From assembly GCA_946490195.1 (NCBI GenBank), contig CAMLWN010000005.1, forward strand, positions 1-43,830: DNA of 43,830 nucleotides. Direction: 5' to 3'. Shown here piece after piece: positions 1 through 43,830 of this stretch (the stretch's first letter is position 1; each line of letters starts with the position of its first letter). The notes beneath the pieces are model-generated. The model worked only from the letters and a program-made list of their open reading frames with translations, was not told the DNA's origin and did no database searches. Made by a program: the position numbers and the translations under genes. This DNA is from an uncultured Mycoplasmatota bacterium (GTDB taxonomy: Bacteria > Bacillota_I > Bacilli_A > RF39 > UBA660).

Positions 1-360
1 GGTTCTTCCCATTCTTTTAATCTCAATATCGTTTGGACTTCTTCGGCATTACTTTGCCATATAGTTGATGTGAGTAAGCCTTGAAATTTTGGTTCTTCCC
101 ATTCTTTTAATCTCAATATCGTTTGGACTTCTTCGGCATTACTTTTCCATATATTTGATGTGAGTAAGCCTTGAAATTTCGGTTCTTCCCATTCTTTTAA
201 ACTTAATATGGTTTGAATTTCTTTGGCATTACTATTCCATATAGTTGACGTGAGTAAACCTTGAAATTTTGGATCTTCCCATTCTTTTAAACTTAATATG
301 ATTTGAACTTCTGTAGCATTACTTTTCCATATGTTTGATGTGAGTAAGCTTTGAAATTTT
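1..360 (-). repeat. four direct 90-bp coding repeats
   Basis: Units 1-90, 91-180, 181-270 and 271-360 are in register with the reading frame. The two leftmost differ at only 3 of 90 positions by my reading; the other two are more diverged. This suggests recent duplication or gene conversion toward the 3' end of the gene. The array continues beyond the window. Confidence 0.95.
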
Positions 361-497
361 GGATTATTCCAATAAGGTAAATTAAGAATTTCTAGTACAG
401 TGTTATAGCTACATAGATATAGATAATCACTTTTTAAATGCTCTAAATTTCTTTTTTTTAATTCTTTATCGATTAATATTCTCTCTTCTGGATACAT
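1..497 (-). CDS. 30-residue tandem-repeat protein, 3' end outside window
   Basis: The ATG at 495-497 follows an AGAGGA ribosome site and opens a frame that stays open for 165 codons to the window edge, so the C-terminus is missing. After a non-repeated N-terminus of about 47 residues, the protein is built of exact 30-residue units with consensus PKFQGLLTS(N/T)IWxSNAxE, then VQTILxLKEWEE; four units are visible. Each unit should form two short helices, so an alpha-solenoid is likely. Counted from the Pro, unit position 10 runs Asn/Thr/Asn/Thr and position 13 Lys/Asn/Lys/Gln, while Trp12, Trp28 and the SNA core are invariant. No signal peptide is seen. It lies 31 bp downstream of prfA, behind that gene's terminator, with little room for its own promoter. 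I do not recognise the family; function is unknown. The reading frame itself is secure. Confidence 0.85.
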   Translation of the reverse strand, partial: MYPEERILIDKELKKRNLEHLKSDYLYLCSYNTVLEILNLPYWNNPKFQSLLTSNIWKSNATEVQIILSLKEWEDPKFQGLLTSTIWNSNAKEIQTILSLKEWEEPKFQGLLTSNIWKSNAEEVQTILRLKEWEEPKFQGLLTSTIWQSNAEEVQTILRLKEWEE

Positions 498-516
498 ACT
501 TCTTCCTCTTTCTTTT

Positions 517-539
517 AAAAAAACAGGATTATTCTCCTG
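517..539 (-). terminator. Rho-independent terminator of the prfA operon
   Basis: On the minus strand CAGGA and TCCTG pair around a 6-nt loop, followed by seven T. The prfA stop codon lies at the stem-loop boundary. The stem is short (5 bp), so readthrough into the repeat-protein gene is plausible. Confidence 0.75.
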
Positions 540-1584
540 CTAGTTTTCTTTTTAAATCTTCAGTAATTAACGCTTCAATTATTGGATCTAATTCTCCATC
601 CATTACCCGATCTAAAGACATTACAGAAAAGCCAATTCGGTGATCTGTAACACGATTTTGTGGATAATTGTATGTTCTTATTTTCTCGCTTCGATCTCCT
701 GTTCCTATTTTACTCTTTCTTGTACTACCTAATTTTTGTTCTTTTTCTTGTTCCATTAAATCATAAAGTTTTACTCGTAATATTTTCATAGCTTTTTCTT
801 TATTTTTTAATTGGCTTCGTTCATTTTGACAAGTAACTACTGTATTGGTAGGTAAATGAGTGATTCGAACGGCAGAATTGGATGTATTTACTGATTGTCC
901 ACCAGCTCCACTTGAATGGTATACATCAATTTTTAAGTCACTTTCCTTAATTTCAATATCTACATCTTCTACTTCTGGCATGACTAATACTGTAGCTGTT
1001 GAAGTATGCACTCTACCTTGAGTTTCGGTTACTGGAACACGTTGAACTCGGTGAGCTCCACTTTCATATTTTAGTTTACTATAAACATTTTCTCCTTTAA
1101 TAGTACATTCTACTTGAGAAAATCCTCCTGATGTACCTTCTACTTGGTGGTCAATCTCAATTTTCCATCCTTGTTTTTCGGCATAGTATGTATACATTCT
1201 TAATAGGTCACCGGCAAAGATATTAGCTTCATCTCCACCAGCTGCACCTCTAATTTCCATGATAATATTTTTCCCGTCATTTTCATCTTTAGGAATTAAT
1301 AAAATTTCTAACTCATGATTTAATTGTTCTAATTTTGCTGTATTTTCTTCAATTTCTAATTCAGCCATTTCTCTTAATTCTGAATCATTTAGAACTTCTT
1401 TTGCTTCTTTTAAATGCTCTTCAGCTGTTTCATATTCTTTATATTTATCTACAATTTCTTTTAAATCACTTTGTTCTTTTGATAAAGCTTTAATTTTATT
1501 AAAATCGCTCATAATTTCTGGATTCATTAAAAGAGTCGTTAATTCTTCATATCTTGCTTTTATACTTTCTAATCTTTCTTTCAT
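529..1584 (-). CDS. prfA: peptide chain release factor 1
   Basis: RF1 reads UAA and UAG in the ribosomal A site and triggers peptidyl-tRNA hydrolysis. The 351-residue protein is normal length. It has the GGQ catalytic motif at 228-230 (in SSGAGGQSVNTS) and a PxT-type stop-recognition tripeptide, PVT, at 184-186; RF2 would carry SPF. The acidic helical N-terminal domain spans about 1-100. It is the last gene of ywiB-argS-rpoE-prfA, 45 bp after rpoE, rather than beside prmC as in B. subtilis. Several genes here end in TGA (ywiB, trmN6, rsmA), so an RF2 gene must exist elsewhere. A perfect DnaA box (659-667) lies inside the gene. Confidence 0.97.
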   Translation of the reverse strand: MKERLESIKARYEELTTLLMNPEIMSDFNKIKALSKEQSDLKEIVDKYKEYETAEEHLKEAKEVLNDSELREMAELEIEENTAKLEQLNHELEILLIPKDENDGKNIIMEIRGAAGGDEANIFAGDLLRMYTYYAEKQGWKIEIDHQVEGTSGGFSQVECTIKGENVYSKLKYESGAHRVQRVPVTETQGRVHTSTATVLVMPEVEDVDIEIKESDLKIDVYHSSGAGGQSVNTSNSAVRITHLPTNTVVTCQNERSQLKNKEKAMKILRVKLYDLMEQEKEQKLGSTRKSKIGTGDRSEKIRTYNYPQNRVTDHRIGFSVMSLDRVMDGELDPIIEALITEDLKRKLAGE

Positions 1585-1629
1585 AATCTTATCCTTTCTA
1601 TTTGTATTTTTACGTTTTAAGAAAGGTAG

Positions 1630-2055
1630 CTAAAGATTTTCTTCATCGTCATCAATAATTACTAAATCTTTTAAATCATCATCTGTAGTATCGTCATCTG
1701 CTTCTTCATCATAGAATACGTCTTCTGACTCTTCTTCTTCAACAGCAGGTTCTTCTTCAATTACATCTTCATATTCTTCATCATCATCTTCTATCACTAG
1801 TTTTTCACTATGACGTGTACGAAGATCCCAGTAACCATCTTCTAACATTACAAATTTTTTGTCTGTTGTTAGAATTTCAAAAAAATCAGCAATATGGTCT
1901 TCATATTCTTTTTGAGATAAACCTAATGCATCACATATTTTTTGAAATAAATCTGTAATTTTCATTTTTTTCTTAGATTCTTCTAAGATGATATAAGCTA
2001 TGTCGTCATATCCCATTAATTCTAATTCTTCTTTTGGTATATCTTTTAATTTCAT
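1630..2055 (-). CDS. rpoE: DNA-directed RNA polymerase delta subunit
   Basis: Delta is the Gram-positive RNA polymerase accessory subunit that lowers nonspecific DNA binding and speeds enzyme recycling. The N-terminal part (about 1-75) matches the HARE-HTH fold, with the segment GYWDLRTRH at its end. The tail from about 90 to 141 is almost wholly Asp/Glu, as in the B. subtilis protein (about 170 residues). It starts at ATG after GAGGAG and lies 12 bp downstream of argS in the same operon. Confidence 0.93.
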   Translation of the reverse strand: MKLKDIPKEELELMGYDDIAYIILEESKKKMKITDLFQKICDALGLSQKEYEDHIADFFEILTTDKKFVMLEDGYWDLRTRHSEKLVIEDDDEEYEDVIEEEPAVEEEESEDVFYDEEADDDTTDDDLKDLVIIDDDEENL

Positions 2056-2067
2056 TATTCTTTCTCC

Positions 2068-3765
2068 TCACATTTTCTTAGGTATTTTTATACTTAATAA
2101 AGCTAACATTTCTTTAATAACTTTATTTCCTAAGTTAAGTACAAATAACCAACTTTCTTTTTTCTTTTTATCTTCTAGATTATTTATATGATTCTTTTCA
2201 TAAAAAGCATTCATATTTACACATAAATCATATAAATAATTTGCTAGTACAGATGGTAGTCTTGTACTATAACTATATTTTAAAGTATTTTCCAAATCTA
2301 ATAACTTTATTCTTAAATCTCGATCTTCTTTATTATATATATCTTTTTCTTCAAGTTCACAGGTTTCTGTTTCTTTTTCTAAAATACTTGCTATTCTTAA
2401 ATAGGTATATAAAATATAAGGGCCTGTTTTACCTACTACTTCCGAAAACTTATTTAAATCAAAGATATAATCTTTTTCTCTATTGTTTTGTAAATCTGCA
2501 AATTTAATGATTGCATTTACTAGTATATCTAAGTCTTCTTCTGTCATGTTGTCATTTTTTGGATTAGAAGTTAAGAAGGCATTTTTTGTTTCTTTAAATA
2601 GAGAATCTAATTTTGGAGCGCTTCCAGCTCTAGTTTTGAATGGTTTGCCATCAGAGCCATTAACTGTTCCAAATCCGAGATGTTCAAAAGTAATCGTGTC
2701 TGTATATCCTAGTTTTTCACATACTCTAAATAATTGTTTAAAGTGAAGACTTTGGCGCATATCTGTTATATAAATCATATTGTCTGGATGAAAATCTTCT
2801 ATTCTTTCATAAATCGTGCCTAAGTCAGTTGTTCCATAAAGATAGGCTCCATTACTTTTTTGATAAATTAATGGTGGAATTTCTAATTCATCTTCTGGTT
2901 TAGATACTTCAACAATCTTAGCTCCATTACTTGTAGTTAATAAATTCTTTTTATTTAATTCTTCTGTTACCTTATCTATATAAGGATAGGCATCGGATTC
3001 TCCATACCATAAATCAAAATGAACATCTAAATATTCATAGATTTTTAAAATATCTTTTCCTGATACTTCACGAATTATTTTAAAATACTCTTGATACTCG
3101 GCATTTCCATCTTGTAGTTCTTTTGTTATTTCAGCACATCTTTCTTTTACTTGTTCGTCTTCTTTGCATAATGCGCTCATTTTTGGATAAATTTCGTCTA
3201 AAATCTCAATCGTAATATTTTCTTTTGCTATATTTTCTTTTTGTAACCCATATATTACTTGGCCTATTTGCAAACCATAATCCCCTAAATGAACATCTCC
3301 AATGACATCATGACCAAAATATTTTAGGATTCTTTTAATGGATTCACCAACAATAGCACTTCTTAAATGACCCACATGAAGAGGTTTGGCAATATTTGGT
3401 CCACCATAATCAATAATAATTTTCTTTTTCTCTGGCATATGAATATTGAATTTTTCTTTATAAAACATATCTTTTAAACGTTCATTTATAAATTTGTTAC
3501 TTAATGTAAAATTTATGAATCCAGGTTTAACTGCTTCTACTTTAGAAAAATCTTCTTCATCTTTATATATTTTTAAAAACTTACTAACAATTTCTTCACT
3601 AATTTCATATGGAGATTTTCTGGCTATTTTGGCATAAGCAAAACAACCATCAAATTGATAATCACATAATTCTTTTCGATTAGAAACAATGATTTTTGCT
3701 TGTAAATCATAGTTTAAATCATTTAATACTTTTTGAAGTTTTTCTTCTATATATTCTATTATCAC
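2068..3765 (-). CDS. argS: arginyl-tRNA synthetase
   Basis: Class I synthetase charging tRNA-Arg. The HIGH-type signature is HVGH at 130-133 within GPNIAKPLHVGHLRS. The N-terminal additional domain is at about 1-100, and the C-terminal alpha-helical anticodon-binding (DALR) domain at about 450-565. Length (565) is normal. The start is GTG at 3763-3765, overlapping the ywiB TGA stop by 4 nt (GTGA), which indicates translational coupling. The ywiB-argS pairing is the same as in B. subtilis. Confidence 0.96.
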   Translation of the reverse strand: MIIEYIEEKLQKVLNDLNYDLQAKIIVSNRKELCDYQFDGCFAYAKIARKSPYEISEEIVSKFLKIYKDEEDFSKVEAVKPGFINFTLSNKFINERLKDMFYKEKFNIHMPEKKKIIIDYGGPNIAKPLHVGHLRSAIVGESIKRILKYFGHDVIGDVHLGDYGLQIGQVIYGLQKENIAKENITIEILDEIYPKMSALCKEDEQVKERCAEITKELQDGNAEYQEYFKIIREVSGKDILKIYEYLDVHFDLWYGESDAYPYIDKVTEELNKKNLLTTSNGAKIVEVSKPEDELEIPPLIYQKSNGAYLYGTTDLGTIYERIEDFHPDNMIYITDMRQSLHFKQLFRVCEKLGYTDTITFEHLGFGTVNGSDGKPFKTRAGSAPKLDSLFKETKNAFLTSNPKNDNMTEEDLDILVNAIIKFADLQNNREKDYIFDLNKFSEVVGKTGPYILYTYLRIASILEKETETCELEEKDIYNKEDRDLRIKLLDLENTLKYSYSTRLPSVLANYLYDLCVNMNAFYEKNHINNLEDKKKKESWLFVLNLGNKVIKEMLALLSIKIPKKM

Positions 3766-4121
3766 TTTTCTCTTCCTTCCTCCAATTCTATTGTTAAAAC
3801 ATTTTCATGATCATCGGTTTCAATAAAATAGGATAACTGGATTTCATTTTTATTCGTCAATAGATTAGCATACTCTACTAAAACTTGCAAGTTATATTGT
3901 TCTTTTTTTAAAGTAATTTGACTTTTTTGATTTTCAATATCTAATAAAAACGCATATTCATCGTTTTCTCTTAGAAATTTTTTGGTTTGTAAATTTACAC
4001 TATGATTCATATCATTTAATTGAAAACTTAAAATATTATTTTCTAACAATGCTGGAATATTTTCTTCATTTATAACTATATTTTCACCATTTTTTAACGT
4101 TATTTTTAAAATATATTCCAT
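3762..4121 (-). CDS. ywiB: DUF1934 (YwiB-like) beta-barrel protein
   Basis: A 119-residue protein with alternating beta-strand pattern and no signal peptide or membrane segment. Position directly before argS and overall character match YwiB/DUF1934, a small lipocalin-like barrel of unknown function in Firmicutes. It is the first gene of the operon: the ATG follows GAGGTGA, and the extended -10 promoter lies about 25 bp upstream. It ends in TGA, evidence that TGA is a stop in this genome. The call rests on synteny plus modest similarity. Confidence 0.75.
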   Translation of the reverse strand: MEYILKITLKNGENIVINEENIPALLENNILSFQLNDMNHSVNLQTKKFLRENDEYAFLLDIENQKSQITLKKEQYNLQVLVEYANLLTNKNEIQLSYFIETDDHENVLTIELEEGREK

Positions 4122-4144
4122 GGGTCACCTCACTTAACCGGAAC

Positions 4145-4153
4145 ATTATATCA
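4145..4153 (-). promoter_or_regulatory. extended -10 promoter of ywiB-argS-rpoE-prfA
   Basis: The minus strand reads TGATATAAT (TG-n-TATAAT), the same core found before mnmE, recF and dnaX in this window. The -35 region is only T-rich. The predicted start near 4138 gives a short leader of under 20 nt. Confidence 0.65.
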
Positions 4154-4168
4154 TGGAATACCAAGAAA

Positions 4169-4194
4169 AAAAAGGATTATTTGTACTCCTTTTT
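4169..4194. other. 8-bp hairpin in divergent intergenic region
   Basis: AAAAAGGA and TCCTTTTT pair around a 10-nt loop between two divergent genes, where no terminator is needed. It overlaps the -35 zone of the minus promoter. The rest of 4195-4327 is T-rich on the plus strand with no promoter I can call confidently. Confidence 0.35.
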
Positions 4195-4327
4195 ATTTCT
4201 TATTTTTTGTATATTTTTTCATAATTATCATTCTATTTTTTCTATTTTTATTGAAGCATTTTTTTATTACGTAATTTTTTTCTTATATTTTTTTCTTTTT
4301 GATTCATACTAACTTTAGGTGTTTTGC

Positions 4328-6271
4328 ATGAAAAAATTTAAATTTATATGTCGATTACTTCTTTTTTTCCTTTTAAGTGGAATTATTGTTTTAACTGGTA
4401 TTTATGTTTATGCATTTTTTTCACCTAAATTAGAGCTTAAAAATATGGGAAAGGTTTTTATTTATGATTATGAAAATAATTTGGTTTATCAAGGTTCTGG
4501 TTCTAACGATTGGATTAGTTTAGAAGATATCTCTCCCAATTTAATTAATGCTGTTATTAGTGTAGAAGATAAAAATTTTTATAATCATCATGGTTTTGAT
4601 TTTTTAAGAATTGGAAAAGCTTTTCTTACAAATATTCAAAAAAATACTAGAATTGGAGCTTCAACCATTAGCCAACAATATATTAAAAATATGTTTTTAA
4701 CTTTTGACCAAACTTGGGCTAGAAAAATAGAAGAAGCTTTTTTAACTGTTGAATTAGAAGTTCATTATAGTAAAGATGAAATTTTAGAAGGATACTTAAA
4801 TACGATTAACTATGGCGAGGGAAATTATGGAATTGAAGATGCTAGTCATTATTATTTTAACAAAAGTAGTAAAGATTTGACTTTGGAAGAAGCATTGATG
4901 TTAGCTGGAATTCCTAAAGCACCAAGTATTTATAATCCTGTTAGCGATTATGAGGCTTGTATTGAAAGGGCTTGGATTGTTGCACTTACTATGTTAAATA
5001 ACGGATATATTACAGAAGAAGAATATAATAATTTATTTCAAGAAGAAATTCCTATTTATGGAAAAAGAACACAGAATAATTCGCAAACGATTCTTTATTA
5101 TCAAGATGCTGTAATGGAAGAGCTTGCTAAAATCAAAACGATTCCTACTTCTTTAATCGATTCTGGCGGCCTTAAAATATATACAACATTTGATATGAAT
5201 GCTCAAACAAAGATGGAAGAAAATATTTTAAAATATATGGGAAATCAAGAGGAATTGCAAATTGCAAGTGTTATGGTTAATCCCCAAACTGGAGGTGTTT
5301 TAGCTTTAACTGGTGGGCTTAATTATGCGAAAAGTCAATATAACCGCGCGACTCAAAGTAAAAGGCAAGTTGGAAGTACTATGAAACCCTTTTTATATTA
5401 TGCTGCTTTAGAAAATGGGCTTGTCTCTTCTTCTACTTTTAAAAGTGAAAAAACGACTTTTTATTTTTCAAATGACCAAAGCTATTCCCCAAATAATTAT
5501 AACGATATTTATGCAAATGAAGATATTACTATGTCTGCTGCCATTGCTTTTTCGGATAATGTTTATGCAGTTAAAACTCATTTGTTTTTAGGTACCGATG
5601 TTTTAGTCGATACAGCTCATTTAGCAGGTATTAAAGAAGAGCTTGTTGGCAATCCTTCTCTTGCACTTGGAACTAGTGAGCTTAACATGATGGATTTTGC
5701 CACAGGATATACTACTTTAGCTAATGGTGGAAATCAAAAGGAACTTTATTTGATTGAGCGAGTAGAAGATTTAAATGGAAATGTTTTATATCAACATAAA
5801 GATAAACAAAATTATGTCTTAAATAGTAACAGTGTTTATATTTTAAATGAAATGCTTACTAGCACAACAAATTCTGCTTATACGGATTATACAACTCCTA
5901 CTGCTTTATCTTTGGCCTCTAAAATGAGTCGTAAGTATGCTTTAAAAACTGGAACAACAAATACGGACTCGTGGGTTGCAGGATATAATCCTGAGCTTTT
6001 AATGATGGTATGGATTGGAAATGACGAAGCAAAAGAGATTGATAGTACAGCTAGTTATTATTCGAAAAACATTTGGCTAGATACAATGGAGGCTTATTTA
6101 GAAGGACATGAGGCAGTTTGGTATGAAAAGCCTCAAAATGTTATTGGACTTATTCGTAATGGAATAACTGGTGAGGAAGATTTAGAGGGAAAAAATAGTA
6201 CAGTATTTTATTATGTTAAAGGTTCTGAAATAAAATCTGTATCAGCAAATAAAGAAGAAAACGACTCGTAA
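4328..6271 (+). CDS. class A penicillin-binding protein (PBP1A type)
   Basis: Bifunctional peptidoglycan synthase. A short cytoplasmic tail and one membrane helix (about 7-31) precede a GT51 glycosyltransferase domain (catalytic Glu80 in SVEDKNFYNHHGFD; GASTISQQ at 110-117). The transpeptidase domain carries STMK at 350-353, SDN at 409-411 and KTGT at 540-543. All catalytic motifs are intact; 647 residues is compact, with no C-terminal extension. I chose ATG 4328 because AGGTG at 4317-4321 precedes it; a GTG at 4319 overlaps that site. It is the only intact plus-strand gene left of oriC, so it is transcribed against fork movement. It converges with noc, the stop codons being adjacent. Confidence 0.93.
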   Translation: MKKFKFICRLLLFFLLSGIIVLTGIYVYAFFSPKLELKNMGKVFIYDYENNLVYQGSGSNDWISLEDISPNLINAVISVEDKNFYNHHGFDFLRIGKAFLTNIQKNTRIGASTISQQYIKNMFLTFDQTWARKIEEAFLTVELEVHYSKDEILEGYLNTINYGEGNYGIEDASHYYFNKSSKDLTLEEALMLAGIPKAPSIYNPVSDYEACIERAWIVALTMLNNGYITEEEYNNLFQEEIPIYGKRTQNNSQTILYYQDAVMEELAKIKTIPTSLIDSGGLKIYTTFDMNAQTKMEENILKYMGNQEELQIASVMVNPQTGGVLALTGGLNYAKSQYNRATQSKRQVGSTMKPFLYYAALENGLVSSSTFKSEKTTFYFSNDQSYSPNNYNDIYANEDITMSAAIAFSDNVYAVKTHLFLGTDVLVDTAHLAGIKEELVGNPSLALGTSELNMMDFATGYTTLANGGNQKELYLIERVEDLNGNVLYQHKDKQNYVLNSNSVYILNEMLTSTTNSAYTDYTTPTALSLASKMSRKYALKTGTTNTDSWVAGYNPELLMMVWIGNDEAKEIDSTASYYSKNIWLDTMEAYLEGHEAVWYEKPQNVIGLIRNGITGEEDLEGKNSTVFYYVKGSEIKSVSANKEENDS

Positions 6272-6283
6272 TTAGTCGTTTTC
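6257..6283. terminator. bidirectional terminator shared by the PBP gene and noc
   Basis: GAAAACGACT (6257-6266) pairs perfectly with AGTCGTTTTC (6274-6283) around a 7-nt loop, with A-rich and T-rich flanks serving both strands. Both stop codons (plus 6269-6271, minus 6272-6274) fall in or beside the loop. Confidence 0.9.
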
Positions 6284-7504
6284 TTTTATTGTTATTGTCA
6301 TTTGATAATTTCCATTTAAATCTATTTCATCTAGAGAAATTTGAAATCCTTGTTTTTGCATTTTTTCTATTAAATCACGAACTTCATTAATAGCCGTTTT
6401 CAAATCTATTCCTTTTTCCTCTTCAACCATTTGCTTATAATTCGGGTCTAATTTAATAACGGAATCCATTGGGTCAACAATTTTTTCAGTTGAAGTTTCT
6501 TTAATTTCTTCGATTTTATTATTTTCTGTAACTTGAGAATCCGAAAATAAAAATGGCATAATTACTTCGTCTTGTGGTTGTTGATTAGCTGGTGATGGTG
6601 TTGCAGATGATGAACTAAGATCATCTAAAACTTCTATTTCATCCATTGATGTATTTTCATTTTGAATAGGTGACGGTGTTTCAATCATTTGCATATTTGC
6701 TGCTTCATCTTCTAAAAAGTTAAAAAATTTGTTTGGAATACTTTTTTGTTCTTCTGGTTTTATTTCAGAAATATTGTCTTTTTGTTCAATTTCCATATTT
6801 TTATCCTCTTTCGTTGATTCTTTTTGGTTTATATCACTAGCGTTGCTGATTATTTTATTTACGTCTGGAGAAATGTTTACTAAAGGAACATCTTCATTTA
6901 CTTCCCCTTTAGCTTTTTTTATTTCCAAGTCTAATTGACGAACAGTAAGGCGTTTGGCAAGAATCTTTTGAAGCCATTGTGCTTGTTCTTCTTTTGGAAG
7001 AACTAATAAGCTTCTAGCATGACGTTCACTAATTTTTTCTTGTAATAAAGCATCTTGAACTTCTGGAGCTAAATTTAAAAGTCTCAATTTATTTGCAATA
7101 GAACTTTGACTAACACCCATTTTTTCTGCAAGTTGCTCTTGAGTCATATATCCACGGTCTAATAAATTTTTATAAGACTTTGCTTCTTCAATTGGTGTTA
7201 GATTTCTTCTTTGAATATTTTCAACTAACGCAATTTCAGCACTTTTATTATCATCAATATCAGATATAATTGCGGGAACTTGTCTTAATCCTGCCATTGT
7301 TGCGGCTTTAAATCTTCTTTCTCCTGCAATAATTTCATATTTATTTCCTAATCTTCTTAAAACTAAAGGTTGAATAATTCCATGTTGTTTAATAGATTCT
7401 GATAATTCTTTTAATCCTTCTTCATCAAATGCTAACCGTGGTTGAAAACGATTTGGTATTATATCTTCAATTGCTACTTGAAGTACCTTTTGTTCTGTAT
7501 TCAC
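6272..7504 (-). CDS. noc: nucleoid occlusion protein Noc (ParB family)
   Basis: CTP-dependent DNA clamp that loads at Noc-binding sites and protects the nucleoid from Z-ring assembly in B. subtilis. ParB/Srx N-terminal domain at about 8-105 has the CTP motif GERR (61-64); the helix-turn-helix domain at about 120-195 contains TQEQLAEKMGVSQSSIANKL and ERHAR. PNRFQPR, IANKLRLL and ERHAR follow B. subtilis Noc rather than Spo0J as I recall them, and the C-terminal dimer domain (about 364-410) ends Noc-like. At 410 residues it is far longer than the usual 280-290 because of an acidic Ser/Asn-rich linker (about 200-360). The GTG start follows AAGGGG; an in-frame TGA upstream rules out extension, so the N-terminal amphipathic helix of B. 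subtilis Noc is absent. Five matching sites occur in this window. A ParB role remains possible. Confidence 0.87.
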   Translation of the reverse strand: MNTEQKVLQVAIEDIIPNRFQPRLAFDEEGLKELSESIKQHGIIQPLVLRRLGNKYEIIAGERRFKAATMAGLRQVPAIISDIDDNKSAEIALVENIQRRNLTPIEEAKSYKNLLDRGYMTQEQLAEKMGVSQSSIANKLRLLNLAPEVQDALLQEKISERHARSLLVLPKEEQAQWLQKILAKRLTVRQLDLEIKKAKGEVNEDVPLVNISPDVNKIISNASDINQKESTKEDKNMEIEQKDNISEIKPEEQKSIPNKFFNFLEDEAANMQMIETPSPIQNENTSMDEIEVLDDLSSSSATPSPANQQPQDEVIMPFLFSDSQVTENNKIEEIKETSTEKIVDPMDSVIKLDPNYKQMVEEEKGIDLKTAINEVRDLIEKMQKQGFQISLDEIDLNGNYQMTITIKEND

Positions 7505-7656
7505 AAAAATCAGCCCCTTACCGCCTATTTTATCTATATATCATTTTAGCAATAATTTCCAAAATAGGCAATATTAATTTAAAATTTTGTTAAAATTCTA
7601 GTTTTTTCTTCCCATTTTCTATTACAAATACTATAATTAATTTATGGTAAATTTCT

Positions 7657-8912
7657 ATGTTTGAAAAATATAAAGGTACAATTGATCTTTTTAAAGTGAT
7701 TTATGATGAATATCATTATCAAGCGGTATCTTTAGAGGATCTTTATTCTAAGCCATATATAGAATTAGAAGTATATGGTGTAGATGCTTTGTGCTGGATT
7801 ACTTTTCAAGGTGAAAAATACTTATTTAAAGATATTTGGGGAGAGTTAATTTCTGAAGAATTTGCTAAATTCTTTGTGTTTCTTTGTGTTTCTTATCGAT
7901 TTACAGCATTTGGGGATCGTTATGGTGTGATTACGAAGAGTTTTTTAAAAAACAAGGAAATTCATAATATATTAGATGATCAGCAATTTTTTTAAAGCTG
8001 GATTCTTATGATCAAAAAAGATATATTTTTAATTATTTAAACAATTTAGATCAAATTTGGTCTATTATTGAAAATAATAAAAAAATTCATGCAGATGAGA
8101 GTCAAAATATTATTTCTTCCTTACTTAATCTTTTGATTTTTGATATTGTAACATTACAATTAGACTGATATCCGAATAATTGGGGTTATATAAAAAGTGA
8201 TCAACGTTATTTACCAAATATTCTTTTTGATAATCAAAAGTCTTTTGGACTTGGATATATTAATATGTCTGACAGGGTTTTAGATTTTAAAAATGAGTTA
8301 ATGAGCGGGCGTTTTACTCAAAATTTAGAAGTCTTAAATCATTATTTATACGATACAGGTCTTAATTTAACACTTTCTGTAGATAACATAATTGATAGTT
8401 CTCTTAGAAAAAAAGATAATGCATTAAAAGTATTAGAAGATTTGCTTGAAAAATCGGATGAGGATACTTGTAAAAAAATAATTTCTACTATCAATAAAAT
8501 CCCCAAAAATTTTTTAGAAAATATTATATGTATGTTAGAAGAAAAAAATGGAATAACAATGAATAATAACTTATATTTCTATATTACGAATCTTTTTTCA
8601 TTGCATTTTTCAAACATCCAAAATATAACTCATTTATATTTGGAAAGGAGTATCCAAAATTAGAAACGAATTTAATGATTTTCTTCCAATTTTTCCGATA
8701 ATGACTATTTATGGTTTATTTATGAAGAACAAGGCTTCTTACCTTTACAATGTAAAAGTGAAAATTTAGGCACTTTAAAAAATGGTGATGCAATAATAGA
8801 TAATATTTTAAGAGCTGGTCATAAATATGCTGAAACAGGAAATGGAAATAAGGAACTAGCTCGTTCCTTAAAAAAATATCAATTTAATTCTTCTGGCTAT
8901 CATTTAAGATAA
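7657..8912 (+). pseudogene. decayed HipA-like serine/threonine kinase
   Basis: One continuous protein can be read across several lesions. 7657-7995 is followed by a one-base frameshift in the T run at 7987-7993; the new frame runs on through TGA at 8166-8168, then 8169-8663, then TAG/TAA/TGA stops near 8661-8678, then an open tail to TAA at 8910-8912. The pieces include GEKYLFKDIWGELISEEFAK (nucleotide-binding region), RYGVITKSF, then IFDIVTLQLD-stop-YPNNWGYI and LFDNQKSFG, matching the catalytic DRxPxNWG and FDN motifs of HipA/CtkA-type kinases. The TGA replaces the expected Arg and is one transition from CGA. No antitoxin-like gene remains. Family assignment is from motifs; decay is clear. 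Confidence 0.75.
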
Positions 8913-8915
8913 ATT

Positions 8916-10769
8916 TTATTCAATTTCTTTTTGAAATTCTTTTATATATTTTTTTCTTATTAATGGTAAAACTTGTTCAGTTAATTCTATAGTAGTATCT
9001 AAGGTACTTTTAAATGTAGTATCTATAAAACTACATTTTTTTTCTTTCTCTAAAAATTGGTGATAAAAAAAGGTTAATGTATCATTAAATTTATTAATTT
9101 TATTAAAATCTGCAATGCTATTTAATCCAAAACCTATTCTAGATAAATATTCTTTTTGCAATAAAACTAAAGGATCCATGTAATTTATAATGTGAAAATC
9201 AATTGATTGTTTGAATAAAGCTAAATATTTTCTTTGAATTTCCAAATAAGTATTTTTTGAGATTTCTTTATTTAAAAACTGAATATAACAGTGAATTAAT
9301 TCATTTAATAAACCCCTTGTAAATACTATTCCTTTTATTTGAGAAATATTTTCTAAGTTAGAAGTATTTTCAATTAGTTTTATATCGAAATTTGCTATTT
9401 GAAAAAAGTCATATAAACTTTCTATGATTCTTGAATTATCATATTTTGGAGCTCCACTAAAATCGATAACAAAAGATGGATTTGACGAGCATAATTTTTT
9501 TAGTTGGAGTAACTCTTGTCTTTGAGCGTTTATCTTTTTTAATTCTTGATAATATTTTTCTTTTCCATAAAAAACTTTATCTCTCAAAAAAAGATCTTCT
9601 TTTTTACCAAATACAAGTTCTAATGCTGCTTTTAAACGTTTAAAAATAGGTAGATCTTTATTTTCATTAAAAATCAAACTTTTATAAATATTTGTATAAT
9701 ACCATTTTTGTTTTTCTTCTCCTCTTTTAAATGAAGAAAAATCTCTTTGACCATTTTTTTCAAATTTTAAATATAAATCTTCGACATTATTAATTTTATC
9801 AGCACATATAACTAATTTGTTTCGTAAAGGAAGTTTTTTTGTTTCTTCGATTGTATGTTGTTTTCTTTCTTCCCAAGATAAAGATTTGTCTGGCTCAGAT
9901 GCTCCCATAACTAAAGAGGCAATATCCCTACCAAATTCCTTTTCAATATCTTCTATAGTATATTTTGTGTCTTCTACTACATCATGTAAATAACCTGCTG
10001 CGATGACATGATCATCAAAGCCATATTGTTCTAAAATCATAGCTACACTGATAGGATGAATTATCATTGGTTTATCAGGTTCACTTTTTCTTTTTTGATC
10101 TTTATGAGCTTCAATTGCAAAATATTTTGCTTTTATTTTTATATCCTGTATATTATTAACTTGTAAGTATTTTAAACCAAATTTAGCTTTACTGCTAAGT
10201 AATGCTTCAACTTCTGCGTTCATTTTTTCATAATCTGGATCTTTACAATATGTAGGAGCATATCCCATTTTTCCATATTTTTTCTTAATATAATTATATG
10301 CTCTTTCAATTTTTTGCTCTAATGTCAATTCCGGATAATTTTTACTTGAATATAAATGTGTTCGTTCAATAGATTTATTTAAATTTGTCGTTCTATCTGC
10401 TGAAGATAGAATCTTTCCATAATCATTTCTTGGTGTATATTCTAAACTTGCACGATGATCTTCAATTGCATCTTTCATTATTTTTCTTTGTTCTTCGTTA
10501 AAAAATTCTTTTAGTTTTTCATCTTCATAAAAAATTTTTGCTGAAAGTATTTCATGTTGATCTTTGTCAATATGATGAGCAAGATCATGAAAAGAAGCGA
10601 TTGTATAAAGCATATCTATGTTTATATTTTGAAATTGACTTGAGAATTCCATGCATCTTCTTATTACATATTTAATGTGCTCTATTCCGTGTCCCTCATC
10701 ATTTTTTGCATACAAGGGAAATATTTCATTTTCTATATATTTTTTTAATTTTGGATTAATATTATTCAT
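8916..10769 (-). CDS. HD hydrolase / RSH-type hydrolase / degenerate P-loop kinase fusion
   Basis: A 617-residue protein with three regions. Residues 1-190 form an HD phosphohydrolase with His31, His61-Asp62 (ASFHDLAHH) and Asp125. Residues 200-395 resemble the hydrolase half of RelA/SpoT (HD_4, small alarmone hydrolase): RKSEPDKPMIIHP with His238, LHDVVEDT with His262-Asp263 and Glu266-Asp267, and ADKINN with Asp324. No synthetase domain follows. Residues 425-610 have the outline of a P-loop nucleoside-kinase fold (VIDFSGAP, then LYDFF), but the loop reads SGAPKYDNSR with no GKT/S, so ATP binding by that site is unlikely. ATG follows AAAGGAG, 10 bp after rsmG, so it should be transcribed with mnmE-mnmG-rsmG. 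It sits where soj-spo0J might be expected near noc. Substrate is unknown; (p)ppGpp hydrolysis is an inference. Confidence 0.8.
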   Translation of the reverse strand: MNNINPKLKKYIENEIFPLYAKNDEGHGIEHIKYVIRRCMEFSSQFQNINIDMLYTIASFHDLAHHIDKDQHEILSAKIFYEDEKLKEFFNEEQRKIMKDAIEDHRASLEYTPRNDYGKILSSADRTTNLNKSIERTHLYSSKNYPELTLEQKIERAYNYIKKKYGKMGYAPTYCKDPDYEKMNAEVEALLSSKAKFGLKYLQVNNIQDIKIKAKYFAIEAHKDQKRKSEPDKPMIIHPISVAMILEQYGFDDHVIAAGYLHDVVEDTKYTIEDIEKEFGRDIASLVMGASEPDKSLSWEERKQHTIEETKKLPLRNKLVICADKINNVEDLYLKFEKNGQRDFSSFKRGEEKQKWYYTNIYKSLIFNENKDLPIFKRLKAALELVFGKKEDLFLRDKVFYGKEKYYQELKKINAQRQELLQLKKLCSSNPSFVIDFSGAPKYDNSRIIESLYDFFQIANFDIKLIENTSNLENISQIKGIVFTRGLLNELIHCYIQFLNKEISKNTYLEIQRKYLALFKQSIDFHIINYMDPLVLLQKEYLSRIGFGLNSIADFNKINKFNDTLTFFYHQFLEKEKKCSFIDTTFKSTLDTTIELTEQVLPLIRKKYIKEFQKEIE

Positions 10770-10779
10770 TTCTACTCCT

Positions 10780-11484
10780 TTAATTTATTGATTTCTTTTT
10801 TATTTTATCATATGTTCTAGGATATTTCTTATCTGTTTCTTTTTCTTTTATAATGGACATTAAGGTTCTTGTTCCGCCATTATTCGGTAAGTCAAATTTT
10901 TCTTGTGTTAGTATTTTGCAATTTAATATCTTCATTGTATTTAATGCTTTTTCTAATTCTTCTTCAAGATTACCTTTCATTACTAGAAAATTTCCATTTA
11001 CTTTTAAAGCTGGAATATTAAGTTCTAGTAAAATTCGTAGTTCAGCAACAGCTCTAGAAGTTACAAAATCATAGTATTCACGATGAGCTCTTGTATAATC
11101 CTCTGCCCTACTATAAACTGTTTGAACATTTTGAAGGTGTAATCTTTCAATACATTCATTCAAAAAAGTTATTTTTTTATTATTGCTATCAAGTAATGTA
11201 ACTTTTAGGTTTGGAAATACAATGGCTAATACAAGTCCTGGAAAACCTGCTCCTGTTCCAACATCTAAAAGTTTACCATTTTGGAAATTTGCAATTTTAA
11301 CTAAGGTTAAAGAATCATAGAAATGTTTTAGATATACTTCTTCTTTTGTTTTTATTGCTGTCAAATTTGTATGTTCATTATACGTTAAAAGGAAATCAGC
11401 ATATTCTTCTAGTTGTTGAAGCATTGTATCTGTAAGTTTTATATTTAATTTTTGGATTTCTTTTAAAAACTCTTCTTTATTCAT
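10780..11484 (-). CDS. rsmG: 16S rRNA (guanine-527-N7) methyltransferase
   Basis: SAM-dependent methyltransferase modifying G527 of 16S rRNA. Its SAM site reads LLDVGTGAGFPGLVLA, followed by the acidic LLDSN strand end. Length (234) is normal, with a Lys-rich C-terminus. It overlaps the end of mnmG by 8 nt and is third in the mnmE-mnmG-rsmG run, the standard Bacilli order. Confidence 0.96.
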   Translation of the reverse strand: MNKEEFLKEIQKLNIKLTDTMLQQLEEYADFLLTYNEHTNLTAIKTKEEVYLKHFYDSLTLVKIANFQNGKLLDVGTGAGFPGLVLAIVFPNLKVTLLDSNNKKITFLNECIERLHLQNVQTVYSRAEDYTRAHREYYDFVTSRAVAELRILLELNIPALKVNGNFLVMKGNLEEELEKALNTMKILNCKILTQEKFDLPNNGGTRTLMSIIKEKETDKKYPRTYDKIKKKSIN

Positions 11485-13342
11485 CTTTACTATACTCTTT
11501 CTTTAAATACACACTTAAAATAGCTATATCAGAAGGATTTACTCCACTAATTCTTGCCGCCTGACCGACTGAAATTGGTCTTACTTTTTCTAATTTTTGA
11601 CGAGCTTCTGAAGCTAAGTTTTTGACTTTTTGATAATCTATATCTTTCGGAATCATTTTTTCTTCTAATTTTTTCATTTTTTCGACTTCTTTATAGGTCT
11701 TTTTTATGTATCCTTCATATTTTATTTGAATCTCTAATTCTTCTTTTGTTTGATTATCTATAGGAATTTCTAAAATTTTTTCTAAAAATTCCATAGTAAT
11801 TTCTGGTCTTTTTAATAAATTGTATAGACTATCTGTTATATTTGGGATTTCTTTTTGATTTTCTTCAAATATTTCCTTAATTTCTGGGGTGATTTTTAAT
11901 TTTGTTTCTTGGAGATATTTTTCCCCTTCTTGGATTTTTTGTAATCGATTTTGATAATTTTGATACTGTCTTTCAGTTATACTTCCTACTTGATGAGCAT
12001 ATTCTCTTAATCTTAAGTCGGCATTATCATGGCGAAGGATTAATCGAAATTCAGCTCGTGATGTTAACATACGATAAGGTTCAGCCGTTCCTTTGGTTAC
12101 TAAATCATCTATTAAAACTCCAATATATGCATCATTTCTCTTTAATATAAGAGGCTCTTTTTTTTCTAGTTTTAAACTAGCATTTATTCCAGCAATTAAA
12201 CCTTGTCCGGCTGCTTCTTCATAACCGCTTGTACCATTTATTTGGCCTGCGGTAAATAAATTTCTGATTATTTTTGACTCTAATGATGGAGTTATTTGAA
12301 GAGGGTCTATTGCATCATATTCAATTGCATAGGCATATTTTGAAATCACCGCATTTTCTAGTCCACTTAAACTATGGACCATACGCTCTTGAATATCTCT
12401 AGGCATTGATGTTGAAAAACCTTGTAAATACCATTCATCATAATAAAGACTTTCTGGCTCTAAAAATAATTGATGTCTTTCTTTATCTTTAAAACGAACA
12501 AGTTTATCTTCAATACTTGGACAATATCTTGGTCCTACTCCTGTTACAAATCCACCGTACATTGCCGATTTATCTAGGTTATCTAAAATAACTTTATGAG
12601 TGTTTTCATTAGTATAAATTAGAAAACATTTTTGTTGTTCATTGATTTTATATGCTGGAGGGTTATCAAAAGAAAATGTCCAGTAGGTATTATCTCCATA
12701 TTCTGGTTGCATTTTTGAAAAGTCAATAGATGATGCTTTTATTCTTTGTGGTGTTCCCGTTTTTAGGCGTTGGATTGTAAAGCCATATTTTTTTAAGTTA
12801 TCGCTTAAATGATTACTTCTTGGTTCGCCATGTGGGCCTGATGGCGTACTTTCTGAGCCTATTAAAATATTTGCTTTTAAGTATGTTCCGGTTGTTAAAA
12901 TAACCATAGATGATTCGATTTTTGTCCCATCTGCTAGAACTACTCCTTTTACACTATTCTTTTCCACTATTAAATCTTCTACTGTTCCTTCTAAAATAGA
13001 TAAATTTGGAGTATTTTCAAGTTCTTTTTGCATATTTTGTGGATAAGTAATTTTATCTGCTTGAGCTCTTAGAGAACGAACAGCTGGTCCTTTTGAATTG
13101 TTTAGCATTTTAATTTGAAAATGTGAAATATCGGCTATTCGTCCCATTATTCCACCTAGAGCATCAATTTCTCTTACAATAATTCCTTTAGCTGTACCGC
13201 CAATTGATGGATTGCATGGCATGTCTCCAATATTTTTTTTGTTCATTGTAATTAAAAGAGTTTTATGTCCTTTAAATGCAGCGATATGACTTGCTTCGAT
13301 ACCGGCATGTCCGCCACCAACAACTATTACTTCATATTTCAT
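11477..13342 (-). CDS. mnmG: tRNA uridine-34 carboxymethylaminomethyl synthase, FAD subunit
   Basis: With MnmE it modifies wobble U34 of several tRNAs. The N-terminal FAD site is VVGGGHAG (about 7-14), followed by CNPSIGG, a family signature. The C-terminal helical domain (about 540-621) binds MnmE and tRNA and ends in ISGVNPSDIAILSVYLK. I start at ATG 13342, preceded by GGTGAG; a longer frame from 13366 would hold that ribosome site inside coding sequence. 621 residues, normal length; 8 bp after mnmE. A perfect DnaA box lies at 13038-13046. Confidence 0.96.
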   Translation of the reverse strand: MKYEVIVVGGGHAGIEASHIAAFKGHKTLLITMNKKNIGDMPCNPSIGGTAKGIIVREIDALGGIMGRIADISHFQIKMLNNSKGPAVRSLRAQADKITYPQNMQKELENTPNLSILEGTVEDLIVEKNSVKGVVLADGTKIESSMVILTTGTYLKANILIGSESTPSGPHGEPRSNHLSDNLKKYGFTIQRLKTGTPQRIKASSIDFSKMQPEYGDNTYWTFSFDNPPAYKINEQQKCFLIYTNENTHKVILDNLDKSAMYGGFVTGVGPRYCPSIEDKLVRFKDKERHQLFLEPESLYYDEWYLQGFSTSMPRDIQERMVHSLSGLENAVISKYAYAIEYDAIDPLQITPSLESKIIRNLFTAGQINGTSGYEEAAGQGLIAGINASLKLEKKEPLILKRNDAYIGVLIDDLVTKGTAEPYRMLTSRAEFRLILRHDNADLRLREYAHQVGSITERQYQNYQNRLQKIQEGEKYLQETKLKITPEIKEIFEENQKEIPNITDSLYNLLKRPEITMEFLEKILEIPIDNQTKEELEIQIKYEGYIKKTYKEVEKMKKLEEKMIPKDIDYQKVKNLASEARQKLEKVRPISVGQAARISGVNPSDIAILSVYLKKEYSKDE

Positions 13343-13350
13343 GTGCTCAC

Positions 13351-14706
13351 CTACTTTCCTAAACAAAATCTTTTAAATATATTATCTACTAGTTCTTCTT
13401 CATAAGCTTCGCCTATGATTTTTCCTAAGTTTTCCCAAGCATCTTTAATATCTATAGCAAGCATGTCTACGGGGATATCTTTTTGATTTTCTTCCATTAC
13501 ATGATTGATACTTTTTAAAGCTTGCTTCGCTAGAGAAATTTGACGAGTATTAAATAAAAAGCTTAAATCTTTATAACTCATATCTTCTAAAGAAAAACTT
13601 TTTAAAATTTCTTCTTTTAAATCATCTAATCCTCTATTTGTTTTCGTACTTCCATAAAGAATTTTTTTCGAAGTTTCTAAATCTTCTATTTTTGAATCTA
13701 AATCTACTTTGTTAATAAAAATAATTGCTTTTTGTTTTTCTATTTTTTCTAACAATTTTTTATCATCTTTTGTTAATTTTTCATTGTTGTTTAAAACTAA
13801 AATGGTGATATCTGCTTGTTCTAGAATTTTTTTGCTTTTTTCTACACCTATTTTTTCAACAGTATCTTCTGTATCTCGAATTCCAGCGGTATCGATAAAA
13901 TTTAAATCGATTCCTTTGTATTCAATAGTTCCTTCCACAATATCTCTAGTTGTACCGGATATATCTGTTACTATTGCTTTATCTTCTTCTAATAATGCGT
14001 TTAACAAAGATGATTTTCCTACATTGGGTCTTCCTATGATTGCAATATTTATTCCATTTTTTATTTTTTTGCTATTTTCAGATTCTTCAACTATTTTTTG
14101 TAATTCATTTTTTATCTCGGTTAAAACTGGAGTAATATTTTCTTTGGTAATTTGTAATTCATCAATATATTCTGGATAATCAATATTTACCTCAATATTT
14201 GCAAGTAAGGAAACCATTTTTTCTCGCAAGTCTTGTATTAGTTTTGTTGTTTTGCCACTTACACCATTAATTGCCATTTTTCTTGCATTTTCATTTTTAG
14301 CTTCTAGTAAATCTTCAATACTCTCTGCTTCTAATAAATTAATCCGCCCATTTAAAAAAGCTCTTTTTGTAAACTCACCAGGTTCTGCTGGTACTGCTCC
14401 ATTTACATACAATAATTCTAGTATTTTATTAGCTGTTATATTTCCTCCATGACAATTTATTTCTACTACATCCTCTTTTGTATAGGTTTTTGGAGCACGC
14501 ATGAGCATTACTAATACTTCATCTATTACATTATCACCGTCTTTAATAAATCCATAATGAATTGTATGAGATTCTGCATTTTTGAATTTTTTATTCGTAA
14601 AAATTTTACTAACAATTTCTACTGCTTCTGGTCCGCTTACTCTAACTATATTGATAGCTCCTACTCCAATACTATTGGTTGAAATTGCGGCAATTGTTGT
14701 ATCCAT
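13351..14706 (-). CDS. mnmE: tRNA modification GTPase MnmE
   Basis: K+-activated GTPase partner of MnmG. The N-terminal tetrahydrofolate-binding domain (1-120) is followed by a helical domain split around the inserted G domain: GRPNVGKSS at 225-233, GTTRD at 251-255, DTAG switch II and NKVD. The C-terminal FCLGK carries the conserved Cys (448). First gene of its operon; promoter at 14729-14757 has near-consensus boxes. A Noc-binding palindrome lies a few bases upstream of the -35. Confidence 0.97.
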   Translation of the reverse strand: MDTTIAAISTNSIGVGAINIVRVSGPEAVEIVSKIFTNKKFKNAESHTIHYGFIKDGDNVIDEVLVMLMRAPKTYTKEDVVEINCHGGNITANKILELLYVNGAVPAEPGEFTKRAFLNGRINLLEAESIEDLLEAKNENARKMAINGVSGKTTKLIQDLREKMVSLLANIEVNIDYPEYIDELQITKENITPVLTEIKNELQKIVEESENSKKIKNGINIAIIGRPNVGKSSLLNALLEEDKAIVTDISGTTRDIVEGTIEYKGIDLNFIDTAGIRDTEDTVEKIGVEKSKKILEQADITILVLNNNEKLTKDDKKLLEKIEKQKAIIFINKVDLDSKIEDLETSKKILYGSTKTNRGLDDLKEEILKSFSLEDMSYKDLSFLFNTRQISLAKQALKSINHVMEENQKDIPVDMLAIDIKDAWENLGKIIGEAYEEELVDNIFKRFCLGK

Positions 14707-14728
14707 AATATCACTTCCACTCGCGGGT

Positions 14729-14757
14729 ATTATATCATTATTTTGTTTATATGTAAA
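14729..14757 (-). promoter_or_regulatory. promoter of mnmE-mnmG-rsmG
   Basis: Minus strand: TTTACA (14752-14757), 17-bp spacer, TATAAT (14729-14734) with TG two bases upstream (TGATATAAT). The start would be near 14722, about 16 nt before the mnmE ATG. Confidence 0.8.
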
Positions 14758-14762
14758 AAAAA

Positions 14763-15647
14763 TTATTTCCCGGGAAATAATCTTCTTGTCTGAACATCTA
14801 ATCTTATTTTTAGATTTTCTTGTTCATCTTTTGTTATTGGAAAACCAAAATAAATTCTTTCTTTCAAAGGTAAGTCTAAACATTGTTGTGTAAGTATTGT
14901 TGGAAAGGAATCAAATAATGATGAGTCTTTTATCTTCTCTTCTAGATGACATTGCTGGATATAAGTTAATAATGGAAATTGTTCAGGAAAATTGACATAT
15001 GCGCTTAATTCTTTAGATAACATTTCTACTTCATAATATTCTTGTAAAGATAAACAACCTTTCATTAAAGATAAGATATTTTTGGTGATTTCTAATGATT
15101 TAATATCTGCCATTCTTTCAAAAGGATTGATAGTGTAACTTTTTTGATATATTTCTTCAGTTTCTTTGATTCTATCTGGAGATGCTGATTTATTAAATAA
15201 TACTTTGAATAGTATTTCTTTCGACGTCATTATATATGGTAAAAAAGCAATTTTAAGTACTTCAGCTTCAATACTTTTTCGATTTTTTGAAAGAAGTTGG
15301 ATTTGATTTGCATGATTTATTTCATGAGATACTGATTTGAAAGTGGCTATTGGCATGACAAAAGGAAACATACTTTTATTAATAAGAGAGATATTTTTTA
15401 GCTTTTCTATAAGCATTTTATGATAATTTACTAAATAAATAATTATACTTTTAGTTTGCAAATCATATGCCATATCTGTTTTTCCAGTGACATTTGGCTT
15501 TTGTTCAAATTTAATATTTCTTATATATTTATTCAAATTATAATATGTAACTTCTATTTCAACTAATTTATTAATAAATTCTTTTTCAGAAAACTGACCG
15601 TTTGATATACTATCCATAATTAATTTTATAATTTTTTCTTCCATCAT
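14763..15647 (-). CDS. putative HExxH metallohydrolase, unrecognised family
   Basis: A 294-residue protein without signal peptide or clear membrane helix. At 108-112 it has HEINH (SVSHEINHANQ), a classic HExxH zinc-protease helix. About 65 residues later comes NPFERMADIKS, whose Glu177 could be the third metal ligand, a gluzincin-like arrangement. I do not recognise the family. It lies between jag and mnmE, outside the usual Bacilli order, with the jag terminator upstream. Its last codons and stop overlap a perfect Noc-binding palindrome, so the C-terminal Leu-Phe-Pro-Gly-Lys is partly dictated by that site. Two adjacent ATGs (15647, 15644) are possible starts; the second is better spaced from GAGGTGA. 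The enzymatic role is inference from the motif. Confidence 0.7.
   Translation of the reverse strand: MMEEKIIKLIMDSISNGQFSEKEFINKLVEIEVTYYNLNKYIRNIKFEQKPNVTGKTDMAYDLQTKSIIIYLVNYHKMLIEKLKNISLINKSMFPFVMPIATFKSVSHEINHANQIQLLSKNRKSIEAEVLKIAFLPYIMTSKEILFKVLFNKSASPDRIKETEEIYQKSYTINPFERMADIKSLEITKNILSLMKGCLSLQEYYEVEMLSKELSAYVNFPEQFPLLTYIQQCHLEEKIKDSSLFDSFPTILTQQCLDLPLKERIYFGFPITKDEQENLKIRLDVQTRRLFPGK
14764..14779. promoter_or_regulatory. Noc-binding site 1
   Basis: TATTTCCCGGGAAATA, a perfect palindrome extending to 18 bp (14763-14780). It overlaps the stop codon of the HExxH gene and ends 6 bp from the mnmE -35 box. Confidence 0.85.
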
Positions 15648-15693
15648 TTTTCACCTCTGGGAAAGTATCTTAGCATTTTTTCTTTTTTTAGTC

Positions 15694-15713
15694 AAAAAAA
15701 ACAGATTACTCTG
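15694..15713 (-). terminator. weak terminator after jag
   Basis: On the minus strand CAGA and TCTG flank the jag stop region, followed by eight T. The stem is only 4 bp, so the call depends mainly on the T run. Confidence 0.45.
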
Positions 15714-16302
15714 CTTTTATTACTATATGACGATGTGGTTCTTCTCCTTCACTTACTGTTGAAACTCCTTTAAAATTTGCTAATTTATTATGAATTATTC
15801 TTCTCTCGTATGAGTTCATATCTTCTAAAATCACATCATTCTTTGTTTGTCTTACTTCTTTAGCCATTTTAATTGCTAGTCTTTCTAAGTTTGCAATTCT
15901 TTTTTCTTTATAATTTTCAACATCTAACACTATTTTAGGATGAACATGCCAATCCATATTTATTTTTGCTTTTACTAAAGTTTCTAAAGCTTTTAAAGTT
16001 TGTCCATTTTTTCCAATTAAAATTGGATTATTATCTGAGTACATAGTAATATTAAATATTTCTTCATTAATACTCGTTTCAAACTTTACTTCTAATCCTA
16101 ATCCTTCGATGATTTCTTTTAAATAATTTTTTATCTCTTCTAAAATCTCTGGATAAGAAATTGCAGACACTTGATATAGTTTTCCTTTAAATAATCCGCC
16201 CTTTTTTTCTTCAGTTGTATAATAAATTTTGTCTGTATGAAGAAGATTTTTTGCTTCTTCTACTGCTTCAATTAATGTTTTAGCTTCTACTACCGTTGGC
16301 AT
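15706..16302 (-). CDS. jag: Jag/KhpB RNA-binding protein
   Basis: Cytoplasmic RNA-binding protein linked to cell elongation and division (EloR/KhpB) in Gram-positives. It has a Jag-N domain (about 1-52), a KH domain with the GKNG loop (in PILIGKNGQTLKAL) and an R3H domain (about 140-198) with the helix NDVILEDMNSYERRIIH. 198 residues is normal. It begins 1 bp after the yidC stop, with the ribosome site inside yidC. Confidence 0.94.
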   Translation of the reverse strand: MPTVVEAKTLIEAVEEAKNLLHTDKIYYTTEEKKGGLFKGKLYQVSAISYPEILEEIKNYLKEIIEGLGLEVKFETSINEEIFNITMYSDNNPILIGKNGQTLKALETLVKAKINMDWHVHPKIVLDVENYKEKRIANLERLAIKMAKEVRQTKNDVILEDMNSYERRIIHNKLANFKGVSTVSEGEEPHRHIVIKAE

Positions 16303-16303
16303 T

Positions 16304-17332
16304 TTACTTCACTTCTTTCTTTTTCTTTTTTGTGTTATCCTTTTTTTCTTTATGTTTCACATCAATAACTTTTGGATCTTTTTGTTCTTTTGCTAAGATC
16401 TTTTTTATAACATAATTTTGAACTACTGAGAATCCATTAATTATAATCCAGTAAAATGCAATTGCAGTTGGTAAACTAAATGATGCTATGGAAATACTTA
16501 TAATCATAAACATTACCATAAAATTCATTTGTTTTATCATTTCGTTATTTTGATTATTTTTCATTGTATTTCTAAATGAAAGATATGTTGTTGCAACAAT
16601 TAAGAAAATTAATACAATATAAATGTATTGCCCTTCTGCTAATCCTTTCCATGGTGTCATACCAAGATGCATACCAAATAATTCTCCTTCAAATATTGCT
16701 GGCACTTCATTAATTGCTGCTAAAAATGCAAAGAATAAAGGAATTTGAATTAATGCTACTAAACATCCAGAAACTGGATTAATTTTGTATTTTTGGTAAA
16801 CCATCATCGTTTCTTGACTTTTTGCCATCATTGAATCACTATCGGTTCTTCCAGCATATTTTTTTTCAATTCTCGCTATTTCAGGTTGAGCTTTTTGTAA
16901 ATTTGTTGATTGTCTCATACTTTTAATTGATAATGGCATCAATACCAAACGAATTAAAAGTCCAACAACCATTACGGAAATACCAAAATTGTTAAATAAA
17001 AATCCAACTTGTAAAATAATAAATGCGAGTGGTCTAACTAAAATAGCTTCCCATAGTCCATCATATTTATTTGAAGTTAAAGTAAATTCTTCACAGGTTG
17101 GTAACTCATTAACTGGTGTCTCCATTTGGTCTGCATGACTCTCATAGATTTTATACAGTTCTGAATCTTTTTCTGGTTGACATAAAATATTTTTTTGAAC
17201 ACTTTGACCAGTCACTTCATTTACTAAAATATTCCCATTTTCATCTTTTAAATAATTATCTGATCCACAGCCACTTGTTAGAAAAATCATTCCTAACAAG
17301 ATTAAAGCTAAAATTTTATTTTGTTTTTTCAT
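16304..17332 (-). CDS. yidC: membrane protein insertase YidC (SpoIIIJ/OxaA1 type)
   Basis: Inserts and folds membrane proteins with or without Sec. A lipoprotein signal peptide is visible: a hydrophobic segment then LTSGC, so Cys22 should be lipidated. Further membrane helices include AFIILQVGFLFNNFGISVMV, the segment around GCLVALIQIPLFFAF (the 60KD_IMP signature region), IYIVLIFLIVATTYL and the helix pair near MFMIISISIASF. The Lys-rich C-terminal tail (about 305-342) suits ribosome contact. It overlaps rnpA by 17 nt, and its ATG follows AAGGAG. Confidence 0.95.
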   Translation of the reverse strand: MKKQNKILALILLGMIFLTSGCGSDNYLKDENGNILVNEVTGQSVQKNILCQPEKDSELYKIYESHADQMETPVNELPTCEEFTLTSNKYDGLWEAILVRPLAFIILQVGFLFNNFGISVMVVGLLIRLVLMPLSIKSMRQSTNLQKAQPEIARIEKKYAGRTDSDSMMAKSQETMMVYQKYKINPVSGCLVALIQIPLFFAFLAAINEVPAIFEGELFGMHLGMTPWKGLAEGQYIYIVLIFLIVATTYLSFRNTMKNNQNNEMIKQMNFMVMFMIISISIASFSLPTAIAFYWIIINGFSVVQNYVIKKILAKEQKDPKVIDVKHKEKKDNTKKKKKEVK

Positions 17333-17660
17333 GTTTGCTCCTTTGTTTCATTAAATTTAGAAAGCTTTCTTGCATTTCTTTAAAGCTTAAATCACGAACA
17401 CTTTCTTTCATTATTATAATATAATCTTCATTGTACTTCAAATCTTTTTTCCATTCATCTAAGATAAATCTCATTCTTCTTTTTAGCTTATTTCTAGTCA
17501 CTGCGTTACCAAGTTTTTTTGATACAGCGATTCCATAATGTGGAAAAGTATATTTTCCTTTCCTTATATATATAGAAAAGTTTTTATTTTTTATATATCT
17601 TTCATTTTTAATAATTTTTGAAAATTCTTGATGAGATTTTATCATTTCTATTTTCTTCAA
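17316..17660 (-). CDS. rnpA: ribonuclease P protein component
   Basis: Protein subunit of RNase P, which matures tRNA 5' ends. It has the signature RNKLKRRMR and the aromatic/basic strand NFSIYIRKGKY. The start is TTG at 17658-17660: AAAGGAG lies just upstream, whereas the earlier in-frame ATG at 17681 would place that site inside the coding region. This gives 114 residues (MKKIEMIKSHQEF...), normal for the family. Order rpmH-rnpA-yidC-jag is canonical. Confidence 0.93.
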   Translation of the reverse strand: MKKIEMIKSHQEFSKIIKNERYIKNKNFSIYIRKGKYTFPHYGIAVSKKLGNAVTRNKLKRRMRFILDEWKKDLKYNEDYIIIMKESVRDLSFKEMQESFLNLMKQRSKHEKTK

Positions 17661-17681
17661 AAAAATGCTCCTTTCTTTCAT

Positions 17682-17708
17682 ATAAAAAAAGCCACATAAA
17701 AGATGTGG
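17682..17708 (-). terminator. hairpin between rpmH and rnpA
   Basis: CCACAT (17692-17697) and ATGTGG (17703-17708) pair; on the minus strand a seven-T run follows. It would end or attenuate transcription after rpmH, lowering rnpA-yidC-jag relative to L34. Confidence 0.75.
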
Positions 17709-17711
17709 TTT

Positions 17712-17834
17712 TTACTTACATAATTTTTTACGTCCTTTTTTTCTTCTACTTTTTAAAATGTTTGTTTCTTTACGAGCAAAAAATCCATGTTTCTTGGCTT
17801 TTTTACGTTTATTTGGTTGATAAGTTCCTACCAT
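17712..17834 (-). CDS. rpmH: 50S ribosomal protein L34
   Basis: A 40-residue very basic protein, MVGTYQPNKRKKAKKHGFF and onward, matching L34 (usually 44 residues, TYQPNKRKRAKTHGFRAR). The ATG at 17832-17834 follows GGAGGG. It is slightly shorter than most homologues, with a short Cys-Lys C-terminus. First gene left of oriC with its own strong promoter. Confidence 0.95.
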   Translation of the reverse strand: MVGTYQPNKRKKAKKHGFFARKETNILKSRRKKGRKKLCK

Positions 17835-17866
17835 AGTTCTTCCCTCCTTTTTCCTAAAGCTCCCTT

Positions 17867-17896
17867 ATTATAATATTAAAATCTAGAAAAAGTCAA
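17867..17896 (-). promoter_or_regulatory. rpmH promoter
   Basis: Minus strand: TTGACT (17891-17896), 18-bp spacer, TATAAT (17867-17872). Confidence 0.8.
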
Positions 17897-18215
17897 CAAT
17901 TAGTGTATTATATAGGAAATTGTGAATAATTGTCCACATATGTTGTAAGCAATTTTTTCTTTATTTTCGTCACTTTTTCTTCAGTTATAAACATATTCAC
18001 AGTATGTGGATAATTTATTTTCACATTATCCACTAATTCACATTAAAAATTTTTTTGAAATGTTGATAATGTGGATAAGTGTATTTTTTTCTTTTATTAT
18101 CTCGGTTTCTTTTGTTGATAAGTTGTGAATAGTGTGTTAGTATACATTTTAGTCTTTTAAATTGAAAGAAAAAAGTGTAGAATATTGTTGACAAATGTTA
18201 AAGCGGGGTGGTTTC
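17897..18215. other. replication origin, part 1 (upstream of dnaA)
   Basis: Gene-free A+T-rich segment with clustered DnaA boxes. Perfect TTATCCACA boxes in reverse orientation lie at 18005-18013 and 18070-18078. One-mismatch boxes lie at 17921-17929, 17930-17938, 18026-18034, 18061-18069 and 18113-18121. The tandem pair 18061-18078 is directly adjacent. Position between rpmH and dnaA, and gene polarity switching here, support oriC. Confidence 0.9.
18115..18143 (+). promoter_or_regulatory. candidate dnaA promoter
   Basis: TTGATA (18115-18120), 17-bp spacer, TAGTAT (18138-18143). The -35 lies inside a one-mismatch DnaA box (18113-18121), which would allow DnaA autorepression. Other nearby hexamers are possible. 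Confidence 0.45.
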
Positions 18216-19604
18216 ATGGGCGAGAAAGATCTTTGGCAATCTGTATTAGACGAGATATATCCAGAAGTTAATACCGCTTCTTTTCATGCTTGGTTTAATG
18301 ATTTGAAGTTGATTAAAATACAAAATAATAAGGTTTTTATTCAAGTGCCTATGGAAATACACAAACGTATTTTAACTCAAAATTATTATACTTTATTAGA
18401 TGATGCTTTTTATAAAATAACAAATCATAATTATGAATTTGAATTTTTATTAAAAGAAGAAGTTGAAACTGAAGAGGAAAAAGAAACAGTCAATGTGGAT
18501 AATGTGGATAACTTAGTAAATGTTGTTAATACACCGACTGTTACAGTTGAAAGAGAATGGGAATCAAACTTAATTCCTGATTTAAATTTTGATAATTATA
18601 TAGTAGGGGACTCCAATAGACTGGCTAAAACAGCTGGAATGATCGTTGCTGAACAACCTGGCAAAGTTCATAATCCCTTATTTATTTATGGTAAAAGTGG
18701 GTTAGGGAAGACTCATTTAATGCATGCAATAGGGAATTATATAGCTACTCACTCTAATAAAAAGGTTTTATACACAACTAGTGAAATGTTTAAGGATGAT
18801 TATATTAATATTATTAGTAATGAAAATAAAGGAAATAATATTCAGGTTGCTTCAGATTTTAAGAAAAAATATCGTGAAGTTGATGTGTTAATAATTGATG
18901 ATATTCAATATTTAGTTGGAGCAGAGAAGACTCAACAGGAATTTTTCCATACTTTTAATGCATTACATCAAGCAAATAAACAAATAATTATTAGTTCTGA
19001 TCGTAGTCCTGATGACTTAAAATTATTAGAAGAGAGATTACGTAGTCGTTTTATGTGGGGACTACCTGTGGATATTTATCCACCGGATTTTGAACTTCGC
19101 TGTAAAATTATTCGTTCAAAATTAAAAAATACTTCCATTGTTAATAAGATTGATGAAAATGTTATTGAATACATTGCTAATAACTGTCAAAATGATGTTA
19201 GATTCCTTGAAGGGGCGGTAAATAGACTACTTGCATATACTGCAATGATTGTACCAGAAGTTGTTGATTTAAACTTTGCTATTGAAGCTTTAGCGGACTT
19301 TGTGAATCATAATATTTATACACGTAGTAGTATTGAAGGAATTCAAAAAGCTGTCGCAGATTATTATAAAATTACTGTCGATGATTTAAAGGGAAAGAAA
19401 AGAAGTGCAAATATTGCTTATCCTAGGCAAATAGCTATGTATTTATCAAGAACACTTACTGAGGAAAACTTAAATCGTATCGGTTTAGAATTTGGTGGAA
19501 GAGATCATTCGACAGTTATCCACGCTTGTGATAAAATAACAAGTGATTTAAAGAAAAATCCTGCATTAGAACAGCAACTGAAGGAGATTCAAAATAAAAT
19601 GTAA
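18216..19604 (+). CDS. dnaA: chromosomal replication initiator DnaA
   Basis: AAA+ initiator that binds DnaA boxes and melts oriC. Domain I is about 1-78 and linker domain II about 79-118. The AAA+ core has Walker A GKSGLGKT (159-166) and Walker B VLIIDDIQ. Domain IV (about 350-462) has the DNA-binding signature GGRDHSTVIHACDKI. Of the possible starts I take ATG 18216, after GGGGTGG at 18204-18210; ATG 18195 would enclose that site. 462 residues, normal. Linker residues 93-99 (NVDNVDN) are encoded by two tandem perfect DnaA boxes. Confidence 0.97.
   Translation: MGEKDLWQSVLDEIYPEVNTASFHAWFNDLKLIKIQNNKVFIQVPMEIHKRILTQNYYTLLDDAFYKITNHNYEFEFLLKEEVETEEEKETVNVDNVDNLVNVVNTPTVTVEREWESNLIPDLNFDNYIVGDSNRLAKTAGMIVAEQPGKVHNPLFIYGKSGLGKTHLMHAIGNYIATHSNKKVLYTTSEMFKDDYINIISNENKGNNIQVASDFKKKYREVDVLIIDDIQYLVGAEKTQQEFFHTFNALHQANKQIIISSDRSPDDLKLLEERLRSRFMWGLPVDIYPPDFELRCKIIRSKLKNTSIVNKIDENVIEYIANNCQNDVRFLEGAVNRLLAYTAMIVPEVVDLNFAIEALADFVNHNIYTRSSIEGIQKAVADYYKITVDDLKGKKRSANIAYPRQIAMYLSRTLTEENLNRIGLEFGGRDHSTVIHACDKITSDLKKNPALEQQLKEIQNKM
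18494..18511. repeat. two tandem perfect DnaA boxes inside dnaA
   Basis: TGTGGATAA repeated twice head to tail without spacer, encoding the weakly conserved linker of DnaA. Confidence 0.85.
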
Positions 19605-19752
19605 TGTGGATAATTTTTATTGATGTGAATAATTATGCACATGAAAATTCGACAAAATCTTTAAGTTTTAAAGGAATTTTAAGAGTTATGCACATTATCC
19701 ACACCATTAATAATATGAATATATAAATATAAAATAAGAAAGAGGGAAGAAA
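19605..19752. other. replication origin, part 2 (dnaA-dnaN, probable unwinding region)
   Basis: A perfect box at 19605-19613 immediately follows the dnaA stop. One-mismatch boxes lie at 19624-19632, 19633-19641 and 19686-19694 (TTATGCACA). A perfect TTATCCACA at 19695-19703 abuts the last, and an almost pure A/T stretch follows (19706-19740: ATTAATAATATGAATATATA and on). Two adjacent boxes then an A/T tract resembles the B. subtilis basal unwinding system. Confidence 0.8.
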
Positions 19753-20871
19753 ATGAAATTTGCAATTGAGAAAAACATATTATTAGAAAATTTAAATAAT
19801 GTTGTTAGAGGAATATCAACAAAGAATGTTATTCCTGTATTAAATGGTATTAAATTTGAATTAAAAGAGGATGGTTTAACTTTAACAGCTAGTGATAGTG
19901 AATTAACTATAGAATCTTTTATTGAAAGTAAGTTAATACGTAATATAGAAAGTACAGGTACTATTATTATTAGTAGTAAATATATTTTAGATATTATTCG
20001 TAAAATGCCTAGTGATGTTATTAACTTTGAAATGATGGATAGTTTAAAAATTAAAATTTATTCAGATTTTAATCAATATAATTTAAATTGTTTAGATCCA
20101 ACAGAATATCCAGCTATTAAGTTGATAACTCATAAAGATCCTATTGTAATTAAAGCAGATGTTTTAAAAGAATTAATAAATCAAACTTCTTTTGCTATAT
20201 CTACTCAAGAATTACGTCCTATATTAACTGGTTTAAATATGAAAATTAATGGGGATTTATTCGAAGTTATTGCTACAGATTCTTATCGTTTGGCTAAGAA
20301 AAATATTAAATTAGATACTCCTGTAGATACTGATGTAAACATTGTTATTCCAGGAAAAAATATTACCGAGTTAGAGCATATTTTAGTTGATGATGAAGAA
20401 GTTTATATGAATGTATTTAATAATCGAGTATTATTTCAATATAAAAATATTAAATTTCAAACAAATATTTTATCAGGAAGTTATCCAAATACCTCTAATT
20501 TAATTCCAACAGAATTTGAAATTATTGTACAAACAAAGAAAAGTGAATTTATGGGAGCTGTAGATCGTGCTGCTTTATTGACTCAAGGTAAAGATAAGAA
20601 TATTATAAAAATGAAGATTGAAAATAAAGAAATGATTATTAATTCATATGCTTCTGAAATAGGTAAAACAGAGGAGAGAGTAGCTATAGATACGGATGAA
20701 AAGTCAACAATTGATATTTCTTTCAGTGCTCGTTATATGATGGATGCTTTAAAAACTATTAAAGATGAAGATATTTTAATTCTTTTAAATAATGATGTTA
20801 AACCTATAGTACTTAAATCTTTAACAGATGAAAGTTTAATTCAATTAATTTTACCTATAAAAACATACTAA
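19753..20871 (+). CDS. dnaN: DNA polymerase III sliding clamp (beta)
   Basis: Ring-shaped processivity clamp. 372 residues divide into three similar domains (about 1-120, 128-245, 247-372). Typical segments are NVIPVLNGIKFEL near the start, IATDSYRLAKK in domain 2 and the C-terminal LILPIKTY, equivalent to the clamp C-terminus that helps form the peptide-binding pocket. ATG follows AGAGGGAAG. Order dnaA-dnaN is canonical. Confidence 0.97.
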   Translation: MKFAIEKNILLENLNNVVRGISTKNVIPVLNGIKFELKEDGLTLTASDSELTIESFIESKLIRNIESTGTIIISSKYILDIIRKMPSDVINFEMMDSLKIKIYSDFNQYNLNCLDPTEYPAIKLITHKDPIVIKADVLKELINQTSFAISTQELRPILTGLNMKINGDLFEVIATDSYRLAKKNIKLDTPVDTDVNIVIPGKNITELEHILVDDEEVYMNVFNNRVLFQYKNIKFQTNILSGSYPNTSNLIPTEFEIIVQTKKSEFMGAVDRAALLTQGKDKNIIKMKIENKEMIINSYASEIGKTEERVAIDTDEKSTIDISFSARYMMDALKTIKDEDILILLNNDVKPIVLKSLTDESLIQLILPIKTY

Positions 20872-20872
20872 G

Positions 20873-20894
20873 ACTGTCAATTGGCAGTTTTTTT
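20873..20894 (+). terminator. dnaN terminator
   Basis: ACTGTC and GGCAGT pair (one G-T) around an AATT tetraloop, followed by seven T, two bases after the dnaN stop. Confidence 0.85.
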
Positions 20895-20895
20895 G

Positions 20896-20924
20896 TTGGA
20901 AATGACTTTTCTTTTATTTATAAT
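20896..20924 (+). promoter_or_regulatory. promoter of the 20945 membrane-protein gene
   Basis: TTGGAA (20896-20901), 17-bp spacer, TATAAT (20919-20924), placed just after the dnaN terminator. Confidence 0.7.
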
Positions 20925-20944
20925 AAGGTTAAGAGTGAAATTAT

Positions 20945-21379
20945 ATGAAGAAGCTTGAATGTGGAAAAAATGTTGATAAAACTGTGAAAAGTTTTGGGAA
21001 TATAGTACTTACGTATTCTTTCATTTTCTTTTCATTTTCCTTTATTGCATATTATTTACTTTTGTATCTTTTTCTTTTGTCCGTTATAATTTTTGAACCA
21101 TTTTTATCTTTAGCAATAATTATTTTTGTTCCTTTTTTCTTTATATGTTTCTATTTTTTAAGCTGGTTTTCATTAACTTGTACTTTTTATGACTGTTGTT
21201 TAGCAAGAAATTCTAAAAAGGCTTTTGAATATTTTTTAATTTTTGTCGTTCCTTTTTTAAGTTGTATTCTTCAATATTTTTTCTATCAACAAAATTTTAC
21301 CGTTTTATTTTGGGTTGTTTCTTATTTAAGTATTTCTTTTGCATCTTGGTTAAATCGTAAGAGAATTAAAATTCTTTAA
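20945..21379 (+). CDS. small multi-pass membrane protein, unknown
   Basis: 144 residues, very rich in Phe, Leu, Ile and Tyr, with four or five predicted membrane helices: about 17-40, 43-62, 62-78, 96-117 and 120-136. A short polar N-terminus with one Cys precedes the first helix, and the end is basic (WLNRKRIKIL). No motif or family is recognised. It has its own promoter and weak ribosome binding (AAGAGTG), and sits with the comK-like gene in the interval usually occupied by yaaA. A transporter-like or accessory role cannot be argued from sequence. Confidence 0.75.
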   Translation: MKKLECGKNVDKTVKSFGNIVLTYSFIFFSFSFIAYYLLLYLFLLSVIIFEPFLSLAIIIFVPFFFICFYFLSWFSLTCTFYDCCLARNSKKAFEYFLIFVVPFLSCILQYFFYQQNFTVLFWVVSYLSISFASWLNRKRIKIL

Positions 21380-21459
21380 TTTCTTCTTTTTTTTCGACAT
21401 TTTTTTCCTCTTTTATATGGTAGGGTAAGAACAATTTTCATATGAATGGGGGAAAAATT

Positions 21460-21921
21460 ATGCAAACACAATATGAAATTAATGATGAAACCATAGCAAT
21501 TTTAACTATTGATAAAAATTATTCAGAAGTTTATGAGATGAATGACCATTATATTGTTGAACAGGCTTCAAATAAAATTATGAAAGATAGTTGTCGTTAT
21601 TTTGGGAGTTCCTTAGAGGGGAGAAGAAAAGGTACGGAATATATGATTGGAGTTAACTATAAAGCTCCAATTATTGTGGAAGAATCTAAAGAAATTATTT
21701 TTTTTCCAACTTCTAGTACTCGAGAAAATAGTAATTGGATTCGTTTAAAATATATTAAATCTTATTACCGTGATGGTGATGTCATCTTTATTGTTTTTGA
21801 AAATGGTACAAAAATTGCTATAAAAACGTCTTATGGAATTATCGATAATCAAGTTTTACGTGCTACACGGTTAGAAAGTGCTTTAAGAGGGCGAAAAACA
21901 TCAAAAAAAACTGTTATGTAG
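21460..21921 (+). CDS. comK: ComK-family competence transcription factor
   Basis: 153 residues from ATG 21460, which follows GGGGG at 21448-21452; an upstream ATG (21442) would place that site inside the gene. The block SCRYFGSSLEGRRKGTEYM, then KAPIIVEES, then IFFPTSSTRENSNWIRLKY, corresponds to the ComK core (SCRFFGSS.AGRKAGT, HKPPI, LFPTLSSTRPQCGWI), and the terminal NQVLRATRLESALR also fits. B. subtilis ComK is 192 residues; the C-terminal extension is absent. ComK activates late competence genes by binding AT-boxes. Its place between dnaN and recF is unusual. Function as a competence master regulator is inferred from family only. Confidence 0.85.
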   Translation: MQTQYEINDETIAILTIDKNYSEVYEMNDHYIVEQASNKIMKDSCRYFGSSLEGRRKGTEYMIGVNYKAPIIVEESKEIIFFPTSSTRENSNWIRLKYIKSYYRDGDVIFIVFENGTKIAIKTSYGIIDNQVLRATRLESALRGRKTSKKTVM

Positions 21922-21931
21922 GCTTCTTTTA

Positions 21932-21940
21932 TGATATAAT
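21932..21940 (+). promoter_or_regulatory. extended -10 element before recF
   Basis: TGATATAAT without a convincing -35. It lies just before a terminator hairpin, so any transcript into recF would have to read through it. Confidence 0.4.
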
Positions 21941-21942
21941 GT

Positions 21943-21979
21943 ATATAGGTATAGGAGTATTAGTATACCTATATTTTTT
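21943..21979 (+). terminator. comK terminator / recF leader hairpin
   Basis: ATATAGGTATA (21943-21953) and TATACCTATAT (21964-21974) pair perfectly around a 10-nt loop, then a T run to 21979. Confidence 0.75.
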
Positions 21980-22007
21980 CTATAAATAAAAATTAAGGGG
22001 CAAAAAT

Positions 22008-23117
22008 ATGAGGATTGATGTTTTAAAGTTATATAATTTTAGAAATTATAATCGGTTAACTATATCTTTTCATCCAAATCTTAATCTTATTTATGGAAAG
22101 AATGGTTCTGGAAAAACAAATTTAGTTGAAGCTATTTATGTTTTAGCTTTAACAAGAAGTTTTCGCTTAGTAGGGGATAAAACGCTTATTTTAGATACAA
22201 CTTCGATGTGTAAGATTGAGGGAACTGTTTTTAATACATATAGTACAAATTATCAAATTTTGCTGAGTAAAGAAGGAAAAAAAGTTCAAATCAATCATGA
22301 TAAAGTTGCTAAAATATCAGATTATGTTTCTAAAATTCCTATTGTTTTGTTTCATCCAGACGATTTAAGATTTATTAAAGATACTCCAAGTACCCGAAGA
22401 AAGACAATAAATATTTCTATTTCTTTATTGGATTTGCCTTATTTACGTTATTTAAATCTTTATAATAAGTTATTGAAACAAAGAAATGCTTATTTAAAGC
22501 AAATGAGTGTTAATGGAAATTCTTCTTCTGATTATCTTACTATTTTGACAGATAAACTTATTCAGTATGGATGTTATATTCATAAGAAAAGACAAGAATT
22601 TTTAGTAAAAATTAATTCTTATATTTCTTCTTTTTATGAGAAAATTACAGGAATTAAAGGTTTAACATTAAAATATGTTTCTTCTTATAATGATTTAAAT
22701 AGCGATGAAATAAGGAATTTATATGAAAAGTCATTATCTAAGGATTTAACTTTTGGAAAAACTGCTATTGGAGTTCATATGGATGATATAAAGTTTTATT
22801 TGAATGATAAAGATTTAAAAGAATACGGAAGTGAAGGTCAGCAAAAAAATGCGATTATTGCTTATAAATTCAGTGAAATAGAGGTATTTAAAGAATGTAA
22901 AGGATATTATCCAATATTAATATTAGATGATTTGTTTAGTGAATTAGATGAGGAAAAAGTACAAAATATTTTAAGTTTATTAAAAACTGAAATTCAAACT
23001 TTTATTACGACAACGGATGTGGATAAGCTTTCTTTTTTACCTTATCTTTCTTATAAACAAATTCATATTCAGAATGGAAAAGTAGTGGAGGAGAGTGAAC
23101 ATGAAAGAAGAAAATAA
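22008..23117 (+). CDS. recF: DNA repair and recombination protein RecF
   Basis: SMC-like ATPase that loads RecA at single-strand gaps with RecO and RecR. Walker A GKNGSGKT at 30-37; ABC signature region [13 protein letters not shown]; Walker [13 protein letters not shown]. 369 residues, normal. ATG follows AAGGGG. It overlaps gyrB by 17 nt. A perfect DnaA box lies at 23018-23026. Confidence 0.97.
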
Positions 23118-25020
23118 AGGAAATTATGGCGATAGTGATATTCAAGTCTTAGAAGGATTGGAAGCTGTACGTAAACGTCCAGGAATGTATATTGGTAATA
23201 CGAATGAAGCTGGTTTACATCATTTAGTCTGGGAAATTGTGGATAACGCGGTTGATGAAGCTTTAGCTGGTTATTGCGATGATATTGAAGTTGAAATAGA
23301 AAAAGGAAATGTTATTACTGTAAAAGATGATGGTCGTGGTATGCCAACTGGTATGAATGAAAAAACGGGTTTATCTACTATCGAAACAATTTTTACAGTA
23401 TTGCATGCTGGTGGTAAGTTTGGTGGAGGCGGCTATAAAGTTTCTGGAGGACTTCACGGTGTTGGAGCTAGCGTAGTTAATGCTTTATCTGACTGGTTAG
23501 AAGTTCGTGTTTATCGTGATGGTAAAGTCTATTATCAAAGATTTGAAAATGGAGGACATCCAGTTGAACCTTTGAAAGTAATTGATGAATGTAGTGTAGA
23601 TCGTACTGGAACTACGGTTACTTTTCATGCTGATCCAACTATGTTTGAAACTACTGTTTATAATTGGGATACATTATATAAAAGACTACAAGAAATGGCT
23701 TTTTTAAATAAAGGTATAAGAATTACTTTAATTGATCATCGTGAAGATGAAAGAAAAGAGATTTTCCATTATAATGGTGGAATTATTGAATATGTACAAA
23801 TGCTTAATAAACATAAACAACCTTTATTTGATGATGTTGTTTATGTAGAGGGCAGAGAAGACGATATATTGATTGAAGTAGCCATGCAATATAATGATAG
23901 TTATAATGCAGCAATTTATTCTTTTACTAATAATATTCATACAACTGAGGGTGGTACTCACGAAGACGGTGCCAAGCAAGCTTTAACGAGAGTTATTAAC
24001 AACTACGCTAAGCAAAATAAGCTTTTAAAAGATAATGATGATAGTTTAACAGGCGAGGATGTTCGTGAAGGAATTGTCATGATTGTTTCTTGTAAGCATC
24101 CAAATCCTCAATTTGAAGGACAAACTAAAACAAAATTGGGAAATAGTGAAGTTAAGAAGATTGCTAGCGATGTATTTTGTAATGGTTTAGAACGTTTTTT
24201 AATGGAAAATCCTGATGCAGCAAGAGCAATTGTCGAGAAATGTATGACTGCTTCTAGAGCTAGACTTGCAGCTAAAAAGGCAAGAGAGTTAACCAGAAGA
24301 AAAGGCGATTTAGATATTACAAACTTTTATGGTAAATTGTCTGATTGTAAGAGTAAAGATCCTTCTGAATGTGAAATTTTCTTAGTCGAGGGTGATAGTG
24401 CAGGTGGTTCTGCTAAAAAGGGTAGAAATAGTATGACTCAAGCCATTCTTCCTTTGCGAGGAAAAATCTTAAATGTTGAAAAAGCACGTTTAGATAGAGC
24501 TTTATCTAATGAAGAAATTCGAACTATTATTACGGCTTTTGGTACAGGAATTGGCGATGAGTTTGATTTATCTAAGTTAAGATATAATAAAATTATTATT
24601 ATGACAGATGCCGATGTTGATGGATCACATATTCGTGTTTTGTTATTAACCTTATTTTACCGCTTTTTTAAGCCTATTGTTGAAGCAGGACATGTATATG
24701 CTGCACAACCTCCATTATTTAGTATTAAACATGGTAAAACCATTAAATATGTTTTAACAGAAGAAGAAAAGAATGAATATATTTCAAGTTTACCATCTTC
24801 TACTAAATATGAAATTGGTAGAATGAAGGGGTTAGGTGAAATGAACGCTGATGAGTTATTTGAAACAACTATGGATATAGAAAAACGGACTTTAAGACAA
24901 ATAACTGTTGATGATACAATTGCTGCAGATGAAATTTTTTCAACACTTATGGGGGAAGAGGTTGAACCTAGACGTAAGTTTATTGAAGAAAATGCTCAAT
25001 ATGCGGATTTGGATATTTAG
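23101..25020 (+). CDS. gyrB: DNA gyrase subunit B
   Basis: ATPase subunit of gyrase. GHKL ATPase N-terminus with [15 protein letters not shown] and [21 protein letters not shown] segment has EGDSAGGSA and DADVDGSHI; the C-terminus has [16 protein letters not shown]. 639 residues from ATG 23101, preceded by GGAGGA at a good distance; a GTG at 23095 is too close. recF-gyrB-gyrA order is canonical. A perfect DnaA box lies at 23238-23246. Confidence 0.97.
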
Positions 25021-25030
25021 GAGGTAAACT

Positions 25031-27475
25031 ATGGATCGTTTAGAAAAAAATAATATTGTTACAGAAGTTAGTAAATCTTTTGTTGATTATTCTGTAAGTG
25101 TTATAACCTCGCGTGCTTTACCGGATTTACGAGATGGTTTAAAACCTGTTCACCGAAGAATTTTATATTCTATGTATCAATCTGGTTATACTTATGATAA
25201 ACAACATAAAAAATGTGCTCGTATCGTTGGAGATGTCATGGGTAAATTTCACCCTCATGGTGATTCTTCAATATATGATGCCTTAGTACGTATGGCTCAG
25301 GATTTTAGTTATAGATATCCACTTATAGATGGACACGGAAACTTTGGTAATATGGATGGAGATGGCGCAGCTGCAATGCGTTATACTGAATCTAGATTGG
25401 CTAAAATTTCTGCAGAATTACTAAGAGATATTAATAAAAATACTGTGGATATGACTCCAAACTTTGATGAATTAGAAGAGGAACCTGTTGTTTTACCTAG
25501 TAGATTTCCAAATATATTGGTAAATGGTACAATGGGTATTGCTGTTGGTATGGCGACGAATATTCCTCCACATAATTTGGGTGAAGTAATTGATGGATGT
25601 GTTGCTTATATTGATAATCCTGAAATTGATACACTTGGATTGATGCAATATATAAAAGGACCAGATTTTCCAACTGGTGCAACGATTTTAGGTAATAGTG
25701 GTATTAAAAAAGCCTATGAAACTGGAAGAGGAACAATTACTATTCGTAGTAAGGCTAATATAGAAGAGAAGAATGGCCGTTTTCAAATTGTTTTTGAAGA
25801 AGTACCTTATGGTGTAAATACTTTAGAATTAAAAAATAAAGTTGCAGAACTAGTTCATAATAAAGTAATCGATGGAATCGCAGATTATCATTCAGATTTA
25901 AAAGATGGAATTAAAATAACTATTACTTTAAAGAGAGATGCTAATCCTCAAGTTGTTTTAAATAATTTATATAAACATACTTCTTTTCAAATTTCTTATG
26001 GAATCATTTTGCTAATGATTGATCAAGGAGTTCCTAAAACATTAGGGTTAAAGGATATTATTAGTAAGTATATAGATTTTCAAAGAGAAGTTATTGTTCG
26101 TAGAACTCGGTTTGATTTAGAAAAAGCTGAAGCACGTGTTCACATTTTAGAAGGATTAAAAATAGCTTTAGATCATATTGATGAAGTTATTAAGATTATT
26201 CGTGGTAGTAGAACTGATGTTCAAGCTAAAGAAGCTTTAATGAGTCGCTTTGGACTTTCAGAGATTCAAAGTGATGCAATTCTTGAGATGAGATTACGTC
26301 GTCTTACTGGATTAGAAAAAGATAAAATAGAAGCTGAATTGGCTGAATTATTAAAGAAAATTGAAGAATACAAAGAAATTTTAGCTAGTGATGAAAAAGT
26401 TTTAGCAATTATTCGTGCTGAATTATTAGAAATTAAGGAAAAATATGCTGATGAACGTCGTACAAATATTGATATGACTGCTATTGAGTATATTGAGGAT
26501 GAATCTTTAATTCCTGAAGAAAATATTATGATTGCTTTAACAAACAAGGGATATATTAAGAGAACAACTACAGATACTTTTAAATCTCAAAATAGAGGTG
26601 GTGTAGGTGTTAAGGGAATGGCAACTAATGAAGAGGATTTTGTAGAGCATTTACTTAACTTATCCACTCATGATTATGTATTGTTCTTTACAAATAAAGG
26701 TAAAGTATATCGTTTAAAAGGATATGAAATTCCAGAGTTTAGTCGTCAATCTAAGGGAATTCCAGTTATCAATTTATTACAAATAGATAAAGATGAGTCT
26801 ATTAATTCTATGATTAAAATTACTAAGGATGATGAATCTAAGTTCTTGTTATTTGCGACTCGTAAGGGAATTGTTAAGAAGACTGCTTTGGAGGAATTTG
26901 AAAATATTCGAACAAATGGTAAAATTTGTATTACATTACGGGAAAATGATGAGTTAATTAGCGTTCGTAAGACTAAAGGTAATGATATGATATTACTAGG
27001 TTCTAGTTCAGGCAGAATGGTTAAGTTTAATGAATCAGAAATTCGTGTAATGGGAAGAACTGCTAGTGGTGTACGAGGAATTAATTTAGACGGTAATGTT
27101 TGTATTGGTGCAGAAATTGCTACTGATGATGATAAAATATTGATTGTTACTGAAAAAGGATACGGAAAACAAACAAATGTTCGTGAATATAGACAAACAA
27201 GCCGTGGTAGTAAAGGGGTTAAGGCATTAAATATTACTGATAAGAATGGTTCTATAGCTGCCTTTAAGTTAGTTGGTGAAAATAACGATGTAGTTATTAT
27301 TACAAATACTGGAATGTTAATTCGATTGCCATTAGATCAAGTTTCTACTTTAGGTCGTGTAACTCAAGGTGTACGTTTGATTCATTTAAAAGATAATCAA
27401 AATGTTGCGACGATTAGTATAGTTGAACACGAAGAAAAAGAAATGGTTAATCAAGAGGAAGAATCAGAGTCTTAA
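25031..27475 (+). CDS. gyrA: DNA gyrase subunit A
   Basis: Breakage-reunion subunit. The catalytic Tyr lies in [10 protein letters not shown] and the quinolone-determining helix in [19 protein letters not shown]. The C-terminal beta-pinwheel (about 500-800) carries repeated blade motifs. The GyrA-box equivalent reads [10 protein letters not shown], less perfect than the usual QRRGGKG. Identity as GyrA rather than ParC follows from adjacency to gyrB. 814 residues, with an acidic tail. Ten bases after gyrB with GGAGG. Confidence 0.96.
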
Positions 27476-27493
27476 TAAACTGATTCTTTTTTT
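27459..27493 (+). terminator. gyrA terminator
   Basis: AAGAATCAG and CTGATTCTT pair around the gyrA stop codon, followed by a T run. Confidence 0.9.
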
Positions 27494-27494
27494 A

Positions 27495-27510
27495 TGTTTC
27501 ACGTGAAACG
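27495..27510. promoter_or_regulatory. parS site 1
   Basis: TGTTTCACGTGAAACG, one mismatch from the 16-bp ParB consensus TGTTTCACGTGAAACA. Confidence 0.93.
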
Positions 27511-27541
27511 TTAGTATTTTGAATTGAATGTTTATAACTAA

Positions 27542-27557
27542 TGTTTCACGTGAAACT
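27542..27557. promoter_or_regulatory. parS site 2
   Basis: TGTTTCACGTGAAACT, one mismatch at the last base; box GTTTATAACT 2 bp upstream. Confidence 0.93.
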
Positions 27558-27600
27558 ATATTTAATTTATTTTAAATATTGTGAATGTGTATAACTTATA

Positions 27601-27616
27601 TGTTCCACGTGAAACA
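27601..27616. promoter_or_regulatory. parS site 3
   Basis: TGTTCCACGTGAAACA, one mismatch at position 5; box GTGTATAACT 4 bp upstream. Confidence 0.92.
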
Positions 27617-27777
27617 TACCCAAGTTTTTACTATTTCATTTATATGTAATAAAATCAATTTGTTAATAATTATCTTTGTTTTAATTTATTATTTTGAATT
27701 AATATCCTTTTTATATAAGTATATAATTTGTTTTTTTCTTCAATATTATTTATTTCAAATGAAGTGTTTATAACTCA

Positions 27778-27793
27778 TGTTCCACGTGAAACA
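27778..27793. promoter_or_regulatory. parS site 4
   Basis: TGTTCCACGTGAAACA, same variant as site 3; box GTTTATAACT 2 bp upstream. Confidence 0.92.
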
Positions 27794-27873
27794 TATATTT
27801 TTTTTATGAAATTCCTTTTTTTATAATTTGTTTTTATAAATTTCCTATTTTTTGCTTCCACTGTTGATAACAA

Positions 27874-27889
27874 TGTTTCACGTGAAACG
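27874..27889. promoter_or_regulatory. parS site 5
   Basis: TGTTTCACGTGAAACG; upstream box is TGTTGATAAC, which also resembles a DnaA box. Confidence 0.93.
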
Positions 27890-28096
27890 TTAGATAAAAT
27901 TTATTTTAAAATTTTGTTTATTTTTTGCTGATAATTTTAATTATTTTTCATTTTATAGAGAATATTGTGTATAAGCTTTATATTTTTCGTTAGTAAATAA
28001 GAATATTTCTTTATTATAAAAATGATTCAATCATTTATTATTTTTTTGTAATAATAATTTGCTTCGTTTTTTTAGTTGTGAAAATTTCAAAATAAA

Positions 28097-28112
28097 TATT
28101 TCCCGGGAAATA
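28097..28112. promoter_or_regulatory. Noc-binding site 2
   Basis: TATTTCCCGGGAAATA, perfect, between parS sites 5 and 6. Confidence 0.88.
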
Positions 28113-28133
28113 ATTTTGATGTTTATAACCCGA

Positions 28134-28149
28134 TGTTTCACGTGGAACA
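28134..28149. promoter_or_regulatory. parS site 6
   Basis: TGTTTCACGTGGAACA, one mismatch at position 12; box GTTTATAACC 3 bp upstream. Confidence 0.92.
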
Positions 28150-28244
28150 TATAAAAAAATGCTTTTTTTTGAAAGTTTATAACTATTTTTAGAAAAAATT
28201 AAGACATCTTTTAAAAAAATTCTTATTTGTTTGGAATTTTACAA

Positions 28245-28260
28245 TGTTTCACGTGAAACG
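28245..28260. promoter_or_regulatory. parS site 7
   Basis: TGTTTCACGTGAAACG; no upstream box. It ends 13 bp before the ffs -35. Confidence 0.93.
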
Positions 28261-28272
28261 TTATAAAATATG

Positions 28273-28301
28273 TTGAAACTATGATTCTTTTTTGATAAAA
28301 T
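28273..28301 (+). promoter_or_regulatory. ffs promoter
   Basis: TTGAAA (28273-28278), 17-bp spacer, TAAAAT (28296-28301); start predicted at the first base of the SRP RNA helix, 28308. Confidence 0.8.
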
Positions 28302-28307
28302 TAATAC

Positions 28308-28378
28308 GTGCAACAAATATATTGTAATCTGGTCAGGATCGGAAGATAGCAGCCACGTCAATCCCTGTTTGTGTGCAC
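28308..28378 (+). ncRNA. ffs: signal recognition particle RNA (minimal type)
   Basis: RNA scaffold of SRP that binds Ffh. The conserved core reads GGTCAGGATCGGAAGATAGC then AGCC, with the GGAA tetraloop and the asymmetric-loop A/C motif. The ends GTGCA and TGCAC pair and extend through ACAAA/TTTGT. Seven T follow (28379-28385) as terminator. About 71 nt is much shorter than the roughly 270-nt RNA of B. subtilis and has no Alu domain. tadA follows directly. Confidence 0.9.
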
Positions 28379-28398
28379 TTTTTTTATGGAGGAAAATC

Positions 28399-28815
28399 AT
28401 GGATAGTTCTTATATAGATGTTTGTATTGAGGAAGCTAAACTTAGTTATCAACAAGGAGACGTACCCATTGGGGCTGTAATCGTTCAAAATGGAAAGATT
28501 CTTGCTAAAGGGCATAATACTCGAGAATTTAATCACGATGTTTTAGGCCATGCTGAGATAAATGTTATCAGAGAGGCATCTAAAATCTTGAAAAGATGGA
28601 ATTTAGCTGATTGTGAGCTTTATGTAACTTTAAAACCTTGTTCTATGTGTACCGAAATTATCAAACAATCACGAATTTTAAAGGTTTTTTACCTACTTGA
28701 TAAATTGAATTATAAAAAAGAGTTTTCTAAAAGTGAATTTTTTAAAATTGAAAGTAGCAAAAACGAACAAACGTATCATAAAATGATTAGCGATTTTTTT
28801 AAAGATAAAAGGTAA
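28399..28815 (+). CDS. tadA: tRNA-specific adenosine deaminase
   Basis: Converts wobble A34 to inosine in tRNA-Arg(ACG). Zinc deaminase motifs: HAEINVIREA (His and the catalytic Glu) and PCSMC. 138 residues, slightly short. ATG 28399 follows GGAGGA; an upstream ATG overlaps the SRP RNA and is rejected. The position between ffs and dnaX is the same as for yaaJ in B. subtilis, although there the gene order is tadA-ffs-dnaX. Confidence 0.9.
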   Translation: MDSSYIDVCIEEAKLSYQQGDVPIGAVIVQNGKILAKGHNTREFNHDVLGHAEINVIREASKILKRWNLADCELYVTLKPCSMCTEIIKQSRILKVFYLLDKLNYKKEFSKSEFFKIESSKNEQTYHKMISDFFKDKR

Positions 28816-28821
28816 GCTTTA

Positions 28822-28830
28822 TGATATAAT
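28822..28830 (+). promoter_or_regulatory. extended -10 promoter before dnaX
   Basis: TGATATAAT with a weak -35; the predicted start leaves a leader of about 40 nt. Confidence 0.6.
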
Positions 28831-28876
28831 GATATTTAGAAATTATTAGATATTTTTTTATGAAAGCGGGGTTTTT

Positions 28877-30511
28877 ATGGAGTATAAGGTTTTGTATCGT
28901 AAGTATAGGCCAACATGTTTTAAAAATATTGTAGGTCAAGAATATACAGTAAAGATGCTTCAAAATGCTATTATCCACAATAAAATTGCTCATTCGTATT
29001 TATTTACTGGTCCACGTGGTACAGGTAAAACGAGTACAGCTAAGGTTTTTGCCAAGACAATTAATTGTGAACATTTAGTTGATGGCGAAGCTTGTGGAAA
29101 GTGTAATGCTTGTTTATCTTTTGAACAAAGTCCTGATATAATTGAAATTGATGCTGCTTCTAATAATGGAGTGGATGACATTCGTGAGCTTATTAATAAT
29201 GTGAAGGTAGCTCCAACAGAAGGAAAGTATAAGATTTATATTATTGATGAGGTTCATATGATGACAACAAGTGCTTTCAATGCTTTATTATTGACGTTGG
29301 AGGAACCTCCAGCTCATGCTATTTTTATAATGGCAACTACGAATGTTGAAAGTGTTCCGATAACTATTTTATCTCGTTGTCAACGTTTTAATTTTAAGAA
29401 GTTTTCTCTTGATGATTTAATCAAGCAAATTCGTTATGTTTGTGAACAAGAAAAGATATCTATAACTGATGAAGCTATCACGGAAATTGCTTATTTATCT
29501 GAAGGCGGAATGCGTGATGCTTTAAGTTTACTTGATCAGTTATCTTCTTTGGGAGAAGAGATTACTATTGATAGTATTTTAACTAATTATGGCTCTATTT
29601 CTATGAAATTTATTCGTGATTTATTAGAAAATGTTGCAAATCATAATATTTCTTTGGTTCATGAATCTTTACAAGAATTAGCAAATACATCATCAGATTA
29701 TAAAGTGTTTATTAAAAAAATTATTCAACAGTTGTCTGATATTGCTGTATCTATAGCAACGGATACTTATACAGGAAATTTTAGTTATTCACAGATAAAA
29801 AATATTATATTTGAGTTGAATGATTGTTTAAATAAAATTAATATTAATATTAATCCGTTTGTTTTAATTGAGATGATTTTGTTAGGATCTTATGAAGAAA
29901 AAAATGTGAAAAATGTGGATAACTACGCTGAAAATGTGCATAAGATATTAGAAAAAAGTATTGAAGAAGAGAAAAAGGAGCAAAATTTAGTAAAAATAGA
30001 AGAAAAAGTTGATGATTCTTCTAATGAAAATAAATTGCAAGAGGAAGAGTATATAAGAAAGATGGTTAAAATTCGTGTGAACAACTGTTTTTCTGAAGCT
30101 AAAAAAGAATCACTGAAATTATTTCAGTCAGTATGGGAAAAAGTTCTTGATGATGAAAATGTTACCCCTAATATTAAATCTTTTGTTTTGGATTCAACTG
30201 TTGTAGCAGCCTCTGATAAATATTGTATTTTGTCTTCTAAATTGGAAAGTACTGTTTATTTAATTAATAAGAATGTTGATAAGATTTCTTTAGAATTGCA
30301 ATCTTATTTTGAAAATCCTGTTTATTTTGTTTCATTAAGTGAGGCAGAATGGAAAAAAGAAAAACTGGAATATGCTAAAACGATTAAAAATGGTGGAAAA
30401 TATAGTGTTATATCTGAATCAGAACTTGAAGAATTAAAACCTAAAGTTCAGTCAGAACTTGAAGAAATTGCCACAAATGTGTTTAATCGTGATAAAATAG
30501 AAATGGTTTAA
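28877..30511 (+). CDS. dnaX: DNA polymerase III tau (gamma/tau) subunit
   Basis: Clamp-loader ATPase that also tethers polymerase and helicase. Walker A GPRGTGKT at 45-52; zinc Cys64, 73, 76 and 79; Walker B IIDEVHMM; sensor ILSRCQRFNFK. Domains I-III end near residue 340; the rest (to 544) is a charged linker and tau-specific C-terminus. A-run 29898-29904 with an upstream AGGA marks a possible -1 frameshift site at that boundary. Perfect DnaA boxes at 28971-28979 and 29914-29922. First gene of dnaX-ybaB-recR. Confidence 0.96.
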   Translation: MEYKVLYRKYRPTCFKNIVGQEYTVKMLQNAIIHNKIAHSYLFTGPRGTGKTSTAKVFAKTINCEHLVDGEACGKCNACLSFEQSPDIIEIDAASNNGVDDIRELINNVKVAPTEGKYKIYIIDEVHMMTTSAFNALLLTLEEPPAHAIFIMATTNVESVPITILSRCQRFNFKKFSLDDLIKQIRYVCEQEKISITDEAITEIAYLSEGGMRDALSLLDQLSSLGEEITIDSILTNYGSISMKFIRDLLENVANHNISLVHESLQELANTSSDYKVFIKKIIQQLSDIAVSIATDTYTGNFSYSQIKNIIFELNDCLNKINININPFVLIEMILLGSYEEKNVKNVDNYAENVHKILEKSIEEEKKEQNLVKIEEKVDDSSNENKLQEEEYIRKMVKIRVNNCFSEAKKESLKLFQSVWEKVLDDENVTPNIKSFVLDSTVVAASDKYCILSSKLESTVYLINKNVDKISLELQSYFENPVYFVSLSEAEWKKEKLEYAKTIKNGGKYSVISESELEELKPKVQSELEEIATNVFNRDKIEMV

Positions 30512-30533
30512 AAGAAAAGGAGAGATAATCGTT

Positions 30534-30830
30534 ATGAATATGCAAAGTATTATGGCACAAGCTCAAAAAATGCAAAGAGATTTACAAAAAAAGAAGGAAG
30601 AAATTAATGCTCAATTATTTCCCGGGAAATATGAGTTTGTTGAAGTGACGTTAAATGGTAAAAAAGAAATGGTAAGATGTAAGATTGATAAAGAGCAATT
30701 GGATGCTTCAGATATTGAACTTTTAGAAGATTTTATTGTGTTAGCAACAAAAGATGCAATTCAAAAAATTGATAAAGAATTTCAAGCAAAAATGGGACAA
30801 TATGCTGGAATGTTAGACGGTTTGATGTAA
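30534..30830 (+). CDS. ybaB: YbaB/EbfC nucleoid-associated protein
   Basis: Small dimeric DNA-binding protein, 98 residues. The N-terminal helix MNMQSIMAQAQKMQRDLQKK is typical, followed by VEVTLNGKKEMVRCKID and a C-terminal helix. Conserved dnaX-ybaB-recR order. AAGGAGAG lies 9 nt upstream. A perfect Noc site is embedded in codons for Leu-Phe-Pro-Gly-Lys. Confidence 0.94.
   Translation: MNMQSIMAQAQKMQRDLQKKKEEINAQLFPGKYEFVEVTLNGKKEMVRCKIDKEQLDASDIELLEDFIVLATKDAIQKIDKEFQAKMGQYAGMLDGLM
30616..30631. promoter_or_regulatory. Noc-binding site 3 (inside ybaB)
   Basis: TATTTCCCGGGAAATA, perfect. Confidence 0.87.
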
Positions 30831-30831
30831 G

Positions 30832-31437
30832 ATGGGAGTTTATCCAAAAAATTTTGAAGCATTAGTTGAATCTTTAAAGAAATTTCCAGGTGTTGGTGAA
30901 AAAAGCGCTGAAAGAATGGCCTTATCTATATTGGATATGTCTTTGGAAGATATTGAATTGATGAGGGAAGCTCTTTTAAATTGTAAGAAGGATTTACATC
31001 CTTGTTCTGTTTGTGGTTATTTAACAGATCAAGAAGTTTGTCCTATTTGTTCTGATGAATCAAGAGATAAAAATTTAATTTGTGTTGTTGAGGATTATAA
31101 AAGTGCTTTTGCTTTTGAAAAAGTAGGAAATTTTAAAGGTGTTTATCATATTTTAAATGGTCTTATTTCCCCAATGCTTAATAAAGGAGCTGAAGATATT
31201 AATCTATCTTCTTTGGGGCGGCGAATTGAGAATTTAAAACATCCTGAACTTATTTTGGCTTTAGGTAGTTCACTTGAAGCTGAAACTACTATTTTATATA
31301 TTAAAGAAATTTTTAAATCTAAAGATGTTACAATAAGTCGACTTTCGCATGGAATTCCTATGGGAGCTGAGATTGAATACTTAGATATGATGACTTTAGA
31401 TAAAGCCTTGTTTGATCGAAAAGTTATATCGGAATAA
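30832..31437 (+). CDS. recR: recombination mediator RecR
   Basis: Acts with RecO/RecF in loading RecA. Helix-hairpin-helix FPGVGEKSAERMA near the N-terminus, a four-Cys zinc finger (CSVCGYLTDQEVCPIC, about 58-73), then a TOPRIM domain (LICVVEDYKSAFAFE) with the Walker-like LGSSLEAE. 201 residues, normal. It starts 1 bp after ybaB. Confidence 0.96.
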   Translation: MGVYPKNFEALVESLKKFPGVGEKSAERMALSILDMSLEDIELMREALLNCKKDLHPCSVCGYLTDQEVCPICSDESRDKNLICVVEDYKSAFAFEKVGNFKGVYHILNGLISPMLNKGAEDINLSSLGRRIENLKHPELILALGSSLEAETTILYIKEIFKSKDVTISRLSHGIPMGAEIEYLDMMTLDKALFDRKVISE

Positions 31438-31452
31438 AAATCCGATTTTTTT
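31428..31452 (+). terminator. recR terminator
   Basis: ATCGGA and TCCGAT pair around the stop codon, followed by seven T. Confidence 0.9.
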
Positions 31453-31474
31453 CATATCTTTTATTAGGAGATAA

Positions 31475-31669
31475 ATGCCTATGTTAAAGAAAATCTATGC
31501 TGTAATAAAGAAAATTGTTTTTGCTTTTTTAATGCTTTATGGATTAAATTATTTTATTTCATCTTTACAAATTTATATACCCATAAATGTTATTACTGTT
31601 GGTGTAGTTAGTTTATTAGGTATTCCTGGGCTTTCTTCTTTAATTATTTTATATTTTATAGTAAAATAA
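31475..31669 (+). CDS. bofA: BofA-family sigma-K processing inhibitor
   Basis: 64 residues with two hydrophobic segments (about 12-32 and 33-62). The second half, IPINVITVGVVSLLGIPGLS, corresponds to the BofA signature (IPINPVT...GIPG). In B. subtilis BofA holds SpoIVFB inactive in the forespore outer membrane, and bofA lies just downstream of recR, as here. It is shorter than B. subtilis BofA (87), lacking the first membrane segment. Start may be ATG 31475 or 31481; TTAGGAG precedes both. Supports endospore formation. Confidence 0.82.
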   Translation: MPMLKKIYAVIKKIVFAFLMLYGLNYFISSLQIYIPINVITVGVVSLLGIPGLSSLIILYFIVK

Positions 31670-31685
31670 TCTTGGGTGAGAAATT

Positions 31686-32531
31686 GTGGATAACAAAATT
31701 TTTCAAGAACTTGTTCATGCTTATCATGAGAATAAATTAGCTCATGCTTTTTTGATTGAAACAAATGATAAAGAAAAATGTTATCAAACGGTTATTCAAT
31801 TTTTAAAAGTTTTAAATTGTACGGAGGAATTTAAAGACAATTGTACATCTTGTAATTTATGTCATCTATTTGATACAAATGCTTTACCTAGTTTGCTTAC
31901 TATTTATCCTGATGGTCAGAATATAAAAAAAGAACAAATCTTAGAATTAAAAAGAGCATTTCAAACTAAACCTGTTTTTTCTAAATATAATATGTATGTA
32001 ATTATGGATGCCGAAAATTTAAATTCTTCAAGTGCAAATACTATGTTAAAATTTTTAGAAGAACCTGAAGAGTATATTATAGGATTTTTTATTACTAATA
32101 ATAAAGAAAATGTTATTGATACCATTAAAAGTCGTTGTCAGATACTTTTAGATTATTATGATGTAAATGAAATGGGAGATGTTCCCTTAGAATATCAGGA
32201 TATGGCTTTGCATTATGCTTTAGAGCTTGAAACGATTCACGAAGATACTTTACTTTATAATAAAGATACTTTGCTTCCTTTTATAAAAGATAAAAAAAGT
32301 GCTTTTTGGTTATTTAAATCGTTATTAGAACTTTATGAAAATTTATATTATGCTTCTTTACATATAAGTGAGTTAAAAGAACAAAATGAAGGATTTCGAT
32401 TTTTATTAAAAAAGGATTCGAATTATTTTTTAAAAAAACTTCATGTAATTATGGAAATTTTGGATGAATTAAATTATAATTTAAATATTTCTTTAGTTTT
32501 GGATCGGTTTGTATTAGAAGAAGGTGAATAG
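31686..32531 (+). CDS. holB: DNA polymerase III delta' subunit
   Basis: Clamp-loader subunit. AAA+ fold with a Cys cluster CTEEFKDNCTSCNLC (zinc), a degenerate P-loop (LIETNDKEKC) as expected for delta', and SSANTMLKFLEEPEE plus TIKSRCQILL. 281 residues, short of the B. subtilis 329. GTG start at 31686 follows GGGTGAG; a perfect DnaA box (31685-31693) covers the start codon. It overlaps the ricT ribosome site. Confidence 0.92.
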   Translation: MDNKIFQELVHAYHENKLAHAFLIETNDKEKCYQTVIQFLKVLNCTEEFKDNCTSCNLCHLFDTNALPSLLTIYPDGQNIKKEQILELKRAFQTKPVFSKYNMYVIMDAENLNSSSANTMLKFLEEPEEYIIGFFITNNKENVIDTIKSRCQILLDYYDVNEMGDVPLEYQDMALHYALELETIHEDTLLYNKDTLLPFIKDKKSAFWLFKSLLELYENLYYASLHISELKEQNEGFRFLLKKDSNYFLKKLHVIMEILDELNYNLNISLVLDRFVLEEGE

Positions 32532-32532
32532 A

Positions 32533-33324
32533 ATGAATGTTTATGGTGTAGTTTTCCAAGATCGTGGTAAAGTTTATTATTTTAATGGACAACATTTACG
32601 AATTCCTAATCGAGTTACTGTTATTGTAGAAACAGAAAAAGGTGAGCAATTTGGAAGAGTTGTTAGTAAGTTGGATAAAGAAAAAGCTTTAAAATATAAG
32701 AACGAATTAAAAAATGTATTGCGAATTGCTACAAAAAAAGATTATGAGCAATATTTGAAAAATTTGAAGGATGCTGATGAAGCTTTAAAAAAAGCACGTG
32801 ATTTTAGTAGGGAATTAAACTTGAGTATGAATTTTATTGATGCTACTTTTACTTTTGACCGTAAGCAATTGCTTTTTAATTTTTTTGCTGATGATAGAGT
32901 AGATTTTCGTGATCTTGCTAAAAAATTAGCTGGAGTATATCATACGAGAATTGAGTTGAGACAAGTTGGTGCTCGTGATAAGGCTTTTCATGTTGGTGGA
33001 ATAGGTATTTGTGGTCGAGGTTTATGTTGTGCTAATTATTTAACACATTTAGAATCGGTAACTATGAATATGGCCAAAAATCAAAATTTGGCTTTAAATC
33101 CTTCAAAAATTAATGGAGCTTGTGGAAGATTGTTGTGTTGTTTAGCTTATGAAGATGAACAATATGTTGAAGCTTCTAAAGATATGCCAAGTGTTGGTGA
33201 GGATGTAGTGACTCCTTATGGAGAAGGTAAAGTTAAAAGTGTTGATATTTTGAATCGAAAGTATAAAGTTTTAATAAATGATGAACTAAAGGAAATTTGC
33301 CTAGATGATGAAAAAGCAACTTAA
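32533..33324 (+). CDS. ricT: RicT (YaaT), PSP1-domain regulator
   Basis: PSP1 protein that with RicA and RicF carries Fe-S clusters and guides RNase Y; in B. subtilis it also affects competence, biofilm and sporulation. Conserved cysteines lie in GIGICGRGLCCANYL and CGRLLCCLAYE. 263 residues from ATG 32533, preceded by GAAGGTG; an earlier GTG overlaps that site. Follows holB as in B. subtilis, but yabA, usually next, is missing. Confidence 0.93.
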   Translation: MNVYGVVFQDRGKVYYFNGQHLRIPNRVTVIVETEKGEQFGRVVSKLDKEKALKYKNELKNVLRIATKKDYEQYLKNLKDADEALKKARDFSRELNLSMNFIDATFTFDRKQLLFNFFADDRVDFRDLAKKLAGVYHTRIELRQVGARDKAFHVGGIGICGRGLCCANYLTHLESVTMNMAKNQNLALNPSKINGACGRLLCCLAYEDEQYVEASKDMPSVGEDVVTPYGEGKVKSVDILNRKYKVLINDELKEICLDDEKAT

Positions 33325-34018
33325 TTGGTTGTTTGATTATCCAAATTTAAAAATATATCAATATCAAGAAGGGTTTAAGTTTTCTTTAGATTCAATTTTG
33401 TTAGCAGAATTTGCTACGATTCGAAAATCAGATGAAAAAATACTTGATTTATGTACTGGAAATGGAGTAATACCTATTTTATTACATTTTAAATATCAAA
33501 AAAATATAGTAGGAGTAGAACTTCAAAAAGAAATTGCCAGTTTAGCTAGAGATTCAGTAAAGGAAAACGGTATGGAAGATGCTATTTCCATTATTGAGGA
33601 TAATGTTTTAGAGTTGAAAAATTATTTCCCGGGAAATAATTTTGATGTTGTTCTTTCAAATCCTCCTTATTTTAAGTTTCATCATCCAAATTTTGTGAAT
33701 CAAAATTCTTTAAAAAGTATCGCTAGACATGAAGTTACTATTTGTTTAGAAGAATTAATTGAAATGGCTAGTTATTTACTAAAAAATAAAGGAAGGTTTT
33801 ATTTAGTACATATTCCAGAGCGATTGGATGAAATTATTGTTTATGCAAATAAGTATGGATTTGGAATAAAAAAAATTCAATTTATTCATTCTAAAATATC
33901 TGAGCCACCTATTATTGTATTGGTAGCTTTAGTAAAAAATGGTAGATTTGGTTGTCGAATCTGCCCTCCACTTTCTATTGAGGGAGTAGAGTCTTATCAA
34001 AATTTATTTAAGAATTGA
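33305..34018 (+). CDS. trmN6: tRNA1(Val) adenine-37 N6-methyltransferase (YabB/TrmN6)
   Basis: Class I SAM methyltransferase: LDLCTGNGVIPILL SAM loop and the amino-methylase motif NPPYF (SNPPYFKFH). 237 residues. It overlaps ricT by 20 nt; two adjacent ATGs (33305, 33308) are possible. It ends in TGA. The Noc site at 33623-33638 encodes Tyr-Phe-Pro-Gly-Asn just before the catalytic motif. The tRNA target is inferred from the YabB family. Confidence 0.88.
   Translation: MMKKQLNWLFDYPNLKIYQYQEGFKFSLDSILLAEFATIRKSDEKILDLCTGNGVIPILLHFKYQKNIVGVELQKEIASLARDSVKENGMEDAISIIEDNVLELKNYFPGNNFDVVLSNPPYFKFHHPNFVNQNSLKSIARHEVTICLEELIEMASYLLKNKGRFYLVHIPERLDEIIVYANKYGFGIKKIQFIHSKISEPPIIVLVALVKNGRFGCRICPPLSIEGVESYQNLFKN
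33623..33638. promoter_or_regulatory. Noc-binding site 4 (inside trmN6)
   Basis: TATTTCCCGGGAAATA, perfect; extends to an 18-bp palindrome. Confidence 0.87.
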
Positions 34019-34026
34019 GGAATATT

Positions 34027-34572
34027 ATGAAGATGATTGTTGGTTTAGGAAATCCTGGTAAGGAATATGAGAATACTAGACATAATATTGGTTTTATGGT
34101 AGTTGATTCGTATATTGATGATTTTAAGTTAGAAAATAAATTTCAGGCGATGGTTTCTAAGAAAAATATTGACGGAGAAGATGTTCTTTTTGTAAAGCCA
34201 ATGACTTTTATGAATTTAAGTGGTATAGCAGTTTCTAAAATTGCTCATTATTATAAAATAATCCCAAAAGATATTTTAGTTATTCAAGACGATTTGGATT
34301 TACCTTTTGGCTCTTATAAGATTAAAGTTAATAGTTCTTCTGGTGGACATAACGGAATTAAATCCATCATTTCTTCTTTAAATACTGAAAGTTTCTGTCG
34401 ATTAAAAATTGGTATTTCTCAAGAAAATCGTGGCTCTGTAATCGATTATGTATTGGGAAAATTTTCAAAGAAGGAACTAGAAGAATTGGAAAAGAGTTAT
34501 TCAAGATATCACGAAATTTTGAAATATTTTATATGTTATGGAATTGATAAAACGATGAATCAATTTAATTAA
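34027..34572 (+). CDS. pth: peptidyl-tRNA hydrolase
   Basis: Releases tRNA from dropped-off peptidyl-tRNA. VGLGNPGKEYENTRHNIGF holds the N-terminal Asn and catalytic His; KPMTFMNLSG and DDLDLPFG follow, then SSGGHNGIKSI. 181 residues from ATG 34027, with TTGAGG at 34015-34020 as ribosome site overlapping the trmN6 stop. Order pth-mfd as in Bacillus. Confidence 0.96.
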   Translation: MKMIVGLGNPGKEYENTRHNIGFMVVDSYIDDFKLENKFQAMVSKKNIDGEDVLFVKPMTFMNLSGIAVSKIAHYYKIIPKDILVIQDDLDLPFGSYKIKVNSSSGGHNGIKSIISSLNTESFCRLKIGISQENRGSVIDYVLGKFSKKELEELEKSYSRYHEILKYFICYGIDKTMNQFN

Positions 34573-34589
34573 AAAGGGGGAAAGTTTGA

Positions 34590-37500
34590 ATGGAACTTTT
34601 TGAACGCTTTTCTTTTGAAAATGAATTAGTTATAGAAGGGTTAACAAATGAGTTATCCGTTTTTTACGTGTTAGAAGCTTTTAAAAAAGAGAAGAGGAAT
34701 ATTTTAGTTTTAACAAGTAATCTTTATTTTGCTAATCAATTCTCTCGTTCTTTAGAAACCTATACGGATAAAGTTTTATTATTTCCAATGGATGATTTTT
34801 TTACTTCTGTGGCTATTGCAGTTTCACCCGAGTTGAAGTTAAAAAGACTAGAAACTTTAGAAAAACTAAAGCAGGGAACTTATATTGTAGTTACAAATTT
34901 AATGGGGTATTTACGATTTTTGCCAAATAAAAGTGAGCAAGAATCTTTGGAAGTAAATTTACAAGTTAATATGGATATTTCACGAGATAAAGTGGTTGAA
35001 ATTTTAGAGTCTTTAGGTTATCAGAGAGATTCAATGGTTACTTCTACTGGAGAATATGCCGTCAGAGGATTCATTGTGGATGTTTTTTTTCATCAAGAAG
35101 AACATCCCGTGCGAATTGAGTTTTTTGGAGATACAATTGAATCGATTCGGTTTTTTGATGAAGAGTCACAGTTATCTTTAGAAAATATTTCTTCTATTCA
35201 GTGTTCACTTAATGAAGAAATTGTTTCTTCACAACCTAGTTCATTGTATGATTATTTAGGTAAAACGACTTTAATTACTTTTGATAAAGAGCAAATTCAA
35301 AGTAGTTATCAAAAGTTATTGGAAGAGATGACTCATTTTAATGAAGAGGAGAATACACCTGGTAAAAAGCATTTCTGGTTTTTAGAGGAATTGAAACCAG
35401 ATAAAGAAATTTTTTTGAATCAAATCACAAATTCTTTAAAAGAAAAGAAAATTGTTCGTTTTTCAAGTAAAGAAATTGAGAACTTTTGTAGTGATTTTAC
35501 AAAATTGCAAACTATGGTGTTGCAATATATTCATCAAAAGAAAACGGTTTTATTTGTTTTATCTAAAAGTCAACAAATTAAAGTTATTCAAGACCTTTTT
35601 GATGATGTGCTTATTTTAAGGGAATTGAAGCTTCAACCTAATAGAATTCAAATTTATCAAGGAAAGATTAATAGAGGATTTATTTGGGATGATGTAGTTG
35701 TTATTAGTGAATATGATATTGAAGAAGTTAAGCAAGAAATTGTTTACAAAAATCCAATTCGAATAGGAAAAAAAATTCATGGAATAGATGCTTTATCTTT
35801 GGGAGATTATGTAGTTCATCGAGCACATGGTATAGGTGTTTATAATGGTGTTGTTACATTAAGTAATCATGGTATAAAAAAAGATTATATTCAAATATCT
35901 TATTTAGGAAATGATAAAGTTTATGTTCCAGTTGAAAAGATTTCAACTATTTATAAATATAGTGATAAAGATGGTTTAAAGCCTCAGATTAATAAGCTTG
36001 GTTCAACTGCTTGGCAGAAGAAAAAACAATCTATTCAAAAACGTATTCATGATATTTCTAAAGAACTTATTGAACTTTATGCCAAAAGAAATCAGGTACA
36101 AGGAGTTGCCTATATTGATTATCCAGAGGAAGAAGTTTTTGCTCAGAGCTTTCCTTATGAAGCAACTAGGGACCAACAAAGAGCAATTCATGATATTTTA
36201 AAGGATTTGGATAGCACGGTTCCAATGGATAGATTATTATGTGGTGATGTTGGCTTTGGAAAAACGGAAGTAGCTTTTCGAGCAATGTTTAAAACAATAT
36301 GTAATAATTATCAGGTTCTTTATTTATGTCCAACAACTATTTTATCTAAACAACAGTATGAATCGGCTTTGGCAAGATTTAAAGATTATCCAGTGGAAAT
36401 TGCTTTATTGAATCGTTTTACAACTCCTAAGGAAACTAAACGAATTTTGGAGGATTTGAAATCTGGAAAGATCGATATAGTTTTTGGAACACATCGTTTG
36501 TTAAGTGATGATGTGAAATTTAAAAAGCTTGGTTTGCTTATTGTCGATGAGGAGCAGCGTTTTGGCGTGACTCATAAAGAAAAGATTAAAAAATATAAAA
36601 ATGATGTCAATGTTTTAACTTTATCTGCAACACCTATTCCTAGAACATTAAAAATGGCTTTATCAGGACTTCGGGATTTATCGATTATTGATACGCCTCC
36701 TGTAAATCGATATCCAGTTCAGACTTATGTTATTGCTGAAAATGAAATGCTTGTGAAAGACGCGATTTATAAGGAATTAGCGCGCGATGGTCAAATATTT
36801 ATTTTGTATAATCGTATTGAAACAATAGAAGAAGTTCTTTATAGATTACAAAGATTGGTTCCTGAAGCACGTATTCGTTATGCACATGGTAGAATGAATA
36901 AACAAGAACTTGATACGATTATGGAAGATTTTGTTGATCATAAATTTGATATTTTACTTAGTACAACAATTATTGAAACAGGTATTGATATTCCTAATGC
37001 AAATACTTTAATTATTTATAATGCTGATTATTTTGGATTAAGTCAACTTTACCAATTAAGAGGGCGTGTTGGACGAAGTAATCGAATTGCGTATGCGTAT
37101 TTTCTTTATCAAAAACAGAAAACGCTTAATGATATAGCAGTAAAGAGATTGCAGGCTATTCGTGATTTTACAGAATTAGGAAGTGGTTATAAAATCGCGA
37201 TGCGTGATTTATCTATTCGAGGTGCTGGAGATTTATTAGGTAGTGAACAAGCAGGTTTTGTTGATTCTGTAGGAATTAGTTTGTATATGAAAATGATTGA
37301 AGAAGAAATGAAACGATTAAAAGGTGAAGTTGTGATTGAAGAAGATGAGCGTAAAGATTCTTTAATAAATGTTGAAACTCATATTGACAAAAATTATGTA
37401 GAGGATGAGTCTGTTCGTATAGAAATACATCAAATGATTAATGAAGTTGATTCGGAAGAAAAATTTGAAATAATAAAGAAACAACTTACTGATCGTTTTG

Positions 37501-37808
37501 GAACTATTACAGAACAAATGGAAATCTATATGTATGAAGAATGGTTTGAAAAACTAGCTTTAAAATTGCAAATTAAAGATGTTCGTCAAACAGAACGTTC
37601 ACTTACTATTTATTTACCGGAGGAAATTTCTTCGAAAATTAAAGGGGATAAACTTTTTTTGGAAGCATATAATATTAATCCAAAATTTCAATTGAATTAT
37701 GAAAATCGAAAAATTTCTATATCTTTGAATATATTCAATTTAAAGAAGCATTTTATTTATGATGTTGTTCTCTTGCTTCAAAAAATTGTTTTTGATTTAG
37801 AAGTATAA
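34590..37808 (+). CDS. mfd: transcription-repair coupling factor Mfd
   Basis: Superfamily 2 translocase that removes stalled RNA polymerase and recruits UvrA. 1072 residues, about 100 shorter than B. subtilis Mfd. N-terminal UvrB-like region; RNA-polymerase-interaction domain (LGDYVVHRAHGIGVYNGVV); helicase Walker A CGDVGFGKTE and DEEQ box (VDEEQRFGV); TRG motif region QLRGRVGRS; C-terminal D7. ATG follows AGGGGG. Confidence 0.96.
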   Translation: MELFERFSFENELVIEGLTNELSVFYVLEAFKKEKRNILVLTSNLYFANQFSRSLETYTDKVLLFPMDDFFTSVAIAVSPELKLKRLETLEKLKQGTYIVVTNLMGYLRFLPNKSEQESLEVNLQVNMDISRDKVVEILESLGYQRDSMVTSTGEYAVRGFIVDVFFHQEEHPVRIEFFGDTIESIRFFDEESQLSLENISSIQCSLNEEIVSSQPSSLYDYLGKTTLITFDKEQIQSSYQKLLEEMTHFNEEENTPGKKHFWFLEELKPDKEIFLNQITNSLKEKKIVRFSSKEIENFCSDFTKLQTMVLQYIHQKKTVLFVLSKSQQIKVIQDLFDDVLILRELKLQPNRIQIYQGKINRGFIWDDVVVISEYDIEEVKQEIVYKNPIRIGKKIHGIDALSLGDYVVHRAHGIGVYNGVVTLSNHGIKKDYIQISYLGNDKVYVPVEKISTIYKYSDKDGLKPQINKLGSTAWQKKKQSIQKRIHDISKELIELYAKRNQVQGVAYIDYPEEEVFAQSFPYEATRDQQRAIHDILKDLDSTVPMDRLLCGDVGFGKTEVAFRAMFKTICNNYQVLYLCPTTILSKQQYESALARFKDYPVEIALLNRFTTPKETKRILEDLKSGKIDIVFGTHRLLSDDVKFKKLGLLIVDEEQRFGVTHKEKIKKYKNDVNVLTLSATPIPRTLKMALSGLRDLSIIDTPPVNRYPVQTYVIAENEMLVKDAIYKELARDGQIFILYNRIETIEEVLYRLQRLVPEARIRYAHGRMNKQELDTIMEDFVDHKFDILLSTTIIETGIDIPNANTLIIYNADYFGLSQLYQLRGRVGRSNRIAYAYFLYQKQKTLNDIAVKRLQAIRDFTELGSGYKIAMRDLSIRGAGDLLGSEQAGFVDSVGISLYMKMIEEEMKRLKGEVVIEEDERKDSLINVETHIDKNYVEDESVRIEIHQMINEVDSEEKFEIIKKQLTDRFGTITEQMEIYMYEEWFEKLALKLQIKDVRQTERSLTIYLPEEISSKIKGDKLFLEAYNINPKFQLNYENRKISISLNIFNLKKHFIYDVVLLLQKIVFDLEV

Positions 37809-37858
37809 TTTTATGAAAATTTTGCAAAATATTTCTTAGATTGGAGTGAATTTAAGAA

Positions 37859-38371
37859 GTGAAAGATACTGGCGTGATAAGAAAAATTGATGAATTAGGA
37901 AGAATTGTTATCCCTAAAGAAATTCGAAGGAGTTTAGGGATTCGAGATGGTGAAAATTTAGAAATTTTTGTTTCTTCTGATGGTATATGTTTGCAAAAGC
38001 ATTCTAGATTACTAAATTATCAGGAATTGGCCAATCAATTATGTCTTTTTTCTTATGAAATTATGAATTATAAAATTTTGATATTTGATAGAGAAGAAGT
38101 TATTGCATCTTTTCAAAATGAGTATAAACATATTTCTATTAATTCAAAATTAAGTAAGTTGTTGGAAAATCGAGAAACTTATGAGTCAATGAGTAAAGAA
38201 AAAATTTTAGAAGAGGTAGAATCTAGTTATTATTTTATATATCCTTTAATTATTTCTACAGATGTTGTTGGATTAATGATTTTTTTGTCTGATTCTACTT
38301 TTTCTACTGAACAAAAAAGGTTTTTGCAATTTTTATCAAAATTATTGATTAATAAAATTGATGTTCTTTAA
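37859..38371 (+). CDS. spoVT: SpoVT-like AbrB-family regulator
   Basis: AbrB-type DNA-binding N-terminus (VIRKIDELGRIVIPKEIRR, about 5-50) and a GAF-like C-terminus (about 60-170), the SpoVT architecture. In Bacillus SpoVT tunes sigma-G genes in the forespore. 170 residues versus 178. GTG start at 37859 after GGAGTG. Directly follows mfd, as in B. subtilis, which strengthens the assignment. Confidence 0.88.
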   Translation: MKDTGVIRKIDELGRIVIPKEIRRSLGIRDGENLEIFVSSDGICLQKHSRLLNYQELANQLCLFSYEIMNYKILIFDREEVIASFQNEYKHISINSKLSKLLENRETYESMSKEKILEEVESSYYFIYPLIISTDVVGLMIFLSDSTFSTEQKRFLQFLSKLLINKIDVL

Positions 38372-38386
38372 TTGTTTTATCCTTAA

Positions 38387-38414
38387 TTGACTTTTCTAAA
38401 ATCTATGTTAAAAT
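38387..38414 (+). promoter_or_regulatory. metS promoter
   Basis: TTGACT (38387-38392), 16-bp spacer, TAAAAT (38409-38414). Confidence 0.75.
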
Positions 38415-38420
38415 AAGGAT

Positions 38421-38617
38421 AATCAATGTTGAAGGAAAGAGTATATAAAAGTTCTTTTTTAGAGAGTTTATGGTTGGTGAAAATAAATAAAGAATTTTTA
38501 TAGAAGATGGCTCTGGAGTTGAATCGCTAGGAAAGCGTTATAAGGGAAAGTGCATGGATTATCATGAAATAAGGTGGTACCACGGGTTTTACTCGTCCTT
38601 ATGTTCATGATTTTTTT
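38421..38617 (+). promoter_or_regulatory. T-box riboswitch, methionine specifier
   Basis: Leader of about 197 nt. The T-box core AAGGTGGTACCACGGG starts at 38571. Stem I carries the AGAGAG motif (38461) and GGTTGGTGAAA apical element; its base helix AGAG/CTCT closes next to GAAGATGG, placing ATG (38507-38509) as specifier codon. Stem III is CGCT/AGCG (38525-38537). The terminator is ATCATGAA-ATAAGG pairing with CCTTAT-g-TTCATGAT (to 38611) then a T run. Uncharged tRNA-Met should favour the antiterminator and metS expression. Confidence 0.9.
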
Positions 38618-38625
38618 ATTGGAAT

Positions 38626-38641
38626 TATTTCTCGGGAAATA
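38626..38641. promoter_or_regulatory. Noc-binding site 5 (metS leader)
   Basis: TATTTCTCGGGAAATA, one mismatch from the palindrome, between the T-box terminator and the metS ribosome site. Confidence 0.7.
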
Positions 38642-38664
38642 ATTTTTGAAAGGATGAGATTATA

Positions 38665-40215
38665 ATGGAAAAATATTATATTACGACGGCTATTGCATAT
38701 GCATCTGCTAAGCCACATATTGGTAATACTTATGAAATCGTTTTAGCCGATGCAATTGCTCGTTATAAAAGATTAAAAGGTTTTGATGTTTATTTTCAAA
38801 CAGGTACAGATGAGCATGGCGAAAAAATTGAACAGAAAGCAAAAGAAGCTTCAAAAACTCCTCAAGAATATGTTGATGATATTTCAAAAGAAATTCAAAG
38901 AATTTGGGATATCATGAATACAAGTTATGATAAATTTGTTCGGACGACTGATTCTCATCATAAAGAAATAGTCTCACATATTTTTCAAAAGTTGTATGAT
39001 CAAGGAGATATTTATTTAGATAAATATGAAGGTTGGTATTGTACACCTTGTGAGTCTTTTTGGACAGATAGTCAACTTGTTGATGGAAAATGTCCTGATT
39101 GTGGTCGAGAAGTTCAAAAGAAGAGTGAAGAGTCATACTTTTTTAGAATGTCAAAATATCAGGATAGATTAATTGAATATATTGAAAGTCATCCAGATTT
39201 TATTCAACCAGAAGCTCGTAAAAATGAAATGATGAATAATTTTTTAAAACCAGGATTACAGGATTTATGTGTTTCTAGGACAGCTTTTGACTGGGGAGTT
39301 CGTGTTCCTTTTAATGATAATCATGTTGTTTATGTTTGGATTGATGCTTTATCTAATTATATTACGAATATTGGTTATGATGTAGATGGTGGTAATGAAG
39401 AATTTAGAAAATGGTGGCCAGCTGATTTGCATTTAGTTGGAAAGGATATTATTCGTTTTCATACTATTTATTGGCCTATTTTATTAATGGCTTTAAATTT
39501 ACCTTTACCTAAGCAAGTTTTTGGACATCCTTGGCTTTTAATGAACAACGATAAAATGAGTAAGAGTAAAGGAAATATTTTATATGCCGATGATTTGGTA
39601 GAATTATTTGGTGTAGATGCGATTCGTTATTATTTACTTCACGAAATTCCTTTTGCAAGTGATGGCACGATTTCTTATGAACTTATTATGGAACGAATTA
39701 ATAGTGATTTAGCTAATATTTTAGGAAATTTAGTAAATCGAACGATTTCTATGGCAAAAAAATATTTTGATGGTCAAGTTGAAAATAAAAAAGTCGTAGA
39801 AAATCTTGATGATGCTTATATTGAGTCTATAAATAGTTTAGAAGACCGAGTTGAAAAAAGAATGAATAAATTAGAAATTGGTCTAGCTCTTGATGAAATA
39901 TTTGATACTTTACGAGCAAGTAATAAATATATAGATGATACTATGCCTTGGAGTTTAGCAAAAGGTGAAACTAAAAAGGAGCGTTTAGAAACTGTTTTAT
40001 ATCATTTGTTAGAAGGAATTCGGAATTGTGCTCTTTTCTTAAGTCCTTTTTTACCTGATACGTCTAAAGAAATTTTAAGACAAATTGGTACAGATAATAC
40101 TATTTTTGGTTTTGATGATACTGTTATTTATCAAGTAAATGACCCAGAGCCAATTTTTATGAGAATTGATATTGCTAAGAAATTAGAAGAGATTGTTAAG
40201 ATTAAGGGAGAATAG
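38665..40215 (+). CDS. metS: methionyl-tRNA synthetase
   Basis: Class I synthetase. HIGN signature in AKPHIGNTYE (about 16-24), KMSKS in NNDKMSKSKGN, and a zinc knuckle CTPC...CPDC. 516 residues: the C-terminal EMAPII/Trbp111-like dimerisation domain of B. subtilis MetS (664 residues) is absent. Controlled by the T-box upstream. AGGATGA ribosome site. Confidence 0.96.
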   Translation: MEKYYITTAIAYASAKPHIGNTYEIVLADAIARYKRLKGFDVYFQTGTDEHGEKIEQKAKEASKTPQEYVDDISKEIQRIWDIMNTSYDKFVRTTDSHHKEIVSHIFQKLYDQGDIYLDKYEGWYCTPCESFWTDSQLVDGKCPDCGREVQKKSEESYFFRMSKYQDRLIEYIESHPDFIQPEARKNEMMNNFLKPGLQDLCVSRTAFDWGVRVPFNDNHVVYVWIDALSNYITNIGYDVDGGNEEFRKWWPADLHLVGKDIIRFHTIYWPILLMALNLPLPKQVFGHPWLLMNNDKMSKSKGNILYADDLVELFGVDAIRYYLLHEIPFASDGTISYELIMERINSDLANILGNLVNRTISMAKKYFDGQVENKKVVENLDDAYIESINSLEDRVEKRMNKLEIGLALDEIFDTLRASNKYIDDTMPWSLAKGETKKERLETVLYHLLEGIRNCALFLSPFLPDTSKEILRQIGTDNTIFGFDDTVIYQVNDPEPIFMRIDIAKKLEEIVKIKGE

Positions 40216-40216
40216 T

Positions 40217-40972
40217 ATGCTTGTCGATACTCATTGTCATTTGTATAAGGAATATTATGATTCTTTAGATAATGTATTTTTAGAGTCTCAAGAGAATGAA
40301 GTTTCTTTGTTTATCGTATCAGGATGTGACTCGAAAAGTAATCAAGAAGTATTGGAACTTGCAAATAAGTATCCTAATATATATTGTTCTATAGGTATTC
40401 ATCCTGAATATACTGATTCTTATACTGAAGAGGATTTGAAATTTTTAGAATCTTGTTTGCGTGAATCTAAAGTTGTAGCAATTGGAGAAATAGGGTTGGA
40501 TTATCATTATAGTAAAGAAAATAAAGAGTTACAGAAGCAATTATTTGAAAAACAGTTAATGCTTGCTTCAAAATATTCTTTACCCGTAGTTATTCATTCA
40601 AGAGATGCGACAGAAGATACTCTTACTATTTTGAAGAAATATCCTGAAGTGAAAGGAGTTATTCATTCTTTTTCAGGCAGTTTAGAAGTTGCTCAAATGT
40701 ATATTAAAATGGGTTATAAGTTGGGAATCAATGGAGTGGTTACTTTTAAAAATAGTCATTTAAAAGAACTTTTACCCACTATTGTAGAGTATATTGTTTT
40801 AGAAACGGATAGCCCTTATTTAACTCCTCATCCTTTTAGAGGAACAAAGAATTCGCCTAAAAATGTTAAGATTATTGCTGATTTTATATGTGATTATTTA
40901 CAAATTTCTATGGATAAATTGGTAAGAATTACTAACGAAAATGTAGAAGCTATTTTTGACATTTCTATATAG
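40217..40972 (+). CDS. tatD: TatD-family metal-dependent DNase
   Basis: TIM-barrel hydrolase with DTHCHL (His6, His8), GEIGLDYHY, VIHSRDA and ETDSPYL metal-binding motifs. 251 residues from ATG 40217, after AAGGGAG, 1 bp past metS. Corresponds to B. subtilis yabD, which also follows metS. Confidence 0.94.
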   Translation: MLVDTHCHLYKEYYDSLDNVFLESQENEVSLFIVSGCDSKSNQEVLELANKYPNIYCSIGIHPEYTDSYTEEDLKFLESCLRESKVVAIGEIGLDYHYSKENKELQKQLFEKQLMLASKYSLPVVIHSRDATEDTLTILKKYPEVKGVIHSFSGSLEVAQMYIKMGYKLGINGVVTFKNSHLKELLPTIVEYIVLETDSPYLTPHPFRGTKNSPKNVKIIADFICDYLQISMDKLVRITNENVEAIFDISI

Positions 40973-40984
40973 GTATGATATCAT
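40956..40984 (+). promoter_or_regulatory. promoter of the 3D-domain gene
   Basis: TTGACA (40956-40961), 17-bp spacer, TATCAT (40979-40984) with extended TG. The -35 lies inside the end of tatD. Confidence 0.8.
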
Positions 40985-41008
40985 GTCTATATAAGACGAG
41001 GTGTAGAA

Positions 41009-41548
41009 ATGGTAAAATTGAAAAGAAATATCTGTCTTAGTGTACAACTGATTTTATTGATTTTGTTTGTTTTTGTAGCAAATGTTAGCACATCTAAGGA
41101 AATGACTACCGTTTCAAATAATGCTAGTAATCGAGTAATAAATTTGTCGACGATGGCTTTAAAATTGGAAGAAGATTTGCAAAATGATTTATATAGTGCG
41201 AAAGATACATTTACTGGAGATATAACTGGTTATGGTGCCAATTGTCCTTTGTGTAGTGGAAACTTGGCTTGCTCTAGATATTATGTTAAGGATGGTACGA
41301 CAACATATCCAGATGATGAATATGGAACAGTACGGATTGTAGCGTCATCTAGTAATTTGCCATGTGGTTCTGTGGTTCGATTCGAACTTCCAAATATTTC
41401 TTCAGAACCAATAATTGCAATTGTTTTAGACCGTGGAGTTTTAGGAAATGATTTGGATTTGTTAATGCCTAGTGAAGCTGATGCGGCTAAGTATGTTGGA
41501 CGTAAAACGAAGAGTTATGATGTTCTTCGGTTTGGATGGAACGAATAA
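41009..41548 (+). CDS. secreted 3D-domain cell-wall protein
   Basis: 179 residues: N-terminal membrane/signal segment (about 8-27, ILLILFVFVANV) and no obvious cleavage site; then a helical spacer and a C-terminal double-psi beta-barrel (about 70-179) with the three-Asp type motif VLDRGVLGNDLDLL. A Cys-rich loop (NCPLCSGNLAC) precedes it. Likely peptidoglycan lytic enzyme or binder, anchored outside the cell. It occupies the yabE position between tatD and rsmA but lacks YabE's DUF348 and G5 domains. Own promoter and terminator. Confidence 0.82.
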   Translation: MVKLKRNICLSVQLILLILFVFVANVSTSKEMTTVSNNASNRVINLSTMALKLEEDLQNDLYSAKDTFTGDITGYGANCPLCSGNLACSRYYVKDGTTTYPDDEYGTVRIVASSSNLPCGSVVRFELPNISSEPIIAIVLDRGVLGNDLDLLMPSEADAAKYVGRKTKSYDVLRFGWNE

Positions 41549-41549
41549 G

Positions 41550-41577
41550 TCTTATCTTGATATAGATAAGATTTTTT
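41550..41577 (+). terminator. terminator of the 3D-domain gene
   Basis: TCTTATC and GATAAGA pair around an 8-nt loop, followed by six T. Confidence 0.88.
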
Positions 41578-41586
41578 CTTGTTTAG

Positions 41587-41616
41587 TTGAATACTCTTCT
41601 TTTTTTATGATATAGT
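41587..41616 (+). promoter_or_regulatory. rsmA promoter
   Basis: TTGAAT (41587-41592), 18-bp spacer, TATAGT (41611-41616) preceded by TGA. Confidence 0.65.
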
Positions 41617-41641
41617 AAGTATAAATTTAGGAGGAAATGTG

Positions 41642-42418
41642 ATGGCTAATATTCCTGCAAAGAAAAGTTTGGGACAAAATTTTTTGAAAGATGAAAATAT
41701 TTTAAGAAAAATTGCAGATAGCTTTGATGTTACTGAAAAAGATTTGATTATTGAAATTGGTCCGGGTATGGGAGCATTAACAAAATATCTGATTCAAAAA
41801 TCAAGCGATTTGCTTTGTTACGAGATTGATGAACGTTTAAAAGATACTTTGCTTTCTTTTTCTAAAGAAAATGTCCAGATTATTTTTGATGATTTTCTAA
41901 AACGTAATTTAAAAGAAGACTTGCAGAAGGATTATGAAAAAATTTATGTGATTGCAAATATCCCTTATTATATAACAACACCAATTATTGAACATATCTT
42001 AGCAAGTGGTTTGATTATTTATGGAATGACTCTTTTAGTTCAAAAGGAAGTGGCTATGCGTTTTAGTGCTAAGCCAGGTTCAAAAGATTATGGCTATTTT
42101 ACTGTTTTTTTGCAACATTATTTTTCTGTTCAAAAGCTTTTTGATGTCCATCCTCATGCTTTTTCGCCACCTCCTAAGGTCATGAGTTCAGTTGTTCAAT
42201 TAGTTCGTAAAGAAAAACTCATAGAGTTAGATGAGCCAAAATTTTTTGAATTTTTAAAAATGGCTTTTCATCAAAAAAGAAAGACTTTAAAAAATAATTT
42301 ACAAGGGTATAATTGGGATAGAATTGCCCCAATTTTACAGAATTCTGGATATTCTTTATCTGTTCGAGCAGAAGAAATTTCCTATGAGACGTTTGTACTT
42401 ATTTTTCAAAATTTATGA
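41642..42418 (+). CDS. rsmA: 16S rRNA dimethyladenosine transferase (KsgA)
   Basis: Dimethylates A1518 and A1519 of 16S rRNA. KKSLGQNFL at the N-terminus, SAM loop IEIGPGMGALT, and catalytic NIPYY. 258 residues from ATG 41642; AGGAGG lies 7 nt upstream, so the GTG at 41639 is too close. Ends in TGA. Confidence 0.97.
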   Translation: MANIPAKKSLGQNFLKDENILRKIADSFDVTEKDLIIEIGPGMGALTKYLIQKSSDLLCYEIDERLKDTLLSFSKENVQIIFDDFLKRNLKEDLQKDYEKIYVIANIPYYITTPIIEHILASGLIIYGMTLLVQKEVAMRFSAKPGSKDYGYFTVFLQHYFSVQKLFDVHPHAFSPPPKVMSSVVQLVRKEKLIELDEPKFFEFLKMAFHQKRKTLKNNLQGYNWDRIAPILQNSGYSLSVRAEEISYETFVLIFQNL

Positions 42419-42421
42419 TAG

Positions 42422-42447
42422 CTAGTAAAGTTTTACTAGTTTTTTTC
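42422..42447 (+). terminator. rsmA terminator
   Basis: CTAGTAAA and TTTACTAG pair around a very small loop, followed by a T run to 42447. Confidence 0.8.
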
Positions 42448-42470
42448 ATATAGTTTTCTAGGTGAAGATT

Positions 42471-43244
42471 ATGGTATTTCAAGTAGGCGATTTAGTTACG
42501 CGTATTAGTTATAATCATGATGTTGTTTTTAAAATCTTGAATATCCGTGGTGAAGTAGCCTATTTAAAAGGAGTTCAAGTTCGGTTATATGCTGATGCTC
42601 CTTTAGAAGATTTACAGTTATACATTAAAGAAGATCGTGATGAAGAAGATGATGAGTTATTACTGGATGATTCTTCAATGCGAGGAGATTTTTTTTATTT
42701 GCCCGGAAAGGTTTTACATATTGATGCCGACCAAGAATACTTGGAAAGATGTTTGAAATTTTATAAAAAAAACAAGGTAATGGCAATAGGTAAAAAGATT
42801 GATGAAAAAGAGGTAAGTAAGCAAATCAGAAATTTATTATTAGAATATCAACCAGATATTGTAATTATAACGGGACATGATGCTTATTATCCTAAGAAGG
42901 GTGGAATTAAGGATTTAAAAAGTTATAAAAATACGGAGAATTTCGTAAAAGCTGTGAAGGAAGCGCGTAAGTATGAGAAAAGCCATGAAAAATTGGTGAT
43001 TATTGCAGGAGCTTGTCAAAGTAATTATGAAGAGCTTATTAAGGCTGGGGCAAATTTTGCAAGTTCTCCAAAAAGAGTAAATATTCATGCACTTGATCCA
43101 GCAATTATTGCTACAGTACTGGCAATGAGTGAGCGAAATAAACAAATTGATTTGGTTAGTTTGCTTGCTAAAACGAAGTATGGAGCAAATGGAATGGGTG
43201 GAATTATTAGCAATGGCATGATGTATGTAGGATTTCCTAGATAG
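42471..43244 (+). CDS. yabG: sporulation-specific protease YabG
   Basis: Cysteine protease that processes spore-coat and germination proteins. Close match to B. subtilis YabG: FQVGDLVTRISYN start, YLPGKVLHIDAD, VIITGHDAYYPKKGGIKDL, AGACQSNYEELIKAGANFAS and SPKRVNIHALDP. 257 residues versus about 290, the loss being in the variable region after residue 60. ATG 42471 follows AGGTGA. rsmA-yabG order is as in B. subtilis. Confidence 0.93.
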   Translation: MVFQVGDLVTRISYNHDVVFKILNIRGEVAYLKGVQVRLYADAPLEDLQLYIKEDRDEEDDELLLDDSSMRGDFFYLPGKVLHIDADQEYLERCLKFYKKNKVMAIGKKIDEKEVSKQIRNLLLEYQPDIVIITGHDAYYPKKGGIKDLKSYKNTENFVKAVKEARKYEKSHEKLVIIAGACQSNYEELIKAGANFASSPKRVNIHALDPAIIATVLAMSERNKQIDLVSLLAKTKYGANGMGGIISNGMMYVGFPR

Positions 43245-43830
43245 ACTCTTATAATGGAAACTAGATAAGTATAAATCTACAAAATTTGATAGAATTTAAA
43301 CTAGGAAGGTGAAATTATGAGAGTCGAAAAAATAAATGAAAAAATCACAAGAATAACAGAAAACACATTAATTTGTGGAATTGATATAGGTAAAACAAAT
43401 TGTTGTGCAAGATTTTGTGATTATATAGGATTGGAGGTATATCATAAGGTTTGGTTTGATAGAACTAAAGACTTAGATGTAATTGGATGTAATATAACAG
43501 CAGCGATGTATAAAGAAAAAAAGACAGATGTAATAATAGCATTTGAACCAACAGGACATTATTGGCTGAATATAGATAAGTATTTTAAGGATTGCAATCA
43601 AGAGACAGTATTGATGCCAACAAAGACAGTAAAAGATGAAAAAGATTCTTACGATGGTCAACCAATAAAAAGTGATTCAAGAGATGCCATTTTAATAGCA
43701 AGATTAACATCACAAGGAAAGTATGTTAAACCAATAGAAAGAAATGATATTTATCAAGACATATACTCTGGATATAGATTATATGATGATAAACAAAAAG
43801 AATTAAATAGAATAAAAAATAAAATACATG
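43245..43830 (+). mobile_element. IS110-type insertion sequence, left part
   Basis: The exact left boundary is not determinable; IS110 elements lack terminal inverted repeats in many cases. At most 72 bp separate the yabG stop from the transposase start, so yabG is intact and the element lies just downstream. A TATAAT occurs at 43250-43255. Confidence 0.6.
43317..43830 (+). CDS. IS110-family transposase, 3' end outside window
   Basis: 171 codons visible from ATG 43317, after GGAAGGTG. RuvC-like DEDD domain: ICGIDIGKTN (first Asp), IAFEPTGHYW (Glu), and KSDSRDAILIAR (last Asp pair), then the start of a coiled-coil-like helix. The C-terminal Ser-recombinase-like transposase_20 region is beyond the window. 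No decay seen so far. Confidence 0.9.
   Translation, partial: MRVEKINEKITRITENTLICGIDIGKTNCCARFCDYIGLEVYHKVWFDRTKDLDVIGCNITAAMYKEKKTDVIIAFEPTGHYWLNIDKYFKDCNQETVLMPTKTVKDEKDSYDGQPIKSDSRDAILIARLTSQGKYVKPIERNDIYQDIYSGYRLYDDKQKELNRIKNKIH

Follow-up and report, generated by a model that had tools for sequence, protein, structure and literature searches.

A gene cut by the contig edge behind prfA in an uncultured Mycoplasmatota bacterium encodes a tandem array of 30-residue units. We read its product, with a probability of roughly 60%, as a cytoplasmic alpha-solenoid of modular build with sequence-dependent binding to nucleic acid, most likely double-stranded DNA. The evidence comes from selection at unit positions 15 and 18, from the predicted fold, from other repeat types that share the family's C-terminal domain and partner gene, and from likeness to described DNA-binding proteins.

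The window, meaning the whole stretch of DNA analysed (43,830 nucleotides), is an entire contig of a 1.01 Mb draft genome that comprises 52 contigs and is 80% complete. The repeat ORF (497..3, minus strand, 165 aa) begins with an ATG 31 bp behind prfA and is open at the contig edge. Its N-terminal 40 residues are followed by four exact 30-residue units, for which Tandem Repeats Finder gave a period of 90, 4.1 copies, a 90% match, no indels and a score of 556; as the contig edge cuts the array, four units is the minimum count for this gene. We start each unit at PEW or KEW (PEWxxxKFQxLLTS-15-IW-18-SN...), so that positions 10 and 13 of the first-pass annotation become 15 and 18, and its 17 and 24 become 22 and 29. 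The features at this end of the window are as follows.

529..1584, minus strand: prfA (peptide chain release factor 1), the upstream neighbour, present in 37 of 37 genus members
522..541, minus strand: terminator-like hairpin and T run between prfA and the repeat gene, overlapping the prfA stop
378..497, minus strand: N-terminal cap region, residues 1-40 of the ORF translation, MYPEERILIDKELKKRNLEHLKSDYLYLCSYNTVLEILNL
288..377, minus strand: unit 1, PYWNNPKFQSLLTSNIWKSNATEVQIILSL, with N at position 15 (333-335) and K at position 18 (324-326)
198..287, minus strand: unit 2, KEWEDPKFQGLLTSTIWNSNAKEIQTILSL, with T at position 15 (243-245) and N at position 18 (234-236)
108..197, minus strand: unit 3, KEWEEPKFQGLLTSNIWKSNAEEVQTILRL, with N at position 15 (153-155) and K at position 18 (144-146)
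18..107, minus strand: unit 4, KEWEEPKFQGLLTSTIWQSNAEEVQTILRL, with T at position 15 (63-65) and Q at position 18 (54-56), 3 nt away from unit 3
3..17, minus strand: start of unit 5, KEWEE, cut at the contig edge

These units bear out what the first-pass annotation had described, namely four in-frame 90-bp repeats, two of them almost identical, with Asn and Thr alternating at position 15 (N, T, N, T) and a Lys/Asn/Lys/Gln series at position 18. Read as pairs, units 1 to 4 carry N-K, T-N, N-K and T-Q. Three of the 90 bases change between units 3 and 4: one change is silent and the other two give N15T and K18Q, so that the protein differences of this youngest pair are limited to positions 15 and 18. 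The Trp and the SNA motif had been called fixed. W17 and S19-N20 are indeed constant among the window units, but over 387 units, for which W17 was a selection criterion, S19 and N20 are frequent rather than invariant. The C-terminal domain and partner gene of the window copy, if present, lie beyond the contig.

The selection analysis covered these 387 units, from 47 loci, and compared same-locus units at least 90% identical in DNA. In these young pairs pN/pS was 0.46 overall, 2.76 at position 18 (95% CI 2.18-3.49) and 1.47 at position 15 (95% CI 1.12-1.93; both bootstrapped over 28 loci), and at most 1.18 at every other position. Four provisos apply: a few loci stand under two ids, units are non-independent, assembly may have collapsed some arrays, and a pN/pS taken between paralogues leaves gene conversion tracts out of account. 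Such effects would flatten a peak confined to two codons, not generate it. Position 18 tops variability in 20 of the 41 scored loci. Positions 22 and 29, the other two sites where variation had been said to concentrate, are variable but not above neutral (pN/pS 0.64 and 0.85), and surface positions 4 and 10 are near the neutral rate. Since only 15 and 18 lie clearly above neutrality, we count this pattern in favor of a modular protein. The patterned variation first noticed in four units thus has strong, independent support in 28 loci, and also in a sister type with 29-residue units, where the equivalent of position 15 is again the highest (pN/pS 2.03; residues T, Q and E), which we likewise count for modularity.

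The residues used at the two sites are restricted. Of the 387 units, 366 (95%) have N, T or S at position 15; at position 18 the residues N, Q, K, H, S, T and R predominate. Acidic residues occur in 0 of 387 units at position 15 and in 2 of 387 at position 18, compared with 6.7% and 9.8% D/E expected from single-step non-synonymous changes. The two positions also co-vary beyond within-locus shuffles (z 3.8, 0/500), the strongest of the 12 pairs tested. In the sister type, E occupies the equivalent of position 15 in 15 of 57 units, so acid avoidance is no rule for the whole superfamily.

These data bear on a reading in which there is no functional modular surface and unequal crossing-over homogenizes the units while loosely constrained surface residues drift. 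Such drift would account for the near-neutral rate at several surface positions (4 and 10), and the disruption of the gene in close relatives, described below, is in keeping with it. However, drift cannot yield the value at position 18, nor a restricted N/T/S alphabet at a position 15 that evolves faster than neutral, and we regard this explanation as very improbable.

A modular solenoid that binds proteins or peptides as an adaptor or recognition protein, for instance one engaged in conflict with phages or mobile elements, would diversify as its protein targets change. Diversifying selection with unit turnover is also typical of arms-race binding proteins, and the units are slightly acidic (net -0.8 on average); net acidic units are unusual among nucleic-acid binders, and this counts against the DNA reading as well. 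The residues at the hypervariable sites, however, are polar almost throughout; position 15 draws on three letters, and hydrophobic variation is scant. In addition, PADLOC gave no real match, phages gave none for a sister-type member and viral contigs gave none for the 30-residue unit. We therefore consider a peptide binder distinctly unlikely. The viral structures searched also gave no match.

The predicted structures agree with the helical solenoid proposed from the window alone. AF2 models of the window protein (165 aa; pLDDT 96.2, pTM 0.87) and of a full-length relative (331 aa; pLDDT 92.5, pTM 0.81) are both confident solenoids in which DSSP assigns helices to residues 1-4, 6-9, 14-18 and 21-28 of each unit. 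The N-terminal cap region of the window model has helices at residues 3-15 and 31-38, and the same N-terminal region stands ahead of unit 1 in at least 20 relatives. Positions 15 and 18 would be neither buried nor scattered in these predictions. They stand in an i, i+3 relation on the short helix 14-18, on the face opposite the conserved I16 and W17, and by helix geometry, as distinct from a surface calculation, they would point off the core once per unit along the solenoid.

Foldseek searches against the PDB gave no significant match for either model. For the full-length model, chains of the TAL effector dHax3 (E about 1, TM 0.4-0.5) took most of the top places, and a single mitoribosomal assembly chain, 7odr_y, was also among them; the four-unit window model matched nothing. 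A TALE fold was considered but not adopted, as the matches at E about 1 came with the full-length model and did not recur with the window model. TAL effectors and TALE-likes do resemble the family in having uniform units with two hypervariable residues each, in addition to the weak dHax3 matches. In contrast, their units are about 34 residues long, compared with 30 here, and their hypervariable residues are adjacent in a loop rather than i, i+3 on a helix. The gene described here also sits beside prfA in a gut bacterium, with no signs of secretion seen. The TAL effector Pfam profile matched neither the window protein nor the further members scanned.

Relatives were gathered by searches with the C-terminus, then with the partner and then with the units, giving 51 loci in gut MAGs of Bacillota; the named records come from rabbit, rumen, goat, chicken and other sources. 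The array profile matched 27 of 386 genomes, and 22 of the 150 genera sampled, from the window's bacterial family; a further 395 genomes from the class and 392 from the phylum gave no match outside it. Within this sample the protein family is restricted to a single family of gut Bacilli with small genomes. The suggestion that the array can grow or shrink fits the relatives, whose unit runs range from 2 to at least 19, counts that are lower bounds because many contigs stop inside arrays. The proposed search for paralogues found two to four in tandem at some loci, such as four array genes at L087:1-3729 and two at L073:2143-5011, which differ in their 15/18 series. At L077:1235-5979, the two genes of a tandem pair (746 and 836 aa) consist almost entirely of 30-residue units.

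A shared C-terminal domain ends the arrays, and a gene for a partner of about 90 aa often adjoins. Sixty distinct genes have both a complete C-terminal domain and 300 bp or more of sequence behind it, and in 40 of them the partner lies directly downstream, a rate biased by the many loci that were found via the partner; in some other loci it sits just upstream of the array gene. Neither the 30-residue unit nor the C-terminal domain nor the partner is covered by a family in Pfam, NCBIfam or PADLOC, and the partner profile had no match among PDB sequences. Some profile matches were rejected: Pfam CBM_48 (E 5e-5) corresponds to no single stretch and sums weak scores over the repeats, and the DUF, RPN13 and PHROG matches likewise add up weak scores across repeats.

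Other repeat types likewise occur with this C-terminal domain and partner, namely the 29-residue 'HPELFTSxTLA' units, HA-domain arrays (PF03457, E 6.7e-49) and SAP-like arrays (PF02037 match). HA domains and SAP-like repeats are both linked to nucleic-acid binding, and we count their association with this domain and partner in favor of a nucleic-acid ligand. HA arrays followed by the family's C-terminal domain and then the partner gene occur at L012, L028, L031, L036, L038, L045 and L046. At L048:164-3267 (minus strand), SAP-like repeat proteins (PF02037, E 7.8e-7) flank a partner-like gene, one on each side. Weaker partner-like genes (E 1e-7 to 1e-10) stand behind long non-repeat proteins at L047, L049, L051, L053 and L054, and these long proteins have a C-terminal KISKLKVLRI-like motif in common.

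The nucleic acid could be single-stranded RNA, with each unit reading a base through positions 15 and 18 in the manner of PPR or PUF proteins and with a role in RNA processing or translation control. The N/T/S alphabet at position 15 resembles the fifth residue of PPR units, and position 18 adds polar N, Q, K, H, S, T and R to a pair of hypervariable residues. PPR proteins, too, are modular and helical and carry a polar code residue of the N/T/S type, but they are built from 35-residue, two-helix units, compared with 30-residue units here, and the Pfam scans of the window protein and of further members gave no PPR or PUF match. The closest described relatives, moreover, were isolated as binders of double-stranded DNA (PMC11417379). 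An RNA reader is, in our judgment, unlikely.

Those relatives are the pTERFs, described by Hu et al. (2024) in a screen of tandem-repeat proteins for DNA binding (PMC11417379). The source of pTERF1 is the MAG of a 'Clostridia bacterium' from the ruminant gut; its Kd for ACTNNNAGTC is 1.87 nM, pTERF2 binds a different motif, and differing repeat arrangements go with differing DNA motifs (PMC11417379). Like the family studied here, pTERFs are tandem helical repeats from MAGs, mostly of gut Bacillota, with a confident AF2 solenoid and without canonical mTERF motif features; pTERF1 lacks the mTERF proline/leucine pattern (PMC11417379). Two of our loci (L066 and L076, about 10 units each) come from rumen and omasum RGIG 'Clostridia bacterium' MAGs, apparently of the same data set as the pTERF1 MAG. 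Based on this origin and the missing proline/leucine pattern, the 30-residue family is likely to be pTERF, a likeness drawn from the description rather than from sequence. ACTNNNAGTC is absent around L066 and L076, which is uninformative as to pTERF1 identity.

The descriptions differ in part. pTERFs have 3-11 units, compared with runs of 2 to at least 19 here and at least four in the window, and three helices per unit, compared with three or four here depending on whether 1-4 and 6-9 count as one or two. The main text of the pTERF paper has no partner gene, no shared C-terminal domain with swapped repeats and no two-position selection (PMC11417379), and the other literature searched did not describe the family. 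The window protein probably belongs to a kind that was named recently, but whose selected code-like positions, partner and swapped repeats we did not find described. The nearest described family, pTERF, binds DNA (PMC11417379), a role that would be modular.

Mitochondrial and chloroplast mTERF proteins are also built from short helical motifs of about 30 residues, but they lack the tandem near-identical units seen here, and the mTERF profile PF02536 matched neither the window protein nor the further members scanned. An mTERF homology of the C-terminus was considered and rejected, as MTERF1 chains found at E 1.9-9.4 with a 5-sequence profile were lost with 31 sequences.

The place of the gene behind prfA had been called lineage-specific, and the genus agrees with this. 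In two same-genus relatives (L004 and L005), the repeat gene lies between prfA and prmC, then comes a 95-aa ORF, and the gene continues past the point of the window's cut with more units and then the C-terminal domain (KLLTPSIF...ALIHYLQDNQIPL...LKAKYHIDLKSL). Elsewhere in the genus, prmC directly follows prfA (L109, L114, L116). All 4 of the 4 relatives having the locus carry frameshifts or deletions. Both copies that lie between prfA and prmC are broken, by one frameshift, in the first unit, in G008 and by two in G013; G035, whose prfA is 99% identical to that of the window, retains just a 25-codon start, and G011 just a C-terminal remnant. TCCTGTTTTTT flanks the G011 deletion on both sides (L011:1495-1630; L004:2085-2120; window 522-541), with one copy at the prfA stop, where it forms the terminator-like hairpin, and one inside the repeat gene; judging from these copies, the loss is consistent with a deletion between them. 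Terminator-like hairpins numbered 2, compared with 0.6 expected from shuffles. Taken together, the broken or deleted copies and the direct prfA-prmC order elsewhere indicate that the repeat gene is lineage-specific and readily lost in this genus.

Neither the 3' part of the window gene nor a prmC orthologue was found in the window's own assembly, and given the four broken relatives, the window copy may be a decaying gene. Separately, window 452-484 has an 88% identical counterpart of 30 bp at G000:C7:24253-24282 (L002; E 2.3e-4), a likeness that is probably due to chance in AT-rich DNA.

For the DNA-binding solenoid that we favor, we propose that each 30-residue unit offers two polar side chains, at positions 15 and 18, on a short exposed helix. 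Unit duplication and homogenization would keep the scaffold uniform while positions 15 and 18 differ between units; the order of the pairs would then determine the bound sequence, and gain or loss of units would alter the target. The modular binding surface suggested by the first-pass annotation gains support from the selection at the two positions, and from pTERF and the residue alphabet we infer that DNA is the ligand and that specificity is set by 15 and 18. As the array is usually encoded with its ~90-aa partner, the two together are probably the working form, a site-specific regulator, and their complex may more tentatively be assigned to the regulation of transcription. The pTERF1 site is nearly palindromic (PMC11417379), and a simple linear code of one unit for one base is therefore not suggested.

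The C-terminal domain and partner point to a bacterial regulatory module of which we found no description in the literature searched, and the question of whether pTERFs are reprogrammable narrows to two named residues. If these residues set specificity, the hundreds of natural units in public MAGs would provide data for a code. Modular code-bearing binders such as TALE, PPR and PUF proteins are rare and useful. It is possible, at less than even odds, that the proteins described here form a new code-bearing family, in which units would read DNA through positions 15 and 18 with their own alphabet, unlike the TALE code of adjacent residues, and would act with a dedicated partner in a module with swappable IW, TLA, HA and SAP-like arrays. 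Were this so, the site-specific regulators of these gut bacteria would form a natural library that keeps evolving, and would supply a new programmable scaffold.
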